This document shows positions 1-64,000 of a stretch of 64,000 bases of DNA, one piece after another (within the stretch, counting starts at the first letter, position 1; each line of letters opens with the position of its first letter). The stretch is taken from contig NZ_OY780939.1 of NCBI RefSeq assembly GCF_963675975.1, positions 1,178,001 to 1,242,000 of the forward strand. The letters run 5' to 3'. Below the pieces are notes generated by a model, which worked only from the letters and a program-made list of their open reading frames with translations, did no database searches and was not told where the DNA came from. Source of the stretch: Halarcobacter sp. GTDB taxonomy: Bacteria > Campylobacterota > Campylobacteria > Campylobacterales > Arcobacteraceae. The position numbers were made by a program, and so were the translations under genes.

Positions 1-542
1 GGTTTATATGGAATTTCTATTTTTTTATTTTCTATATTTAAATCTAATTTGGAAACAAAGATTTCATTTTTATTTTTTTTCATAGTTTCAATAAAATAGT
101 CTCTATGTTTTTTATTTTGTAAATTATTTTTTTCTATAAGTTTTATTGGTGTATTTATTTTAACTTTATCTATTCTTACAATCTCTTGCCCTTGGTTATT
201 TATATATCTTAGTTGGGTAATATATTTTTCATGTTTTGATAAGGTTTCAAATAGGGTTATTAAATCTTTTTTATGTTCATTTGTAGGATTATTTATATAG
301 CTTGTAAAAAATCTATTTGTTGTAATTGTAAAAAGAAATTTTTCAAAATGCTCATAAAACTCTAAAGTTTTTTCTTTTTTTAGATTTATTTCATATTGAG
401 CTTTATCTTTATCGCTTTTATATTGATAGGTTTTAAGTTCAGAAAAAATTACAAATACTATAAGTATTGCAAAACTTGTACCTGTCAAAATAAATAAAAG
501 AGTAAAGTTTTTTGTATAATTTATTCTTTTTATAAAATCCAT
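1..542 (-). CDS. Membrane sensor protein, N-terminal fragment (runs off the window)
   Basis: The frame is open from an ATG at 542 to the window edge, giving about 180 residues. One hydrophobic segment (about residues 13-33) is followed by a charged region of the kind that lies outside the membrane in Cache-type sensors; it includes the stretch LRYINNQGQEIVRID. The output domain (histidine kinase, GGDEF or other) lies beyond the edge, so the function cannot be named. The start is 9 bases after the stop of the REC-GGDEF-EAL gene, which suggests one operon and perhaps one signalling pathway. The sensor role is inferred from the layout only. Confidence 0.7.
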   Translation of the reverse strand, partial: MDFIKRINYTKNFTLLFILTGTSFAILIVFVIFSELKTYQYKSDKDKAQYEINLKKEKTLEFYEHFEKFLFTITTNRFFTSYINNPTNEHKKDLITLFETLSKHEKYITQLRYINNQGQEIVRIDKVKINTPIKLIEKNNLQNKKHRDYFIETMKKNKNEIFVSKLDLNIENKKIEIPYK

Positions 543-551
543 AATTTATAC

Positions 552-2606
552 TTATGTTTTCTTTAAAATCTCTTCTAAAGGTTTTGGTTTATCAAAATAG
601 TATCCTTGATAATAATCAACATCCAAAGATTTTAGTTTTTCAAAAATTATTTCATCTTCTACAAACTCTGCTATAACTTTTATATCTAATTTTTTGGCAA
701 AAGAGACTATAGATTCTATAAGAATATAACCTTTATAATCTGTAATTCTTTTTACTATTGAACCGTCAAGTTTAATTACATCAAGTGGAACATCAAAAAA
801 GTAATCATAGTTTGAATATCCAGAACCAAAATCATCAATAGCTATTTTTGCACCATAACTTTTCATAATGCTACAAAAATTGTTTGTTTTTTCAATATCT
901 TGTAAACCTTCAGATTCCAAAAATTCTAAAGTAATAGGATAAGGATGATTTTTAAGTACTTTTTCCAAATAGTTTATTATTACTGGGTTTGTAATATCTT
1001 CATATGATAGATTTATACTTATTGATTGTTTAAAAAGCAGTGAAGCTTCAATTGATTTTTTAATCATGGTCATGGTAAATATCTCATATACTTTTGAGTC
1101 TTGAACAACATCTAGGAAGAAATATGGTGAGATGATATTTTTATTATCATCTGGGTCTATAACTCTTGCTAGAGATTCATATTTTATTAGATTCATATTT
1201 TTATCAACAATTGGTTGAAAGTAGGGAACCACTAAATCTTTTGCTAAAGCTTTTTTAACTTTTTGTTGCATTGTGATATTTTTTATATAAATATCTTTAG
1301 GATTTTTTAATTCTTTATAACATTTATAGGGGCTTTTACTTGTATATGCTGCATCTAACGCAATAAATGATTCAAGTAATAAATCTGTAGTTCCTAAAGT
1401 ACTTGAACCTATGGTTACTGAGATATCTATAGTTAGTTTATCAATTTTAACAATATACTTATCAAAATAATCTATTAGTTTTTGTGCAAATTCTTTTATC
1501 TGATTTGTAGTTGAATCTTCATTAATCTCTACAACTATTGCAAAAATAGAGCTTTCAAGTTTATAAAAAGTTTTTTTATTTGAATCAATTTTTAAAGAGT
1601 AGTTTTTTATCTCATTAGCTAAATTTTTTAAAATATTATCTGCAAATACAAAGCCATAAGTTTGTTTGTATTTTTTAAAATTATCTAAGCTAACTAAAAC
1701 TAAAGATGCTTTTTTTTCTTCTTTATTTAGATAGTTTATAAGAGAGTGTCTATTTGGTAATTCTGTTACTAAATCTTTATATAACTCTTCAATCTTTTCA
1801 TTTTTTTTTCTTAGTGTATCAGTTAAATTTTTCAAAATAATACTTATGGTTTTTATCTCATCCTCTTCTATATAAGAAGCAAATCCTGTCATATTTAAAG
1901 TAAAAAAATTTTTATTTATATTAAGAACAATATCTTTTGAAAAAATCTCAAAATTCATAATCTTTGAAAACATCACTTCTCTTATTTTATCTTTAGAACC
2001 AATCTCTTCATTTTCATAATCGTAATGTTGTCCAACCTGAAACAGGTTATTAAACTCTATCTCAAAACCTAAATTTTCTTTGAAAAAAGCTTTTAGATTA
2101 TCTGATACTGAAGTTATTTGTCCATCTGGTGTAAGCTCAACAACATAATTTGTTAAATTTATAACTTTTTTGTAGTTTTCAAGCTGTATTTTTTTTCTTT
2201 CAAGCTCTTTTTTTGTTGTAACGATATTTATGATTTTTTCCACTTCTTTTAAAAGACTATTTAAATCTATAGGTTTTTCTATAAATTTATCAATCTTTAA
2301 CTCAATGGCTTTTTTTAAGTATTCTATGTCATTAAAAGCAGTTGTGATGATAACAGGTATTTCTAGATTTTTTTCTCTTAAATGTTCTACAAGCTTTAAA
2401 CCGTTTAGTTTTGGCATTCTAATATCTGTTATGATAATATCAAGTTGATAATTCTCTTTTTCTAAAATACTGATTGCTTCTTCTCCATTACTAGCACAAT
2501 GGACAGTAGAAACTATCATTTTCAAAATATTACTAATTGATTTTTGAACAACTAAATCATCTTCAATATAAAGTATTTTTATTTTTGTGTGTTTTATATT
2601 TGGCAT
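552..2606 (-). CDS. Response regulator with degenerate GGDEF and EAL domains (c-di-GMP phosphodiesterase)
   Basis: 684 residues with no membrane segment. A receiver domain fills about residues 8-125, with phospho-acceptor Asp61 in TDIRMP and a KPI motif. A PAS-like stretch follows (about 145-265). Next is a GGDEF-type domain (about 280-435) whose active-site motif is replaced by LESSIF, so cyclase activity is unlikely. The C-terminal EAL domain has YESLAR in place of EAL, DDFGSGYSN, LEFLE, IKLDGS and YQGYYF, so the metal and general-base residues seem present and hydrolysis of c-di-GMP is plausible. The gene starts at ATG 2606 behind an AAGG site. It probably forms an operon with the sensor fragment downstream. 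It has the same architecture as the protein at 61233-63227. Confidence 0.88.
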   Translation of the reverse strand: MPNIKHTKIKILYIEDDLVVQKSISNILKMIVSTVHCASNGEEAISILEKENYQLDIIITDIRMPKLNGLKLVEHLREKNLEIPVIITTAFNDIEYLKKAIELKIDKFIEKPIDLNSLLKEVEKIINIVTTKKELERKKIQLENYKKVINLTNYVVELTPDGQITSVSDNLKAFFKENLGFEIEFNNLFQVGQHYDYENEEIGSKDKIREVMFSKIMNFEIFSKDIVLNINKNFFTLNMTGFASYIEEDEIKTISIILKNLTDTLRKKNEKIEELYKDLVTELPNRHSLINYLNKEEKKASLVLVSLDNFKKYKQTYGFVFADNILKNLANEIKNYSLKIDSNKKTFYKLESSIFAIVVEINEDSTTNQIKEFAQKLIDYFDKYIVKIDKLTIDISVTIGSSTLGTTDLLLESFIALDAAYTSKSPYKCYKELKNPKDIYIKNITMQQKVKKALAKDLVVPYFQPIVDKNMNLIKYESLARVIDPDDNKNIISPYFFLDVVQDSKVYEIFTMTMIKKSIEASLLFKQSISINLSYEDITNPVIINYLEKVLKNHPYPITLEFLESEGLQDIEKTNNFCSIMKSYGAKIAIDDFGSGYSNYDYFFDVPLDVIKLDGSIVKRITDYKGYILIESIVSFAKKLDIKVIAEFVEDEIIFEKLKSLDVDYYQGYYFDKPKPLEEILKKT

Positions 2607-2721
2607 AAAAAACCTTTTTAAATCAATAATAATATTTTTACATATATTTGTATTATGTATTCTATTAGTAATTAGATAAAAGTTTTTATAAATATAAAAA
2701 TTAGTTTTTTATGTTATCTTT

Positions 2722-3111
2722 TTATTTTTCCTTATTTGTAACTAGAGATAAATTATTTAGACTATATTTTTGTAAGCTATCAAGCACTTTTACTACCTTT
2801 TCATAAACAACATTTTTGTCAATTCTTACAATGATATTTTTATTTTTATCTGTAACTTTTGATAGATGTTTATCTAATTCTTCTAAGCTTACAACTTTTC
2901 CATAAATAGCAAACTCATCTTTACTTATTTCCAGTGAGATATGTTTAGGTTCTATTTCTACTTCTTGAGCCTCTGAAGAGGGAAGGTCTAAAATAAGTGC
3001 AAGTTCCTCTTTTTTGAATACCGAAGAAACAATAAAAAATATCAATAATATAAACACCACATCAATCATTGGTGTTAAATCAGGAGCTATAGTTTCTCTT
3101 TTTTTTCTCAT
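2722..3111 (-). CDS. exbD: Biopolymer transport protein ExbD (system 1)
   Basis: 129 residues, normal length for ExbD/TolR. A short charged N-terminus leads into one membrane helix with the signature LTPMIDVVFILLIFFIV; its Asp is the proton-carrying residue of the family. The rest is a periplasmic domain. ExbD works with ExbB to couple the proton gradient to TonB, which energises outer-membrane receptors. The start codon overlaps the exbB stop by 4 bases (ATGA), so translation is probably coupled. It is the last gene of tonB-exbB-exbD, whose first gene has a Fur-box-like site. A second, distinct ExbD is encoded at 39650-40054. Confidence 0.93.
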   Translation of the reverse strand: MRKKRETIAPDLTPMIDVVFILLIFFIVSSVFKKEELALILDLPSSEAQEVEIEPKHISLEISKDEFAIYGKVVSLEELDKHLSKVTDKNKNIIVRIDKNVVYEKVVKVLDSLQKYSLNNLSLVTNKEK

Positions 3112-3638
3112 AGTTTTACTATAACTCTTTCTTCAATTTTATGTTCTAAATTATCAATAAAACCTATTAAATAGTTGTATCCTATATAGTGAGGAATAGC
3201 AACAATAAGTCCTGCAACTGTAGTTACCAGTGCAATTGAGATACCAGTAGAAAATATAGCTGGATCTCCTAAACCTGATTTAGAAATAGAATCAAAAGAG
3301 TTTAATACTCCAATTACAGTTCCAAGTAGTCCTAAAAGTGGTGAGATTGAAGCTATGATTTTTATAGTATTTAATCCAGATTCTAGTTTATTTAAGTATT
3401 TATCTAAAGCATTTCTTAAAACTTTTTCTTCATATTTATCATCATTTTCTTTTATTAGATTTGTTATCTTATTTGCAGTTGAATCTTTTTGAAATTTTGC
3501 AATAAAAAGTTCAATAAATTTCCATAACATTATTGAAAATCCTAATATATTTAGTGCAATTAGAATATAAACTATAATTCCACCTCTATTTATATATTCC
3601 ATAAGATTTAATTCACTTACTAAATCAACTAAAAACAT
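3108..3638 (-). CDS. exbB: MotA/TolQ/ExbB proton channel family protein (system 1)
   Basis: 176 residues. Three hydrophobic segments are visible (about 18-40, 95-118 and 135-160). The family core is recognisable in SPLLGLLGTVIGVLNSF and GISIALVTTVAGLIVAIP. ExbB forms the pentameric inner-membrane channel around ExbD and drives TonB. The ATG at 3638 has a strong ribosome site (AGGAGA). It lies 8 bases after tonB and overlaps exbD, so the three genes form one transcription unit. The protein is closer to the short ExbB/TolQ type than to the long TtpC-like protein at 40573-41868. Confidence 0.93.
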   Translation of the reverse strand: MFLVDLVSELNLMEYINRGGIIVYILIALNILGFSIMLWKFIELFIAKFQKDSTANKITNLIKENDDKYEEKVLRNALDKYLNKLESGLNTIKIIASISPLLGLLGTVIGVLNSFDSISKSGLGDPAIFSTGISIALVTTVAGLIVAIPHYIGYNYLIGFIDNLEHKIEERVIVKL

Positions 3639-3646
3639 TTTTTCTC

Positions 3647-4363
3647 CTAACTATTGTATATGCTGTAACTAATTGGAATATCGATAATCCAGCTACTCTT
3701 TTCTAACTCTTTTGGTATAGGTTGGAATCTATTTATTTTTTTAAGTAAATCAAGAGCTGCATTATTGAGTCTTTTAAATCTACTTGGGTCTTTTAGATTA
3801 ATTTTTTTGATTGTTCCATCTTTTAATATCTCAAAACTAATTAATACTTTTCCTTCTTGTTTAAGCCTTTTTGCTCTTTTAGGATAGGTTTTATTTTTTT
3901 CTATTAGGTCTCTTAGTTTTGATAAATATTCATTTTCAATAAAATCTTTTTTCTCATTTGAGATTAGTTGTTTTTGAGGCTTAACAATTGCCACTTTTTT
4001 CATAACACTTGGTGCAGTTTTAGGCTCTTGTTTTTTTACAAGTTTCTTTTCTTTTTTAACTTCCTCTTTTTTTACCAATTTTTTTTCTGGTACTTTTTTT
4101 AGAACTTTATTTTTACTATTTTCAACAATTTTTTTAAAATCTTTTTTTATTGGTTTTTTAACAACTTTTTTAAGCTCTTTTTTCTTCTCAATTTTTTTTG
4201 GTTTTTGTTTTTTTATTACCACTTTTTGAAAAGATATTTTAGAGATTGTTGTAGGTTTAGATACTACAACTTCTTTTTTTATGGGCTTTTGATTGTTTAA
4301 AATAGTAAAATGTATAAACAGTACAAAGCTTATTGAAACTATTAAGATAAATTTACTAATCAT
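3647..4363 (-). CDS. tonB: Energy transducer TonB (system 1)
   Basis: 238 residues from the ATG at 4363. A membrane anchor lies at about 3-20, followed by a long Lys-rich, Pro-poor linker (about 30-145) that spans the periplasm. The C-terminal TonB domain shows YPKRAKRLKQEGKVLISFEI and a final IPISY strand. TonB carries proton-motive energy from ExbB/ExbD to TonB-dependent receptors. An in-frame TTG at 4393 would add ten residues, but it lies inside a Fur-box-like operator and would put residues before the anchor, so I prefer the ATG even though it lacks a clear ribosome site. The linker is made of KK-rich repeats. Its probable clients are the three receptors in this window. Confidence 0.9.
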   Translation of the reverse strand: MISKFILIVSISFVLFIHFTILNNQKPIKKEVVVSKPTTISKISFQKVVIKKQKPKKIEKKKELKKVVKKPIKKDFKKIVENSKNKVLKKVPEKKLVKKEEVKKEKKLVKKQEPKTAPSVMKKVAIVKPQKQLISNEKKDFIENEYLSKLRDLIEKNKTYPKRAKRLKQEGKVLISFEILKDGTIKKINLKDPSRFKRLNNAALDLLKKINRFQPIPKELEKSSWIIDIPISYSIYNS

Positions 4364-4384
4364 TTTAGAAGTATATATCAATAT

Positions 4385-4399
4385 TGATAACAATTATCT
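4385..4399 (-). promoter_or_regulatory. Fur-box-like operator before tonB-exbB-exbD
   Basis: The + strand reads tgataacaattatct, which differs from the 7-1-7 Fur consensus TGATAATNATTATCA at two of 14 informative positions. It lies 21 bases upstream of the preferred tonB ATG, at the end of the kinase gene, so tonB-exbB-exbD can be repressed by iron independently of that kinase. Binding is inferred. Confidence 0.7.
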
Positions 4400-6210
4400 T
4401 AATTGATACTAAAATCTATAGAAAACTTTGCTCCATCTTCATATTTATAATTGATATTTCCAAGCAATTGACCTTTTACAATGGAAGTTATTAATTTCAA
4501 TCCTAAAGTTTTAGGCTTATTAAAATCAACACTATTTGGTAAACCTATACCATTATCTTCAATTGTTAGAAAACAGCTATTTCTTTCTTTTTTAAAACCT
4601 ATTTTTATATTGCCTTGATTACTCAAAAAAGCATATTTATATATGTTTGTTACACACTCGGTTATAATAATTCCACAAGGTAAAGCATACTCTATGTTCA
4701 TATTTATCTCATCAAAATCGTATTCAATAGATATTTGTTTTGAATTTGAATAGGTTTTCTCTAAATCATTACAAAGCTCTTTTATATATTTTCTAAAATT
4801 TATTGAGTTTAAATCTTTTGACTCATAAAGTTTCCTATGTAAAAGCTCCATAGTATAAATTCTTTCTTCTATATCAATAAGTATTTGTTTCGTTTTTTTA
4901 TCTTCAATTTTTCTACTTTGCAGTTTTATTAGATTTATAGTCATTGCCAAATTGTTTTTTACTCTATGGTGAATCTCTTTTAACAAAGTCTCTTTTTCTT
5001 CAAGGGAATCACTTAGCTGTTTTGTTTTCTCTTCTACATTTCTATCTAAGTTTTCAATATTTTCTTTTATTGAATCAAGCATATTATCAAATGCTTTTCC
5101 AAGTAGTGCAATATCATCATTTCCTTGAAGATTGTTTCTTATATTTATATTTCCTTTATTTACCTCTTTTGCTGTTGTTGTTAAAATATTTATGCTTTTG
5201 AATAATCTTTTAAAAAGAAAAAAACCTAATATAATTGCAATAACTAAAGAAAATATTGCAGCAGGCACAATATTTAATAAAGGAGAGATGAAATTTCTAT
5301 TAAAATCCTCTTCATACATTGTTGTTAGAAAATAAAGTTTTACATCCCCTTTTGTATCTAAATCTTTTACCCAAGTAAAAGCTGCTTTATCATAGGTATT
5401 AGGGTTTTCTTTTGTGTTTAATAGATGATAAATTGGTTCTTTGTTTGAGGCTTCAACTATCTGTTTGCCTGTTAGTTTACCTGTTTGAGGTATTCTAACA
5501 CTAGACATTCTACTTAAACAATATTTCATATTATAAGTTTCATCATTTATATCATATAAAGGTTTTGAATCATAATTTTTATGTTTCGTATTAATCCAAA
5601 TTAGGTTTATTTTTCCTTTATGTTCACCATGTGTTAGATTAAAGCTTTTTTGCAAATCATCTTTTATTTGTATCTCTAAATCATTGTGCTTATCTACAAA
5701 TATATTTGCAGCACATCTTGTAACTAAAGTATTGTTATTTACAATTTTTGTATAAAAAAAATCTTGAGTCATTTTTGGGCACATATGTGTTTTATTGCCA
5801 GAATATAAAGTTAATTTATCTATTTTAAGAAGCTGTTTTTGCTCTTCTAAAAGATTCTCTTTTTTATCCTCAAGAAAGAAAAAATCACACCCCTCTTTTT
5901 TATTAAGATTTGTAAGTAATTGTTCTTTAGATTTAAATTTTAATATGTTTTTTTCTAATAAGGAGTTTAATTTGGATTCCACTTCTTTTATTTTTGCTTG
6001 TCTTGAGTGTATTATAAGTTTTGTTGCAAGTTTTAGTTGTTCATTAGTAAGAGTAATCATATTTTCTATTTGATTTTTTTTCTCAATTTTTTGTTTTTTC
6101 TTCATATTTGGGATTATTTGAATAAATAAAATTGTTAATAGAAAAAAACCTAAGATGATAAAAGAAAAGGTAATTTTTGTATTTAAAGAGTATGATTTAT
6201 TTATTGGCAT
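4399..6210 (-). CDS. Membrane sensor histidine kinase, HisKA_2 type
   Basis: 603 residues. A membrane helix lies at about 11-31, then a large periplasmic sensor region (about 32-310) with several Cys residues, a second helix (about 313-335), a HAMP-like linker, a coiled coil and a HisKA_2 dimerisation box. The box contains EIHHRVKNNL, and its His is the likely phospho-acceptor. The ATPase domain follows, with ECVTNIYKYAF (N box) and EDNGIGLP (G1 box). Its stop is 6 bases before the Fur site of tonB and its start abuts the stop of the response regulator upstream, so the two form a two-component pair. The divergent receptor gene shares their Fur-controlled region, which suggests that it senses something linked to iron or siderophores. 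The ligand is unknown. Confidence 0.88.
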   Translation of the reverse strand: MPINKSYSLNTKITFSFIILGFFLLTILFIQIIPNMKKKQKIEKKNQIENMITLTNEQLKLATKLIIHSRQAKIKEVESKLNSLLEKNILKFKSKEQLLTNLNKKEGCDFFFLEDKKENLLEEQKQLLKIDKLTLYSGNKTHMCPKMTQDFFYTKIVNNNTLVTRCAANIFVDKHNDLEIQIKDDLQKSFNLTHGEHKGKINLIWINTKHKNYDSKPLYDINDETYNMKYCLSRMSSVRIPQTGKLTGKQIVEASNKEPIYHLLNTKENPNTYDKAAFTWVKDLDTKGDVKLYFLTTMYEEDFNRNFISPLLNIVPAAIFSLVIAIILGFFLFKRLFKSINILTTTAKEVNKGNINIRNNLQGNDDIALLGKAFDNMLDSIKENIENLDRNVEEKTKQLSDSLEEKETLLKEIHHRVKNNLAMTINLIKLQSRKIEDKKTKQILIDIEERIYTMELLHRKLYESKDLNSINFRKYIKELCNDLEKTYSNSKQISIEYDFDEINMNIEYALPCGIIITECVTNIYKYAFLSNQGNIKIGFKKERNSCFLTIEDNGIGLPNSVDFNKPKTLGLKLITSIVKGQLLGNINYKYEDGAKFSIDFSIN

Positions 6211-6942
6211 CTATTTAAGTTTTAATTTATAACCCATCTCAAAAATATTCTCTATAAGGTTTACTCCAAGTTTATTTTTAACTCTATATATAAGAGTTCT
6301 TAACCTTCCCATATCACTAATTTCATCTCTCCAAATATAGCTGTATATTCTTTCAAAACTCACAGGTTCATTTGGATAATCAGTTAGGATATCAAAAAGT
6401 TTTATCTCATTTCCAGTTAATTTTACTATCTCTTCATCTTTAAATAAGAGATTTTTAGCTTTATCATATGAAAAACCATTTTCACAATTTATTCTTAGAT
6501 TTATATTTTTTTTATTCTCTAGCGTATTTTTATTTTTATAAAAATAGTTATGTTTATGAAGGGCAGTTTGTATTGCTACTTTTAACTCTTCATCTCTACA
6601 AGGTTTTATCAAATATCCATATGGTTCACTAAGCATTGCTTCTTTTATAGTTTTATCATCACAATAAGAGGTTAAAAAAATCACTGGTATTTTATGGGTA
6701 TTCCAGATTTGTTTGGCTGCTTCAATTCCAGTTTTTATACCTTTAAGGTTTATATCCATTAATATGATATCAGGTAGATTTTCATATACATGTTTAATTG
6801 CTCCATCAGCGGTAGTCTCGATTCCTGAAACTTCATAACCAAACTCTTCTAAAGAGTATTCCATCCCAAGAGCTAAAAGTGTTTCATCTTCAACTATTAG
6901 TACACTAATCTCTTTAGTAAGTAAATTTGGAAATTTTGTCAT
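6211..6942 (-). CDS. Response regulator with winged-helix output domain
   Basis: 243 residues from the ATG at 6942. The receiver domain (about 12-130) has phospho-acceptor Asp63 in LMDINLKG, a Thr-Ser pair in FLTSYCD and the Lys in LIKP. The C-terminal half is an OmpR/PhoB-type winged helix (about 165-243), with LTGNEIKLFDIL and YRVKNKLGV. A longer frame opens at 6999, but that ATG lies over a Fur-box-like site and has no ribosome site. The ATG at 6942 follows AAAAAGG at good spacing. The gene directly abuts its kinase. It is transcribed divergently from receptor 1, so receptor 1 or tonB is a reasonable target; this is inference. Confidence 0.87.
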   Translation of the reverse strand: MTKFPNLLTKEISVLIVEDETLLALGMEYSLEEFGYEVSGIETTADGAIKHVYENLPDIILMDINLKGIKTGIEAAKQIWNTHKIPVIFLTSYCDDKTIKEAMLSEPYGYLIKPCRDEELKVAIQTALHKHNYFYKNKNTLENKKNINLRINCENGFSYDKAKNLLFKDEEIVKLTGNEIKLFDILTDYPNEPVSFERIYSYIWRDEISDMGRLRTLIYRVKNKLGVNLIENIFEMGYKLKLK

Positions 6943-6983
6943 AAATTGCCTTTTTGTGATTTTATTGTGATTTGGATTAGTTA

Positions 6984-6998
6984 TGATACTCATTATCA
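6984..6998. promoter_or_regulatory. Fur-box-like operator in the divergent regulator/receptor 1 region
   Basis: The sequence tgatactcattatca differs from TGATAATNATTATCA at a single informative base, the best match in the window. It sits in the 133-base gap between the response regulator (start 6942, minus) and receptor 1 (start 7076, plus), so it can repress both. Its overlap with the longest regulator frame argues for the shorter start. Confidence 0.78.
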
Positions 6999-7075
6999 TT
7001 TTAAAGTTTAATTAAATAAAATATGGCTAAACTCCAAAAATTTTTTTTAATTACTAATACACACAAAGGAAAAAA

Positions 7076-9091
7076 ATGAAAAAAAGTAATATTTTACTTA
7101 GCGCAATTACTTCATTCGCAATATTAAGTACTCATTCCCTTGCTGAGACTACAACATTAAATGAAGTTGAAGTAACATCTACAGATGTAGAAGTTGTAAG
7201 TTCTTCTATCAATCTAAACCAAACTTCTATTGAAACAAGACAAGCTGATCACTTAAGTGATTTATTAAGAGATATTCCAGGTGTTGATGTTGGGGGAAGT
7301 CACTCAATTAACAATAAGCTTACTATTAGAGGAATAAGAGACGAAAATATTGATATTACAATTGATGGTGCAAAAATGCCAAATGTTGATATTTTCCATC
7401 ATATGAGTAATCTTAGAATTAATCCAGCTATATTAAAAAAAGCAAAAATACAAGTTGGAAATAACTCAGTTATCCATGGAGATTTAGGTGGGGCTGTTGA
7501 GTTTGAAACAAAAGATGGTAAAGATATGCTTCAAAAAGGTGAATCTTTTGGAGGTATAGTTGAAGCTAACTATAATAGTAATAAAAGTAAAGGTGGTTCA
7601 TTAACTGGATTTGGAAAAGTTTCTGATAAATCAGATTTTTTACTTTATTATAAATATCTAGACAATGGAAACTGGAAAGATGGTGAAGGTAACAAAACTT
7701 TTGGTGTAGATGGAGAGATTTATAATTTCTTAGGAAAATATAATTATGATATTAGTGATTCTCAATCTATCACTTTTTCATATGATAGATTGCAAGATAA
7801 AGGGGATTATGTTCCTAGACCAAACTTTGGTGCAGCAGCAAATAGAATTATTTCTGGTGATGCAACTTATCCAACAAAATTTACAAGAGATACATATACT
7901 TTAAATCATGAATTAAATCTTGGTGAAAATCTAATTTTAGATACCTCTTTATATTATGGTTTACACACTATTGATAGATTTGAGTATATTGATGGAGTAA
8001 CAGGTGTAAGACCAGGTGGAGCTACAAGTGCAAATATTCATGGAAAAGTTAAAAACTATGGGATTAATACAAAAGCTCAATCAAATATAGAAACAGGAAA
8101 TATTTTACATACATTTACTTATGGTGCTGAATATGATATTCAATCAAGTGCAGTAACTAATGATGGTCTTCAATATGGAGATGATGAAAAAGCAAAATCA
8201 TTAGGCTTATATGTTCAAAATGCAATTGATTTTGATAATGGATTAATCTTAACACCTGGAATTAGATTTAATAACTATAAATTAGATGGTTTAAATGGTG
8301 ATGTAAATGACAATAAATTCACTTACTCATTAGCCGCTGATTATTCTTTTAATGACAATTTTAGTGTATTTGCAAGTTCTACTTCTTTGTTTAAAGGTGT
8401 AGAGATGGTTGAGGTATTATCAACTGCTAGAACAAGTTATGACAATAACCCAAATATCAAATCAGAAACTGGTTTAAATAGTGAGATTGGATTTAAATAT
8501 ATTGATAACAATATTTTAGGTGCAGATAATATTGGGTTCTCAACAAAATATTTCAAGACTACAATTAAAGATTATCTTGATTATGATGATATTGATGGAG
8601 ATACATTTGATGAAGCTTATAATGGTGGTAAACTAAATATTTATGGTATTGAATCAAGTTTTGCTTATAATCTAAATAACTTTAGTTCTTTATTGACTTA
8701 TACACATACAAGATCTGATTTTGAAGATACAGGAGATTCTTTAACAGAAGAAGCTGGGGATAAATTTAGTTTAAATCTAAAATATAAAGTAAATAAAGAG
8801 CTTGAATTATCTTGGAAATCAATAGTTGTACTTGATGAAGATGATCCAAGTAGTAATTTAAATGTTGATAGAAAAGAGGGATATGCTGTCCATGATATCG
8901 CTGTTAAATATGAGCCAAAAAGTGTTAAAGGTCTAAAAATTATTGCAGGTGTAGACAATATTTTTGATAAAACATATACTTCTCATGCTTCTGTAAATCA
9001 ATATTTCAACCATCCAAGATTTGGTTCAGGAGATGCAAACGATTATGATCCTGGAAGAAATTTTAAAGTAACTTTATCTTATAGATTCTAA
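7076..9091 (+). CDS. TonB-dependent outer-membrane receptor 1 (heme or siderophore type)
   Basis: 671 residues, usual for the family. A signal peptide ends near residue 23 (STHSLA), and a TonB-box-like LNEVEVTS follows. The plug domain contains LSDLLRDIPGVDV and IRGIRDENIDITIDGAKM. The rest is a 22-strand-type barrel ending in the terminal aromatic signature VTLSYRF. The plug wording and a NPNIKSETG segment resemble heme and hemoglobin receptors more than the FhuA/FhuE type, but the usual FRAP box is altered to FKGVEM and I see no clear axial His between the two. The substrate is therefore open. AAGGA precedes the ATG. It leads cassette 1 and is divergent from a two-component system, with a shared Fur site. 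Confidence 0.9.
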   Translation: MKKSNILLSAITSFAILSTHSLAETTTLNEVEVTSTDVEVVSSSINLNQTSIETRQADHLSDLLRDIPGVDVGGSHSINNKLTIRGIRDENIDITIDGAKMPNVDIFHHMSNLRINPAILKKAKIQVGNNSVIHGDLGGAVEFETKDGKDMLQKGESFGGIVEANYNSNKSKGGSLTGFGKVSDKSDFLLYYKYLDNGNWKDGEGNKTFGVDGEIYNFLGKYNYDISDSQSITFSYDRLQDKGDYVPRPNFGAAANRIISGDATYPTKFTRDTYTLNHELNLGENLILDTSLYYGLHTIDRFEYIDGVTGVRPGGATSANIHGKVKNYGINTKAQSNIETGNILHTFTYGAEYDIQSSAVTNDGLQYGDDEKAKSLGLYVQNAIDFDNGLILTPGIRFNNYKLDGLNGDVNDNKFTYSLAADYSFNDNFSVFASSTSLFKGVEMVEVLSTARTSYDNNPNIKSETGLNSEIGFKYIDNNILGADNIGFSTKYFKTTIKDYLDYDDIDGDTFDEAYNGGKLNIYGIESSFAYNLNNFSSLLTYTHTRSDFEDTGDSLTEEAGDKFSLNLKYKVNKELELSWKSIVVLDEDDPSSNLNVDRKEGYAVHDIAVKYEPKSVKGLKIIAGVDNIFDKTYTSHASVNQYFNHPRFGSGDANDYDPGRNFKVTLSYRF

Positions 9092-9101
9092 AAGTTAAAG
9101 T

Positions 9102-9401
9102 ATGAAAGATATCAAAAAATATCTAAATGAACCTAAGTCAAAAATTGGCTTGGTTCATGGCTTATTAGCCTGTATTATCTCTTTTATTTGTGCTTATCTA
9201 ACTATGATGATTTTTACTCTAATTGCTTATGGGGATTATGCACATAGAATTATTCCCTCTATAGTTTTAACTCCTGTTTTAGTATCTATTTATGGTTTAT
9301 ATTTTTTATTTAGTGAAACTTTAAACTCTTTTTTTAAAAAAGCTATTTTTTCTGTTTTAGTTTTAACTATAACATTTTTAATAGTTTATATAGGATTTTA
9401 G
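9102..9401 (+). CDS. Small inner-membrane protein of iron cassette 1
   Basis: 99 residues, mostly hydrophobic, with about three membrane segments after a short polar N-terminus (KKYLNEPKSKIGL). It closely matches in layout the small proteins at 44829-45128 and 57629-57946, which share the N-terminal pattern [Y]-x-x-L-[S/N]-x-P-x-x-x-[S/K]-K-I-G-L. In other bacteria small membrane proteins of the DUF3649 kind sit beside PepSY proteins; assignment to that family is tentative. It starts 10 bases after receptor 1 and abuts the PepSY gene. No enzymatic motif is seen, so a role as partner of the PepSY protein is inferred from constant linkage. Confidence 0.75.
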   Translation: MKDIKKYLNEPKSKIGLVHGLLACIISFICAYLTMMIFTLIAYGDYAHRIIPSIVLTPVLVSIYGLYFLFSETLNSFFKKAIFSVLVLTITFLIVYIGF

Positions 9402-10943
9402 ATGAAATTAAAAAACTTAAATTTAAAATTTTTGATAAAAGCACATACAAATTTAGGTTTGTTTGCTTTATTCTTTTTTTATATATCTGCATTTTTTGGA
9501 ACAATTACACTTTTTAAACCCCAAATACATATGTGGGAAAATCCATCTAGATATTTTGTAAAAGAGGATAGTTACAATTTTACTTTAGATGAGTTAGTAA
9601 ATAGAACTATTCAAGAGGAGGGGTTTTCTACCAATAAAGTTGAGGTTATTTTACCAAATTATAAAGATGATGTAATAGCAATAAATGATCCCGCATCAAG
9701 AACAAAATATATAAATCCATATAATTTAAAGATGCTAGATACAACCTCAGATAGTTCTTTTTTACATAATTTTTTCAATGACTTGCATGTGGGAAGAAAT
9801 ATTCCAAAAATAGGTCAACTTTTGATGGGGATAGCTTCAATTTTAATGATATTTCTAATTCTTAGTGGAGTTATGTTGTTTATAAATAAACATAAAGCTA
9901 AAAAAACTATAAATTTTAAATGGCATAGGGATTTATCTTTATTTTTATTACCTTATATAATTGTATTTTCAATTACAGGAGCAATGTTAGGATTTATGTT
10001 AAGTACTTCATCAGGATTTGCTTATAGTGCATCTAAAGGTGAAGTTTCAAATATGCGAGCACTAGTTTCACCAACTCTATTTCCAAGAGACAAAATACCT
10101 AAAGTTTCACAAAAAGCAAAGATGTTAAATATCGATTTTTTGATGCAAAAAGCACAAAACTCATATAAAAATTTAGAGATTAAGAAAATAACACTTTTAC
10201 AATGGAATGATAAAAATGCAAAAATCAAATTTTCAGGATTTTTAAATGATAACAGGATTTTAACAGGTCGAATAAATAGACAATATATAGTGTTAAGTGG
10301 TGTTGATGGTTCAGTATTAGAGAAAAGAACCTTAGATAATTCCCATGGAATAAAAAACTTTTTATCAGGATTTTATTTTTTCCATTTTTTACCTGATGAA
10401 ACCACTATGGTAAGGATTATTTATGCTTTTTTAGGGATTGTTTTTTTAATCTCTTTAGCCTTTGGTTTTTTAATTTATAGTAGTAAAAAAGCCCAAAAAT
10501 ATAAGGATAATTTGCACTATTATAGTTTTTTAAATAGATTTTCAATCTCTATTATGTTTGGAATAATACCTGCTACTGCTTTATGCTTGTTTCTATATTG
10601 GGCAATACCTAAAGAGCTTTTTGAACGAGTAATTTGGATAAAAGGTTGTTTTTATGCCTATTGGGCTTTTACTTTATTTTTAAGTACTTATTTTGAGGAT
10701 CTTATTGATTTATTGAAATCTTTATGTTTTCAAACTTCGGCATTTTTATTTGCAACAGTTATTGCCCATATTATGAAAGCCAGTGAGTATTTAGTTATCT
10801 TGACTCAATCAGGAAAAATGCACCCAGTTTTATATGTGGATTTAACAATACTAGTTTTAAGTGTGATGTTTTTTCTATTATATAAATATATGTATAAAAT
10901 AAAATTTTTATCAAATTATTCAAGGATAAGTTATGCTTCTTAA
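9402..10943 (+). CDS. PepSY-associated membrane protein of iron cassette 1
   Basis: 513 residues. An N-terminal helix (about 14-38), a periplasmic PepSY-like region, a helix near 140-160, a pair near 175-200, a second soluble segment and four or five further C-terminal helices fit the PepSY-TM family (PiuB/FsrB-like). Members are linked to siderophore or heme uptake, and some act as ferric-siderophore reductases. His residues near predicted membrane borders (HNFFNDLHVG, KWHRDLSL, HGIKNF, FHFLPDE) could bind heme; this is inference. The ATG follows the previous stop directly, and the end overlaps the next gene by 11 bases, so the four cassette genes are co-transcribed. Paralogues are at 43250-44818 and 56048-57628. 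Confidence 0.85.
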   Translation: MKLKNLNLKFLIKAHTNLGLFALFFFYISAFFGTITLFKPQIHMWENPSRYFVKEDSYNFTLDELVNRTIQEEGFSTNKVEVILPNYKDDVIAINDPASRTKYINPYNLKMLDTTSDSSFLHNFFNDLHVGRNIPKIGQLLMGIASILMIFLILSGVMLFINKHKAKKTINFKWHRDLSLFLLPYIIVFSITGAMLGFMLSTSSGFAYSASKGEVSNMRALVSPTLFPRDKIPKVSQKAKMLNIDFLMQKAQNSYKNLEIKKITLLQWNDKNAKIKFSGFLNDNRILTGRINRQYIVLSGVDGSVLEKRTLDNSHGIKNFLSGFYFFHFLPDETTMVRIIYAFLGIVFLISLAFGFLIYSSKKAQKYKDNLHYYSFLNRFSISIMFGIIPATALCLFLYWAIPKELFERVIWIKGCFYAYWAFTLFLSTYFEDLIDLLKSLCFQTSAFLFATVIAHIMKASEYLVILTQSGKMHPVLYVDLTILVLSVMFFLLYKYMYKIKFLSNYSRISYAS

Positions 10944-11382
10944 AAGAGTATTTATTTTATTGATATTTTGTTCAAGTTTAGTTTTTGCTCATAGGGTTGC
11001 AGGTGTTGACATGAGTTTGGAAAAACTTGAAGGTGATAAAATATTAGTAAAAGCATTTTTTAGTAAATCTAAAAAAGCTTTAGGTGGAAACGAAGTAAGA
11101 CTTATATCTATGTTTGACAATAGAGTTTTAGCTAAAGGAAAACTAACATTAGATGGATTAGTTTTAAATATACCTTCTGAGTCATATTGGGTTTATGTTT
11201 TAGTAAGAGACAATGATATTGTAAAAGATGGTCTTGCTCCAAGTGGGGGATTTAAAAAAACAGTAGAATTAAAAAAAATCGCATTTTTATATACAGTTTT
11301 AGCTAGTTTATTCTTTTTGATTATTTCTTTATTTATAGCATATAAAAAGAGTAAAAAATTCAAAGAGATTCAAAAAATTTAA
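10933..11382 (+). CDS. Small secreted, membrane-tethered protein of iron cassette 1
   Basis: 149 residues. A signal peptide ends in SSLVFA, so the mature chain would begin with His (HRVAGVD). A beta-rich periplasmic domain of about 90 residues follows, ending in DGLAPSGGFKK, then one C-terminal membrane helix (about 118-138) and a short basic tail. The layout matches the proteins at 42755-43249 and 55537-56037. It loosely recalls periplasmic metal-handling domains such as those of nickel-transport DUF4198 or CopC proteins; I do not claim membership. It overlaps the PepSY gene by 11 bases. A role in handling iron or its carrier beside the PepSY protein is inferred. Confidence 0.72.
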   Translation: MLLKRVFILLIFCSSLVFAHRVAGVDMSLEKLEGDKILVKAFFSKSKKALGGNEVRLISMFDNRVLAKGKLTLDGLVLNIPSESYWVYVLVRDNDIVKDGLAPSGGFKKTVELKKIAFLYTVLASLFFLIISLFIAYKKSKKFKEIQKI

Positions 11383-11470
11383 AAATTATTTGTACTAAGT
11401 TTTTCATAACACCTTTTCACTACTATCTTTTAGTAAGATATGAAAAATTTAAATTATTATAGGGAAACTT

Positions 11471-13996
11471 GTGAAAAATCTTAGTATAAATATGAAGTTA
11501 ATGCTACTAATTATTGGTAGTTTATTGTTCTTATCAGTTGTAATCTTATCAATTAGTGTAAGTGAAAGTATAAAACATTCAGAAGAGGAAAAACTAACCC
11601 AGTTAAAATCTATAACTGAAGCAAAAAAACAACATATTTCTGAATATTTTAAAACTATTGAAGGTTTAATTATTTCTACTGCAAACTCTGCATCAACACA
11701 AGATGCTTTTAATGAGTTTATTAGAGGTTTTTATACTATTTCAGCACAATCTAGCTCTGAAGTAGATATGCCAAAAGTAAAAGAAGAGATTAAAAAACAT
11801 TATGAAGAGTTTTATTTAAGCAAAATAAATTTTAATCTACCAGATATTCCAGCAAAAAAAGAGACTGAAAAATATTTGCCTCAAGATGATAATGGAATTT
11901 TAGCCCAATATATGTATATTATAAAAAATGAAGAAAAAATTGGAGAAAAAAATAAATTAAACCAATCAAATACTTTTTTCAACAATTATGCCTTTGCCCA
12001 TACAAGATTCCATCAAACTTTTAATACAATTTTAGAGAAGTTTTCTTTATATGATATTTTTCTTGTGGATTTAAAAGGAACAGTTATTTATAGTACTTTT
12101 AAAGAGAAAGATTATGCTACAAATTTACTTACAGGTCCATATTCAAACAGCGCAATTGCAAAAGCTAATAAAATAGCCTATAAACTTAAAAAAGGTGAAG
12201 TTTCTTTTTCTGATTTTGAACCTTATGCGCCAAGTTATAATACTCCTGCTTCTTTTTTAGCAACACCTGTATTTAATAATCAAAATAGAAGAGTTGGAAA
12301 TTTAATAATTCAATTTCCTACAGATAAAATTGATTCAATTATGAATTTTAATGGAAACTATGAAAATGCAGGCTTGGGAAAAAGTGGAAACTCTTTTTTA
12401 ATTGGTAGTGATTATAAGATGAGAAACAATCACAGATATTTAAATCAAATTGAAAATGAGCATGTTAAAAAATCAAAAACAAGTATCGCTTTACATGAGA
12501 TAAAAAATGAAGCAACAATTGAAGCCTTAAAAAATAAAACAGGTGCAAAAATTATTGTTAAAGATGATGGAAAAAAATATTTAAGTGCTTATTCTGGACT
12601 TAAAGTGTTTGATAAACAATGGGCAATCATTTCAGAAATTGCCGATGCAGAAGCTTTGGCAGGAAGTATAAGATTAAATATTATGTTAGCTTCAATCTCT
12701 TTTGCAGTTTTAATTCTAATCATATTTATTTCAGTTTATCTTTTAAGAAGCTCAATTATAAAACCTATAAAAGAGTTTGAAAATGGACTTATGTCATTTT
12801 TTAAATATTTAAATAATGAAACAAAAGATGTTGTTTATTTAGATGAATCAAAAAATGACGAGATAGGTTTGATGTCAAAAGTAGTAAATAAAAATATTAA
12901 TAAAACAAAAGTTGGAATAGAAAAAGATAGAAATTTAATAAATGAAACAGTAAAAGTTTTATCTGAGTTTGAACAAGGAGATCTATCACAAAGAATTAGT
13001 ACAACATCTGATAATCCAGCATTAAATGAATTAAAAAATGTAATTAATGATATGGGTAATAATTTAGAAGCAAATATTGAAAATATATTAGAAGTATTAG
13101 AAACTTATACTAAATATAACTATTTACAAAAAGTTGATTCAAAGGGATTAAAAGAACACTTATTAAAGTTAGCAAATGGAGTTAACCATTTAGGGGATTC
13201 TATAACTGAAATGCTTATTGAAAATAAAACAAATGGTCTTAAACTTGATGATAGTTCAGATAGATTAATAGATAGTGTAAAAATTCTAGCTAGTAATACA
13301 AATCTTGCAGCTGCATCTATTGAAGAAACATCTGCAGCCTTAGAGCAGATAAACAGTAATATAATTTCAAATAATCAAAATGTACAAAAAATGGCTTCAT
13401 ATTCACAAGAGGTAAACTCTTCTGTTAAGAGTGGAGAAGAGTTAGCACAAAAAACAACTTTAGCTATGGATGAGATAAACAATCAAGTAAGCGCTATTAA
13501 TGAAGCTATTACAGTTATCGATCAAATTGCATTTCAAACAAATATTTTATCACTAAATGCAGCAGTTGAAGCAGCAACTGCAGGTGAAGCTGGAAAGGGT
13601 TTTGCAGTAGTTGCACAAGAGGTTAGAAATCTTGCAGCAAGATCAGCAGAAGCAGCAAAAGAGATTAAAGATTTAGTTGAAAATGCAAATCTAAAAGCAA
13701 ATGAAGGGAAACAGATATCTGATTCAATGATTGAGGGGTATATTAGTCTTAGTAAAAATATAAACAATACTATGGAGTTAATAAAAGCTGTTTCAGATTC
13801 TTCAAAAGAGCAACAAATTGGTATCTCTCAAATAAATGAAAGTGTAGCTAGCTTAGATAAGCAAACACAAGAAAATGCAAATATAGCTCAACAAACTGAT
13901 AATATTGCTCAACAAACTGATACTATTTCAAAACAAGTGGTTTCAAGTGCAAATGAAAAAGAGTTTAAAGGGAAAAATGATATAAAAATAGATTAA
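11471..13996 (+). CDS. Methyl-accepting chemotaxis protein with Cache sensor domain
   Basis: 841 residues from a GTG at 11471 preceded by AGGG. A membrane helix (about 9-30), a long periplasmic region with a double-Cache fold (for example [15 protein letters not shown] near 197-211), a second helix (about 397-425), a HAMP-like linker, a coiled coil and the conserved signalling tip [20 protein letters not shown] near 684-703. The family senses small ligands and controls CheA. No C-terminal CheR-binding pentapeptide is seen. Near the C-terminus a 21-base tandem duplication adds one heptad. It stands alone, 88 bases after cassette 1; no CheA or CheW gene of the flagellar type is in this window. 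Confidence 0.93.
13880..13921 (+). repeat. 21-base tandem duplication within the chemoreceptor gene
   Basis: Two adjacent 21-base units, 20 of 21 bases identical, encode NIAQQTD twice. The unit length equals one coiled-coil heptad, so the repeat lengthens the predicted coiled coil by seven residues without a frame change. Confidence 0.85.
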
Positions 13997-14116
13997 AAAT
14001 ATTAATATATTCTAATTATGTAGCTTTTAAGGTAATAATACTAAAATATACCAAAAATAATTAATGCTAAAAAAAAATAATTATTCAGTGTTTAAATTTG
14101 AAAGTTGGATTAAAGT

Positions 14117-16873
14117 ATGGGGGATAAACATTATTTAAAAGCTGAACTTGATGAATATATAAAAAATGATGTATCAATTTTTGACTTCATTCAATCTGCT
14201 TCACTTGATGGTATTTGGTATTGGGATTTGGAAAATCCTAAAAACCAATGGATGAGTGATAAGTTTTGGAAAGTTTTAGGATATGACCCAAATAAAAAGA
14301 AAAATCTCTCTTCAGAATGGCAAGAGCTAGTAAATGAAGAGGATTTAAAACTAGCAATTGACAATTTTAACAAACACTTAGAAAACCCAAATCACCCCTA
14401 TGACCAAATTTTAAGATATAAACATGCAAATGGTTCTACTGCTTGGATTAGATGTCGAGGTATGGCTATTAGAGATAAAAATGGCAAACCATATAGAATG
14501 GTTGGAGCACATAACGATATGACTATTGTTATGGATGGTTTAAAAAAACTAGAAAAATACAATGGTCTTAGTAGATTAAACGAGAATCTAACTCAGAAAT
14601 ACAATGAAGAACACCAACAAAGATTAGAGATAGAAAAAGTTAATAAAGATATTGAAAGATATATAAATCTAATAGATAAATTTATAATATCTTCAACAAT
14701 AGATTTAAAAGGGAATATTGTAAATGTATCTGATGCTTATTGTAAAATATCAGGATATACAAAAGATGAACTAATAGGTGAATCTTATATAAAAAATGTT
14801 TTTCCAAATTCTGAAACTCCAAAAATAGAAGAGTTGCAAAAACTTACAAAAGAGTCTGACACTTGGGAGGGTGAAAGAAAAAATTTAAGAAAAGATGGAA
14901 CAACATATTGGTTAAAATCTACAATCACACCTATTATTGATGATACTGAAAATGTAATTGGTTATTCAACTTTAAATGTTGATATTACCGATAAAAATAT
15001 AGTTAAACAAAACAATTTAGAACTAAAAACTATCAAAGAAACTTTGGACAATGCTGTAAAAATAGCTAAACTTGGTACTTGGGAGTGGAATTTAACACAT
15101 GATATTATGAAGTTTTCAAAAATATCATATGAGATATTTGGTTTAGAAGAGGGCATTTTAATTGATTTTGAAAGTTTTAAAAACTTTGTTGTCAAAGATG
15201 ATAAAAAAAGATACAAACGAATAATAAATAAAGCTTTAAAAAAGAAAAGCTCTTTCTCTTTTGAATATAGAATCTATAGAGGTTTCGAGATAAGAAAAGT
15301 TTGGGTTATAGGAAATCCAATAATTGAAAATAGAAAAGTTGTTAGATTTACCGGAATTTTACAAGATATTACCGAATTAAAAAAAGTGGAAGAAGAGTTA
15401 GAAGAAGCTCAAAAAATTGCAAAAATAGGGCATTATAACTATAATATCAAGGATGATATATTTACAAATTCATATATTATTGATGAGATATTTGGTTTTG
15501 ATGAAAAAATAATAAAACATTTTAGAGTCTGGTCAAATTTAATCCATAAAGATGATAAAGAAAGAGTAAAAAAATATTTTGATGGCATCTATAAAGAGAA
15601 CAAAAAATTTGATACTGAATATAGAATTATAAATAAAAAAACTAACTCTATTAGATGGGTTCATATGTTAGGTGAACTCTCTTTTGATAGAGAAGGAAAT
15701 GTGATTTCATTTTTTGGAACAATACAAGATATTACAAGTAGAAAAGAGTTAGAAAGTGATCTTTTACAAGCCCATAATGTATTTGAAAATACCCATGATG
15801 GGATTTTAGTTACAGATGATGAAGGGAAAATATTAAATGTAAATAAATCTTTTGAAACGATTACTGGATATAAACTTGAAGAGGTTATTGGGCTTGATCC
15901 ATCTGTATTAAAATCGGGAGTTCATGATGACGATTTTTATAAAGATTTATGGAGAGAAGTTCGAACAAATGGTTATTGGAGTGGAGAGATTCATAACAAA
16001 ACCAAAAGCGGTAATATTTATCAAGAGTTATTAACTGTTAATGCAATATATGATGAGAGTGGACATATTTGCAATTATATTGGGCTTTTTAGTGATATAA
16101 CAAAACAGAAAAAACAAGATAAATTGATTCTTCAACAATCAAGAACAGCTGCAATTGGAGAGATGTTAGAAAATATAGCTCACCAATGGAGACAACCTTT
16201 ATCTATAATTTCTACTTCTGCAACAGGTCTAAAGTTTTTATTAGAGATGGATAAAGAAGATAAAATTCCTAAAGAAAAAGTATTAACTGTTTTAGATGAT
16301 GTAAATAATTATGCACAATATTTATCTAATACCATTGAAGATTTTAGAAGTTTCTTTAAAGGGGATATGACAAAAATAAAAAGATTTAATATAAGAGAAA
16401 CTCTTGAAAAAATTACAAATCTTACTAAAGATTCATTTATGCATAATTTTATTGAATTAGTAGATGATTCCCAAGCTAAAGATATATTTATTGAAAACAA
16501 TGAAAATATTTTAACCCAAGCATTGATAAATATTTATAATAATGCAAAAGATGCTTTAGCAGAATATGTAAAACACAAAGACAAAAGATACTTTTTTATC
16601 TCACTAGAAGAAACAGGAAATACTTTATATCTTCATTTTAAAGATAATGCCGGAGGTATTAGTACAAATATTATGAATCAGATTTTTGATCCATATTTTA
16701 CTACAAAACATGAATCTATTGGCACAGGATTAGGTTTATATATGACTTATCAAATTGTAACAAAACAGTTAAAAGGAACTATTGAAGTTCATAATGTAAC
16801 TTATGAATATGAAGGAAAAATCTATAAAGGTGCAGAATTTATAATAGGGATTCCTGTTACTAAAACAAATTAG
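14117..16873 (+). CDS. Multi-PAS cytoplasmic sensor histidine kinase
   Basis: 918 residues with no signal peptide or membrane helix. Five PAS units are visible in turn (about 25-145, 185-300, 310-420, 430-540 and 550-665); the first is a PAS_3 type with IWYWDLENP. The HisKA box holds NIAHQWRQPL with His689 as likely phospho-acceptor. The ATPase domain (about 790-915) has the N box INIYNNAKDAL, G1 box DNAGGIS and G2 box GTGLGLYM. Such kinases often read redox state, oxygen or small ligands through PAS cofactors; which one cannot be told here. No response regulator adjoins it, so the partner is encoded elsewhere. The start at 14117 has only a weak ribosome site (GGAT). Confidence 0.9.
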   Translation: MGDKHYLKAELDEYIKNDVSIFDFIQSASLDGIWYWDLENPKNQWMSDKFWKVLGYDPNKKKNLSSEWQELVNEEDLKLAIDNFNKHLENPNHPYDQILRYKHANGSTAWIRCRGMAIRDKNGKPYRMVGAHNDMTIVMDGLKKLEKYNGLSRLNENLTQKYNEEHQQRLEIEKVNKDIERYINLIDKFIISSTIDLKGNIVNVSDAYCKISGYTKDELIGESYIKNVFPNSETPKIEELQKLTKESDTWEGERKNLRKDGTTYWLKSTITPIIDDTENVIGYSTLNVDITDKNIVKQNNLELKTIKETLDNAVKIAKLGTWEWNLTHDIMKFSKISYEIFGLEEGILIDFESFKNFVVKDDKKRYKRIINKALKKKSSFSFEYRIYRGFEIRKVWVIGNPIIENRKVVRFTGILQDITELKKVEEELEEAQKIAKIGHYNYNIKDDIFTNSYIIDEIFGFDEKIIKHFRVWSNLIHKDDKERVKKYFDGIYKENKKFDTEYRIINKKTNSIRWVHMLGELSFDREGNVISFFGTIQDITSRKELESDLLQAHNVFENTHDGILVTDDEGKILNVNKSFETITGYKLEEVIGLDPSVLKSGVHDDDFYKDLWREVRTNGYWSGEIHNKTKSGNIYQELLTVNAIYDESGHICNYIGLFSDITKQKKQDKLILQQSRTAAIGEMLENIAHQWRQPLSIISTSATGLKFLLEMDKEDKIPKEKVLTVLDDVNNYAQYLSNTIEDFRSFFKGDMTKIKRFNIRETLEKITNLTKDSFMHNFIELVDDSQAKDIFIENNENILTQALINIYNNAKDALAEYVKHKDKRYFFISLEETGNTLYLHFKDNAGGISTNIMNQIFDPYFTTKHESIGTGLGLYMTYQIVTKQLKGTIEVHNVTYEYEGKIYKGAEFIIGIPVTKTN

Positions 16874-16927
16874 AATTAATAGCTTTTTTGTTAAACTTCA
16901 ATTTTAAAATTAAAAATAAGGCACTTA

Positions 16928-17545
16928 ATGCTTCATGAAATAGTAGATTTTGTAGTAGAAACTGTTGGCAGTTTAGGTTATATGGGAATTTTTATAATGA
17001 TGTTTTTAGAGAGTTCTTTTTTCCCTTTTCCATCAGAAATTGTAATGGTTCCAGCTGGATACTTGGCATACAAAGGTGAAATGAACTTAGCTCTTGCAGT
17101 TTTCGCTGGTATTGCAGGAAGCTTAGCAGGAGCAGTATTTAACTATTTTTTAGCTGTAAAATTTGGAAGAAAATTTTTAAGTAAATATGGCAAATATGTT
17201 TTAGTTAAAGAGGAAACTTTAGAAAAAATGGAAGATTTTTTTGCAAAACATGGACATATATCTACTTTTAGTGGAAGATTAATACCTGCTGTTAGACAAT
17301 ATATCTCTTTACCTGCAGGTTTAGCTAAAATGAATATATGGAAGTTTTCTTTATATACAAGTTTAGGTGCTGGGATTTGGGTACTTATTTTAGCTTTATT
17401 AGGTTATTTTATTGGTTCAAATCAAGAATTAATTGATGAGTATCTAAAGATAATTATAGTTTCAATTTTAATATTATTAGCAGTTTTTATTTTATTTTAC
17501 ATACGAATTAAAATGAAAAAAGACATAATAAGCAAAGCAGAATAA
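16928..17545 (+). CDS. DedA family membrane protein
   Basis: 205 residues with about five hydrophobic segments. The family signature is clear: [17 protein letters not shown] near the N-terminus and [20 protein letters not shown] in the centre, which carries the conserved Arg and Pro residues. DedA proteins are inner-membrane proteins linked to lipid-carrier recycling (undecaprenyl phosphate flippases) and to membrane-potential maintenance; the exact role of this one is not known. The ATG has AAGG seven bases upstream. It lies 54 bases after the multi-PAS kinase and three bases before the dehydrogenase gene, so it probably shares a transcript with the latter. Confidence 0.9.
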
Positions 17546-17548
17546 ATA

Positions 17549-18187
17549 ATGAAAAAATTAGCAATAGTTACTGGTTATTCTTCTGGAATTGGAAAAGAGA
17601 TTTGTAAAACTTTAGAAGAGAATAATTACGAAATAATTAGATTAAAAAGTAGATTAGAAGATTCAAAAAGTTTAGAAAAAGAGATAAAAAGTCTTCTTAA
17701 AAATAAAGATATAAATCTTCTTATAAATTGTGCAGGACTTGGCATTTTTAAACCCCATGAAGAGATATCAGTTAATAAAATAAAAGAGTTGATTGATGTA
17801 AATCTAACTGCACCAATAATATTGTCTAATTTATGTCTAAGAAGTCTTAAAAAAACTAAAGGGCATATTATAAATATCTCTTCAATAGAAGCAGTTAGGC
17901 ACTCTAAATTTTCGGCTTTATATACAGCTACAAAAGCAGGACTTAGAAACTTTTCATTAAGCTTATTTGAAGAGCTTAGAAAAAGTGATGTAAAAGTTAC
18001 AAATATTAATCCAGATCTGACTAAAACAAACTTTTTTGATGAGTTTAATTTTGAACCATCTGATAATAAAAACTCTCATCTTCTACCTTCTCAAATTGCA
18101 AAAACAGTATTAGAGGTTATTAACTTTGATGGAGTTATTACAGAACTAACTGTAAGACCTCAAAGATTTGAAATAAAAAAGAAATAA
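17549..18187 (+). CDS. Short-chain dehydrogenase/reductase
   Basis: 212 residues, slightly shorter than the usual 240-280. The nucleotide-binding motif TGYSSGIG lies at the N-terminus, followed by NCAGLG (the NNAG-like motif), the catalytic Ser in NISSIEA, and the YTATKAG motif with catalytic Tyr and Lys. The substrate cannot be told; the short C-terminus suggests a small binding lobe. Oxidation or reduction of a carbonyl with NAD(P)(H) is expected for the family. It follows the dedA gene by three bases. Asn-Pro-Asp after strand 6 stands in place of the common PG motif. Confidence 0.88.
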   Translation: MKKLAIVTGYSSGIGKEICKTLEENNYEIIRLKSRLEDSKSLEKEIKSLLKNKDINLLINCAGLGIFKPHEEISVNKIKELIDVNLTAPIILSNLCLRSLKKTKGHIINISSIEAVRHSKFSALYTATKAGLRNFSLSLFEELRKSDVKVTNINPDLTKTNFFDEFNFEPSDNKNSHLLPSQIAKTVLEVINFDGVITELTVRPQRFEIKKK

Positions 18188-18232
18188 GTTACAAAAAGAA
18201 AAAATTTATTTTTTTGTATAAAATATATTGTT

Positions 18233-18246
18233 TTTTGTAATCAAAA
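18233..18246. promoter_or_regulatory. TTTTG-TAAT-CAAAA element (copy 1)
   Basis: A 14-base inverted repeat, ttttgtaatcaaaa, 54 bases before the start of the solute-binding gene. The same 14-mer lies at 33254-33267 and a 13/14 match at 59363-59376, each before a gene for an exported protein. It may be a regulator site, an upstream promoter element or a weak terminator; the sequence does not decide. Confidence 0.35.
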
Positions 18247-18267
18247 AATAACATATTTTAAGTACAA

Positions 18268-18273
18268 TATAAT
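18268..18273 (+). promoter_or_regulatory. Probable -10 element for the signalling operon
   Basis: A perfect TATAAT lies 27 bases before the ATG at 18301. Upstream are T-rich tracts, as is usual for Campylobacterota housekeeping promoters, which lack a strong -35 box. It would drive the operon from the solute-binding gene to the membrane protein ending at 24035. Confidence 0.5.
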
Positions 18274-18300
18274 TATATTCTAGAGTAAAAAAGTGAACTT

Positions 18301-19041
18301 ATGAAAAAAATTATATTAGTAATACTTATGATTGTTTACGTACAAGCTGTTGAAATTCCTAAATTCAAAATTATGACAGAAAACTATCCTCCTTTAAATA
18401 TGGAAGATAAAGATGGGAATCTTGCTGGAATAGGGGTAGAGGTTTTTGATGAATTACTTAAAAGAGTTGGTTCCTCTCAAACTAAACAAGATTTTGAATT
18501 AATGCCTTGGTCAAGAGCATATAACATAGTTCAAAAAAAGAAAAACAGCGTACTTTTCAGTACTTCAAGAACAAAAGAGAGGGAACCACTTTTTAAATGG
18601 GTTGGACCTTTTGGATATAATATCAATGGACTTATTGCACGAAAAGATTCTAATATAAAAATTAATTCACTAAAAGATTTAGAAAAATATCAAATAGGAA
18701 CTGTACTAAACGATGTTGGGGAGCTTATGCTTCTAAACAAAGGAATTTCAAAAGAAAATCTTCAATCAGTTTCTGGAAAAAATGCAATTTTAAAATCAAT
18801 TAGAAAACTAGATGCAAAAAGAATTGATATGTTTTCTTATTCTATTGATGTAGCAAAATGGGCTATGAAAGCAAATAATATATCATTTTATGATTATGAA
18901 GTTGTATATGTATTACAAAAATTGGGACACTATTTCACTTTTCATAAAGATACATCTGATGAAGTAGTTGCTGCGTTTCAAAATGCATTAAATGAGATGC
19001 ATAAAGATGGAACATTAGAAAAAATAGTAAAAAAATACTAA
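18301..19041 (+). CDS. Periplasmic solute-binding protein (SBP_bac_3 type)
   Basis: 246 residues. A signal peptide (about 1-16, ending VQAVE) precedes a family-3 solute-binding domain with FKIMTENYPPLNM, GIGVEVFDELLKRVG, MPWSRAYNIVQ and FSTSRTKERE. No ABC permease or ATPase is nearby. Instead the gene starts an operon whose next gene, one base downstream, is a membrane HPt/CheA-like kinase. A free-standing binding protein that presents a ligand to that kinase is therefore a better guess than a transporter component. The ligand is unknown. Confidence 0.88.
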   Translation: MKKIILVILMIVYVQAVEIPKFKIMTENYPPLNMEDKDGNLAGIGVEVFDELLKRVGSSQTKQDFELMPWSRAYNIVQKKKNSVLFSTSRTKEREPLFKWVGPFGYNINGLIARKDSNIKINSLKDLEKYQIGTVLNDVGELMLLNKGISKENLQSVSGKNAILKSIRKLDAKRIDMFSYSIDVAKWAMKANNISFYDYEVVYVLQKLGHYFTFHKDTSDEVVAAFQNALNEMHKDGTLEKIVKKY

Positions 19042-19042
19042 T

Positions 19043-21343
19043 ATGAAATTAGCTTATAGAATAATTATCCCATTAGTTCTTATAGTTACAATACTATTTA
19101 CTGCACTTTTATATTTTTTCATTAGCAGTGAAAAAACTATTATGAAAGAAGCTCAAGTAAGAAACTCACAAAAAATTATTGAGCAGTTTGAAAATGATAA
19201 AGAGAATAGACTTGAAGAGGAAAAAAACAATTTAAATTTTATAGCTAAAACTATCTCAAGGGTTAGTTCTAAATATGTATATGATTATGATATTGAATCA
19301 ATAGGACAAACTCTTAAAAACTTTTTAGAGGTTTCAAATATAAAAGCTATTGAAATATTTGAAAAAGATTCAAATAGTGTTTTTTATGCTTTATATAAAA
19401 ATGGAAAAGATTTAGAAACAGATATTAAAAAAGCAAATTTCAATAAAAGCGATTTTAAAACTATAAAACAAAAGATATTTTGGGAAGCAGATAATCTTGA
19501 TTTGGGTTTTGTTGAGGTTTATTATGATGATAGTGTAATTATTAATAAGTTTAAAAAATCTAAAGAAAATCTTTTTGAAAAACTTGAAGAGAGTAATAAA
19601 AAACAAGAAGATGATACAAACAAAGCTATATATAATCAAGTATTTATTTTAGTTGTTATAGCACTTATTTTGTTTATGATGATTTTATATCTTACTTATA
19701 AAAGGGTTCTAAATCCACTAAAAACACTTAATACAGGGCTAAATGATTTCTTTTTATTTTTACAAAATAAAAATGACCATGCAAATAAAATTGAAATAAA
19801 TACCAATGATGAATTTGGAACAATGGCAAAAAGTTTAAATGAAAATATAAGTGTGAGTGCCAAATTACATGAAGAGATATATGAATTAAATACAAATTTA
19901 GAAGAAAGAATAAATGAAAGAACACAAAAAATATCTTCTTTACTTGATAATGCTGACCAAGGTTTCCTTTCATTTTCAAATGATTTAATAATAGATTCTG
20001 AATACTCAAATGAGTGTAGAAAAATATTTAAAAAAGAGATAGCAGGAATCTCTATTGGGGAATTGTTATATGAAGATAATAAAGATAAAAAAGAGTTTTT
20101 TGAAGAAACATTAAGTTCCCTATTTGGTGAAACAAATGAGCTTAAAATAAAAAATATTATCTCTTTACTTCAAGAAGAGTTTAGAATAAATAGAAAAGCA
20201 ATACATGTAAAATATAAACTTATTGAAAAACAAAGATTTATGTTGATATTTACTGATATTACTGCTAAAAAACTTTTAGAGAAAAAGATAAAAAAAGAGA
20301 GAGACACTCTTAAAATGATTGTATCAGTTATAACTGACAGTGATGAGTTCTTTGAACTAATAGATGAGTTTAGAACTTTTAGTTCAAGTAAACTTTCAAC
20401 AGTGGACAAAACTAAAACTTCATTGCATAATACAACTGTATTATATCGTACAATTCATACCTTCAAAGGTTTGTTCTCTCAAAAAGAGATGAAGTTTTTA
20501 GTAAAAAAACTGCATGAATTTGAAACAGTATTATCTAAACTTTTAAAAGAACAAAATACAACAAATGAAAATTTAATAGAGTTATTAAAGCAGATTGATT
20601 TTGATGAATATTTAAATAAAGAGATTGACACTATAAAATCTATTTTAGGTGATGAACTATTTAATAAGCGTGGAAAAATAGTTGTAAAAGAGGAAACTCT
20701 TAGTAAAATAGAAGAAGAGATTTGTGAAATTTCTCAAAAAAGTGGTTTATTTAAAGAGTATGAACATGTAATTGATGATATTAAAAGTTTAAGAGATAGA
20801 CCTATATATACAATGTTTAATTCATACACAAAGTTAGTTGACCAATTAAGTTTACAGTTAAAAAAACATATCTATCCTTTAGATATTATTGTAAATAAAG
20901 AGTTATTGGTTAAAGATGAAGTTAAACCTTTTATAAAATCTTTAGTGCATGTATTTAGAAATTGTGTTGACCATGGAATAGAAACTATGGAAGAAAGATT
21001 TGAAAAAGATAAAGATGAGATAGGTACTATAAGTTGTACTATTTCTGAAGATGAAAACTCTTTACACATAATCATAGCTGATGATGGTAAAGGGATTGAT
21101 ATAGATAAAGTAAAATCTAAAGCTGAAACTCTTGGAATTGACATATCAAATATGTCTAAAGATGAAATTTTAGAATTGATTTTTGAAGATAAGTTTTCTA
21201 CTGCTGAAAAAATAAGTACAGTTTCAGGTCGTGGTGTTGGTATGTCTGTTGTAAAAGATGAGTTATTAAAACTTAATGGAACAATAAATATTACTACACA
21301 AAAAGAGGTTGGAACTACATTTGAGTTTATTATTCCAAGATAA
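19043..21343 (+). CDS. Membrane sensor kinase with HPt and CheA-like ATPase domains
   Basis: 766 residues. A helix at about 7-27, a periplasmic sensor region to about 195, a second helix (about 197-217), a HAMP linker, a coiled coil, and a PAS-like segment near 300-410. Then comes an HPt domain with IHTFKG, where His472 fits the HxxKG phospho-acceptor pattern. The ATPase domain is of CheA type: HVFRNCVDHGIE (N box), DDGKGID (G1), and GRGVGMSVV (G2). There is no CheW-like domain at the end, so it is not a standard CheA and probably does not join a receptor array. CheX and CheY genes follow directly, and they should be its phosphotransfer partners. The start is one base after the binding-protein stop. 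Confidence 0.88.
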   Translation: MKLAYRIIIPLVLIVTILFTALLYFFISSEKTIMKEAQVRNSQKIIEQFENDKENRLEEEKNNLNFIAKTISRVSSKYVYDYDIESIGQTLKNFLEVSNIKAIEIFEKDSNSVFYALYKNGKDLETDIKKANFNKSDFKTIKQKIFWEADNLDLGFVEVYYDDSVIINKFKKSKENLFEKLEESNKKQEDDTNKAIYNQVFILVVIALILFMMILYLTYKRVLNPLKTLNTGLNDFFLFLQNKNDHANKIEINTNDEFGTMAKSLNENISVSAKLHEEIYELNTNLEERINERTQKISSLLDNADQGFLSFSNDLIIDSEYSNECRKIFKKEIAGISIGELLYEDNKDKKEFFEETLSSLFGETNELKIKNIISLLQEEFRINRKAIHVKYKLIEKQRFMLIFTDITAKKLLEKKIKKERDTLKMIVSVITDSDEFFELIDEFRTFSSSKLSTVDKTKTSLHNTTVLYRTIHTFKGLFSQKEMKFLVKKLHEFETVLSKLLKEQNTTNENLIELLKQIDFDEYLNKEIDTIKSILGDELFNKRGKIVVKEETLSKIEEEICEISQKSGLFKEYEHVIDDIKSLRDRPIYTMFNSYTKLVDQLSLQLKKHIYPLDIIVNKELLVKDEVKPFIKSLVHVFRNCVDHGIETMEERFEKDKDEIGTISCTISEDENSLHIIIADDGKGIDIDKVKSKAETLGIDISNMSKDEILELIFEDKFSTAEKISTVSGRGVGMSVVKDELLKLNGTINITTQKEVGTTFEFIIPR

Positions 21344-21354
21344 AAGGAGCATCA

Positions 21355-21831
21355 ATGATTTTGGATTCATTAATTTTACAGGCTAAGTTGTTTTTTGAAG
21401 AGGATATGGAAATTTCTATCTTAAATAGTAATGATATTGAGATAACAAGTCCTGAGAAATTGATTTTAAAAAATAAAACCTCAATGATTGGTACTGGTGG
21501 AAAACTAAACACTATGATTGTGATTAGTTTTGATAATCAAATCTTATCTAAACTTGTTGAACTTTTTATGGAAGGTGAAGAGGTTGATGAGGAAGAGAAA
21601 GAAGAGGTTGAAGATAGTGTGGCTGGAGAGGTTTTAAATACAATTTTAGGCTTAGCTTTACCAACATTTCCAAATAGAGGAAAAGGTATAACTATAACTC
21701 CACCAATCTCAGTAAATGATGCAAGTAGTATATATAAACATAAAGATTCAAAAATTATAAGTGCAATAGTTAAAACAGAGTTTGGAGAGCTTGTATTTAG
21801 TGCTGTTGGCTCAAAAGATGAAATTAAATAA
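21355..21831 (+). CDS. CheX/CheC-like CheY-P phosphatase
   Basis: 158 residues. The acidic linker EGEEVDEEEKEEVED precedes the helix AGEVLNTILGLALP, which holds the E-x-x-N phosphatase signature of the CheC/CheX/FliY group. These proteins speed up dephosphorylation of CheY-P. The ATG at 21355 has a strong AAGGAG site. It lies between the CheA-like kinase and a CheY-like receiver, so the neighbouring CheY is the obvious substrate. Only one E-x-x-N motif is seen, as in CheX. Confidence 0.83.
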   Translation: MILDSLILQAKLFFEEDMEISILNSNDIEITSPEKLILKNKTSMIGTGGKLNTMIVISFDNQILSKLVELFMEGEEVDEEEKEEVEDSVAGEVLNTILGLALPTFPNRGKGITITPPISVNDASSIYKHKDSKIISAIVKTEFGELVFSAVGSKDEIK

Positions 21832-21840
21832 GGTGAAAAG

Positions 21841-22257
21841 ATGTTAAAAGTTTTAATTGTAGATGATTCATTAATTATTAGAAAAAAAATTACAAAAAGT
21901 ATTGAAAAATTAGGTCATGAAGTTGTTTTTGCAGCACAAAATGGAAAAGAAGCTATAGAAGCATATAGTGCAAAGAAACCAGATTTAGTAACTATGGATA
22001 TCACAATGCCAGATATGGATGGGATTACTGCTGTAAAACATATCATAAAAGATAATCCAGATGCAAAAATTATAATGGTTACATCTCACGGACAAGAAGA
22101 TATGGTAATTAAATCTATTCAAGCAGGGGCTGTTGGATATATGTTAAAACCAATTACTGAAGATAAATTATCTCAAAGTATTGCAGAAGTGTTTCCTGAA
22201 TATTCAAAAGATGATGAAACAGAAGATTTATATTTGTTAGATGATGATGAATTTTAG
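21841..22257 (+). CDS. CheY-like single-domain response regulator
   Basis: 138 residues: one receiver domain with the acidic pair Asp8-Asp9, phospho-acceptor Asp53 (TMDITMP), Thr-Ser in MVTSHGQ and Lys in YMLKPI. A short acidic tail (DDETEDLYLLDDDEF) follows. It has no output domain, so it acts by protein contact. Phosphate should come from the HPt kinase upstream and be removed by the CheX-like protein. The diguanylate cyclase next in the operon is a candidate output. The ATG has AAGGTG nine bases upstream. Confidence 0.92.
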   Translation: MLKVLIVDDSLIIRKKITKSIEKLGHEVVFAAQNGKEAIEAYSAKKPDLVTMDITMPDMDGITAVKHIIKDNPDAKIIMVTSHGQEDMVIKSIQAGAVGYMLKPITEDKLSQSIAEVFPEYSKDDETEDLYLLDDDEF

Positions 22258-22265
22258 GAGTTCTT

Positions 22266-23201
22266 ATGCAAGAGAATAGATTATTTGAAGCTCTATTAGA
22301 TGTAATTCCCTTTGCTGCATATGCAGTTGATGTAGAAACTTATGAAGTTGTATATGCAAATAAAATGATGAGTGAAAGTCTATTTGCTCCAAGAGAGGAG
22401 TTTTGTTGGAAAAAAGTATTTGGGCAAGAAGAGATTTGTTCTTGGTGCAAAGTTCCTGATTTAAAACAAAGAAGTAGACAATATAAAAATGAGAAATTAA
22501 TAAGTAGTTTTTTTGATGAAGCTACAGATAAATGGTTTCAGGCTTTTGATGAGCTTATTAGTTGGCCAGATGGAAGAACAGTAAAATATACTATTTTAGT
22601 AGATATTTCTGAACAAAAAGAGATACAAGCTTCGATGATTAAAACCCATGCAAAACTAGCTATTCAATCAAAAAAACTACAACAAGCAAATAAAAAATTA
22701 AAATATCTATCAGAAAAAGACTATTTAACAGGGATAGACAATAGACGAAGCTATTTTAAAAAAGGTATAGAATTATTTGAAGCTTCCCTTGATGAACCTT
22801 ATGATTTATATGTTGCTATGTTAGATTTAGATAGATTCAAAAGTATAAATGATACATATGGACACAATATTGGTGATGAGGTTTTAAAAGAGTTTACACA
22901 AACTATTGAACTTTTATTAGATGAAAATGATATTTTTGGTAGATTAGGTGGAGAAGAGTTTAGTATAATTTTAGTTAGCGATAATCAAGATGATGTTATT
23001 GCAAAACTAGAAACAATAAAAAATAAAATAAAAGCTATAGATTTAAAAGTAGATGATAAATCTGTTAATGTAAGTGTTAGTATAGGTTTTGATAAAAAAA
23101 TAGCTACAGATAAATCTTTAGATATTTTATTAGAAAGAGCAGATAAGTATTTATATGAAGCAAAAAATGAAGGAAGAGATAAACTTAAGTTTAGAGTGTA
23201 G
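22266..23201 (+). CDS. PAS-GGDEF diguanylate cyclase
   Basis: 311 residues. An N-terminal PAS domain (about 5-115) contains a Cys cluster: one Cys in EEFCWKKVFG and a C-S-W-C pair shortly after. A coiled-coil linker follows, then a GGDEF domain (about 150-308) with DYLTGIDNRR, DLDRFKSINDTYGH and the active motif RLGGEEF, so synthesis of c-di-GMP is expected. No RxxD inhibitory site is visible five residues before the motif. The Cys pattern resembles PAS domains with a CxxC that may be redox- or metal-sensitive; this is inference. It is fifth in the operon with a ribosome site AGGAG. Confidence 0.92.
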   Translation: MQENRLFEALLDVIPFAAYAVDVETYEVVYANKMMSESLFAPREEFCWKKVFGQEEICSWCKVPDLKQRSRQYKNEKLISSFFDEATDKWFQAFDELISWPDGRTVKYTILVDISEQKEIQASMIKTHAKLAIQSKKLQQANKKLKYLSEKDYLTGIDNRRSYFKKGIELFEASLDEPYDLYVAMLDLDRFKSINDTYGHNIGDEVLKEFTQTIELLLDENDIFGRLGGEEFSIILVSDNQDDVIAKLETIKNKIKAIDLKVDDKSVNVSVSIGFDKKIATDKSLDILLERADKYLYEAKNEGRDKLKFRV

Positions 23202-23204
23202 ATT

Positions 23205-24035
23205 ATGAGAGAGTATTTATTAAATAATTGGAATAAAATATTATTAGTATTTTTTTCTTTTATCGCACTTTTTATTGCACTAAGTTTTACTATTGATGAA
23301 ACTGCAAAAACAATGGTTGATGAGTCTTTCAAGCAAGCAGTAGTTGTTTTTGGTAGTGCAAAAGCTTTAAACGCTGTAATCTCCTTGGCTCAAGGCACTG
23401 AACTAAATTTACCTTTTGTAGTTGTAGCAATTGGCGAAGTTTTAGATCCCATAAATGATTTAGTTGAGCAGTTTGCTCTTGTTATGTTAGCTAGTTTAAC
23501 CTCTCTTGGTATTCAAAAAATATTATTGGGTTTTGTTACCAATGAGATTTATAATGTAACTCTTTTTATTTTTGTTCTTACTTTTAATATTTGGTTATTT
23601 AAACGCTTTAAAAAAGATGAAGGATTAAGAACTCTTTTTTTTAAAATAACTTTTGTATTACTCTTTTTAAGATTTGCAATTCCTATGATAAGTTATGTAA
23701 ATGATATCTCTTATAACTACTTTGTAAAGCCTGAATATAATATTGAAAAGTTAAATGAAAATATAGTAAAAGTAAAAAATAATGTAAGTGAAGTAACAAA
23801 AAATACAATCAAGCAAAAAGAGAATAACTCATTTTTAGAAAAAGTTATAGAAAAATTTGATAGCAATTATTATGAAAAAAAGATTGATGCGTATACAAAT
23901 GCTGTTGATAACTCAAGTGAGTATATTATAGACTTAATTATTGTTTTTATTTTTCAAACAATAGTTGTACCAATAGTTTTTCTTTTTATATTGTACTTTT
24001 TTATAAAATCTATTTTTAATATAAGAAGAACCTAG
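23205..24035 (+). CDS. Membrane protein of unknown function
   Basis: 276 residues with about five hydrophobic segments (near 13-31, 85-105, 111-130, 140-165 and 245-270). A charged, coil-like loop of some 75 residues separates the fourth and last helices. I recognise no catalytic motif and cannot name a family. It starts three bases after the cyclase stop, so it is the last gene of the signalling operon, but nothing shows a signalling role. It ends 4 bases inside the convergent gene. Confidence 0.75.
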   Translation: MREYLLNNWNKILLVFFSFIALFIALSFTIDETAKTMVDESFKQAVVVFGSAKALNAVISLAQGTELNLPFVVVAIGEVLDPINDLVEQFALVMLASLTSLGIQKILLGFVTNEIYNVTLFIFVLTFNIWLFKRFKKDEGLRTLFFKITFVLLFLRFAIPMISYVNDISYNYFVKPEYNIEKLNENIVKVKNNVSEVTKNTIKQKENNSFLEKVIEKFDSNYYEKKIDAYTNAVDNSSEYIIDLIIVFIFQTIVVPIVFLFILYFFIKSIFNIRRT

Positions 24036-24499
24036 ATTATAGGTCTATTGTATCTTATATAATAAAGTGAAGGTAACGCAAGTCCAAATCCAATACCCCC
24101 AAGAACAATAATTGTTTTTAAAGAGTTATCAATAAATAAGGCTATTAAATCGGGTGTAACTCCATGGGCATTCATAGTTATTAGATTTATTATTGCTGCA
24201 AAGGCTTGTTTCCCTGGCAATAAAGGGATAATTGAAGCAATAGTATAAACAGGTCTTGGAACTATATATTTTCTAGACCAATAAAGAGCAATCATTCCAA
24301 CTAAAGTTGATGCAAAAAAAGTTGATAATTCTAAAGAAAAATTTAAATCAATAAAAAATTTTCTAGAACAATAAGCTATAGCTCCACCATAAGCACATTT
24401 TAGTAAAGTATCTTTGGGAACATTAAAAACCATCCCAAAACCAACTGCTGGAATGGCAGCAAAAATAGCACTTATTAAATAGCTAATTAGGATTTCCAT
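24032..24499 (-). CDS. ThrE-type exporter, small subunit (YjjB/DUF3815-like)
   Basis: 155 residues, nearly all hydrophobic, with about five membrane segments. It matches the C-terminal half of threonine/serine exporter ThrE, with AIPAVGFGMVFNVP, YWSRKYIVPRPVYTIASIIP and LLPGKQAF. In Escherichia coli the split pair YjjP-YjjB is reported to export succinate; in Corynebacterium the fused form exports threonine. The substrate here is not known. It lies three bases after the larger subunit, so both are made together. Its stop overlaps the stop of the convergent membrane protein by 4 bases. Confidence 0.87.
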   Translation of the reverse strand: MEILISYLISAIFAAIPAVGFGMVFNVPKDTLLKCAYGGAIAYCSRKFFIDLNFSLELSTFFASTLVGMIALYWSRKYIVPRPVYTIASIIPLLPGKQAFAAIINLITMNAHGVTPDLIALFIDNSLKTIIVLGGIGFGLALPSLYYIRYNRPII

Positions 24500-24502
24500 A
24501 TC

Positions 24503-25282
24503 TTACCAACCTTGTAGATTTAAAACTGTAAAGGCAAAAACTATACCAACAGATGTTGCAGCAGTTAGCATAACAGCTTGCATCCAACGCCCCCATCCCA
24601 TAGCAAGGTAACCTTTTACAGCATCTAATACAGAGTTTACAAAAGGGAAACCAGGAGCTAGTAGTAATACACTTGATGATAGTACAATATCAGGGGTATT
24701 TGTTAAATTAAAAATTTGAGCAAGTGCAGCAATTAATGTGGCAACAAAAGCAGTAATACCAAAGGTTATAATTAAAACAAATTTTTTTCTTGCTAATTCT
24801 TGTCTAACAAACATTGCTACAGCAGAAGCTAGAAAAGTGGTTGCAAAACCTTGCCAGTCTGCACCATTTAAGTATGAAAAACAAGCACAAGAAAGACCAA
24901 CCATAAATACAATTAGCCATCTGTTATAATAGTTTGGTTTTATCTCTTTCATAGTTTTTATTACATAATCAACATCAAGTTTCTCTTTTTCAACTTTATA
25001 ACACATCTTTTGCACATCACAAACAATAGACATATTGATTGGTTTATGGTGGGCTCTTCTAGTTGTAGTAACTGATTGGGTTTGTTTATTGCTTAAAGTA
25101 GTTAAAACAATTGCTGAAGGGATTAATGAAACTTCAACAGAATCAACGCCTAAGGCATTTCCTAATCTTTGTGCAATAGTTTCTATAAGTCTACTTTCTG
25201 CGCCAAATTCAAGCATTAATACAGCAGCTTTTATGATTGTTCTTGTTACTTTTGTTTGTTGTTCGTAGGTTAATCTATTCAT
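24503..25282 (-). CDS. ThrE-type exporter, large subunit (YjjP/DUF1212-like)
   Basis: 259 residues. A soluble N-terminal part (about 1-120) carries the DUF1212 pattern LMLEFGAESRLIETIAQRLG and VEVSLIPSAIVLT. About five helices follow, including LLAPGFPFVNSVLDAVKGYL. It forms an inner-membrane exporter with the small subunit encoded downstream; the family moves amino acids or dicarboxylates outward. The ATG abuts the stop of nothing else in frame upstream except the SdiA-regulated-like gene, whose stop is one base away, so the genes from 28806 down to 24032 may form one transcript. Confidence 0.87.
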   Translation of the reverse strand: MNRLTYEQQTKVTRTIIKAAVLMLEFGAESRLIETIAQRLGNALGVDSVEVSLIPSAIVLTTLSNKQTQSVTTTRRAHHKPINMSIVCDVQKMCYKVEKEKLDVDYVIKTMKEIKPNYYNRWLIVFMVGLSCACFSYLNGADWQGFATTFLASAVAMFVRQELARKKFVLIITFGITAFVATLIAALAQIFNLTNTPDIVLSSSVLLLAPGFPFVNSVLDAVKGYLAMGWGRWMQAVMLTAATSVGIVFAFTVLNLQGW

Positions 25283-26035
25283 CTATTTTATAAAATTCTT
25301 TATTTTTAATATTTTTCCATTATCATCTGCTATGTAGAGATTTCCTTTTGTATCAAAAGCAATCCCCTCTTGAGCATATTTTTTAGATAATTTTTTTGTA
25401 TCTATTATTTTTGATTTTTTAATATCATAACTAATAATTTTAGAGTTTTTATCACTTATCATATAAAGAGTATCTTTATAAAATGTTAGACCAGAGATAT
25501 CTTTGATTTCTGGATTTATAATATCTATTATTTTTAATTTTTTTTCTTCTAGTTTATAATCAAGGATTACAATAACTGAAGAATCTTCTTTTGGAAACAT
25601 TTTTTTAGATTGATTTGAAGCATAAAGTTTGTTTTTATAAAGAGCTAAACCCTCTATCCCATCTCCACCTTTTTTTAGGAGCTTTATTTTTTTATATTCT
25701 CTATCGATTTTTATTTTTTTTACAATATCAAAACTTTTTTTGTCTACAACTATTATGGAATCTTTTTTTTCATTTATTAAAAGAAGTAGGGCATTTTCTT
25801 CATCAACTTCAACAGCTTCTAAATCATATTTTCCAAGCTTTTTTTCTCTTAAAATCTTTCCTTTTGTTGTAAGTTCATAAAGAGTTCCTTCATCATTTAC
25901 TACAAAAAGAGAATCGGAAATATTACTATAGCAAATCCCAGAAGCTTCTGGAATATTAGCAATTACTTTTTCTTTTGCAAACAGATTTTGCATAAATAGT
26001 AGTGGTAGAAAAAGGGCGATTATACTTTTTATCAT
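25283..26035 (-). CDS. SdiA-regulated-like beta-propeller protein 1
   Basis: 250 residues from the ATG at 26035. A signal peptide (about 1-20, ending NLFA) precedes a repeat-type beta-propeller domain with IPEASGICYSNISDSLFVVND, cut here as recurring D-x-L-Y/F-V blades, plus GIEGLALYKNKLYASNQ and ISGLTFYKDTLYMISD. It matches the SdiA-regulated (YjiK-like) family, whose function is not established. A frame opening at 26086 is rejected because the ATG at 26035 overlaps the kinase stop (ATGA) behind AAAGAG. Coupling to a kinase with two binding domains suggests a periplasmic helper role; this is inference. A paralogue is at 33314-34198. Confidence 0.82.
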   Translation of the reverse strand: MIKSIIALFLPLLFMQNLFAKEKVIANIPEASGICYSNISDSLFVVNDEGTLYELTTKGKILREKKLGKYDLEAVEVDEENALLLLINEKKDSIIVVDKKSFDIVKKIKIDREYKKIKLLKKGGDGIEGLALYKNKLYASNQSKKMFPKEDSSVIVILDYKLEEKKLKIIDIINPEIKDISGLTFYKDTLYMISDKNSKIISYDIKKSKIIDTKKLSKKYAQEGIAFDTKGNLYIADDNGKILKIKNFIK

Positions 26036-28806
26036 GTTATCTCTTTTTTTAAAGGTATTGATATAGTAAATAATGCACCAGTACACTTAATATCTTTAAA
26101 AATATATGAACTATTTACTACTTGTAATGAACCATTTAGGTGTTTAGTTACAATCTCATTTGACATATATAAACCTATACCTGTACCTTGGGATTTGTGT
26201 TTTGTTGTAAAATATGGTTCAAAAATTTTATCAAGTATTTTTTCAGGAATTCCACCTGCATTATCTTTTACTTTTATATGTAAATAGTTATCTCTTTTTA
26301 TTGTTGATATAAATATGAATTTTTTCTCTAATTGCTTTGAATTTAATGCATCAACTGCATTATTAAAAATATTTAAAAGTATTTGTATAAGTTCACTCTC
26401 AATTGTTTCTATCTCTATTGTTTTAAGCTCTTTAACTACTTCAATATTCCATTTCTTAATTCTTGAACTAACAAGAGATAAGGATTTTTCAATAGTTGAA
26501 TTAATAGAGAAAATCTCTTTTTCTTTTTTAGAGTTAAAAAAGTTTCTAAAATCATCAATTGTTTTTGAAAGGTATTGAGAGTGCTCATTTATAGATTTTA
26601 CATTACTATAAAGCATCTCTTCAGAGATTTCATTTCCCATTTCTAATTGTATTTGTAAACCAGTTGAAGCAGTTGAAATAACTGATAAAGGTTGTCTCCA
26701 TTGGTGTGCGATATTTTCTAACATCTCCCCTAAGGCAGCCATTTTTGATTGTTGAGCTAACATTGAATCTTTTTCTCTTTTTTGAAACTCTAAATCTTTT
26801 ATTTTTGTTAAATCAAATATTGTTCCTACTATAAAAATAGGTTTATTATTTGCATCAAACCTTGTAACCTTTGTAGTAAGCTGAATATGTTTTAAAGTAT
26901 TGTCTCTTAACAATATCCTAAATTCAATGATTTTTCTTTTATCACTTTTAATTGCTTTATAAAGATGATGTTTTACTTTTCTTTTTTCCTCTTCATGTAC
27001 AAAAGATAAAAACTTTGTAATTGAGGGTTTTATCTCATTTGGATATAGTCCAAAAATTTTAAAATGTTCATTACTCCATTCTAGATGTTTAGTTTTTGTG
27101 TTATAACTAAAACTTCCTAATCTTGCTATTTTTTGCGCTTCATCTAATAAATAGTTTGTTCTACTTAGTTCTTTTGTTTTTAGTTCAACTCTTTTTTCAA
27201 GTTCTTGATTTAGATTTTTTAACTCTTTTGTTCTTTCATTTACAAGTAGTTTCAGAGTTTTGTTTCTATTCATATTTTGTTGATTAATGTAAATAAGTAC
27301 AATAAATACTACAAAACCTACTGAAAGTATTATCCAAAAAACTGTGTAATCAATATTTTCTTTATATTGAATATTATTCCATTTACCTGCTATTTGAGAA
27401 ACTTCACTTGGATCAAGAGAAGAGATTGCTTTATTTAATATCTCTTGCAATAATGGATAATCATCCCTTATCATAATAGCAACTTTATAAGTTAGACCAG
27501 TATTTCCACTTATTTTTAAATCATTAAGATTTAATTTGTTTATATTGTAAATTAGATTTGGTTTTATACCCACAAAAGCATAAACTTCAGAGTTTGATAC
27601 TTTTTCAAGCCCCTCTTCAATATTTTTAACAGTAATTAGTTTTAAGTCAGGATAATACTCTTCAAGTAGTTTATGTGCAGTAAAATTCTTACCTACAGCA
27701 ACTTTTTTATCATATAAGTAATTTATGCTTTCTATAAAATTTTCATCTTTTAATGTAACAATAGATAAAGGAAATTCAATGTAAGGTTTAGAAAAAATAG
27801 AATATTTCAATCTATCTTTTGTTTCTCCTACACTAAAAATAACATCAGCTTTTTTATTTTTAATTAAATCTAATTGTTCTGTAAATTTATTAGAAAAAAG
27901 ATACTCAGAGTTAAGATTTAAACTTCTTGAAAGCATCTCCCAAATTTCAGAAGCCATACCCGATGGCTCACCTTTTTTATTTTTAAAAGTGAAAGGTTTC
28001 CAATCCTCTGAAACTGAAACTTTAAAAAGATGATTTTTAAGAAAATCTTTTTCTCTTTGAGATAATGAAAAACTCTTTTTGTAAATTTGTTGTTCTGTAT
28101 TAAGAACCCATTTACTCTCAACTTCATATAATTCTTCATTTGTTAATTTTCTAAAACCTTTATTAAATATATCAATTAAATCTTTATTTTTTGAGATTGC
28201 TTTTATAGGAACATACTCTTGCAATAAATCTATAGGTTTAAGTTTATGAAAAAAATTGTTTCTTAATGAATAAAATTCAATTGCAAATTTATCATCAAAA
28301 ATTAAATCAAGTTTTTTTGATAAAAAATCATTGAATAAAGTATCATAATCTTTATAAACTAAAGTTTGAGAAAAGGGAAAATTAGCGTCAATATGTCTTT
28401 TGTGATCTTTCCCTACAATCCCTATAAGATAAGAAGCTTGCTTACTGAAATCTTTACTAAAATCTTTATGTATAAAAAGTGAAGTTCTTGTTTTATAAAT
28501 AGAGTATGATGATTGCATCCATGAATCATAAGGGTTTGTTCCTAGAAAAAAATCAACTTTTCCTGTTTTTGCAAGATCTATTGCATTGTCCCAAAGTTTT
28601 CCATTTACAAATTTAATTTTATAATTGTTTTTTTCTGCCCATAGATTCCAATAATCAATTAATAAACCTTCTGGGTGTCCATTTTCTAAATATGAGAAAG
28701 GTGCATATTCTGGATCATATGAAACTGTAAAATATTTATTTGAAGATGCATTTAAAATATGTGTAAGTATTAAAAGAAGAAAAGCAACTTTAAAAAAAGA
28801 TTTCAT
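26032..28806 (-). CDS. Sensor histidine kinase with two periplasmic solute-binding domains
   Basis: 924 residues. Signal peptide or anchor (about 1-20), two tandem SBP_bac_3 domains (about 22-235 and 250-470), a membrane helix (about 478-498), a coiled coil, one PAS domain (about 555-665), a HisKA box with NIAHQWRQPL, and an ATPase domain with ILLNIFNNAVDAL, DNAGGIPE and GTGIGLYM. The layout recalls BvgS/EvgS-type Venus-flytrap sensors, but without receiver or HPt domains. Its ligand is probably a small amino-acid-like molecule, by family. No response regulator gene is adjacent. The stop overlaps the start of the SdiA-regulated-like gene by 4 bases. AGGA lies before the ATG. Confidence 0.92.
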   Translation of the reverse strand: MKSFFKVAFLLLILTHILNASSNKYFTVSYDPEYAPFSYLENGHPEGLLIDYWNLWAEKNNYKIKFVNGKLWDNAIDLAKTGKVDFFLGTNPYDSWMQSSYSIYKTRTSLFIHKDFSKDFSKQASYLIGIVGKDHKRHIDANFPFSQTLVYKDYDTLFNDFLSKKLDLIFDDKFAIEFYSLRNNFFHKLKPIDLLQEYVPIKAISKNKDLIDIFNKGFRKLTNEELYEVESKWVLNTEQQIYKKSFSLSQREKDFLKNHLFKVSVSEDWKPFTFKNKKGEPSGMASEIWEMLSRSLNLNSEYLFSNKFTEQLDLIKNKKADVIFSVGETKDRLKYSIFSKPYIEFPLSIVTLKDENFIESINYLYDKKVAVGKNFTAHKLLEEYYPDLKLITVKNIEEGLEKVSNSEVYAFVGIKPNLIYNINKLNLNDLKISGNTGLTYKVAIMIRDDYPLLQEILNKAISSLDPSEVSQIAGKWNNIQYKENIDYTVFWIILSVGFVVFIVLIYINQQNMNRNKTLKLLVNERTKELKNLNQELEKRVELKTKELSRTNYLLDEAQKIARLGSFSYNTKTKHLEWSNEHFKIFGLYPNEIKPSITKFLSFVHEEEKRKVKHHLYKAIKSDKRKIIEFRILLRDNTLKHIQLTTKVTRFDANNKPIFIVGTIFDLTKIKDLEFQKREKDSMLAQQSKMAALGEMLENIAHQWRQPLSVISTASTGLQIQLEMGNEISEEMLYSNVKSINEHSQYLSKTIDDFRNFFNSKKEKEIFSINSTIEKSLSLVSSRIKKWNIEVVKELKTIEIETIESELIQILLNIFNNAVDALNSKQLEKKFIFISTIKRDNYLHIKVKDNAGGIPEKILDKIFEPYFTTKHKSQGTGIGLYMSNEIVTKHLNGSLQVVNSSYIFKDIKCTGALFTISIPLKKEIT

Positions 28807-28873
28807 TAAAATCCTGTATTGAATAATTTATTTATTATATCGAAGATAAATATAAAATAAATTGTATAAAAGG

Positions 28874-30865
28874 TTAAAAAATAGTGTTTTTAGGTTTGCC
28901 AATATAATAACCTTGTACATAATCGATTCCAAGTTCTTTTAAAATATCTTCTATCTCTTTTTTATGAACCATCTCTGCAATTGTTTTTAGTTTTACATTT
29001 TTTGCAAACTCAACAATTGATTTAACAATAATTTTAGAATTTTCACTTCTATCAATACTTTCTATTAGTGAGCTATCAATCTTAAGAAAATCTACTTTTA
29101 AATTTAATATATAAGAAAAATTTGAATACCCTGAACCAAAATCATCAATAGCCAAAGCTACTCCATACTCTTTTAGTTTTTTTGAGAACATTTTAACATG
29201 TTCAAAGTCTTGAATCTCTTCACTCTCTAAAAGTTCAATAATTAATTGTGAACCAATATTATATCTATCCAACATATCAAATAAGTAGTTTGTTGTTTCA
29301 TTATTTAATATATCATCAATAGAGTAATTAATAGAAAATGTAATATCAGGTTTATCTTCAAAATATTCAAAAGCTTTTTTTATCATTCTTTGTGTTATTT
29401 GAGGATAAAATTTTGCTTTTTTTGAAATATTTAAAAATAAAATGGGTGCATAAACTTCATCTTTAAATATCATTCTTGCCAAACATTCATATTTTTTTAT
29501 TTCACCAGTTTTTAAATCTTTAATAGGTTGGAAATAAGGTACAATATTGTCTTTCTCTAAAGAATCTTTTATATTTAAACTCCAAGTAATATGTTTAGAA
29601 TACTCTTCTTGAAGCTCTAAAGCATTGTCAAACTCTTCATATAAAGTTCTGTTCTTTTTTGCTGTTCTAAGTGCTATCGTAGCCTTTTCAATGGCTCTAC
29701 TTTTTGCATTGTAAACAACACCTATAGATGACTGTATTTGAATATCTGTATCTTGATATCTACAAAACTCACTATTTAGTGAATTTATCAAATTTATACA
29801 ATATGTTTTTGATATTCTTTCTTGGGTTAATATGGCAAACTCATCACTATAAAGTCTATATACCTGATGAACTTTTTTTGTTTTTTCATAAAGATACATA
29901 GCAATTTGTTTTAAGATTGTATCCCCAACTTTTACCCCATAAAAATTATTTATCTCTTTAAAAGAATCGATATTAATGATTATTAAGGTGTTGTATTCAT
30001 TCTTTTTTATATCCTCTTCTAGTTTGACTAAATTTGGTAATCTAGTAAGAGAATCAGTATATAAATTATCAATCAAAATGTCATAGTAATATTTTATTTT
30101 TCCCAAGAGTTCATTAAAATGTTTTTCTAAAATATGTAACTCTTTTATTCCTGGGTTTACATTTGATCTTTTAGAAAGGTCAGTATTTAAAGATATTTTA
30201 TGAATAGCCCTTGTAAATCTATTTACAGGTGTGATAATTTTTTTATTAATAACAAAATAGAGAATAATAAAACAAACAAGTATAAATAAAACAAAAAATA
30301 TTAAAAAATATGAGATTAACATATCAAGTGAAATTTTTATTTCACTTGGTGGATAAGTAATATCTAATACCCCATTTACATCACCAACTTTAGTATTGTA
30401 ATGGCAAGTGATACACTCTTGTCTAACTTTCATTGGATAGAGGTATCTTATACTTCCATCTTCTAAAATTAGAAATTGTTTATCACCTTTTAAAGCTTTT
30501 TGAATATATGGATCATTTGCTATTGTAAGTTTATCTTCCTCATGAATACCCATGATTTCTTCAACTTTTTTACTTCTATATGAGTGTACTTTTAAACCTT
30601 CTCTAATATGTTCAAGCCTTTTTAATATTTGTACTAAATCCTCTTTCCCCCAACCCTCTTGCATTTTTGTATTCATTATTTCAAACACAAGCTCACTTGT
30701 TTTTTTTGCATCATCTTCACCTAAATTATTTAATGCAATTCTTTTTATGTATATACTTGAAATAAATATTGATATTATACTTGTTATTAAAAGGATGAAT
30801 ATAATTCGGAATATAAGCTTTTTATTTGAGATGGGTTCTTTTTTATTAAATCTAGATTTAGACAC
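28874..30865 (-). CDS. DUF3365-type heme sensor with GGDEF and EAL domains
   Basis: 663 residues from a GTG at 30865 with AAGGTAATTT before it. A helix (about 16-37), a periplasmic domain resembling DUF3365/Tll0287-type sensors with the c-type heme motif CITCH, a second helix (about 190-213), HAMP, a GGDEF-type domain and an EAL domain. The GGDEF motif is altered (YRLYSDEF), so cyclase activity is doubtful. The EAL part has YECLAR, IELLESE, DDFGSGYSN and VQGYYIGKP, so phosphodiesterase activity is likely. A covalent heme in the periplasm could sense redox state or a gas and set c-di-GMP level; the ligand is inferred. It stands alone, divergent from the coaX operon. Confidence 0.88.
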   Translation of the reverse strand: MSKSRFNKKEPISNKKLIFRIIFILLITSIISIFISSIYIKRIALNNLGEDDAKKTSELVFEIMNTKMQEGWGKEDLVQILKRLEHIREGLKVHSYRSKKVEEIMGIHEEDKLTIANDPYIQKALKGDKQFLILEDGSIRYLYPMKVRQECITCHYNTKVGDVNGVLDITYPPSEIKISLDMLISYFLIFFVLFILVCFIILYFVINKKIITPVNRFTRAIHKISLNTDLSKRSNVNPGIKELHILEKHFNELLGKIKYYYDILIDNLYTDSLTRLPNLVKLEEDIKKNEYNTLIIINIDSFKEINNFYGVKVGDTILKQIAMYLYEKTKKVHQVYRLYSDEFAILTQERISKTYCINLINSLNSEFCRYQDTDIQIQSSIGVVYNAKSRAIEKATIALRTAKKNRTLYEEFDNALELQEEYSKHITWSLNIKDSLEKDNIVPYFQPIKDLKTGEIKKYECLARMIFKDEVYAPILFLNISKKAKFYPQITQRMIKKAFEYFEDKPDITFSINYSIDDILNNETTNYLFDMLDRYNIGSQLIIELLESEEIQDFEHVKMFSKKLKEYGVALAIDDFGSGYSNFSYILNLKVDFLKIDSSLIESIDRSENSKIIVKSIVEFAKNVKLKTIAEMVHKKEIEDILKELGIDYVQGYYIGKPKNTIF

Positions 30866-30991
30866 AAATTACCTTAACATTTAGTGTTAGAATGATAGAA
30901 TAAATTATCTTAATATTAAATAATGAATTAATAAAAATAATTTTATTTTTTTCTAAGATAAAATATCTATCTAACTAAAGTGATTTTGTAA

Positions 30992-30997
30992 TATAAT
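30992..30997 (+). promoter_or_regulatory. Probable -10 element for the coaX-hisG operon
   Basis: A perfect TATAAT 26 bases before the TTG at 31024, in the 158-base divergent gap with the heme-sensor gene. An AAGG ribosome site follows. No other clear element is seen in this gap. Confidence 0.45.
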
Positions 30998-31023
30998 ACA
31001 CCAACTAATTAAAAAGGTTATAT

Positions 31024-31356
31024 TTGAAAGAGTTAACTCATTACTATAATAAGAAAGATATTTTGTTTAAAGAGATAGAAGAGATTGCTCCAAAAGATTT
31101 GAAATCCAGAAAAAAAATTAAAATATATGTCGCAACTTCAATACAAAAAGAGTATTATGCAATTTTTATAATAGATAGTAAAAGTAGATTTATTAGGAAA
31201 AATGCTGAAGACTTGATGTTGTTATTGGAAAATTTAGTTTCATATCAAGAACACAATTTTAAGAAAAAGGAATTATTAATTTCAAGTCCTATTTGTTCAA
31301 AAGCAAAAAAGTTACTAGAAAATGATAAATGGAGAGTAAGAGTTGATTTTATGTGA
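31024..31356 (+). CDS. Conserved small protein upstream of coaX, unknown function
   Basis: 110 residues from a TTG at 31024, with AAAAAGG seven bases upstream; no in-frame ATG lies near. The protein is small, basic and soluble, with no signal peptide. It shows alternating strands and helices (KIKIYVATSIQKEYYAIFII then LMLLLENLVSYQEHNF). I do not recognise the family. It overlaps the coaX start by 14 bases and leads the operon coaX-hisG-methyltransferase, so it is expressed with them. Nothing in the sequence ties it to cofactor or histidine synthesis. Confidence 0.75.
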   Translation: MKELTHYYNKKDILFKEIEEIAPKDLKSRKKIKIYVATSIQKEYYAIFIIDSKSRFIRKNAEDLMLLLENLVSYQEHNFKKKELLISSPICSKAKKLLENDKWRVRVDFM

Positions 31357-31969
31357 TATAGGTAATACAACTTATCATTTTTTGATTGATGGAATTCATA
31401 AAAGATACTATTTAAATGAGAAATTACCTGAATTTAAAGAAAGAATTTATTATATTTCAGTAAATGATAATGCAGCAAAAGTGTTAGAAAACACCCACAA
31501 TGATTGTATAAATCTTGAAGAATATCTTGATTTTGATACAGAATATAAAGGAATGGGTATAGATAGAAAAGTTGTATGCTTAGGTGTAGAAAATGCTGTT
31601 ATAGTAGATGCAGGAAGCGCTATTACAGTTGATATAATGGAAAATGCAGAACATAAAGGTGGATTTATTTTACCTGGAATGTCAAGTTTAAAAAAAGCAT
31701 ATAAAGAGATATCTTCAAAGCTAGACTATGAAATTAATACAAAGGTAAACTTAGATACAATACCCCTTTGTACACAAGATGCAATGTCTTATTCTATTTT
31801 ACAATCTATAATTTTACCAATAAAAGAGATAGCTAAAGAGAAAAAGATAATATTTACAGGCGGAGATGGAGAATCTTTGAGTAAATATTTTGATAATTGT
31901 ATCTATAAAGATGATTTAATATTTAAAAATATGAAAGGGATAATTGATGCTAACAATTGCATTGCCTAA
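31343..31969 (+). CDS. coaX: Type III pantothenate kinase
   Basis: 208 residues, a short but known form of the family. It phosphorylates pantothenate, the first step of coenzyme A synthesis. Visible motifs are CDIGNTTYHF (phosphate loop, normally DxGNT), DAGSAITVDIM (the DxGTA-type motif) and GGFILPGMSSL. Type III enzymes use a monovalent cation. The start is a TTG at 31343 placed 8 bases after GGAG, since the conserved DIGNT motif begins only five residues later and no ATG fits. It overlaps the preceding gene by 14 bases and hisG by 23 bases. Confidence 0.92.
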   Translation: MILCDIGNTTYHFLIDGIHKRYYLNEKLPEFKERIYYISVNDNAAKVLENTHNDCINLEEYLDFDTEYKGMGIDRKVVCLGVENAVIVDAGSAITVDIMENAEHKGGFILPGMSSLKKAYKEISSKLDYEINTKVNLDTIPLCTQDAMSYSILQSIILPIKEIAKEKKIIFTGGDGESLSKYFDNCIYKDDLIFKNMKGIIDANNCIA

Positions 31970-32555
31970 AGGAAGAATTGCAGAAGATACTTTGGAAAAG
32001 TTTGAAAAGGCATTTGATGAAAAGTTTGTTTTTGAAGATAGAAAACTAATTTTAGAAAAGAGTGGATTTAGATTTTTAAATGTAAGAAATCAAGATGTTC
32101 CTACATATGTAATGCATGGTGCAGCAGACTTAGGTGTAGTTGGATTGGATGTTTTAGAAGAAAAAGAGTATGACCTTATAAAACTTCTTGATTTACAACT
32201 TGGAAAGTGTAAAGTTGCTTTTGGTCTTGTAAAGGGTGAAGAGTTAGATTTTACAAAAAGCCAAATTACAGTTGCAACTAAACATGAAAAAATTGCAAAA
32301 AGATATTTTGAAGAGAAAGCTATGGCTGTAAAGATTATCAAGCTATATGGTTCTATTGAATTGGCACCTTTAGTTAATCTTGCTGATTGTATTGTTGATA
32401 TTGTTGAAACAGGTACAACTATGAAACAAAATGGACTAGAAGTTGGACCAACTATTATGGAAAGTTCAGCACATTTAATTGCTAATAAAAACTCATATTA
32501 TGCAAAAAAAGATTTAATATTTAATCTAAAAGATAAGTTAGAAGCTGTACTTTAA
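31947..32555 (+). CDS. hisG: ATP phosphoribosyltransferase, short form
   Basis: 202 residues from the ATG at 31947 (an in-frame TTG three bases earlier is less likely). The enzyme joins ATP and PRPP in the first step of histidine synthesis. Conserved parts are TIALPKGRIAEDTL, VGLDVLEE, and the PRPP-binding loop IVDIVETGTTMKQNGL. The length fits the short HisG form, which lacks the regulatory C-terminal domain and needs HisZ for activity; hisZ is not in this window. It overlaps coaX by 23 bases, so expression is coupled. Confidence 0.95.
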   Translation: MLTIALPKGRIAEDTLEKFEKAFDEKFVFEDRKLILEKSGFRFLNVRNQDVPTYVMHGAADLGVVGLDVLEEKEYDLIKLLDLQLGKCKVAFGLVKGEELDFTKSQITVATKHEKIAKRYFEEKAMAVKIIKLYGSIELAPLVNLADCIVDIVETGTTMKQNGLEVGPTIMESSAHLIANKNSYYAKKDLIFNLKDKLEAVL

Positions 32556-33253
32556 TGGGATTAGATTTATACTCTAAAATAGAGCCTTTTTTAGATTTTC
32601 AAGAAGAGGTATATGAACTGCATAAAGAGTTTTTATCTTTTGTAATGGATAAAAACTTAGACAACATTTTAGATATTGGTTGTGGTCAAGGATACTTTTT
32701 AGAGAATCTTTTAATAAATAAAAAAAACTGTTTTGGTATAGATTTAAGTAAACAACAAATTGAGTTTTGTAAAGCAAAAGGTTTAACAAATGTGGATTCT
32801 ATTGCTTTAGAAGATGTTACACAAAAATATGATTGTGCTACAGCTATTTTTGATGTGATAAATTATATTCCAAAAGATATTTTAAAAAGTTTTTTTCAAG
32901 ATACAAATAAAGTATTAAACAAAGATGGATATTTTATTTTTGATGTAAACTCATATTTTGGTTTTAGTGAAGTTGCACAAGGTTGTATCACTATAAATTT
33001 AGAAGATAAATTTATTGCAATAGATGCAATATTTGAAGATGAAAAACTTATAACTGATTTAGTACTATTCTCTAATAGGGATGATAACTTATATAAAAAA
33101 GAAGCTGACAGTATTACTCAGTATTTTCATGAAATAACTTATCTTAAAAACCTTTTGACAACTTGTGGTTTTAAAGTTGAGCAGATAAAAGAGTTTAATC
33201 TTCATGGTTATGAAGAAGCAGACAAACTAATATTTATTTGTAAAAAAATCTAA
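32555..33253 (+). CDS. Class I SAM-dependent methyltransferase
   Basis: 232 residues. The SAM-binding loop is clear in ILDIGCGQGYFLENLL, followed by GIDLSKQQIEFC and a motif-II-like AIFDVINYIP. The C-terminal part (about 135-232) is beta-rich, as in small-molecule methyltransferases. The substrate is unknown. Its ATG shares one base with the hisG stop (TAATG), so it is translationally coupled in the operon. No link to histidine synthesis can be shown. Confidence 0.85.
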   Translation: MGLDLYSKIEPFLDFQEEVYELHKEFLSFVMDKNLDNILDIGCGQGYFLENLLINKKNCFGIDLSKQQIEFCKAKGLTNVDSIALEDVTQKYDCATAIFDVINYIPKDILKSFFQDTNKVLNKDGYFIFDVNSYFGFSEVAQGCITINLEDKFIAIDAIFEDEKLITDLVLFSNRDDNLYKKEADSITQYFHEITYLKNLLTTCGFKVEQIKEFNLHGYEEADKLIFICKKI

Positions 33254-33267
33254 TTTTGTAATCAAAA
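33254..33267. promoter_or_regulatory. TTTTG-TAAT-CAAAA element (copy 2)
   Basis: The same 14-mer as at 18233-18246, starting at the base after the methyltransferase stop and 46 bases before the ATG at 33314. A TATATA-like element lies about 20 bases downstream. Its role is open. Confidence 0.35.
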
Positions 33268-33313
33268 TATCACTATCTTCTACTAATATATAAAAAATAT
33301 TTAGGTAGTTGAT

Positions 33314-34198
33314 ATGAACTTACGTAAACTAATGCTTATCTCTATAAGTATTTATGTTCTTATAATTTTTACAGATTTAAATGATATTGTCTATGCTAAA
33401 GTAAATAGTGTTAAAAATGATATTAAAAATGTAAACTCTTCTTTAGAGTTATCAAATTACAAAGTTTCAATTGAAGCAAAAGAGATTAAATCTATAAAAG
33501 ACAACTTATCTGGAATAACATATTGTAATGAAACAAATACTCTTTTTGCAATTACAAATAGTCCAAGAGATATTTATGAGTTAACACTGGATGGTGAAAT
33601 ACTTAGAAAAATAGAGTTAATTGGTTTTAGTGATACTGAAGGGATTAGCTATTTGTATGATAATCTATTTGCCATTGTAGATGAAAAAAATCAACAAGTT
33701 TATACTTTTCCTATAAATAAAGATACAAAAAAAATAGATATATTTCATCTAAGAGATGTATTTACTCTTAAGATAAATACCTATGAAAATTTTGGATATG
33801 AAGGTGTTTCATACAATAAAAAAGATGATGTAATATTTATTGTAAATGAAAAATTTCCTTCAGAGTTAATAAAAATAAAAAATCTTATCAGCAAAAAAAA
33901 TATGAATATCTCTTTTGGAGATGGAAAAACTGTATTTAACAATTTTATGGGGGATTTTTCTGGAATATATTTTGATTCAAAAAGTGAAGATTTATTGTTT
34001 TTAAGTGATGAGTCAAAAATGATTGCACAGATTGACCAAAATGGAACACAATTAAGTTTTATTCAACTTGAAAAGGGTTTTTTAGGTCTAAAAAAAAATA
34101 TACCTCAAGCTGAGGGGATAACTATGGATAAAGATGATACTCTTTATATTGTTAGTGAACCAAATCTTTTTTATTCATTTAAAAAAGAGAAACTATAG
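33314..34198 (+). CDS. SdiA-regulated-like beta-propeller protein 2
   Basis: 294 residues. An N-terminal hydrophobic segment (about 7-24) acts as signal or anchor. The rest is a beta-propeller of the SdiA-regulated (YjiK-like) kind: LSGITYCNETNTLFAITN, DTEGISYLYDNLFAIVDE, GYEGVSYNKKDDVIFIVNE, AEGITMDKDDTLYIVSE. It resembles the protein at 25283-26035 blade by blade but lies in a different context, alone after the hisG operon. No ligand-binding motif is recognised. Its end overlaps the convergent CBS-GGDEF gene by 6 bases. Confidence 0.83.
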   Translation: MNLRKLMLISISIYVLIIFTDLNDIVYAKVNSVKNDIKNVNSSLELSNYKVSIEAKEIKSIKDNLSGITYCNETNTLFAITNSPRDIYELTLDGEILRKIELIGFSDTEGISYLYDNLFAIVDEKNQQVYTFPINKDTKKIDIFHLRDVFTLKINTYENFGYEGVSYNKKDDVIFIVNEKFPSELIKIKNLISKKNMNISFGDGKTVFNNFMGDFSGIYFDSKSEDLLFLSDESKMIAQIDQNGTQLSFIQLEKGFLGLKKNIPQAEGITMDKDDTLYIVSEPNLFYSFKKEKL

Positions 34199-35530
34199 GT
34201 GCTCTAATTCAACTCTATTTTTACCTAATGATTTAGCTCTGTATAATGCATCATCAGCTCTTTTAAAAAGCTCAATCTTATTATCAGAGTTGTGGAATTG
34301 TGCAAGTCCTAAAGAGCAGGTAACTTTGTTTATCTTTTCAAAATCAAAGTTTTCTATTGTTTGCCGTATTTTTTCTGCAAAAAATGTGGCGTGTTCAAGA
34401 TTTGTTTTTGGTAAAATTACCACAAACTCTTCACCACCCCATCTAGCAACTATATCACTTCCTCTAGATTTTGTTGTTAAGATTTTTGATATATCTTTAA
34501 GTACTTCATCTCCAAAAAGATGTCCATGATTATCGTTTAATAATTTAAAATCATCTATATCAAGTATCAACATACAGAAAGTTTCATCTTTTAGATTAGA
34601 AAACTCTTCAATATGGCTGTCTAATAGTTCATCAAATTTTTTTCTATTGTATAGTTTTGTTAAGTGGTCTAATGCAACTTTTGTTTCCAACTCAGAGGTT
34701 ATTTGCATAAGGTGTTCATTTGTTTTGGATATTTTACTACCTTCCTCTTTTATAAGTTCAATCCACTTATTATAGAAAGTTCTTAAAAGCTCTTTTTGTG
34801 TTATAACTCCAGATATTTTTCCATCTTTATTTACTACAACTATTCTTTTATAGTGTTTCTTTTTTATAAAGTTAATTGCATTTGAAATAGTGGTGTCATC
34901 ATATAAAGTATCAACGGGACTTGTCATATAATCTTTTATTGGTTTTGATAAGTCATAATCATAACGGATAACATCAATAAAGTCTTTAGTAGTGAAGATA
35001 CCTTTTGGTTTATACTCTTTATTTAAAACAAGTATAGCATCTGTAGCACTATTATCTTTTAATAAAGAGATTGCCTCAAAAGTTGAAGAGTTTTCATTTG
35101 TAGTTATAGCTTTATATTGGTGAATTAATGATGAAATAGTTTGTTTTTCCATAATTAATTGAGGGTCAATATTATTTACAATATCTGTATATGAAACTAT
35201 ACCTAATAACTCATCTTTGTGTGTTATTACCATATATTCATCACTAAAATCAATATAATTTAAAACAGTTAATAGGTTCATATTCTTATCTAAAGCTTTT
35301 GCTTTAGGAATATTTAGTTTATATAAGGCAGTATCTTTATTGATATTTTCAATTTTAAATTGAAGTAGTTCCCTTGTTGTTAGTATATGAAAGCAGTTTT
35401 GTTTTTTGTTTTCTACAACTATTGTTCTTAAATTAGCTTTTGATAACTTATCAACTGCTTCATCTAATGTTTTTTCTATCCCAATAGAAACCACATTTGT
35501 AATAGATATATCATATACTGTAGGGATCAT
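34193..35530 (-). CDS. Diguanylate cyclase with CBS domains
   Basis: 445 residues. Two CBS-domain pairs fill about residues 1-260 (for example VSIGIEKTLDEAVDKLSKAN and MTSPVDTLYDDTTISNAINF). A short coiled coil precedes the GGDEF domain (about 280-442) with DHLTKLYNRKKFDELL, DIDDFKLLNDNHGHLFGD and the active motif RWGGEEF, so c-di-GMP synthesis is expected. CBS pairs usually bind adenine nucleotides, so the cyclase may answer energy charge; this is inference. The ATG shares one base with the trpS stop (TAATG), hence co-expression with trpS. There is no membrane segment. Confidence 0.92.
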   Translation of the reverse strand: MIPTVYDISITNVVSIGIEKTLDEAVDKLSKANLRTIVVENKKQNCFHILTTRELLQFKIENINKDTALYKLNIPKAKALDKNMNLLTVLNYIDFSDEYMVITHKDELLGIVSYTDIVNNIDPQLIMEKQTISSLIHQYKAITTNENSSTFEAISLLKDNSATDAILVLNKEYKPKGIFTTKDFIDVIRYDYDLSKPIKDYMTSPVDTLYDDTTISNAINFIKKKHYKRIVVVNKDGKISGVITQKELLRTFYNKWIELIKEEGSKISKTNEHLMQITSELETKVALDHLTKLYNRKKFDELLDSHIEEFSNLKDETFCMLILDIDDFKLLNDNHGHLFGDEVLKDISKILTTKSRGSDIVARWGGEEFVVILPKTNLEHATFFAEKIRQTIENFDFEKINKVTCSLGLAQFHNSDNKIELFKRADDALYRAKSLGKNRVELEHL

Positions 35531-36489
35531 TATAGTCCTATTGCAGCTCTTATAACTTCCATTTTAGCAGAAGCCACTTTTCTAGCTTTTTTAGCACCAA
35601 AATCTAAAATCTCTTTTACTTCCGCTGGATGATTTAAAAGATAATCTCTTTTTTCAGTAAATGGCTCAAAATGTTCATTTATTTTCTCAAGAAGAGATAG
35701 TTTAAAGTGTCCATAACCTTCTCCTGGAGTTGCATATCTTTGTTGTAACTGTTTTAGTTCATCTTCACTCATAAATAGTTCACAAAGTTTATATACATTA
35801 CAAGTAGTATAATCTTTAGCTTCATCTAACTCTTTAGAATCAGTTACAATAGACATAACTTGTTTTTTAACACCTTTTTTTGTTCCAAACATATCAATTG
35901 TATTTCCATAAGATTTTGACATTTTAGCTCCATCAGTTCCTGGAACTGTTGCAACCACTTCATCAACTTTTGCTTCTGGCATAACAAGAATATCTCCATA
36001 AACATTGTTAAAACTAGTTGCTATATCTCTTGTCATCTCCACATGTTGGATTTGATCTTTTCCAACTGGAACAATATTTGAATCATATAGTAAGATATCT
36101 GCAGCCATTAAAACTGGGTATGAAAACAATCCATGGTTTGCTTGGATACCTTTTGCAGTTTTATCTTTATATGAATGGGCTCTTTCTAATAATCCCATTG
36201 AAGTGTGATTTGATAATATCCAGTATAATTCAAGAACCTCTTTAACATCACTTTGTACCCAAAATGTAGATTTCTCTGGGTCCATACCTAAAGCTAAAAA
36301 GTTTACAACTGCTTCAAAAATATTTTTTTCTAAAATCTCTTTGTCTTTTACAGATGTTAACGCATGATAAGAAGCAATAAATGCAAAAAGATCACCATCA
36401 TTTTGCGATTCAACCATTTTTTTAATCATTCCAAAATAGTTACCAATGTGGATTGTTCCACTTGGTTGAATTCCTGATAATATTCTCAA
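35530..36489 (-). CDS. trpS: Tryptophan--tRNA ligase
   Basis: 319 residues, normal length. A class I synthetase: the HIGH-type motif appears in SGIQPSGTIHIGNYFGM and KMSKS in GAKMSKSYGNT. It charges tRNA-Trp in the cytoplasm. The start is TTG at 36489 (reading as MRILSGIQPSG), with AAGGG upstream; no ATG precedes the conserved N-terminus. A CBS-GGDEF cyclase gene overlaps its stop, an uncommon partner for a housekeeping synthetase. Confidence 0.96.
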   Translation of the reverse strand: MRILSGIQPSGTIHIGNYFGMIKKMVESQNDGDLFAFIASYHALTSVKDKEILEKNIFEAVVNFLALGMDPEKSTFWVQSDVKEVLELYWILSNHTSMGLLERAHSYKDKTAKGIQANHGLFSYPVLMAADILLYDSNIVPVGKDQIQHVEMTRDIATSFNNVYGDILVMPEAKVDEVVATVPGTDGAKMSKSYGNTIDMFGTKKGVKKQVMSIVTDSKELDEAKDYTTCNVYKLCELFMSEDELKQLQQRYATPGEGYGHFKLSLLEKINEHFEPFTEKRDYLLNHPAEVKEILDFGAKKARKVASAKMEVIRAAIGL

Positions 36490-36542
36490 AATAAAATCCC
36501 TTAATTAATTTTTTGGAATTATATCTAAATTATCAATAAGAG

Positions 36543-37820
36543 CTAGTTAAGTAGCTGTTTATGTATTTTTGAATCTATATGGTCTAAATGTAATTGTAAA
36601 TTATAATATTCACCCATAAATGATAAAGGAACCTTTGTTTCTTTACTTATCTCTTCTCTTAGTTTTTCTATATCTTTCAAATAATTGTTTAAAGTCTGTT
36701 TCTCTGCTTTATCTATCTCATTATCAATCTCTCTAATCTTTTCATACCATCTATATATTTTTGATCTCATTGTCCAATTATATAAAGGGAAAACACCTTT
36801 AAATAAAGGAAATAATAGTGTTAAAAGAGGAATTAAGAGTATTTTTAATCTATCTATATTTGAAGCTATCCAATAAGGAAATATTTTTTCTAACCAAGTA
36901 TCTCCATATTTAAAATATTTATCTGCTTCTTCATCAAGTTCTATTTTCATATTATGTGAACTTGGAAATTGATTTGCTTTTGCAAATAGGTCTTTTTTAC
37001 TATGTACTTCTACAACTTTTTTTAGAACCAATCTTTTTAATTCCTCTGAGAAATCTTCCCTTACTATTAAATTTGCAGTAGTAGAAAGGATATTAACATT
37101 ATCATCTGGAAGGTTTTTATATAAATCTAAAGTTCCTTCATATAAAGTCAAAGCTTCAAGAAAAGTATATTTTCTACTATAAGCTCTGGCTCTTTTAAAA
37201 CTAAAAAGATTTATTTTAGGGTCTGCTAATAAGTCATTTATTATAGGTGAGTTATGTGATGAAACTATAAAAAGAGCATCAATTTCACCTTTTTTTAGTG
37301 CCAGGCTAGCTTCTTTATTATTTAAATTTAAGATTTCTGCATTGTTATTGTTAATTCCATTGTCGTTTAATATTTTGTTAGCTAAATCTCTCGTGCCACT
37401 GCCCATATTACCTATTGAGATCTTTTTTGAAATTAATTGAATAATATAATCAATTGTAAAACCCTCATTTTTATAAAACACCCAAAGTGGCTCATAATAT
37501 ATAGATGCAAGGGACTTAATATCTTTAATATTTGAATCAAAGGTTGTACCATTTTGTATAAAAGCTATATCTGCTTTTTTCTCTTTAAGAAGCTCAATAT
37601 TTTCTATTGAACCAGCACTTGTTATGATATTTACTTTTACTTTATCTTTTTCAAGAAGTTTTTTATATTCTAAAGCAGTTTTATAATAATTTCCATCTTT
37701 AGAACCTGTTGCAATTGTAATCTCTTTTTTAGGACTTGGTTGTATAAATTGAGCGGTAAAATAAAATGCAAAAAATATTGTGGCAATAATGGGCAAAAAT
37801 AGAGTAATAAACTTTTTCAT
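36543..37820 (-). CDS. TAXI-type solute-binding protein with C-terminal membrane segment
   Basis: 425 residues. A signal or anchor helix (about 5-23) leads into a TAXI-family binding domain (about 33-300) with ITIATGSKDGNYYKTALEY, ITSAGSIENIELL and ADIAFIQNG. A hydrophobic region (about 325-350) and a charged coiled-coil tail follow. TAXI proteins normally serve TRAP transporters; no TRAP permease is in this window, so it may work with one elsewhere or act as a sensor part. It is separated from trpS by 53 bases. The ligand is unknown (glutamate or similar in characterised members). Confidence 0.85.
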   Translation of the reverse strand: MKKFITLFLPIIATIFFAFYFTAQFIQPSPKKEITIATGSKDGNYYKTALEYKKLLEKDKVKVNIITSAGSIENIELLKEKKADIAFIQNGTTFDSNIKDIKSLASIYYEPLWVFYKNEGFTIDYIIQLISKKISIGNMGSGTRDLANKILNDNGINNNNAEILNLNNKEASLALKKGEIDALFIVSSHNSPIINDLLADPKINLFSFKRARAYSRKYTFLEALTLYEGTLDLYKNLPDDNVNILSTTANLIVREDFSEELKRLVLKKVVEVHSKKDLFAKANQFPSSHNMKIELDEEADKYFKYGDTWLEKIFPYWIASNIDRLKILLIPLLTLLFPLFKGVFPLYNWTMRSKIYRWYEKIREIDNEIDKAEKQTLNNYLKDIEKLREEISKETKVPLSFMGEYYNLQLHLDHIDSKIHKQLLN

Positions 37821-37873
37821 TAGAATCTCTCAAATTTATAAGATGTTAGATTATATCAAAAAAGTTTTTATTT

Positions 37874-39040
37874 CTATATTTGCAAACTTTTTTTGATATT
37901 TAGAGCTCTATTCTTCTCATAGGGGTTATTTATAGCTTTTTGAAGATATTTTTTTGTTTCTTTTTTATCTTCTAATTCATTAAAACTTAAAGCCAATAAG
38001 GTGAATTTTTGACCCTCTTCTTTTGAAGCTCTCTTTGTATTAAGTTTTTTTAGTGTTCTTATACTTTTATTATATTCTTGCTCATTAAAATGTATATTTG
38101 CTAAAAGTAGTTGATATTTAGCATCTTTACCAAAATCTGAATTTGTAAGTAATTGCTTAACTTTATTTTTTTGTTTTGCATAATTGTAGCAAGAGACTAA
38201 AATTTCAAAGTTCTTTTTGTTGTTTACTAAATATCCTTTATTTATTGCTTTTTCAAGAGTTTGGGCAGCTTTTAAATATAATTGGTTTTGAATTAATACA
38301 TTTACAAAATATAAACTATTTTTTTCTATATTAACTCCACCCCTTTTATATGCTAATTCGAAAGTTGATAAAGCTTTTTTAGGGTTTTTAGTTTCTTGAT
38401 AAAGAGCTACTAATTGAAGCCAATAGTTTTCATTTTTATGCCAAATAGTAACCATCTGTTTTAGGGTATTAATAGACTCTTTATAGTTTTTTAGTTCAAT
38501 ATATGAAGAATATAATATTTGATAGTAACTTTCTTTTTTCTCATTTTTAATAGATTTTTTTATATAAGAGATACTATTTATATAATCTTTATTGTAAAAA
38601 CTTGCGTATGCTAGACTTTCATTAACTTCTGTTTGGTTTACAAAGCTACTTTTTAATAAAGGTTTTAAGGTTTGAATTGATAATTTGTAGTTACTTTTTG
38701 ATAAATAGATTTTTCCCAAAGATAGTTTCATACTATCAAGAGTTTTAGGTTCCAATGCATTTAGTTGGATAATCTCTTTATAGTATTTTATTGCATTTGT
38801 ATAATTATTTGAATTGATTGCAATATTTGCTAAAGTTTGTAATACAAAAGATTTCTCATATCCATTTAAAGTGTTTTTTAAAAGATTCTGAAGCTTACTT
38901 TTTGCTTCTTTATTTTTATTTTGTTCAATTAATTTTTGTGATTCAATTAATATCTTATAACTTTTTTTAGACATACTTTTTGACTCTTTTGTATATAAAA
39001 AAGAGAAACACAGTAATAAAGCGATTATCATTTTTATCAT
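37874..39040 (-). CDS. Tetratricopeptide-repeat protein of TonB system 2
   Basis: 388 residues. A signal peptide (about 1-19) is followed by roughly nine TPR-like helical pairs, for example FVLQTLANIAINSNNYTNAI and YQLLLANIHFNEQEYNKSI. TPR proteins make protein contacts. Its start overlaps the tonB stop by 4 bases (ATGA), so it belongs to the operon. A periplasmic TPR protein at this place fits the TonB2-type operons of marine gamma-proteobacteria, where a TPR protein follows tonB; equivalence is inferred from order. Confidence 0.83.
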   Translation of the reverse strand: MIKMIIALLLCFSFLYTKESKSMSKKSYKILIESQKLIEQNKNKEAKSKLQNLLKNTLNGYEKSFVLQTLANIAINSNNYTNAIKYYKEIIQLNALEPKTLDSMKLSLGKIYLSKSNYKLSIQTLKPLLKSSFVNQTEVNESLAYASFYNKDYINSISYIKKSIKNEKKESYYQILYSSYIELKNYKESINTLKQMVTIWHKNENYWLQLVALYQETKNPKKALSTFELAYKRGGVNIEKNSLYFVNVLIQNQLYLKAAQTLEKAINKGYLVNNKKNFEILVSCYNYAKQKNKVKQLLTNSDFGKDAKYQLLLANIHFNEQEYNKSIRTLKKLNTKRASKEEGQKFTLLALSFNELEDKKETKKYLQKAINNPYEKNRALNIKKSLQI

Positions 39041-39648
39041 TTTGCCAACCTAAAATTAAATTTTATAGATGCATCTTTTTCATCTTTAGAGGGTTTAAAT
39101 CTCCATTTTTTGATTGCAGTAATTGCACTGTCTTCAAAAAAACCTTGAGGGTTAGAATCTAAAATTTTTACATCAGAAACATTACCATTTTTTGAGATGT
39201 GAAATTGTAATTGGACATATCCCTCTTTACTTCTAACCTTTGCTCTTCTTGGATATAAAGGATTCACTCTTGTGATAGTTTGTAAATTATTTGCATCAAA
39301 CAGTCCACTATCTACAGAGATTTGAGCTCCATTTAATGAAGATATTGCAGAGATATCAATATTTTTTGCAACACTTAAAGGTTTGATTTTTATATTTTTA
39401 TTTATTTTTGTCATTTTTGTTTTTACAATATCAAGTCTTTTGGGCTCAATTTTTTTTACTGGCTCTTTTGGTTTTATTCTTTTCTCTTTTTGAACTTTTA
39501 TGTCTTTTTGTTCCCTTAAATAATTAAGAACAATTGGCTTTTCTTTTTTTTCTAGAACTGTATTATCAGCAGCAATCATTTGTTGCATTCCAAAAAAGAT
39601 TCCAACACTTATACATATTGCAAACCCAAAAGAGTAAAGAAGTCTCAT
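39037..39648 (-). CDS. tonB: Energy transducer TonB (system 2)
   Basis: 203 residues. A membrane anchor at about 6-24, a Lys- and Pro-containing linker (about 35-110) and a C-terminal TonB domain with VNPLYPRRAKVRSKEGYVQL and WRFKPSKDEKDASIKFNFRL. Shorter than the tonB at 3647-4363 and with a different linker, as is usual for TonB2 proteins. It starts one base after exbD. Which receptors use which TonB cannot be told from sequence alone. Confidence 0.93.
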   Translation of the reverse strand: MRLLYSFGFAICISVGIFFGMQQMIAADNTVLEKKEKPIVLNYLREQKDIKVQKEKRIKPKEPVKKIEPKRLDIVKTKMTKINKNIKIKPLSVAKNIDISAISSLNGAQISVDSGLFDANNLQTITRVNPLYPRRAKVRSKEGYVQLQFHISKNGNVSDVKILDSNPQGFFEDSAITAIKKWRFKPSKDEKDASIKFNFRLAK

Positions 39649-39649
39649 G

Positions 39650-40054
39650 TTAATTCTTTAAAGTAGATACTGAGATATTTGTAATTCCAGCAAGTCTAAC
39701 TTGATCCATAACTTTTACTAAGGTTCCTGTTTTTGCCTCTTTGTCTGCTTGAATTACAATACTATTTTGTGAGTTAGTTGCTTTTAGTCTCTCTATATTA
39801 GCTCTAACTGCTCTTACATCAACCATTCTTTTATCAATCCAAATCTCATTACTATTTCTTATTGCTATTAATATATTTGCTTCAGTTTTTTGTTGACTTG
39901 TTGCGGCACTTGGTCTATTTACTTCAATACCAGCTTCTTTGACAAAAGATGTAGTAACAATAAAAAATATAAGCATAATAAAAACAACATCCAACATTGG
40001 AGTTAGATTTATTTCAGAATCTTCATTATTTACTTTTTGTGAGAATCGTCTCAT
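39650..40054 (-). CDS. exbD: Biopolymer transport protein ExbD (system 2)
   Basis: 134 residues. One membrane helix with INLTPMLDVVFIMLIFFIV, carrying the family's proton-binding Asp, then a periplasmic domain. It partners the ExbB at 40054-40572 to drive TonB. Start and stop overlap neighbours by one base (TAATG with exbB). It differs clearly from the ExbD of system 1. Confidence 0.94.
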   Translation of the reverse strand: MRRFSQKVNNEDSEINLTPMLDVVFIMLIFFIVTTSFVKEAGIEVNRPSAATSQQKTEANILIAIRNSNEIWIDKRMVDVRAVRANIERLKATNSQNSIVIQADKEAKTGTLVKVMDQVRLAGITNISVSTLKN

Positions 40055-40572
40055 TATATAACCTTTGATATATCAATATTTAGTTTCTCTATTTGGTATT
40101 TAATAGACAGCTCAAGTCTTTTTTCAAATAAAATTCCACTAAGAGCTATTACCATTCCAGCCATTGTTGGAATAGTTGCCATGGAAACTCCATTTGCCAT
40201 AGATTTTACATCACTAGTACCTTGTATCGCCATCACATCAAAAACCTCAATCATCCCTGTAACAGTTCCTAATAAACCAACCAAAGGGCAAACTATAATA
40301 AGTGTTTTTATAAAACTAAGCCCAAAATTTAGTTTTTGTTTTGATTCCTCTACAATGAAATTTTTTATTGCTGTTTTAAATTTATCTTCATAAGTTTTTT
40401 CTTTAACTTCAAGGAGCATTAACTCTTTGTGTTTTTTATAACCATGATATAAATAGATATATCTATCTAAAATCAAGGTCCAAAGAAAAATAGCAATAAT
40501 AAATACCACATAAAGTACAACTCCACCTTTTTCAAAGAAAGAGTTGAAATCATCAAAAAATAAATCAAACAT
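40054..40572 (-). CDS. exbB: MotA/TolQ/ExbB proton channel family protein (system 2, short ExbB)
   Basis: 172 residues with helices near 17-38, 85-105 and 125-150. The conserved core is CPLVGLLGTVTGMIEVFDVM and GVSMATIPTMAGMVIALSGI. It is the channel subunit paired with ExbD of system 2. The ATG directly abuts the stop of the TtpC-like gene. In TonB2 systems the short ExbB2 and the long TtpC are both needed. Confidence 0.93.
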   Translation of the reverse strand: MFDLFFDDFNSFFEKGGVVLYVVFIIAIFLWTLILDRYIYLYHGYKKHKELMLLEVKEKTYEDKFKTAIKNFIVEESKQKLNFGLSFIKTLIIVCPLVGLLGTVTGMIEVFDVMAIQGTSDVKSMANGVSMATIPTMAGMVIALSGILFEKRLELSIKYQIEKLNIDISKVI

Positions 40573-41868
40573 CTATTTAATTCTTTCTGCCATCATTCCC
40601 ATACTTTGCTCTTCTAAAATAGAAACAATAGCTTCTGATTTTGAAGAGATATATGTATATGTAAAAAGTAAAGGAATAGCAGTAACTAGACCTAAAACAG
40701 TTGTAATCAATGCAGTTGAAATACCTCCTGCCATAAGTTTTGGATCACCTGTTCCAAATAGAGTGATTGCTTGGAATGTTGCAATCATCCCTGTTACTGT
40801 TCCTAATAATCCAAGTAGAGGAGTTACGGCAGATAAAAGCTTTACAAACCCTTGACCTTTTTTTACTTTATTAGTTTCTTGAAGTATTGATTCAGCAAGT
40901 TTTAGTTCTAAATCATCGATATCATAGTTTTTATATTTTTTAAATACTCCTATTACTTTTCCTAAAGGATTACTCTCTTTAGGATTAGCTAAATCTTTCA
41001 TCTGTTTTTTTATCTTTTTAAAGTAGATATTTAACAATACACTTTTATATAAAGCAAAAATAAGACCTATTAAACCAAGAGCAATGATAATATATCCTAC
41101 TGCTCCACCTTGTTTTATCCTTTGCATTAGGGTTGGTTGGTTATTTAAAAGTTCAAATAAAGTTCCCCTTGTAGGGTCAATAACAAACATATTATTGTCA
41201 CTACCAAATAAAGAACCATCTAGATCTGGTTGAGTAGAAAGTTCAACTAAAGATTTCATATCATTTGAATATTTTAAATACTCACCATCTGCAACAGCTG
41301 CAAATAATCCAACTCTTGTAACCTCTTTAGTAAGTTTTTCTCCATTGTTTAAAATAACAGGAGCTTCATATTTTTCTACATTTCCACTTTTAATTATCTC
41401 ATCTAACATACCATGCCAAAGAGATTTTAACTCTTCAATATTTGGAAGTCTTTTTGAGTTTGAGAATTTATCAAAAACAGCTTCTGTTTCAGGTTTTTGA
41501 GATGCTGTTAGTGAGTTTTGAAAGTTTGTTAAAAAGTCTGCTGAGGTTTGTCTTACACTACCAAACATCTCCCCTAAATCACCGGTTTTTTCTGAAAGAA
41601 GAGCCTCTTTTTGACTTAGAATCTCTTCATTCTTATCTAAGGTATTTTTTAGTTGAATACTTTTTTTTGATTCTTTTGCAAGTTCAGCTTTTGCTGCTTT
41701 TAAAACTGCTTGTTGCTGTTTTTCATTTTTTATAAACTCTTGAAGTCTTTGCTGTTCCTCTTTTATCTCAACTGCGGCATCTTTTTTTATATCATTTAAT
41801 AAGTTATCTAAATTAATTGCACAAAGTGAACTAAAAAGAAGTGAAAATAGTATAAATACTTTTAACAT
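40573..41868 (-). CDS. TtpC-like long ExbB-family protein (system 2)
   Basis: 431 residues. A signal peptide (about 1-17, LFSSLCA), a long coiled-coil region (about 20-115), a periplasmic domain, then a helix near 255-275 and an ExbB core with VTPLLGLLGTVTGMIATF and GISTALITTVLGLVTAIPLL. This fits TtpC of Vibrio-type TonB2 systems: an ExbB with a large periplasmic extension. Such proteins are thought to help TonB2 reach across the periplasm. AGGAG stands six bases before the ATG. DUF3450 lies upstream as in other TtpC operons. Confidence 0.88.
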   Translation of the reverse strand: MLKVFILFSLLFSSLCAINLDNLLNDIKKDAAVEIKEEQQRLQEFIKNEKQQQAVLKAAKAELAKESKKSIQLKNTLDKNEEILSQKEALLSEKTGDLGEMFGSVRQTSADFLTNFQNSLTASQKPETEAVFDKFSNSKRLPNIEELKSLWHGMLDEIIKSGNVEKYEAPVILNNGEKLTKEVTRVGLFAAVADGEYLKYSNDMKSLVELSTQPDLDGSLFGSDNNMFVIDPTRGTLFELLNNQPTLMQRIKQGGAVGYIIIALGLIGLIFALYKSVLLNIYFKKIKKQMKDLANPKESNPLGKVIGVFKKYKNYDIDDLELKLAESILQETNKVKKGQGFVKLLSAVTPLLGLLGTVTGMIATFQAITLFGTGDPKLMAGGISTALITTVLGLVTAIPLLFTYTYISSKSEAIVSILEEQSMGMMAERIK

Positions 41869-42612
41869 CTAGAACTCCTCTTTTGTTTTAAATGGTAATT
41901 GTAAAAAGGCAACATTTTCATGTTTTTTTGCTATTTTAATACCTTTTCTAATATTTGATTTTACAGTTGAATTATCAATCTCTTGCCATGTTTTAGAGTT
42001 TTTGTTCCAAGTATAATAATCTTTTGCATTTAGTGATTGTTTATATAAAGCGACTCTTCCTATTCTTAAAAAGTTAAAAGTTGTATTATCTGTAGTCTCT
42101 TGGTAAGTCTCAATATTTTTTGCGTAGTCATATTCTATTTTAAAAGCTTCTAAAATAATTCTAAACTTTTCAGCTGTTTTTATATCTGCTCTATCTAAAG
42201 TTTTTTCAAGATTTTCAATTCTTTGATTTCTTTCATCAAGTAAAAAAGGAGTGTCAAGTGAAACTAGTTTTTTAAGACTTTTAATCATATCACTCATTAG
42301 AGGATATATATTTTTTTGTGTTTCTTCTATATCTTTGATTTGTTGTTCAATGTCATTAAGTTCTTTTTCTTGTGAGCTGATGATATTGCTTAATTGCTTA
42401 TTGTATTTATTAGTACTTTTTATCTGCTCATTAGTGTAACGATACTCTTCAATTAGTCTATTCTGTTTTTCATCATGTTTATCAATTTGATTTTGATATT
42501 TGATTAATTTGTTATTTGTATTTTCAATTACATTAATAGATTTTTCAATTTCATTTGAAAAAACAATACTATTAATGAAAATTAAAAGAAAACTGAGTTT
42601 TTTTAAATTCAT
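41869..42612 (-). CDS. DUF3450 periplasmic coiled-coil protein (TonB system 2)
   Basis: 247 residues. A signal peptide (about 1-18, ending VFSNE) precedes a long coiled coil (about 22-105) and a C-terminal domain with FNFLRIGRVALYKQSL, which matches the DUF3450 family. DUF3450 genes commonly precede TtpC/ExbB2 genes; the function is not established but a structural role in the TonB2 complex is likely. It is the first gene of the six-gene operon, with a Fur-box-like site 28 bases before its ATG. Confidence 0.85.
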   Translation of the reverse strand: MNLKKLSFLLIFINSIVFSNEIEKSINVIENTNNKLIKYQNQIDKHDEKQNRLIEEYRYTNEQIKSTNKYNKQLSNIISSQEKELNDIEQQIKDIEETQKNIYPLMSDMIKSLKKLVSLDTPFLLDERNQRIENLEKTLDRADIKTAEKFRIILEAFKIEYDYAKNIETYQETTDNTTFNFLRIGRVALYKQSLNAKDYYTWNKNSKTWQEIDNSTVKSNIRKGIKIAKKHENVAFLQLPFKTKEEF

Positions 42613-42639
42613 TTAAAACAATCCTTCAAGTTTATATTT

Positions 42640-42654
42640 TGAGAATTATAATCA
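42640..42654 (-). promoter_or_regulatory. Fur-box-like operator before TonB system 2
   Basis: The sequence tgagaattataatca on the + strand differs from TGATAATNATTATCA at two of 14 informative bases. It is 28 bases upstream of the DUF3450 start. Confidence 0.6.
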
Positions 42655-42689
42655 ATATTAAATAAAAGAAAACTTATTTTTAAGTAAAA

Positions 42690-42738
42690 CATGACAAGAA
42701 TCATGAAAAGATTATATATTTTTTATACAGTTCATGAC
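42690..42738 (-). promoter_or_regulatory. Candidate regulator-binding region (CATGACAAGAA and AGTTCATGAC motifs)
   Basis: The + strand holds catgacaagaa at 42690-42700 and tacagttcatgac at 42726-42738. Both are found fused at 58010-58027, before cassette 3, and partly at 49028-49063. The region precedes TonB system 2. It may be an operator for one of the AraC regulators or the IS1595-like protein; this is inference. Confidence 0.35.
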
Positions 42739-42754
42739 TCTTAATATGGATACT

Positions 42755-43249
42755 TTATCTGTTTTGTTTAAGTTCTTTCATCAATCTATTTGTATTTAAA
42801 ATACTTATTATAATTGTTGCTATTAGTAGAACAAATGCCAAGATTATTGAGTAAGTTGTAGCTTTACTTGTGGAAATTTCCATATTGGTTCTACTTGGTT
42901 GTTTAGCTTCTTTTTTTTGTTCTACTTTTTTAAAGCCATCTTTTGGTGGAATTCCATCTTTGAATACAGTATGTCCTGCTCCCCCATCTAAAACAACTTT
43001 GTAGGGAATTTTTGGAATATTTACAGTTAATTCAGAATTATCGTCAAGTCTTTTTTGAAATAAAATTTCATTTGAGTTAACTGCAATAAGTTTTACCATA
43101 GCTCCTGCGGCACTTTCTCCTGTATTGAACATACCTACTATTGTTATTGTTCCATCTTCATTATCTATTAAATTAAGAACTATAGAATGGGAAAATAAAT
43201 ATATAGGCAATATTAAAATTAAGATAATTTTTTTTAGTTTTTTCATCAT
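42755..43249 (-). CDS. Small secreted, membrane-tethered protein of iron cassette 2
   Basis: 164 residues. A signal peptide ends in IYLFS, so the mature protein would begin with His (HSIVLNL). The beta-rich domain includes DNEDGTITIVGMFNTGESAA, DDNSELTVNIP and GGAGHTVFKDGIPPKDGF, followed by a linker and one C-terminal helix (about 132-152). It aligns along its length with the proteins at 55537-56037 (closest) and 10933-11382. Function unknown; constant linkage to a PepSY gene suggests shared work in metal release or transfer. It is last in the four-gene cassette and directly follows the PepSY stop. Confidence 0.75.
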   Translation of the reverse strand: MMKKLKKIILILILPIYLFSHSIVLNLIDNEDGTITIVGMFNTGESAAGAMVKLIAVNSNEILFQKRLDDNSELTVNIPKIPYKVVLDGGAGHTVFKDGIPPKDGFKKVEQKKEAKQPSRTNMEISTSKATTYSIILAFVLLIATIIISILNTNRLMKELKQNR

Positions 43250-44818
43250 TTAACCTTGATTTTTATTTGGCCAAAAAGTTTTGGCATTTTCTCTATTTTT
43301 TGGAAGTAGTATTGATATAAGTATTAGAATAATTCCTAATAAAACTAGTGCAAAATCAACTCCAAATATATTAGTTAATCCAGTATTTATAAGTGTAAAA
43401 GGTGTGATTTCTAAATAAATATTATGGAATATCACTGATAATATAAAGATTATTCCTCCTATAAGGAAAAACTCTTTTGCAGCTTGGTAAGAGTTGATTC
43501 TATAAAAAGACCAAAATAGGGTAAATAACCAAGTATTATAAAAAATACCTTTTTGCCAAAGAACCCTTTCTTCTAAATTAAAAGGTAAAGTCCACTGAAG
43601 GAAAAAAAGCATTGCTGTTGCTGGTATAACCCCAATCATAGATGCTAAAGAGAATTTACCAAGCCAATGGTAAAAGCTAATTTTAGAATCAAATTTTTTA
43701 GCTTTTTTTTCAAGCCAAAGCATTGTTCCAAAACCTATTGCTACACAACATAAAAGCATAGAAAAAGCAACTAGTAATCTAGAAAAAATATCAATACCAA
43801 ATAAAAAATGTAAAAAGAATATTGATTCAGCTATAAAGACTGGCCAAGAGTTATCTAAAACTTTTTTTTCTTCTATCAATTTTGATGTAACAGCACTAAG
43901 TGTTATAGAGGGTTGATTAAATATTCCACCATTTAAAAAAGGTTTATATGGATTATAAGCAATTAATTCCACCCTTGCTGTTTTGTCATTCCAATTTATT
44001 AGTTTAATTTGTTTGAATTCTAAATCTGGATTAATACTTTTTGCTTTTATTAGTAGTTGGGAAACAGGTTGCATAATAGCTTTTTCACCATCTTTTTTTA
44101 TGGGCTCTTTTTGGGAAAATAGTATTTTCCCAACTACTGCATCAATAGCTTTAGCCTCACCTTTTGTAAGCATCATTGACATTGGTTGGGCACTTACTAA
44201 TCCCACATTCATAACAGCTCCACTTAACACAATAAGAATAAAAGGTAAAAATAGCCAAGTAAAAACTTTTACATGGATTTTAGAAAACATAGCCTGTTGA
44301 TTTCTACCTTTATTATTAAAATTAAATAGATAAATTAGAATCAATCCTGTAATTATAAGAACAAGGGTACCAACAGCAACAAAACCAAAAGAGAGTCTAC
44401 CAATGAAGTTAAGTGGTGCTCCATAGTGTAGTTCATTTAAAAAGTTTGCTAAATCTGATTTTTCTTTACTCTCTTCTTCAATTTTTTTGCCACTTGAAGG
44501 ATCAAATACTACAGGTTTTACAAACCTATGGGAAACACTTACAAGTGGGTCACCCATCCTTCCTGGTAGATTTATTAAAGCATTATTTTGGGGGAAAGTA
44601 GGGTCTTTAAATGTTTCATTTATAATTGAATTATAGTCTATTTTTGTGATATCAACTTTTTGAACATGTCTTGAAGGTTTTTCCCAAGTTTTGATATAAG
44701 GAAGTGTAATAGCGAAAATACCAAAAAAAATTGATATGTACATTATTAAAGAAAAAGTTATACCAGCAGCTACATGGATTCTAAAAAGTCGTTGTTTGAA
44801 AACTTGAGATTTTTTCAT
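43250..44818 (-). CDS. PepSY-associated membrane protein of iron cassette 2
   Basis: 522 residues. Helices near 17-38, 140-163, 188-210 and at least five in the C-terminal third (about 340-515), with two periplasmic PepSY-like parts between. Conserved with its paralogues are WEKPSRHVQ after the first helix, LNELHYGAPLNFIGRLSFG, HFLFGIDIFSRLLVAFSM and MIGVIPATAMLFFLQWTLP. It probably works in the inner membrane on ferric chelates, as proposed for PiuB/FsrB relatives. AAGGGAAA precedes the ATG. It lies between the small membrane protein and the small secreted protein, as in cassettes 1 and 3. Confidence 0.86.
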   Translation of the reverse strand: MKKSQVFKQRLFRIHVAAGITFSLIMYISIFFGIFAITLPYIKTWEKPSRHVQKVDITKIDYNSIINETFKDPTFPQNNALINLPGRMGDPLVSVSHRFVKPVVFDPSSGKKIEEESKEKSDLANFLNELHYGAPLNFIGRLSFGFVAVGTLVLIITGLILIYLFNFNNKGRNQQAMFSKIHVKVFTWLFLPFILIVLSGAVMNVGLVSAQPMSMMLTKGEAKAIDAVVGKILFSQKEPIKKDGEKAIMQPVSQLLIKAKSINPDLEFKQIKLINWNDKTARVELIAYNPYKPFLNGGIFNQPSITLSAVTSKLIEEKKVLDNSWPVFIAESIFFLHFLFGIDIFSRLLVAFSMLLCCVAIGFGTMLWLEKKAKKFDSKISFYHWLGKFSLASMIGVIPATAMLFFLQWTLPFNLEERVLWQKGIFYNTWLFTLFWSFYRINSYQAAKEFFLIGGIIFILSVIFHNIYLEITPFTLINTGLTNIFGVDFALVLLGIILILISILLPKNRENAKTFWPNKNQG

Positions 44819-44828
44819 TTATTTTCCC

Positions 44829-45128
44829 TTAGTATAAAAAATATAAAAATATTGAAAAGATTATAGAGGGGATTAAAAATCTTAAAAGAGCCTCTAATTT
44901 TGTAAAAGACAAACTAATCCAAATAGTAACACCAGCCCAAGCAAGAGTATTAAACATAATAGAAATAATCGCACTTTTTTGAATCTCTGTTGGGATTAAA
45001 AAAGCTAATAGTGTCATACCAAGATATGCCACTATTAAGCCTCCAAATATTGAAGTTATAATTCTAAATAATCCTATTTTTGACCCATTTGATTCAGGTG
45101 TAGATAAATATTTATAAAGTGAATTCAT
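44829..45128 (-). CDS. Small inner-membrane protein of iron cassette 2
   Basis: 99 residues, same length and layout as the 9102-9401 protein: a polar N-terminus (LYKYLSTPESNGSKIGLFR) and about three helices. It follows receptor 2 by 13 bases and precedes the PepSY gene by 10. No motif for catalysis or transport is seen. Confidence 0.75.
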   Translation of the reverse strand: MNSLYKYLSTPESNGSKIGLFRIITSIFGGLIVAYLGMTLLAFLIPTEIQKSAIISIMFNTLAWAGVTIWISLSFTKLEALLRFLIPSIIFSIFLYFLY

Positions 45129-45141
45129 TTAAGTTCTTCCA

Positions 45142-47235
45142 TTAGAATGAGTAACTAACCGCAAGGGTTGCACTTCTAGGTTCACCTATTTGAACTCTAC
45201 TTGTTGAAGCAGTTTCTGCATATAATTCATCAGTTATATTTTTAAAGTTAAGATTAACTTTCCAGTTACCTTTTTTATATCCAATCATTGCATTATAAAT
45301 AATAGATGAATCTAATTTTATATTATTATTTGTATCAGCAAATCTTGTTCCAATATATCTTGCTCCTGCACCTACATAGATATTTTTCAATCCTATCTCT
45401 CCTAAATCATATGTTGTAAAGATATTTGCACTATGTTTTGGAACACCTGTCATTTGATTATTATCATTGTCTAAATCTTTTGTTTTTGTATATCCGTATG
45501 AACCTATAATTGACCATCCTGGTAATATTTCACCACTTAAATCCATCTCAAAACCTTTACTTTTTTGTTTTCCACTTGAGATATAGTATAAAGTATTTAT
45601 AGGATCAGCTTGTGCGACATTTTCTTTTTCAATTTGAAATAAAGCAGTTGTAAGTGTAAAATTGTCATTAAAAAGTTTTTGTTTAAGTCCTAACTCAAAC
45701 CCTTTTCCCTCTTCTGGATCTAAAAGTTCTCCCTCAACATTTATATACGAAGCAGGCTGCAGATTAAATGATTTTGAATAGTTTGCGTATACAGTTGTTT
45801 GAGGAGTAATCTTATATACTAAACCAAATTGAGGAGTATATGCTGAAGTATCATATTCATTATATGTGTTTCTTACATTATTTTTATTTTCTGATTTAAC
45901 TTTGTCATATCTTAAACCCGCACTAAAAATTAAACTATCAGTAATATTTAAATGGTCTTGAATAAATCCACCAAATGTTTTTGTTGTAACATCTGAGTTT
46001 ACATATTCAAAGGCGTTTGGATGTTGTAACGATGAAGTTAAAGGAAGATAGTTTGGATAATTTGCATTTAGATAATAAGGGATTGAAACATCAAAATCAC
46101 CAGTTGTTTTAGTTTCAGATTTTTTTGCATCTAATCCTAAGCTTATTCTATTTCTTAATCCAACTAAATAAAACTCTTTATTGATTGTAAATTGTGCATC
46201 ATGTTCTTCTGAATCAAAATGCTGGGTAGCATAATATCTTAATATCTCATTTGTTGCTTCATTATAGCTACTTACATTATATATTGAATCATTGTCTCTT
46301 CCTAAATCAATATATCTATATCTAAAGTTTGAATTCCAAGTATCAAATGTACTTTCTAAATCAAAACCGATAATTTTTTGAGTCTTATCAAATTCTGCAT
46401 CTGGATTGGAAGTAACTAAATTTTTATCTCCTACTATATCCCCATGGCTATTTACAAAAGTACCATAATCAGAAGGTGTTGTCTCATCAAGATATTCTGC
46501 CATCATTGTAATTGTGTGATTATCATTTATATCATAAGCAAGTGATGGAGCAATAAAAACTCTTTTTGTATCGGTATTAAAATCTTTTGTATCTTCTTCA
46601 TGTAAATATGAAGAGATTAATCTATATCTTAATGAACCATTATCATTGATAGAACCACCTATATCAATCTTTGGACTAAATGATGGGTTTGATTTAACTT
46701 CAAGCAGTATTTCACCATGATCTTCTTTTATAGGTTTCTTTTTTACTAAATTAATTAAACCACCTGGCTGCGATTCTCCAAATTGTAAAGAATCAGGACC
46801 TTTTAAAACTTCTACTTTTTCAAAATTAAATATTTCAGTATTTGTGATTGCATTATCTAGATTAAAACCATCTCTTAAAATAGGAACCCCAGAAAATCCT
46901 CTAATGATATATATATTGTTTCTTCCATTATTATCCCCACTAAATGAAGTATTTGAAGACATAGTAACAATACTTGTTAAGTTTTGTGGTTGGTAGTCAA
47001 ATAAAAAATCTTCATTAAAAACTTGAATAGATTTTGCAGAATCTTCTAAATCAATATTCGTTCTGTTTATTTCAACTTTTCCTTCGGTTTTATAGTTGCC
47101 AACTATTTTTTCTACAATTGTAATATCGTTAAGTTTTTTTGCATTTGAACTCTCTACTTCATCAGCTAAAAGTGAAGTTGTAAGTAGTGCAGAAAGTGTA
47201 ATTGAAATTGTTTTTCCAAATTTAGATACTTTCAT
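45142..47235 (-). CDS. TonB-dependent siderophore receptor 2
   Basis: 697 residues. A signal peptide ends near residue 24 (LLADEVE), followed by a TonB-box-like LNDITIVEK. The plug has DSAKSIQVFNEDFLFDYQ, IIRGFSGVPILRDGF and VEVLKGPDSLQFGESQPGGL, which is typical of FhuA/FpvA-type ferric-siderophore receptors. The barrel ends in ATLAVSYSF. The substrate is most likely a ferric siderophore; which one is unknown. A strong ribosome site (GAGGAGA) precedes the ATG, and a palindromic Fur-like site lies 45 bases further up. It leads cassette 2. An AraC-type gene is upstream in the same direction. Confidence 0.93.
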   Translation of the reverse strand: MKVSKFGKTISITLSALLTTSLLADEVESSNAKKLNDITIVEKIVGNYKTEGKVEINRTNIDLEDSAKSIQVFNEDFLFDYQPQNLTSIVTMSSNTSFSGDNNGRNNIYIIRGFSGVPILRDGFNLDNAITNTEIFNFEKVEVLKGPDSLQFGESQPGGLINLVKKKPIKEDHGEILLEVKSNPSFSPKIDIGGSINDNGSLRYRLISSYLHEEDTKDFNTDTKRVFIAPSLAYDINDNHTITMMAEYLDETTPSDYGTFVNSHGDIVGDKNLVTSNPDAEFDKTQKIIGFDLESTFDTWNSNFRYRYIDLGRDNDSIYNVSSYNEATNEILRYYATQHFDSEEHDAQFTINKEFYLVGLRNRISLGLDAKKSETKTTGDFDVSIPYYLNANYPNYLPLTSSLQHPNAFEYVNSDVTTKTFGGFIQDHLNITDSLIFSAGLRYDKVKSENKNNVRNTYNEYDTSAYTPQFGLVYKITPQTTVYANYSKSFNLQPASYINVEGELLDPEEGKGFELGLKQKLFNDNFTLTTALFQIEKENVAQADPINTLYYISSGKQKSKGFEMDLSGEILPGWSIIGSYGYTKTKDLDNDNNQMTGVPKHSANIFTTYDLGEIGLKNIYVGAGARYIGTRFADTNNNIKLDSSIIYNAMIGYKKGNWKVNLNFKNITDELYAETASTSRVQIGEPRSATLAVSYSF

Positions 47236-47276
47236 TAATTTCTCTCCTCAAAATTTATTGGGAAGAATATTAACAT

Positions 47277-47299
47277 ATATTGATAGTTGTTATCAATAT
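47277..47299 (-). promoter_or_regulatory. Palindromic Fur-box-like operator before receptor 2
   Basis: Positions 47277-47285 and 47291-47299 form a perfect 9-base inverted repeat (atattgata / tatcaatat) around gttgt. The central 15 bases (47281-47295) differ from TGATAATNATTATCA at two informative bases. It controls receptor 2 and cassette 2 by inference. Confidence 0.7.
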
Positions 47300-47341
47300 T
47301 AAAATATCAAAAATGGGAAATTTTTATCTAAGAAAAGGAAA

Positions 47342-48316
47342 TTATTTATTAAACTTTTTTTTGTAGTTTGTTGGAGTTATTCCATAAAATTTGAAAAATA
47401 ATTTGCTAAAGTTACCAATGTGTTTATATCCAACTTTTTGTGCAACCTCTTTTACACTGTAATTATCTTTTAAAAACTTTTTTGACATTTCTAGTCTATG
47501 TTTCTGCAACATTTCGTGTATAGTCATCCCATAATAGTATTTAAAATCTTTTTTTAAATAACATTCATTTACAGCTGATTTATATGAAATATCTTTTATG
47601 GATATAGGTTTGTTATATTCAGTTAATATTATTTGTTTTGCTCTTTCTAAGTAGTCAATTTTTTTTGTATCTAATTTATCTCCTGTATCGACTATATTTT
47701 GAAGTTTATTAATTGTATAGTGAATTAAATTTGTAGTTTTAGATTCAAAATATAATTGATTTAACAAATTTTCATCAAGTATTTTTTCTTTGAATGAACT
47801 AAGCATTTCAAGTTGTTCCGGGTCTATTTTTGTTCCTTCTAAAAGAGAATAGTTCTTTTCCTTTGCTTCATTCATCTTCTTTTTTAGTAATTCAAAGTTA
47901 TTTGTTAATTTTAAAAATAGTTCCTCTTTTATCCCTATTGTGAGAGTATTATAGTTGAGATTTTTATTTAGCAACATATGAACAATAAACTCATTAGAAG
48001 AAAAACCTATAAAAAATCTATTTCTTCTTAGTATATATTCTTTTTCATCTTTAAATCTGTATGTAATATCTTCTCCTAGATTGAAAATAATTACTGCACC
48101 CGCTACATTTGATTCTAATGAAATTATATAATTGTTATTAAGTGTATAGTTATTTGCTGAAGTAGCTATTCCATTACCTAAGTTATGCCAAACTAAAAAA
48201 CCTTCACCATATTTTGGTTTTATCTCTTCGGTTATAGTTTCTCTAGAAAATGGACTTATTCTTTTTTCAACTAAGTTAGTTAAGTCATAAGAGCTTATAT
48301 TTAAATCTTCATTCAT
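47342..48316 (-). CDS. AraC-family regulator (PchR-like)
   Basis: 324 residues. The N-terminal half (about 1-210) is a ligand-binding region without recognised fold. The C-terminal AraC domain has two helix-turn-helix units: PISIKDISYKSAVNECYLKK and YSVKEVAQKVGYKHIGNFSK, ending FYGITPTNYKKKF. PchR-like members bind a ferric siderophore and switch on its receptor. Receptor 2 lies directly downstream and receptor 3 nearby, both likely targets. The ATG has no ribosome site; a TAAAAT hexamer ends six bases before it, so the mRNA may be leaderless. Confidence 0.88.
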   Translation of the reverse strand: MNEDLNISSYDLTNLVEKRISPFSRETITEEIKPKYGEGFLVWHNLGNGIATSANNYTLNNNYIISLESNVAGAVIIFNLGEDITYRFKDEKEYILRRNRFFIGFSSNEFIVHMLLNKNLNYNTLTIGIKEELFLKLTNNFELLKKKMNEAKEKNYSLLEGTKIDPEQLEMLSSFKEKILDENLLNQLYFESKTTNLIHYTINKLQNIVDTGDKLDTKKIDYLERAKQIILTEYNKPISIKDISYKSAVNECYLKKDFKYYYGMTIHEMLQKHRLEMSKKFLKDNYSVKEVAQKVGYKHIGNFSKLFFKFYGITPTNYKKKFNK

Positions 48317-48322
48317 CGAAAG

Positions 48323-48328
48323 ATTTTA
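48323..48328 (-). promoter_or_regulatory. -10-like hexamer at the AraC regulator start
   Basis: On the minus strand TGTAAAAT ends six bases before the ATG at 48316, and no Shine-Dalgarno-like sequence lies between. If used, transcription would begin at or next to the start codon. In such AT-rich DNA the match could be chance. Confidence 0.35.
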
Positions 48329-48366
48329 CAATCATTAATATAAAAAAACAAAAAATAATAAATATT

Positions 48367-48984
48367 TTAGAGCTTAAAGAAGTTTGATAGTTGATTTACA
48401 AATGATTCTTGTGTGTAGTTGTGTCTTATGAAAGATTCTTTAATATGGGTTGTATAATTTGTTTTATTAATACCTCTAAATTTTTTTAATCGATTTATAA
48501 TAAAGGTTTCTACTTCATTTGAAGATTTTAAAAAACTTGAAACATAATATTCATTATTGTTAGCATTTAAAAGTACTCTTGCACAATTTGCTCTTTTATG
48601 ATTTATTAACAAATCTTTTAAAGTATTATTAATAAATTGGTTAAGTTTATTCAAAATTTTATTTTCTTCATTTATAAAATAGATTCTTGAACCATCTTGA
48701 ATATAAAAAATTGGATTAGAATTGTAGATAAAATATTTAATTGTTAAAGAATCTTCATTTAAGCAAGAAGATAGATATAAGCTATCACTCATATTTTGCT
48801 GGTCGATTAGATATGTTCTTATAATTTTATAGTAGCTATTTATTGTTTGTCTACTTAAACCAACTTTTTTAGCAGTTTCTATTGCAGTTAAATCTTCAGC
48901 AAAACAATTACAAATCATAAGTAGTTTTTCTTTTTTAAGCTTAGTATTTTTCATATGATTATTTATAAATTCTAATTTTGACAT
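48367..48984 (-). CDS. IS1595-transposase-like protein, probably domesticated
   Basis: 205 residues. The N-terminal part (about 4-60) reads like the IS1595 transposase N-terminus: KLKKEKLLMICNCFAEDLTA then ETAKKVGLSRQTINSYYKII, a clear helix-turn-helix. The C-terminal part (NRLKKFRGINKTNYTTHIKE) matches the IS1595 end, RLxKFxGIxKxxFYLHLKE. The middle lacks the first two catalytic acids (no DE-Y or SDG motifs), while the final Glu (VETF in place of IESF) is kept. No terminal inverted repeats, target duplications or partner genes were found. It lies between an AraC gene and receptor 3, divergent from the latter, so a DNA-binding regulator evolved from a transposase is the best reading. The ATG has no ribosome site, and TATACT ends five bases before it. 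Confidence 0.72.
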   Translation of the reverse strand: MSKLEFINNHMKNTKLKKEKLLMICNCFAEDLTAIETAKKVGLSRQTINSYYKIIRTYLIDQQNMSDSLYLSSCLNEDSLTIKYFIYNSNPIFYIQDGSRIYFINEENKILNKLNQFINNTLKDLLINHKRANCARVLLNANNNEYYVSSFLKSSNEVETFIINRLKKFRGINKTNYTTHIKESFIRHNYTQESFVNQLSNFFKL

Positions 48985-48989
48985 AAATT

Positions 48990-48995
48990 AGTATA
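48990..48995 (-). promoter_or_regulatory. -10-like hexamer at the IS1595-like gene start
   Basis: On the minus strand TATACT ends five bases before the ATG at 48984 with no ribosome site between, so a leaderless mRNA is possible. The divergent gap (48985-49151) also holds the Fur-like site of receptor 3. Confidence 0.35.
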
Positions 48996-49027
48996 TTAAA
49001 AAAAAATGTGAAAAAAATGTGCATAAA

Positions 49028-49063
49028 TATAGTTCATACAGATATTATTTTTTACTTGTCTTG
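49028..49063. promoter_or_regulatory. Candidate regulator-binding region before receptor 3
   Basis: Contains tatagttcataca (49028-49040) and tacttgtcttg (49053-49063). These resemble the AGTTCATGAC and TTCTTGTCATG motifs found before TonB system 2 and cassette 3, although less exactly. Confidence 0.28.
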
Positions 49064-49123
49064 ATAGAAGTAGTAATAAAGATTTTGTAAGATAAGTTCG
49101 GAAATAATTGCATTAATAGATTT

Positions 49124-49138
49124 TGATAACTAGTATCA
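49124..49138 (+). promoter_or_regulatory. Fur-box-like operator before receptor 3
   Basis: The sequence tgataactagtatca differs from TGATAATNATTATCA at two of 14 informative bases. It ends 13 bases before the receptor ATG, so it overlaps the leader or promoter. Confidence 0.65.
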
Positions 49139-49151
49139 ATAAAGGAGAATT

Positions 49152-51266
49152 ATGACTAAATCTAAAAAAATGTTCGCAATATCAGTTTTTACTGCATTGG
49201 CATTGTATGCTAATGCTTATGCAGATGAAACAAAAGAAAAATCTGAGAAAAATTCATTAGGAAGTGTAGAAGTACTTGCAACTGAATCACAAGAGGAATC
49301 GTATACTGTTGCTTCAATGAATACATCAACAAAACTTGACTTATCTTTAAGAGATACACCTCAATCTGTAAGTGTTTTTACTAAACAAAAACTTGATGAC
49401 TTAGGTATTACATCTTATGATGAGATGTTAAAAAGAGTGACAGGAGTTACATTAAATAGATGGGATGAGAGATTAAATTCAAGTGCCAGAGGTTTTGTAA
49501 TTGATTATTTCAAAATTGATGGGATGCCAAGTTATTCAAGCTACAATGCAAGAGATATTGATCTTTCTATGTATGAAAGAGTTGAAGTTGTAAGGGGAGC
49601 AAATGGTTTAACTACAGGTGCTGGAAACCCTTCTATGAGTATTAATCTTGTTAGAAAAAGAGCAGATAGTAAAGAGTTAAAAGGGGATGTTTCACTTAAA
49701 GCTGGATCATGGAACTCTTATAGTGTAAGTGCTGATGTAAGCTCAAAATTAAATGAGAGTGGTAGTGTAAGAGGAAGAGTTGTAGTAAAACATGAAGATG
49801 CTGACTCTTATATGGATAATTATAAAAGAACAAATGATATTTTTTATGGGGTAATAGATGCTGATTTAACTGATTCAACATATTTATCATTGGGAGCAGC
49901 TTACCAAAAACTTGATAGAGATGGAGTTAGATGGGGTGGATTACCTGCTTTTTATAGTGATGGAACTAGAGCAAACTTTGATAGAGCAAAAACAGTTTCA
50001 GATGATTGGACTCATTGGAATGTTAAAACAAAATCTATTTTTGCAAATCTAGAGCAAACTTTATATAAAGATATTGATTTAAATGTTGCTTATTCTTATG
50101 ACAAAATAGATTCAGATACTGCATTATTGTATTTTGCAGGAGCTGTAAATAGATTTGATGGTAGCGGTATAAACTACATGGATTGGAAAGCTGATCAACA
50201 AAATGAAGTTCATAATTTAGATGTAAATGTTGATATCCCTTTCGAAATTGGTGGTTTATCACAACAAATTATTGTTGGGGCTTCATATAACTTAGATAAA
50301 ACTACAAAATATGATGGAATTTATCCAAATGGCTATTATTCGGTATTACCAAATTTTTATGCATATAAAACAATACTTCCTTTAGCTTCTGCTTCTGATA
50401 TTCCATATATTGTAGAACCTGAAGAGATAGAACAAAAAGGTATATATTTAACTGGAAAATTTTCTTTACTTGAAGATTTAAAACTTATTACTGGTGCTAG
50501 AGTTTCTTATTGGGAATATACTAGTGATAATCCAGCTAATGAAACAAGAAAATTTACAAATGAAATTACACCATATGTAGGTTTAGTTTATGACTTAAAT
50601 GAAAATCATTCGATTTATACTAGTTATACAAGTATTTTCCAACCACAAGATGATAAAGATAGTAGTGGGTCTTACTTAAATCCAATTGAGGGGAAAAGTT
50701 ATGAAGCTGGTTTAAAAAGTGAATTCTTAGGTGGAAAAATAAATACATCATTATCAATTTTTAGAATTGAACAAGATAATGTAGCACAAGATGATCCAAG
50801 TGGAGTTTTTGTACCAGGTACAACTACAATTGCAAGTATTGAAGCTGAGGGTGTTACAAGTAAAGGTGTAGAACTTGATATTACAGGTCAGGTTACTGAT
50901 AATTTTACAATTGATTTTGGGATTTCAAACTTTGAAGCAAAAGATGCAAATGGGGACAAATATGATACTAAAGCATCTAGAACTACAGCAAATATTTTTG
51001 CAAAATATGTAATAAACAACTTTACTATAGGTGCTGGGGCAAACTACAAAAGTAAATATTATACAGGAAGTGGTTTAACAAAAATCACTCAAGATGCATA
51101 TACTATTGCTAATATGATGCTTGCATACAAAATAAATAAAAATACAAATCTACAGTTAAATATAGATAACTTATTTGACAAAGAATATTATGAAGGGATT
51201 GGAAACAATTCTATGGTATATGGTACTCCTAGAAGTGCTATGTTAACACTTAAATATTCATTTTAA
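49152..51266 (+). CDS. TonB-dependent siderophore receptor 3 (FhuE/FoxA-like)
   Basis: 704 residues. A signal peptide ends near residue 24 (ANAYADE), then a TonB-box-like LGSVEVLAT. The plug shows SLRDTPQSVSVFTKQKLDD, RVTGVTLNRWDERLN and YERVEVVRGANGLTTGAG, typical of FhuE/FpvA-type receptors for ferric hydroxamates or pyoverdine-like chelates. The barrel ends AMLTLKYSF. AAGGAG precedes the ATG. A strong hairpin terminator follows the stop at once, so the gene is monocistronic, with a two-component pair just downstream under its own promoter. No PepSY gene is attached; cassette 3 could supply that function. Confidence 0.93.
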   Translation: MTKSKKMFAISVFTALALYANAYADETKEKSEKNSLGSVEVLATESQEESYTVASMNTSTKLDLSLRDTPQSVSVFTKQKLDDLGITSYDEMLKRVTGVTLNRWDERLNSSARGFVIDYFKIDGMPSYSSYNARDIDLSMYERVEVVRGANGLTTGAGNPSMSINLVRKRADSKELKGDVSLKAGSWNSYSVSADVSSKLNESGSVRGRVVVKHEDADSYMDNYKRTNDIFYGVIDADLTDSTYLSLGAAYQKLDRDGVRWGGLPAFYSDGTRANFDRAKTVSDDWTHWNVKTKSIFANLEQTLYKDIDLNVAYSYDKIDSDTALLYFAGAVNRFDGSGINYMDWKADQQNEVHNLDVNVDIPFEIGGLSQQIIVGASYNLDKTTKYDGIYPNGYYSVLPNFYAYKTILPLASASDIPYIVEPEEIEQKGIYLTGKFSLLEDLKLITGARVSYWEYTSDNPANETRKFTNEITPYVGLVYDLNENHSIYTSYTSIFQPQDDKDSSGSYLNPIEGKSYEAGLKSEFLGGKINTSLSIFRIEQDNVAQDDPSGVFVPGTTTIASIEAEGVTSKGVELDITGQVTDNFTIDFGISNFEAKDANGDKYDTKASRTTANIFAKYVINNFTIGAGANYKSKYYTGSGLTKITQDAYTIANMMLAYKINKNTNLQLNIDNLFDKEYYEGIGNNSMVYGTPRSAMLTLKYSF

Positions 51267-51292
51267 AAAGAAAAGAGATTTCTCTTTTCTTT
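51267..51292 (+). terminator. Hairpin terminator after receptor 3
   Basis: A perfect 12-base inverted repeat (aaagaaaagaga / tctcttttcttt) with a two-base centre begins at the base after the stop codon. The right arm is T-rich. It separates the receptor from the response regulator gene. Confidence 0.7.
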
Positions 51293-51300
51293 AATAAATA

Positions 51301-51315
51301 TGATAATCACTATTA
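51301..51315 (+). promoter_or_regulatory. Fur-box-like operator before the second two-component system
   Basis: The sequence tgataatcactatta has a perfect left half and two mismatches in the right half of TGATAATNATTATCA. It lies 20 bases before a TATAAT, as expected for a repressor that blocks the promoter. Confidence 0.55.
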
Positions 51316-51334
51316 AAATTAAAGAAAAGTTTTG

Positions 51335-51340
51335 TATAAT
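51335..51340 (+). promoter_or_regulatory. -10 element abutting the response regulator start
   Basis: A perfect TATAAT ends five bases before the ATG at 51346. No ribosome site is present. The mRNA may start at or beside the ATG (leaderless). Confidence 0.42.
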
Positions 51341-51345
51341 TTCGT

Positions 51346-52023
51346 ATGTCAAGAAATGAATACAAAAATTTAAAAATATTATATGTAGAAGATGAAGAGT
51401 TTATTAGGAAAAATGCCGTTTCCTATTTAAATAGATTATTTGATAATGTATTAGAAGCTAGTAATGCTTTTGAAGCTATGCAAATAATTGATAATGAAAA
51501 GCCTCATGTTGTAATAACTGATATAAAAATGCCTAAATTAAATGGTCTTGATATGGTTAGAAAAATTAGAGAAAATGATAAAAAAACTCAATTTATAGTT
51601 TTGTCTGCATATACAGATACTAAATTTCTTTTAGATGCAATTGATTTGGGTTTAATAAAATATCTGACAAAACCAATAAGACATGAAACAATTTTTCCTT
51701 TACTATTGAATTGTGCAAAATCAATCTTCACAAATCCTTGCAATATAAAAATATTATGTGAGAATTGTACTTTTGATAAAGAGTTAGAACTCTTAAAAGT
51801 TGATGAGAAGTTTGTAAAATTAACAAGAAACGAGCAACTTTTTTTGAAACTTTTGTGTGAAAAATCACCTGCTGCAGTATCTTATGATCAATTACAAAAC
51901 TATATATGGAAAGATGAGTATATGTCAGAAAATGCAATTAGACTTTTAGTTCGTGATTTAAGAAAAAAATTGCCTCAAAATATTATAAAAAACATCTCAA
52001 AAATTGGATACAAGATAGATTAG
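51346..52023 (+). CDS. Response regulator with winged-helix output domain
   Basis: 225 residues. The receiver domain (about 8-125) has phospho-acceptor Asp59 in ITDIKMPKLNG and the Lys in LTKPI. A short Cys-containing linker (NPCNIKILCENCTF) follows. The OmpR/PhoB-type DNA-binding domain (about 145-225) shows LTRNEQLFLKLL and AIRLLVRDLRKKLP. It pairs with the kinase that begins three bases after its stop. Its place between receptor 3 and that kinase, with a Fur-like site upstream, suggests control of siderophore uptake genes. It is the counterpart of the pair at 4399-6942. Confidence 0.88.
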   Translation: MSRNEYKNLKILYVEDEEFIRKNAVSYLNRLFDNVLEASNAFEAMQIIDNEKPHVVITDIKMPKLNGLDMVRKIRENDKKTQFIVLSAYTDTKFLLDAIDLGLIKYLTKPIRHETIFPLLLNCAKSIFTNPCNIKILCENCTFDKELELLKVDEKFVKLTRNEQLFLKLLCEKSPAAVSYDQLQNYIWKDEYMSENAIRLLVRDLRKKLPQNIIKNISKIGYKID

Positions 52024-52026
52024 TTG

Positions 52027-53745
52027 ATGCGAATATTTTTTATTTTTTTTATTTTTTTATCAAATTTATATAGTTCAAATTTATACGACAAACTTGTTGA
52101 TAAGTTTTACATATCAGAAGATCTGCAAAGCTATAAACAATTAACAAAAACAAACTATAAACAATACAATAATATAAAACTAAAACAATTTTCAGTAAAA
52201 ATAGTGTTAAAAAAAGAGGTTTTAGAAAATAGTGTTTATTATGTGAATGTGATTTCAGATATGGATTCTTTAGTTTATACAAATACAAAATATACCAGAA
52301 TCAACAATACTATAACTATAAAATTAGATAAAAATACACCTAATATTTTATATTTTCAATATAAGTATAAAGTACCTAAAAGAGGAGAATTTAGATACTC
52401 ACCTATGAGTGAGTTTGAATATAAATATATATATTACAATGAAGGGATACTTTATGGAATTGCATATGGAATAATTTTTTGTGCATTTCTTTATTATCTA
52501 ATCATATCTTTTTCAAGTAGAAGAAAATATTTCTTGTATTATTCTTTAATGCAGTTATGCGTTTTAATATCTTTAATCTGCTTTACATATTTTAGTTTTA
52601 AACCATATATTTCAAATTTTGAACAAGCTTTTGTAGATTTTTTTGAAACTACTGCTTTTCTTTTTACTCTTCTTTTTTCAAAAGAGGTTTTAAATACAAA
52701 AAAAATTATGCCAAGATTTAATCTTTTGATAAATATTTTTATAGTTTTAAATTTAGTAGATTTATTTGCTATTACTATTTTTAAATACTCAATTCTTTAT
52801 AAATATTGTTCTTTTTATATAGGCTTTCTTATACCTTTTGTTGCTGGTATTATTGCAATTTACAATAAAAATAGATATGCAATAATATATACAATTGGCT
52901 GGTTTATGATGGTATGTTTTCTATTTTTCATAGAAAACTTTATGTTCCCTTTAAGTGGTATTTATGCAATACATATAGCAGCTCCTCTGGAATCTATGAT
53001 ATTTAGTTTTGCTTTAGGTATTATGTTAAAAGATTTAGTGGAAGAACAAAATGAAAAAGAAAAATTACTAATTCACAAAAGTAAACTTATCTCAATGGGA
53101 GAGATGTTAAACAATATTGCCCATCAGTGGAGGCAACCTTTAACTCACTTAGGTTTTATAAATATGAATATTCAACTTTCATTAGAAGATAAAAGTATAG
53201 ATAAGGAGTATTTAAAAGAGAAAATTGAGGAATCAAATTCTCAAATTGATTTTATGTCTGATACAATAAATAGTTTTAGGGATTTTTATAAACCACAAAA
53301 AGATAAAGAGTTTTTTTATATCTCCCAAGCCGTAAAAAACTCAATAGATATTATGAAACCTTTATTGGGTATTTATGATATAAAATTAGATTTTTTAGTT
53401 ATAAATGATATTAAAATAAAATCTTATAAAAATGAATACTCTCAAGTTATTTTAAATCTAATAACAAATGCAAAAGATGAATTAGTTTTAAATAAAGTAA
53501 AAAACCCAACAATTGTCATAAAAGTGGATAGTATTGATAACAAGAGTTTAACCACTGTTTGTGATAATGCAGGAGGGATAAAAGAGGAAAATATCAATAA
53601 AATATTTGAACCATATTTTAGTACAAAAGATAGCGGTAGTGGAATAGGGCTATATATGTCAAAAACGATAATAAACTCCCATTTTAAAGGTGAACTTGTG
53701 GCTCAAAATAAAAAAATGGGAGCTTGTTTTAGTGTGAAAGTTTAG
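52027..53745 (+). CDS. 7TM-type sensor histidine kinase
   Basis: 572 residues from the ATG at 52027 (an in-frame TTG lies three bases earlier). A signal peptide (about 1-17) and a periplasmic beta-rich domain (to about 138) precede seven hydrophobic segments (about 140-335), a 7TMR-DISM-like layout. The HisKA box has NIAHQWRQPL, and the ATPase domain has ILNLITNAKDEL, CDNAGGIKE and GSGIGLYMSK. 7TMR-DISM kinases are thought to bind extracellular ligands through the N-terminal domain; the ligand is unknown. It forms an operon with the response regulator. Its stop overlaps the stop of the convergent yitT-like gene by 4 bases. Confidence 0.88.
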   Translation: MRIFFIFFIFLSNLYSSNLYDKLVDKFYISEDLQSYKQLTKTNYKQYNNIKLKQFSVKIVLKKEVLENSVYYVNVISDMDSLVYTNTKYTRINNTITIKLDKNTPNILYFQYKYKVPKRGEFRYSPMSEFEYKYIYYNEGILYGIAYGIIFCAFLYYLIISFSSRRKYFLYYSLMQLCVLISLICFTYFSFKPYISNFEQAFVDFFETTAFLFTLLFSKEVLNTKKIMPRFNLLINIFIVLNLVDLFAITIFKYSILYKYCSFYIGFLIPFVAGIIAIYNKNRYAIIYTIGWFMMVCFLFFIENFMFPLSGIYAIHIAAPLESMIFSFALGIMLKDLVEEQNEKEKLLIHKSKLISMGEMLNNIAHQWRQPLTHLGFINMNIQLSLEDKSIDKEYLKEKIEESNSQIDFMSDTINSFRDFYKPQKDKEFFYISQAVKNSIDIMKPLLGIYDIKLDFLVINDIKIKSYKNEYSQVILNLITNAKDELVLNKVKNPTIVIKVDSIDNKSLTTVCDNAGGIKEENINKIFEPYFSTKDSGSGIGLYMSKTIINSHFKGELVAQNKKMGACFSVKV

Positions 53746-54575
53746 TAATCTCTTCCATATAATTCCGATGCTTCTTGTACAACTAAAAATGCATTTTCAT
53801 CATGTTCATTAATAATCTCTTTTAAAAGTTGAAGTTTTGAAATATCCACAACAACTAAAATAAGAGTTTTACTTGCTTGTTGATTTAAACTCATACCTTT
53901 TACAATAGTTCCATGTTTACCTAAATTTTTATGTATTTTTGAAGATAACGCATTTATATTATTTGATACTATAGTTACAGCTTTTTGAGCAGGTTTACCA
54001 GATAATAAAATATCAATTATTCTAGAAGTGATATATACACCAATAATACTAAATAAAGCTTTTTCAACATCACCATAAACAAAAATTGAACTAAACATAA
54101 TTAAACCATCAATCACTAATAAAATCTCTGAAGTTTTAAATCTTGTTTTTGCTGCTATAACTTCAGCTAAAATTGTAGTCCCACCTGTTGAAGCTTTTCC
54201 TAACATAACAAAACCAACCCCAAGACCAACTAATAGTCCACCAAATACAGAAGCTAGAATAGTTTCATGGGTAGATGCAGGTATTACATATACCTCTTTT
54301 AATAAATCTGTAAAAATAGAGATTAAAGCAATACTAACAAGGGTTTTTATAACAAACCCTTTTCCAAAAAATTTCATTCCAATTAATATTAAAGGAACAC
54401 TAACTATTGCAATCCAAATACCTAATGTAATAGAAGGAAAAATAGCATAAAGAAGTTGGGCTATACCAACTCCACCACCAGTGATAATTGAGTTTGGATT
54501 CAAAAATGAAACTGCCGAAAATGATAAACAAAAAGAACCAAAAGTAATAAAAAGTAGATTTTTAAATTGATTCAT
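53742..54575 (-). CDS. YitT family membrane protein
   Basis: 277 residues. About five helices fill residues 1-200: SAVSFLNPNSIITGGGVGIA, GGLLVGLGVGFVMLGKASTGG and IFTDLLK-type loops are typical of the YitT (DUF161) family. The last 75 residues form a DUF2179 cytoplasmic domain with HGTIVKGMSL. The molecular role is unknown; a transporter is suspected. AAAGGTTATTA precedes the ATG. It is divergent from the AraC-GyrI gene and shares a 117-base gap with it. Confidence 0.88.
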   Translation of the reverse strand: MNQFKNLLFITFGSFCLSFSAVSFLNPNSIITGGGVGIAQLLYAIFPSITLGIWIAIVSVPLILIGMKFFGKGFVIKTLVSIALISIFTDLLKEVYVIPASTHETILASVFGGLLVGLGVGFVMLGKASTGGTTILAEVIAAKTRFKTSEILLVIDGLIMFSSIFVYGDVEKALFSIIGVYITSRIIDILLSGKPAQKAVTIVSNNINALSSKIHKNLGKHGTIVKGMSLNQQASKTLILVVVDISKLQLLKEIINEHDENAFLVVQEASELYGRDY

Positions 54576-54680
54576 TAATAACCTTTTTTTTTGGGAATTA
54601 TAGGAAATTAATAGTTTTAATTCTTCCCTAAAATTGTTTTATAAGTTAGTAATTATTGCTTAAAATAATTTTTTAAAAGA

Positions 54681-54686
54681 TATAAT
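54681..54686 (+). promoter_or_regulatory. -10 element abutting the AraC-GyrI start
   Basis: A perfect TATAAT ends six bases before the ATG at 54693, with no ribosome site between. A leaderless mRNA is possible. Confidence 0.42.
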
Positions 54687-54692
54687 ATAAAT

Positions 54693-55535
54693 ATGAAAAA
54701 AGATACACAAAATAGACATAGACAAATTGCAAATGATATTATGCATTATATATACAAACATATTGATACAAATTTAGATTTAGATGAGTTAAGCATAGTT
54801 TTTGATATTAGTAAGTTTCATATGCTTAGAGTATTTAAAAAAGAGTTTGGACAAAATATATATGAGATAATTAAAACTATTAGAATACAAAAAGCATCTA
54901 TTTTACTTTTAACAAATAAAAACTCAACAATAACTTCAATCGCCCAAATGTGTGGATATAGTTCCCATGGGGCATTTAACAGAGTATTTAAAAAAAGATT
55001 TAATATGTCTCCAAAAGAGTGGAGAAATAATGGCTACAAAAAAATATTAGATGAAAACCTTGTAATAAATAGATTTAATATAGAACCAAAAATTGTAAAA
55101 AAAGGGTTTGAAAAAGTATATTATATTAGACATAAAGGGTATGGTGAAGATATAAAATTTATATGGGAAAAGTTGAATTTTTGTGTATTAAAAAACAATA
55201 TAAAAGAGTATAAAGCAATAGGGTATTATCATGATATACCTTTAACTTTAAATCTTCAAGAGTGTAGGTATACAGCAGGAATAATTGTTGAAGATGATAG
55301 TATAGATTTCCCTTTTTCAAATTTTATTATGCCTGAAGTAGTTTATGCAAAATTTGTATTTAAAGGTTCATATGAACACTTTTTTGATTTTATCAATTGG
55401 GTACATTTTAATTGGTTATTAAATAGTGGATATGAAACAACTCCTGAACCATCTTTTGCTCTTTATAAAAATTGCAATTTTTTAGATGATAAACAGGAGT
55501 TTGAAGTGGAGTATTATATCTCTATCGAGATATAG
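54693..55535 (+). CDS. AraC-family regulator with GyrI-like effector domain
   Basis: 280 residues. The N-terminal AraC domain (about 8-110) has LDLDELSIVFDISKFHMLR and STITSIAQMCGYSSHGAFNR as its two helix-turn-helix units, then FNMSPKEWRNNGY. The C-terminal part (about 125-280) resembles GyrI-like effector-binding domains, with KVYYIRHKGYG and YTAGIIVEDD. Such proteins (Rob/SoxS-linked or MarA-like) bind small, often hydrophobic, compounds. It converges on cassette 3, ending one base before that cassette's last gene, and is divergent from yitT; either may be its target. No leader with a ribosome site is seen. Confidence 0.88.
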   Translation: MKKDTQNRHRQIANDIMHYIYKHIDTNLDLDELSIVFDISKFHMLRVFKKEFGQNIYEIIKTIRIQKASILLLTNKNSTITSIAQMCGYSSHGAFNRVFKKRFNMSPKEWRNNGYKKILDENLVINRFNIEPKIVKKGFEKVYYIRHKGYGEDIKFIWEKLNFCVLKNNIKEYKAIGYYHDIPLTLNLQECRYTAGIIVEDDSIDFPFSNFIMPEVVYAKFVFKGSYEHFFDFINWVHFNWLLNSGYETTPEPSFALYKNCNFLDDKQEFEVEYYISIEI

Positions 55536-55536
55536 C

Positions 55537-56037
55537 TTAGTGTGACTCTTTTATTGATCTTAAAATCTTATTTGTATTACTAATACTAAAATATATTGTA
55601 AGTAAAAAAAGTACAAATGCGAGCAAAAATAGAATTATAGTTATGGTATTCCATTGTTTAGTTAGCTCTCTTGGTTGAGAAAGGGCGTTTGTTTTTTTAT
55701 CTTTTTTTAAAATCTCTTTTGAAAAGCCTTCAATAGGAGCAATACCCTCTTTAACAATTTGATGATTAGGGCCACCATCTAAAACTATTTGATAAGGTTC
55801 TTTAGGTATTTCAATTATTAATTCACTTGAATCAGGAAGTCTTTTTTTATATAAAACCTCTCCTGAAAGTAATGATTCTAATCTTACCATTGCACCAACT
55901 GCAAACTCTCCGGTGCTAAATTCACCTGTAACAAGTATTGTATTATCTTCATTATCCATTATATTCATCAATAGTGTATGTGCATTGAGAATAGTACTTA
56001 AAATAAAGATTGAAAATAGATATGTGATTTTTTTCAT
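55537..56037 (-). CDS. Small secreted, membrane-tethered protein of iron cassette 3
   Basis: 166 residues. A signal peptide ends in TILNA, giving a mature N-terminal His (HTLLMNI). The domain runs through DNEDNTILVTGEFSTGEFAV, DSSELIIEIPKEPYQIVLDG and GPNHQIVKEGIAP, then a linker and one helix (about 134-156). It is closest to the cassette 2 protein. Function unknown. It follows the PepSY stop by 10 bases, with AAGGA before its ATG. Confidence 0.75.
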   Translation of the reverse strand: MKKITYLFSIFILSTILNAHTLLMNIMDNEDNTILVTGEFSTGEFAVGAMVRLESLLSGEVLYKKRLPDSSELIIEIPKEPYQIVLDGGPNHQIVKEGIAPIEGFSKEILKKDKKTNALSQPRELTKQWNTITIILFLLAFVLFLLTIYFSISNTNKILRSIKESH

Positions 56038-56047
56038 AAGTATTCCT

Positions 56048-57628
56048 TTAAAGTTTATTTTTCCAAAATCTTTGAGCTTGGTTTCTATTTGCTGGAAGTT
56101 TTTTACAGATATAAAATAAAATTATGCCAAAAGTAAATAATCCAATATCTACACTAAGTATTTCAGTCATATCCTCTTTAAACAATTTAATTGGTGAAAA
56201 TCCACTATTATAAAAATGAATAAGTGGTGCCATAATAAAAAATACTGAAGCTATAGCTAGAAACTCTTTTGCAGCTTTGTATGATTCTATTCTATAAAAT
56301 GACCACATCAATGTAGCAATCCAGAATACAAAGAATATTCCTTTTTGTAAGAGGAATCTATCCTCTATATTATATGGTAATAGCCATTGAAGAAGGAATA
56401 TAAGACCAGTTGCAGGAATTACACCAATCATAACTGCTAAGGATAATTTCCCCATCCAATTATATACAGGAATTTTTTTAGGAAATTTTCTAGCCTTTTT
56501 TTCTAAGTATAATAATACACCAAAACCTAATGCAAAAGTTGCTGCTATCATAAGTAAAGCAATCAAAAGTCTTGTTACTGTATCAACACCAAATAATAAG
56601 TGTAGGAAAAACATTGTGTCGTATACTAATCCAGACCAGTGTTTATCTAATACTCTTCTATCCTCAATTAAAGTACCATCTTTTCCACTAAGAGTTACAC
56701 TTGGTTTGTTTGTAATTCCATTTAAAAAAGGCATATATGGATTATAGCCTTCAAGTTTTACAATTGCAGTTTCATCTTTCCAATTGATTAATGTAAGTTT
56801 TTCAAAATCTATTTGTGGATTGATTTTTTGTGCTTTTTTTATTAATTCATTAATAGGCAACATTTGCACTTGATTATTTGTCTTTTCTATATGTTTTATT
56901 GGTGGGTATAGTATGGGACCTACATATTTCCAAGTTTCAAAAGATTCCCCTTTTGATTTTAAATATGTCATTGGTATAGAGCCTGAATAACCAATATTCA
57001 TAAGTGCACCAGTTAATGTAATAATAATAAAAGGCGCAAATAACCAAGTAAAAATTTTTCTATGCCATTTTGAAAATTTGCTTTGATTGTTTTTCCCATT
57101 GTCTTTATATTTTATTAATATAACTTGTATTAATCCACCTATAACCAAAAACATTACAGCTACAGCCATAAAACCAAATATCATATAACCAAATTGTTTT
57201 AAAGGTCCTCCATAGTGCATTTTGTTTAAAAATTCTGCTAGCTTAGATTTATCTCCTTCATTTTCAACTTTTTGTAAAGTATTTGGGTTAAAGATAATTG
57301 GTTCAACAAATTGATGTGAAATTTTAAGTGCAGGATCATGTTGGAAACCAGGCAGAGTAATAATTATATTGTTTTTAGGAAAATCTGGATTTGATATAAC
57401 AGGATCAATCATAGAAGAATAATTTATAGCTGTAATATCAGGAGTTTTGAAATGTCTAGATGGTTTTTCCCAGATTTGAATAAATGGTAATAAAATTGCA
57501 AATATTCCAAAAAATAGTGCGATATACATGATTAAAGAAAAACTAATTCCTGTTGTAGCATGTACTCTTTGTAGCTTTTGTTTTAATAATTTATTATGTT
57601 CTCTTTTTGTTAAGTTATTGTTCATCAT
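56048..57628 (-). CDS. PepSY-associated membrane protein of iron cassette 3
   Basis: 526 residues from the first of two adjacent ATGs (57628 or 57625; the AAGGTAG site favours the second slightly). Layout as in cassettes 1 and 2: a first helix (about 27-48), WEKPSRHFK, LNKMHYGGPLKQFGYMIFG, paired helices near 195-215 and a C-terminal bundle with MIGVIPATGLIFLLQWLLP. It is most like the cassette 2 protein. A role in ferric-chelate reduction or iron release at the inner membrane is proposed from the family. The gene begins at the base after the small membrane protein's stop. Confidence 0.86.
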   Translation of the reverse strand: MMNNNLTKREHNKLLKQKLQRVHATTGISFSLIMYIALFFGIFAILLPFIQIWEKPSRHFKTPDITAINYSSMIDPVISNPDFPKNNIIITLPGFQHDPALKISHQFVEPIIFNPNTLQKVENEGDKSKLAEFLNKMHYGGPLKQFGYMIFGFMAVAVMFLVIGGLIQVILIKYKDNGKNNQSKFSKWHRKIFTWLFAPFIIITLTGALMNIGYSGSIPMTYLKSKGESFETWKYVGPILYPPIKHIEKTNNQVQMLPINELIKKAQKINPQIDFEKLTLINWKDETAIVKLEGYNPYMPFLNGITNKPSVTLSGKDGTLIEDRRVLDKHWSGLVYDTMFFLHLLFGVDTVTRLLIALLMIAATFALGFGVLLYLEKKARKFPKKIPVYNWMGKLSLAVMIGVIPATGLIFLLQWLLPYNIEDRFLLQKGIFFVFWIATLMWSFYRIESYKAAKEFLAIASVFFIMAPLIHFYNSGFSPIKLFKEDMTEILSVDIGLFTFGIILFYICKKLPANRNQAQRFWKNKL

Positions 57629-57946
57629 CTACCTTGTATAAAGTATTATAATAGCAATTGAAAATAATAATATAGGGAAAAAAGTTCTTTTTAAAGCAAT
57701 AATTTTAGATGGTGACAATGCGATCCAAAGTGCACTGATTGCCCAAGCTAAAGTATTTAATAAAAGAGGAATTAATATTGCTTCACCTATTGTCCCTGGA
57801 ATTATAAATGTGAGTAGAGACATAGCTAAATATGCAACTAGTAGACCTCCAAAAATAGAACAGAGTGTTATAAATAAACCAATTTTTTTACTGTTTAGTT
57901 GTGGTTTGGATAATTCATTATATATATTATTTATTTTTTTAATCAA
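57629..57946 (-). CDS. Small inner-membrane protein of iron cassette 3
   Basis: 105 residues from a TTG at 57946, chosen because AGGT lies at usable spacing, the paralogues begin at this point of the alignment, and the longer ATG start at 57982 lies on a Fur-box-like site. The N-terminus (IYNELSKPQLNSKKIGLF) matches the 99-residue proteins of cassettes 1 and 2, and three helices follow. No receptor gene stands upstream, unlike in the other two cassettes; the next gene upstream is divergent serS. Confidence 0.7.
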   Translation of the reverse strand: MIKKINNIYNELSKPQLNSKKIGLFITLCSIFGGLLVAYLAMSLLTFIIPGTIGEAILIPLLLNTLAWAISALWIALSPSKIIALKRTFFPILLFSIAIIILYTR

Positions 57947-57966
57947 AATACTACCTAATTTAATTT

Positions 57967-57981
57967 TGATAATTGTAATCA
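57967..57981 (-). promoter_or_regulatory. Fur-box-like operator before iron cassette 3
   Basis: The sequence tgataattgtaatca has a perfect left half and two mismatches in the right half of TGATAATNATTATCA. It lies 20 bases upstream of the TTG start and over the alternative ATG. Confidence 0.62.
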
Positions 57982-58009
57982 TTTGTCTGTAAAAGAGTTC
58001 TTAATTTAA

Positions 58010-58027
58010 CATAGTTCATGACAAGAA
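58010..58027 (-). promoter_or_regulatory. Candidate regulator-binding site before cassette 3
   Basis: The 18 bases catagttcatgacaagaa join two motifs that occur separately at 42690-42700 (catgacaagaa, exact) and 42729-42738 (agttcatgac, exact) before TonB system 2. It is about 65 bases upstream of the cassette 3 start. Confidence 0.38.
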
Positions 58028-58073
58028 GCAAAATGATTGAGAGTTGATTTAACTTATTATGTAAAAAATTAGA

Positions 58074-58079
58074 TATAAT
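58074..58079 (+). promoter_or_regulatory. Probable -10 element of serS
   Basis: A perfect TATAAT 26 bases before the serS ATG, with an AAGAAAGAG ribosome site between. Confidence 0.5.
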
Positions 58080-58105
58080 GGCAAAAAAATTTAAGAAAGA
58101 GTAAT

Positions 58106-59344
58106 ATGATTGATATAAAACTACTACAAAGAGATTTTGAAAATGTAGCTGCTTCATTGGTAAAAAAGGGTGTTGATAGTGAAGTTTTAGACAATTTAAA
58201 AAGCTTGTCAGAAGAAACAAAAATTAAAAGACAAGAGATGGAAGATGTAACTGCTTCACAAAATAAGCTTTCAAAAGAGTTTGGAAGATATAAAAAAGAG
58301 AAGTTAGATATTGCACCTTTACAAGCTGAAATTAATGAATTAAAATCAAAAAAACAGGCTTTAGAAGAAGAGGTTAGAGTTTTAGAAGAGAATCTATCTT
58401 CAATAGTTTTAGGTGTTCCAAATATTCCTGATGAGATTGTTCCTGTTGGAAAAGATGAAGATGAAAATGTTGTATTAGAAACAATTGGTGAAAAACCATC
58501 TTTTGATTTTGAACCAAAAGAGCATTGGGATTTAGACAATGGTTGGTTAGATTTTGAAAGAGGTGTTAAATTAGCCAAATCAAGATTTTCCGCTATTAGA
58601 GGTCAAGGTGCAAGACTTGAGCGAGCACTTATAAACTATATGCTGGATTTTAATAGAAGCAGAGGTTTTGAAGAGTGGTATGTTCCATTTATGGCAAATA
58701 CTAATACACTTCAAGGAACTGGACAACTTCCAAAATTTGAAGAGGATTTATTTAAAATAGAGGGTGAAGATTTATATCTTATACCAACAGCTGAGGTTCA
58801 ATTAACAAATCTATATAATGATGAAATCATAGCAGTTGATGAATTACCTTTAATGTTAACATCTTATACTCCTTGTTTTAGAAAAGAAGCAGGAAGTGCG
58901 GGAAGAGATACAAGAGGACTTATTAGACAACACCAATTTGATAAAGTTGAGATGGTAGCTATTACTAAACAAGAAGAATCTGATGAGGTATTTGAAAAAA
59001 TGGTATCTTGTGCAAGTGATTTATTAACTTCTTTAGGTTTAGCTCATCAAAAAGTTATGCTTTGTACTGGAGATTTAGGATTTAGTGCTACTAAAACTAT
59101 TGACCTTGAAGTTTGGCTTCCTGGACAAGGAAAATTTAGAGAAATCTCATCTATTTCAAATACAAGAGATTTTCAAGCAAGAAGAGCAAAAATTAGATAT
59201 AAAGATGGTAAGAAAAACATCTTAGCTCATACTTTAAATGGTTCATCATTAGCAGTTGGAAGAACTTTATTAGCTATTATGGAAAACTATCAACAAGCAG
59301 ACGGAAGTGTTAAAATTCCAGAGGTTTTAGAAAAATATATGTAA
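58106..59344 (+). CDS. serS: Serine--tRNA ligase
   Basis: 412 residues, normal for the family. The N-terminal coiled-coil arm that binds the long variable arm of tRNA-Ser spans about 30-105. Class II motifs follow: motif 2 in [19 protein letters not shown] and motif 3 in [19 protein letters not shown]. It charges tRNA-Ser in the cytoplasm (and tRNA-Sec where present). The ATG at 58106 is supported by the spacing of the ribosome site. It is divergent from cassette 3 and precedes phoD by 68 bases. Confidence 0.97.
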
Positions 59345-59362
59345 TTCATAAAATTGTTATCT

Positions 59363-59376
59363 TTTTGTAATCAAAT
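59363..59376. promoter_or_regulatory. TTTTG-TAAT-CAAAA-like element (copy 3)
   Basis: The sequence ttttgtaatcaaat matches the two other copies at 13 of 14 bases. It lies 36 bases before the phoD ATG and 18 after the serS stop. Confidence 0.3.
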
Positions 59377-59412
59377 ACTATTAAACTACCTCAAATTTAA
59401 AAAGGTGGATAG

Positions 59413-61212
59413 ATGGCGAAGATTACAAGAAGAGACTTTTTAAGAATTTCTGCATTAACTGCAAGTACACTCATAGTTTCTACAGCAATAACAGGTTGCT
59501 CAGGGGGAGGAGATGATACAGCTTTCTCTTTAGACTTTTGGAATACAATTGATGTAGAATTTAATCATGGTGTAGCAAGTGGTGATCCTACAACAAACAG
59601 TGTTATTCTATGGACTAGAATTACTCCTTTAAGTGATATAGATACTGTGAATTTATTTTATCAAGTTTCAGAAGATGAAGATTTTACGACAATAGTAAGA
59701 TCAGGAAATATTACAACTAAAAAAGAAAGAGATTATACAGTAAAGATTGATTTACAAGATTTAGAAGAGAATAAAATTTATTACTATAGATTTAAATCGA
59801 ATGAAAAAACATCTATTATAGGAAAAACAAAAACAATTTCAAGTAATCCTAGTGAAGTAAAAATGGCAGTTTTCTCATGCTCTAATTATCCAAATGGATA
59901 TTTTAATGCATATATGGAAGCTTCTAAAATGCAGTTAGATGTAGCTTTACATTTAGGTGACTATATTTATGAATATGGTATGTATGAAAATGATGATGGT
60001 GTTACACCAGCTTATGCAACAAAAAATGCAATTGCAATTGGAAGAGAACTTCCAAGTGACAACAATACTGAACTTTTAACATTAGAAGATTATAGAAAAA
60101 GATATGCTTTATATAGAACAGATATTGGGTCATTAGCTTTACATCAAAACTTGCCAGTTATTACTGTTTGGGATGATCATGAGATTGCGAATGATACTTA
60201 TAAAGATGGTGCTGAAAATCATGATTCAAGTGAAGGGGAATTTGATTTAAGAAAAGAGCATGCACTACAAGCATATTTTGAATGGTTACCTATAAGACCT
60301 TTTGAAGATAATAATAATGAAATTATATATAGAAATTTTGAATTTGGTAATCTTGTAAATCTTTATATGTTAGATACAAGAGTTTTAGGAAGAGATAAAC
60401 AATTAAGCTATTCAGATTATTTTGACAATCTTGCAAACTTTGATTCTACAACATTTACACAAGATTTAATAGATTCTTCAAGAACAATGTTGGGAAGTGA
60501 ACAGTTAGCTTGGCTACAAAATAGTTTATCAAATTCTACAGCAACATGGCAGGTATTAGGGCAACAAGTATTAATGGGAAAAATGTTTCTACCGGCTGAA
60601 TTATTAACTATGATTGCACAGTTAGATTCAGATATTTCTGATGCTGAAAAACTTGTAATATTAAACAATTTGAATACAACAATAACTGAATTGATTGCTA
60701 TTAAAACAAGAATATTACAGAGTGATCCAAGCTTAACAGTAGAAGAAATAGCGAGAATCGAGACAACTATACCATATAACTTAGATGCTTGGGATGGGTA
60801 TTTTTATGAAAGGGAAGTGATACTTGGTACATCAAAAGCTTTAGGTAAAAATCTTGTAGTATTAGCAGGTGATACACATAACTCTTGGGCAAATGAAATC
60901 AAAGATCAATCTGGTGATTTAGTTGGAGTTGAGTATGCCGTAACATCAGTAACATCACCAGGGATGGAAGATTATGCAGGCTTATCTTCTTTAGCTGCTG
61001 CACAAAGTTTTGAAGCTGCGTTAACATTTTTGGTTGACGATTTAAAATATGCTAATTTAAATCAAAGAGGTTTTATGGTTGTATCTTTTACAAAAGAAGA
61101 GGTTAATACAACATGGTATTATGTTGATAATTATGATTCAACAACATATAGTTTAGATCAAACTAGAGAGAATAATTTAAAAACAAAAGTTAATACTAAT
61201 ACAATTTCATAA
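59413..61212 (+). CDS. phoD: PhoD-type alkaline phosphatase, Tat-exported
   Basis: 599 residues. A twin-arginine signal (RRDFLRI, residues 6-12) is followed by a lipobox-like ITGC, so it may be a Tat-exported lipoprotein. The PhoD N-terminal domain has FNHGVASGDPTTNSVILW. The metallophosphatase domain shows FSCSNYPNGYFNAYM, HLGDYIYEYG, VWDDHEIANDTYKDG and GDTHNSWANE, which carry the Fe/Ca ligands of the family. It removes phosphate from organic esters at the cell surface or in the periplasm. AAGGTGG precedes the ATG. No Pho-box-like sequence was recognised upstream. An inserted segment near 390-450 is longer than in short PhoD proteins. Confidence 0.93.
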   Translation: MAKITRRDFLRISALTASTLIVSTAITGCSGGGDDTAFSLDFWNTIDVEFNHGVASGDPTTNSVILWTRITPLSDIDTVNLFYQVSEDEDFTTIVRSGNITTKKERDYTVKIDLQDLEENKIYYYRFKSNEKTSIIGKTKTISSNPSEVKMAVFSCSNYPNGYFNAYMEASKMQLDVALHLGDYIYEYGMYENDDGVTPAYATKNAIAIGRELPSDNNTELLTLEDYRKRYALYRTDIGSLALHQNLPVITVWDDHEIANDTYKDGAENHDSSEGEFDLRKEHALQAYFEWLPIRPFEDNNNEIIYRNFEFGNLVNLYMLDTRVLGRDKQLSYSDYFDNLANFDSTTFTQDLIDSSRTMLGSEQLAWLQNSLSNSTATWQVLGQQVLMGKMFLPAELLTMIAQLDSDISDAEKLVILNNLNTTITELIAIKTRILQSDPSLTVEEIARIETTIPYNLDAWDGYFYEREVILGTSKALGKNLVVLAGDTHNSWANEIKDQSGDLVGVEYAVTSVTSPGMEDYAGLSSLAAAQSFEAALTFLVDDLKYANLNQRGFMVVSFTKEEVNTTWYYVDNYDSTTYSLDQTRENNLKTKVNTNTIS

Positions 61213-61243
61213 TTAATATAAGAGAATCTCTCTTATATTAATT
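61211..61243. terminator. Bidirectional hairpin terminator between phoD and the REC-EAL gene
   Basis: A 15-base perfect inverted repeat (aattaatataagaga / tctcttatattaatt) with a three-base loop overlaps both convergent stop codons. The arms are AT-rich, so it could end transcription from both sides. Confidence 0.7.
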
Positions 61244-63227
61244 TCTCAGGTTTACCAAAATAGTAACCTTGTGAGTAATCAACTCCAAGGGCAGTTAAAA
61301 TATTATAGATATTCTCATTTTCAACAAATTCAGCAATAGTTTTAATACCTTGTTTTTTGGCAAACACAACAATTGTTTCAACTAGATTTCTACTAAATTC
61401 ATCATTTTCAATATTTTTTATAAGACTTCCATCTATTTTTAAAATATCTGGTGAGTATACTAAAAGTCTTTCAAAGTTTGAATATCCACTACCAAAGTCA
61501 TCAATTGCAATTTTTGCATTACCCACATCTTTAACTAATCTAATAAATTCTCTTACTTTTTGATAATCTTTAATATGTTCATCTTCTAATAGTTCAAAAG
61601 TAACTCTACCTTTATATTGAGGTTTAGTTACTAAAGTTATAAGTTTTTCTCTAATCGCATCATTTTCAATATCTAGTACCGAAATATTTATACTAACATT
61701 GTCTTTTATATGATCTAGGATTAAAAAAGAGTTTTCAATTACACGATTTGTAATCTTTGTGTAATAACTTCCTTTTTTTGAAACATCAAGGAAAAAGTAA
61801 GGTGAAATAACTTCATCATTTTCATTTATAAGCCTAACTAGAGATTCATATTTGATAACTTTTTTTGTACTATTATCAATTATAGGCTGGAAAAAAGATA
61901 TTATTTTAGAGTCATCTAACGCTTTTTTTACCATTTGAATTGTTTCAATATTGTTTTTTGCAGTTATTTGAGCTTCTTTCATCAAATTGTTTGCAAAAAT
62001 TAAATTTTTATTCTCATCTATAGCTTTTTCTATCCCATATTTTACATTTTCATATAAGTTTTTTGTTCCAATACTATAACTTACTACTACAGAGATATCA
62101 TAATCTATATTTTCAAGTTTTATAGTACTATTTCTAGTGTTTTTTATAAATTTATGTAATTGTTTTTCCACATCAAGTTCAGGGTATTCAGCAATTATTT
62201 TGTCATAATCTTCAGAAATAGCAAAACAACCATCACCTAATGTATATATTTTTTTAAATGTTTGGTTATGGGGCATATGATTTAAAAGAGTAGTTCCATA
62301 TATATGTTCGATTTTTTCTACAGTTTTTGTATCATAAAACTTATCTAAAATATCAAAGTTTTCTATTTGAATCATAATCAATATTGAGTTGTTATTTGAT
62401 TCAAGCGAACTTATAAGTTGTTTCTTTTCACTCATAATTTCACTAATATCGTTTCTTAGTGCAATATACTCTAATACATTTCCTTTTTCATCTAGAAGTG
62501 GTTTTATTACCGTTTTTACATAATAGGGTTTTCCAGTTTTTGATAGGTTTTTAATAACCCCTTCCCAAGACTCTTTTTTTCTACTAATTGTGTACCATAA
62601 ATCTTTAAAAAACTCTTTTGAGTTATCTGGATGTCTTATTAAAGCATGGGATCTTCCTATTAGCTCTTCTTCAGCGTATTCAGATACTTTTAAAAAGTTT
62701 TCATTTACAAAAGTTATAATACCACTAGGATCTGTTTTAGAAATAATCGAACTTTTATTGGTAATATCTTGATATTGTTTTAATATTGATAAATTTTTAT
62801 TATGTTCTTTATAAATAAGAGTTTTTTCAACTGCTTTAAAAAGAACTTTTTTGAACTGTTCAGGTTCTAAGGGTTTTAATATAAATCCATCAATTCCAGC
62901 TTGAATTGCTTTAAACATATATTCTTGTTCCCCATGAGCTGATACAACAATAATGGGAATATGGGGATCAAATTCTCTAACTTTTTCAATTAACTCAATA
63001 CCATTCATTTTTGGCATACTTATATCAGTTAATATTAAATCATAACTTTTTGATTTAAATTTAGATAGGGCTTCTTCTCCATTTGATACATGATCAATTT
63101 TAGATAAAAATAGTTTTAGGAGTTTCTGAACAACTTTAGCAACATCAAGATTATCTTCTACATATAAAGCAGATAATTCACTTGCATTTTTTAGAAAAGT
63201 TTCAGAAATATTTTGATTATTATGCAT
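61233..63227 (-). CDS. Response regulator with PAS, degenerate GGDEF and EAL domains
   Basis: 664 residues. Receiver domain (about 15-130) with phospho-acceptor Asp68 in LTDISMP and Lys in ILKPL. A PAS domain (about 150-270) with ITFVNENFLKVSEYAEEEL follows, then a GGDEF-type domain whose motif is lost (LGDGCF), then EAL with YESLVR, ELLEDE, DDFGSGYSN and SQGYYFGKP. It is probably a c-di-GMP phosphodiesterase switched by phosphorylation. It has the architecture of the 552-2606 protein with a clearer PAS domain. No kinase gene adjoins it. Transcription ends at the hairpin shared with phoD. Confidence 0.9.
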   Translation of the reverse strand: MHNNQNISETFLKNASELSALYVEDNLDVAKVVQKLLKLFLSKIDHVSNGEEALSKFKSKSYDLILTDISMPKMNGIELIEKVREFDPHIPIIVVSAHGEQEYMFKAIQAGIDGFILKPLEPEQFKKVLFKAVEKTLIYKEHNKNLSILKQYQDITNKSSIISKTDPSGIITFVNENFLKVSEYAEEELIGRSHALIRHPDNSKEFFKDLWYTISRKKESWEGVIKNLSKTGKPYYVKTVIKPLLDEKGNVLEYIALRNDISEIMSEKKQLISSLESNNNSILIMIQIENFDILDKFYDTKTVEKIEHIYGTTLLNHMPHNQTFKKIYTLGDGCFAISEDYDKIIAEYPELDVEKQLHKFIKNTRNSTIKLENIDYDISVVVSYSIGTKNLYENVKYGIEKAIDENKNLIFANNLMKEAQITAKNNIETIQMVKKALDDSKIISFFQPIIDNSTKKVIKYESLVRLINENDEVISPYFFLDVSKKGSYYTKITNRVIENSFLILDHIKDNVSINISVLDIENDAIREKLITLVTKPQYKGRVTFELLEDEHIKDYQKVREFIRLVKDVGNAKIAIDDFGSGYSNFERLLVYSPDILKIDGSLIKNIENDEFSRNLVETIVVFAKKQGIKTIAEFVENENIYNILTALGVDYSQGYYFGKPEKLI

Positions 63228-63304
63228 ATAGTAACTTTTATTTAAAATGAATGCAATTTTAACATAATGAAAATAAATAAAATCTGATAAAATTTAACTA
63301 TAAA

Positions 63305-63682
63305 TTATTTAACATATACTCTTGCATCATATAGTTTTTTTCTAAAAATAATTTTAAGTAGTCCCTCTTCTACACCTAAATGTCTATAAGTCATAATTTT
63401 GCCAATCATTATTTTATTTTTGTAAACAGGTTCTGAATCAACATATTTACCCTTTGAATTTCCTATCATTACTTTTGGTTTAATATTTAAATTACTTCCC
63501 CTTAAAAATATTTTTGTAAAGCAGATTCCATTATAGTCATTTACAGTTTTTCTTATATTTTGAATATTTTCTCCATGACCTTTTTCATCATAAATAGTAA
63601 ATGCAAAAATTTGTTTTACATCACTTTTAAAAGCAAATAGTTGGATTGAAGATAGTAAAATTAGTAAAATTATATTTTTCAT
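63305..63682 (-). CDS. Small secreted protein of unknown function
   Basis: 125 residues. A signal peptide (about 1-18, ending QLFAF) precedes a basic domain of about 105 residues with one Cys (NGICFTKIF) and mostly short strands. I recognise no family. It lies alone between the REC-EAL gene and the divergent TrpD2-like gene. The ATG at 63682 has only a weak ribosome site. Confidence 0.7.
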   Translation of the reverse strand: MKNIILLILLSSIQLFAFKSDVKQIFAFTIYDEKGHGENIQNIRKTVNDYNGICFTKIFLRGSNLNIKPKVMIGNSKGKYVDSEPVYKNKIMIGKIMTYRHLGVEEGLLKIIFRKKLYDARVYVK

Positions 63683-63750
63683 ACTTCATTTTACTATATT
63701 TTTGTGTATATTTTGTGATAATATAAAAAAACTTTTTAATGGGATACGTA

Positions 63751-64000
63751 ATGAATTTTTTTAAATATATAAAAGCAGTTGGAACTGGACCTAAATCAAA
63801 TAGAGACTTAACAAAAGAAGAGATAAAAGAAGCTATTGAAGCAATTTTAGAAAAGAAGTGTGAAAGTGAGCAATCAGCAGCTTTTTTAATGCTTTTAAGG
63901 GTTAAGCTTGAATCTGATGATGAACTAAAAGGGTGTTTAGAAACTTTTGATAAATATATAAAAAGAGAATCTATTCCTGAGTCTGTAGAGCTTGGATACT
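63751..64000 (+). CDS. TrpD2/YbiB-like glycosyltransferase-fold protein, N-terminal part
   Basis: The frame is open from the ATG at 63751 to the window end (83 residues). It begins with FKYIKAVGTGPKSNRDLTKE, and QSAAFLMLLRVKLESDDEL follows; this is the N-terminal helical domain of the anthranilate phosphoribosyltransferase fold. The opening Y-I-K-x-x-G-x-G with DLT resembles YbiB/TrpD2, a nucleic-acid-binding relative, more than true TrpD. The catalytic region is outside the window, so the call is provisional. An in-frame ATG at 63739 is an alternative start; GGGAT favours 63751. Confidence 0.72.
   Translation, partial: MNFFKYIKAVGTGPKSNRDLTKEEIKEAIEAILEKKCESEQSAAFLMLLRVKLESDDELKGCLETFDKYIKRESIPESVELGY

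Follow-up and report, generated by a model that had tools for sequence, protein, structure and literature searches.

What does a gene whose product resembles the two ends of a transposase do when it lies intact, in single copy, beside a siderophore receptor? The question arises in a 64,000-nt stretch of an Arcobacteraceae genome (hereafter, the window), where a sequence-only reading had proposed an IS1595-derived protein domesticated as a regulator. We confirmed that observation overall, and the interpretation as a domesticated regulator is supported and extended. On balance, we favour the view that the protein is a domesticated, catalytically dead IS1595 (IS1016-type) transposase, now serving as a sequence-specific relay activator of a siderophore-uptake regulon. 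Homology, catalytic loss, the conserved locus, co-occurrence, and the conserved motifs with their positions are shown by computation. The reading's description of the locus held, both for the intact frame and for a gene divergent from the receptor with a PchR-like AraC gene beside it:

48367..48984, minus strand: IS1595-derived presumptive transcription regulator; intact 205-aa ORF with an ATG start, one copy in the genome
49152..51266, plus strand: TonB-dependent siderophore receptor (FhuE/FauA-like), divergent from the 48367-48984 gene
51346..52023, plus strand: OmpR-type response regulator, co-occurring with the transposase-derived gene
52024..53745, plus strand: 7TMR-DISM sensor histidine kinase
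47342..48316, minus strand: AraC-family regulator (PchR-like), adjoining the gene but no constant partner

Searches with the single protein against Pfam and NCBIfam gave only weak, generic, sub-threshold HTH matches, and those in the PDB were likewise too weak. The NCBIfam IS1595 model NF033547 matched residues 13-60 weakly (E = 0.098) and scored 12.5 bits, far under its 75-bit cut-off. The claim is therefore unproven by single-sequence search, and it is family profiles that prove it. Using hhalign, we compared 19 aligned family members with 10 short IS1595 transposases from Campylobacterota; the two families aligned end to end over 204 columns (99.0%, P = 3.5 × 10−18). Tested alone, the N-terminus (aa 1-74) matched with P = 6.2 × 10−12, and the C-terminal part (aa 75-205) matched over 48 columns with P = 2 × 10−11, its signal coming from the last 50 residues. 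The middle (aa 75-150) had no detectable sequence similarity to the transposases in the same comparison (P = 0.73), and controls with column-shuffled, reversed, response-regulator, and AraC alignments all gave P ≥ 0.015. The family HMM also found true IS1595 ORFs in other genomes, separately at both ends. When bacterial genomes were searched with a sequence pattern, we recovered one true IS1595 transposase, from an Oscillospiraceae genome and 41% identical across the HTH. Both ends of the 205-aa protein are thus homologous to short (IS1016-type) IS1595 transposases, and the identification of the N-terminal HTH and the C-terminal segment as the two IS1595 ends held under profile comparison with controls. 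In a phylogenetic tree, the placement of the family inside IS1595 was unresolved (support 21/42).

Since sequence alignment fails in the middle of the protein, we assigned the columns of the first two catalytic acids (D1 and D2) through two structure models. The AlphaFold model of the focal protein (7 sequences, pLDDT 86, pTM 0.82) predicts HTH helices followed by b-b-b-a-b-b-a-a-a; the model of an active IS1595 transposase predicts an HTH followed by b-b-b-a-b-a-b-a-a-a, which has one more helix and is otherwise the same. Foldseek with the active IS1595 model recovered the ISCth4 transposase and retroviral integrases (E to 2 × 10−5), and with the focal model it found no fold relative in the PDB. 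For an RNase H-like fold in the focal protein, the matching order of elements thus speaks in favour and the empty Foldseek search against. By this assignment, the D1 position is K83 in the focal protein and K, N, Q, Y, T, or G in the family (mostly K, never D), while D2 falls near N140 (N, K, or C in the family). The third acid position is E159, with E, D, Q, or N across the family. With D1 and D2 lost in all 19 relatives and the third acid variable, catalytic activity of the focal protein is very unlikely, within the limits of a model-based column assignment. The earlier claim that the first two catalytic acids are lost held, for the whole family; an intact DDE triad, which would have refuted that reading, was looked for in the model and the alignment and was not found.

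A referee might object that this is an ordinary HTH regulator whose IS1595-like ends arose by convergence or chance. In favour of this alternative are the weak, generic HTH matches of the single sequence and a middle without similarity or fold match. Against it, the match at the C-terminus (RLKKFRGINK...HIKES..RFN aligned with RLxKFKGIKKENFxLHLKECEFRFN) does not involve an HTH and reaches significance by itself at the P value given above, and the structural elements are colinear with those of IS1595. We consider this explanation highly improbable.

To return to the proposed domesticated transposase, its close family was present in 17 of 80 searched genomes, at 18 places, and a 19th place lies on the Arcobacter cloacae plasmid pACLO, where the gene is annotated as hypothetical. 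We found no full-length members outside Arcobacteraceae in a sample of 249 genomes of the phylum, and no relative of the family in the viral contigs searched. At each of the 19 places, a TonB-dependent receptor homologue is nearby, directly divergent from the gene in 14, and so is the kinase and/or response regulator. The prediction that orthologues would sit beside TonB-dependent receptors and not be scattered therefore held. An orthologue of the response regulator (over 220 bits) occurred in 17 of 17 gene-carrying genomes and in only 1 of 63 others (G041). AraC orthologues are absent from two genomes (G013 and G023), both of which keep the gene and the promoter motif described below. The emphasis that the sequence-only reading placed on the AraC neighbour thus needs correction: the constant partner of the gene is the two-component system at 51346-53745. 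Around the gene we found no terminal repeats that form a convincing pair, in line with the earlier claim; a single IS-end-like sequence lies in the gap shared with the receptor gene. On pACLO, an operon for RND efflux, with permease, adaptor, and TolC genes, comes after the gene (L021:12001-17561), and such an operon is also near the gene in G023.

Could the gene be a functionless, decaying transposase remnant that lies near a receptor by chance? The catalytic residues are lost, and active and decaying IS1595 copies do exist elsewhere in Campylobacterota. Against this, all 19 aligned members are full-length ORFs (36-65% identity to the focal protein) with 20 invariant columns, and the promoter architecture is kept; we regard the remnant explanation as virtually ruled out. 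That the ORF is kept intact at a conserved locus even though catalysis is lost is what one would expect of a transposase-derived transcription factor. Two other Campylobacterota genomes (G227 and G297) carry many short IS1595 copies together with decaying fragments that have internal stops, in contrast with the fixed, intact family.

How such a factor might be wired is suggested by its promoter regions. The upstream region of the gene contains:

48990..48995, minus strand: -10-like hexamer TATACT, 5 nt before the ATG
49006..49021, minus strand: direct repeat CACAT-TTTTTT-CACAT with a period of 11 bp, occupying the -35 position of the gene; predicted box for an OmpR-type response regulator

Comparing aligned intergenic regions and the sequences upstream of the members, we found the direct repeat at a fixed distance before the gene in 22 of 22 members, with a unit that varies by clade (CACAT, GCCAT, or GCCCT), and it stays before the gene even where the receptor sits elsewhere. 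The -10-like hexamer is about 5 nt from the ATG, its place hardly varying among the listed members, and from its position the transcript is predicted to be leaderless. OmpR/PhoB regulators act via tandem 11-bp repeats at the -35 region, and because such repeats typify these regulators we assign the repeat to the response regulator. In G041, which has the response regulator and lacks the gene, the repeat is directly before the receptor (L262, about 7974-8003); it also precedes the receptor in the second system copies of G006 and G015. Its presence before the receptor where the gene is missing and the regulator present makes it probable that this is the response regulator's site; we infer this as likely, without binding data. 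We set aside the possibility that the repeat is an autoregulatory site of the transposase-derived protein itself, as it precedes receptors at loci that lack the gene and the sister clade described below lacks it. The G041 arrangement may represent the ancestral wiring. Another exact copy of the box (ATGTGGAAAAAATGTG) occurs at the start of a TonB-dependent-receptor-like gene (G000:C1:1541442-1541457; L150, L151).

A second signal, CTTRTCATGW followed by TAAG after N12 or N23, occurs in 26- or 37-bp forms that are one helical turn apart. Three candidate operators lie in the window:

49055..49091, plus strand: 37-bp form (CTTGTCTTGA-N23-TAAG), receptor promoter
42673..42698, minus strand: 26-bp form, before the DUF3450/ExbB/ExbD/TonB operon
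58000..58025, minus strand: 26-bp form, before the second PepSY_TM operon (55537-57982)

Receptor promoters carry the 37-bp form, and TonB/ExbB and PepSY operons the 26-bp form; downstream of the element is a -10-like sequence and often a Fur-like sequence too. Across 49 genomes, 24 of 35 matches in gene-carrying genomes had one of these two exact lengths, compared with 4 of 32 matches in other genomes (p = 4 × 10−6), and 20 of the 35 lay within 30 kb of the gene, where 0.7 would be expected. These proximity and length counts took 18, not 17, genomes as gene-carrying, with no substantive change. In held-out genomes, the figures were 19/60 and 10/86 (p = 0.005), counted by hand over an incomplete set of matches. 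The p values are optimistic, as the genomes are related and motif discovery and the first test used overlapping loci. G029 carries the gene, yet we found no exact motif match there. One can see in CTTR and TAAG a pair of inverted half-sites, spaced by two or three helical turns, which would fit a dimer. The window also holds two copies of a three-gene cassette (a protein of about 100 aa, a PepSY_TM protein, and a protein of about 165 aa) at 55537-57982 and 42755-45128. Such cassettes accompany TonB receptors across Arcobacteraceae, and the two small proteins of the copy we tested had no Pfam match.

We consider the element a strong candidate for the operator of the transposase-derived protein, with the binder inferred from co-occurrence and position in the absence of binding data. 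This is also the weakness of the relay reading, as the motif could be recognised by a different factor whose presence co-varies with that of the gene. In the corresponding rival, a domesticated DNA-binding protein is accepted, the element is bound by the response regulator, an AraC protein, or an unknown factor, and the transposase-derived protein is only an autoregulator, repressor, or cofactor. Its support is that the motif was assigned by co-occurrence and position only and that the response regulator co-occurs equally tightly. Against it, the AraC protein is disfavoured as the binder by its missing orthologues in G013 and G023; for the response regulator there is already a better candidate site, and neither the 26- nor the 37-bp form occurs in G041, where the regulator is present and the gene is missing. 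We judge this rival unlikely.

Two Fur-like sites complete the relay that we prefer:

49119..49141, plus strand: weak Fur-like site by the receptor ribosome-binding site (14/19 to consensus, P = 0.046)
51299..51321, plus strand: Fur-like site before the response-regulator gene (14/19, P = 0.01)

The Fur-like site that had been noted in the shared gap therefore held, though weakly, and that view of the gap is extended by two further conserved elements. In the proposed circuit, iron starvation would relieve Fur at the response-regulator/kinase gene pair; the kinase would sense a cue, and the response regulator would bind the 11-bp direct repeat and activate the leaderless promoter of the transposase-derived gene. 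The transposase-derived protein, probably a dimer via its N-terminal HTH, would then bind CTTRTCATGW-N12/N23-TAAG and activate the receptor, the TonB/ExbB operon, and the PepSY operons. Which protein binds which motif, activation as opposed to repression, the signals, and DNA binding itself are all inferred, with no binding or expression data. The role of DNA-binding regulator thus remains an inference, now with a specific predicted operator. Two wiring states are visible, one without the gene (G041), with the box at the receptor, and one with the gene, with the box at the gene and a different element at the receptor; the origin of the regulatory relay is therefore directly testable.

The operator also bears some likeness to IS1595 ends. 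Related active elements end in GGCTCAAGATAAGTTAAAAAC and GGCTCAAGACAACTTAAG; the complements of these ends include CTTATCTTGA and GTTGTCTTGA, and the operator in the window reads CTTGTCTTGA. A matrix built from 26 operator sites, with the motif defined before the IS ends were examined, matched four different IS ends in one constant register (column-permutation p 0.003-0.007, joint tests). This comparison was post hoc, and the likeness is strong in some elements only. In a whole-intergenic test, the IS-end match in the shared gap begins the comparison well: it sits 83 nt before the gene, with the orientation seen in the IS (p = 0.019), and most orthologues were individually not significant. Because the whole-intergenic results were mixed, derivation of the operator from an IS end is kept as suggestive only.

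A sister family has an N-terminal zinc ribbon and the same C-terminal segment as the focal family, and matches both IS1595 (A3, P = 2.9 × 10−16) and the focal family (P = 1.3 × 10−11). It is present in roughly 60 of 249 Campylobacterota genomes, including the source genome (G000:C1:1915805-1916443, minus strand; L114), with others at L038, L039, and L115-L147. Its neighbours are the hydrogenase-maturation genes hypB/C/D/E/A and hypF: of 34 regions picked from different families, 30 had hyp genes within a few genes of it, and it is often divergent from hypB. A short distance upstream of the sister gene is a conserved element, CTTATATATTTTTGGAAC-N-AAA, which often falls in the intergenic region between that gene and hyp genes (for example, L118, L122, and L124). 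The sister protein is possibly a regulator of hydrogenase maturation. In the tree, the two clades are each fully supported and separate, so one or two domestications are both possible. A bolder reading, which we consider less likely than not, is that transcription factors derived from DDE transposases form a class in Campylobacterota, with two separate clades (an iron-uptake relay and a zinc-ribbon/hydrogenase-maturation clade), and that the iron-clade operator came from the terminal repeat of a captured IS. Protein and site would then have been domesticated jointly, as a relay interposed between a two-component system and the target it once controlled directly.

If the relay reading is true, it would give a function to Arcobacteraceae genes now annotated as hypothetical, and the sister clade would provide a candidate regulator of hydrogenase maturation in many Campylobacterota. 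Compared with IS1595 (IS1016-type, NF033547) transposases, the focal protein shares the N-terminal HTH, the C-terminal RL.KF.GI...HLKE.EFR.N, colinear structural elements, and possibly the recognised DNA sequence; it differs in having lost the DDE triad and the helix between strands 4 and 5, and its gene differs in having no terminal repeat pair, a single copy, and a fixed locus. The literature searched, which left most subscription literature uncovered, yielded no case of a bacterial transcription factor that originated from IS1595 or any other DDE transposase. Eukaryotes offer well-documented cases in which transposases became transcription factors, such as FHY3/FAR1 and ZBED6 (PMC13306707, PMC2780926); the focal protein is instead bacterial, of a different superfamily, and wired to a two-component system. 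TnpA-REP (RAYT), which has been called the first domesticated transposase of prokaryotes, is likewise a fixed, host-kept relative of an IS transposase, but it is of another transposase type, is tied to dissemination of REP sequences, and is not a proposed transcription factor (PMC8266576). The nearest bacterial analogue is TldR, a group of TnpB-derived, RNA-guided transcription factors (PMC13418256). TldR is also a bacterial regulator built from a transposon protein, whereas the protein described here stems from a DDE transposase, and its recognition of DNA is presumably direct.
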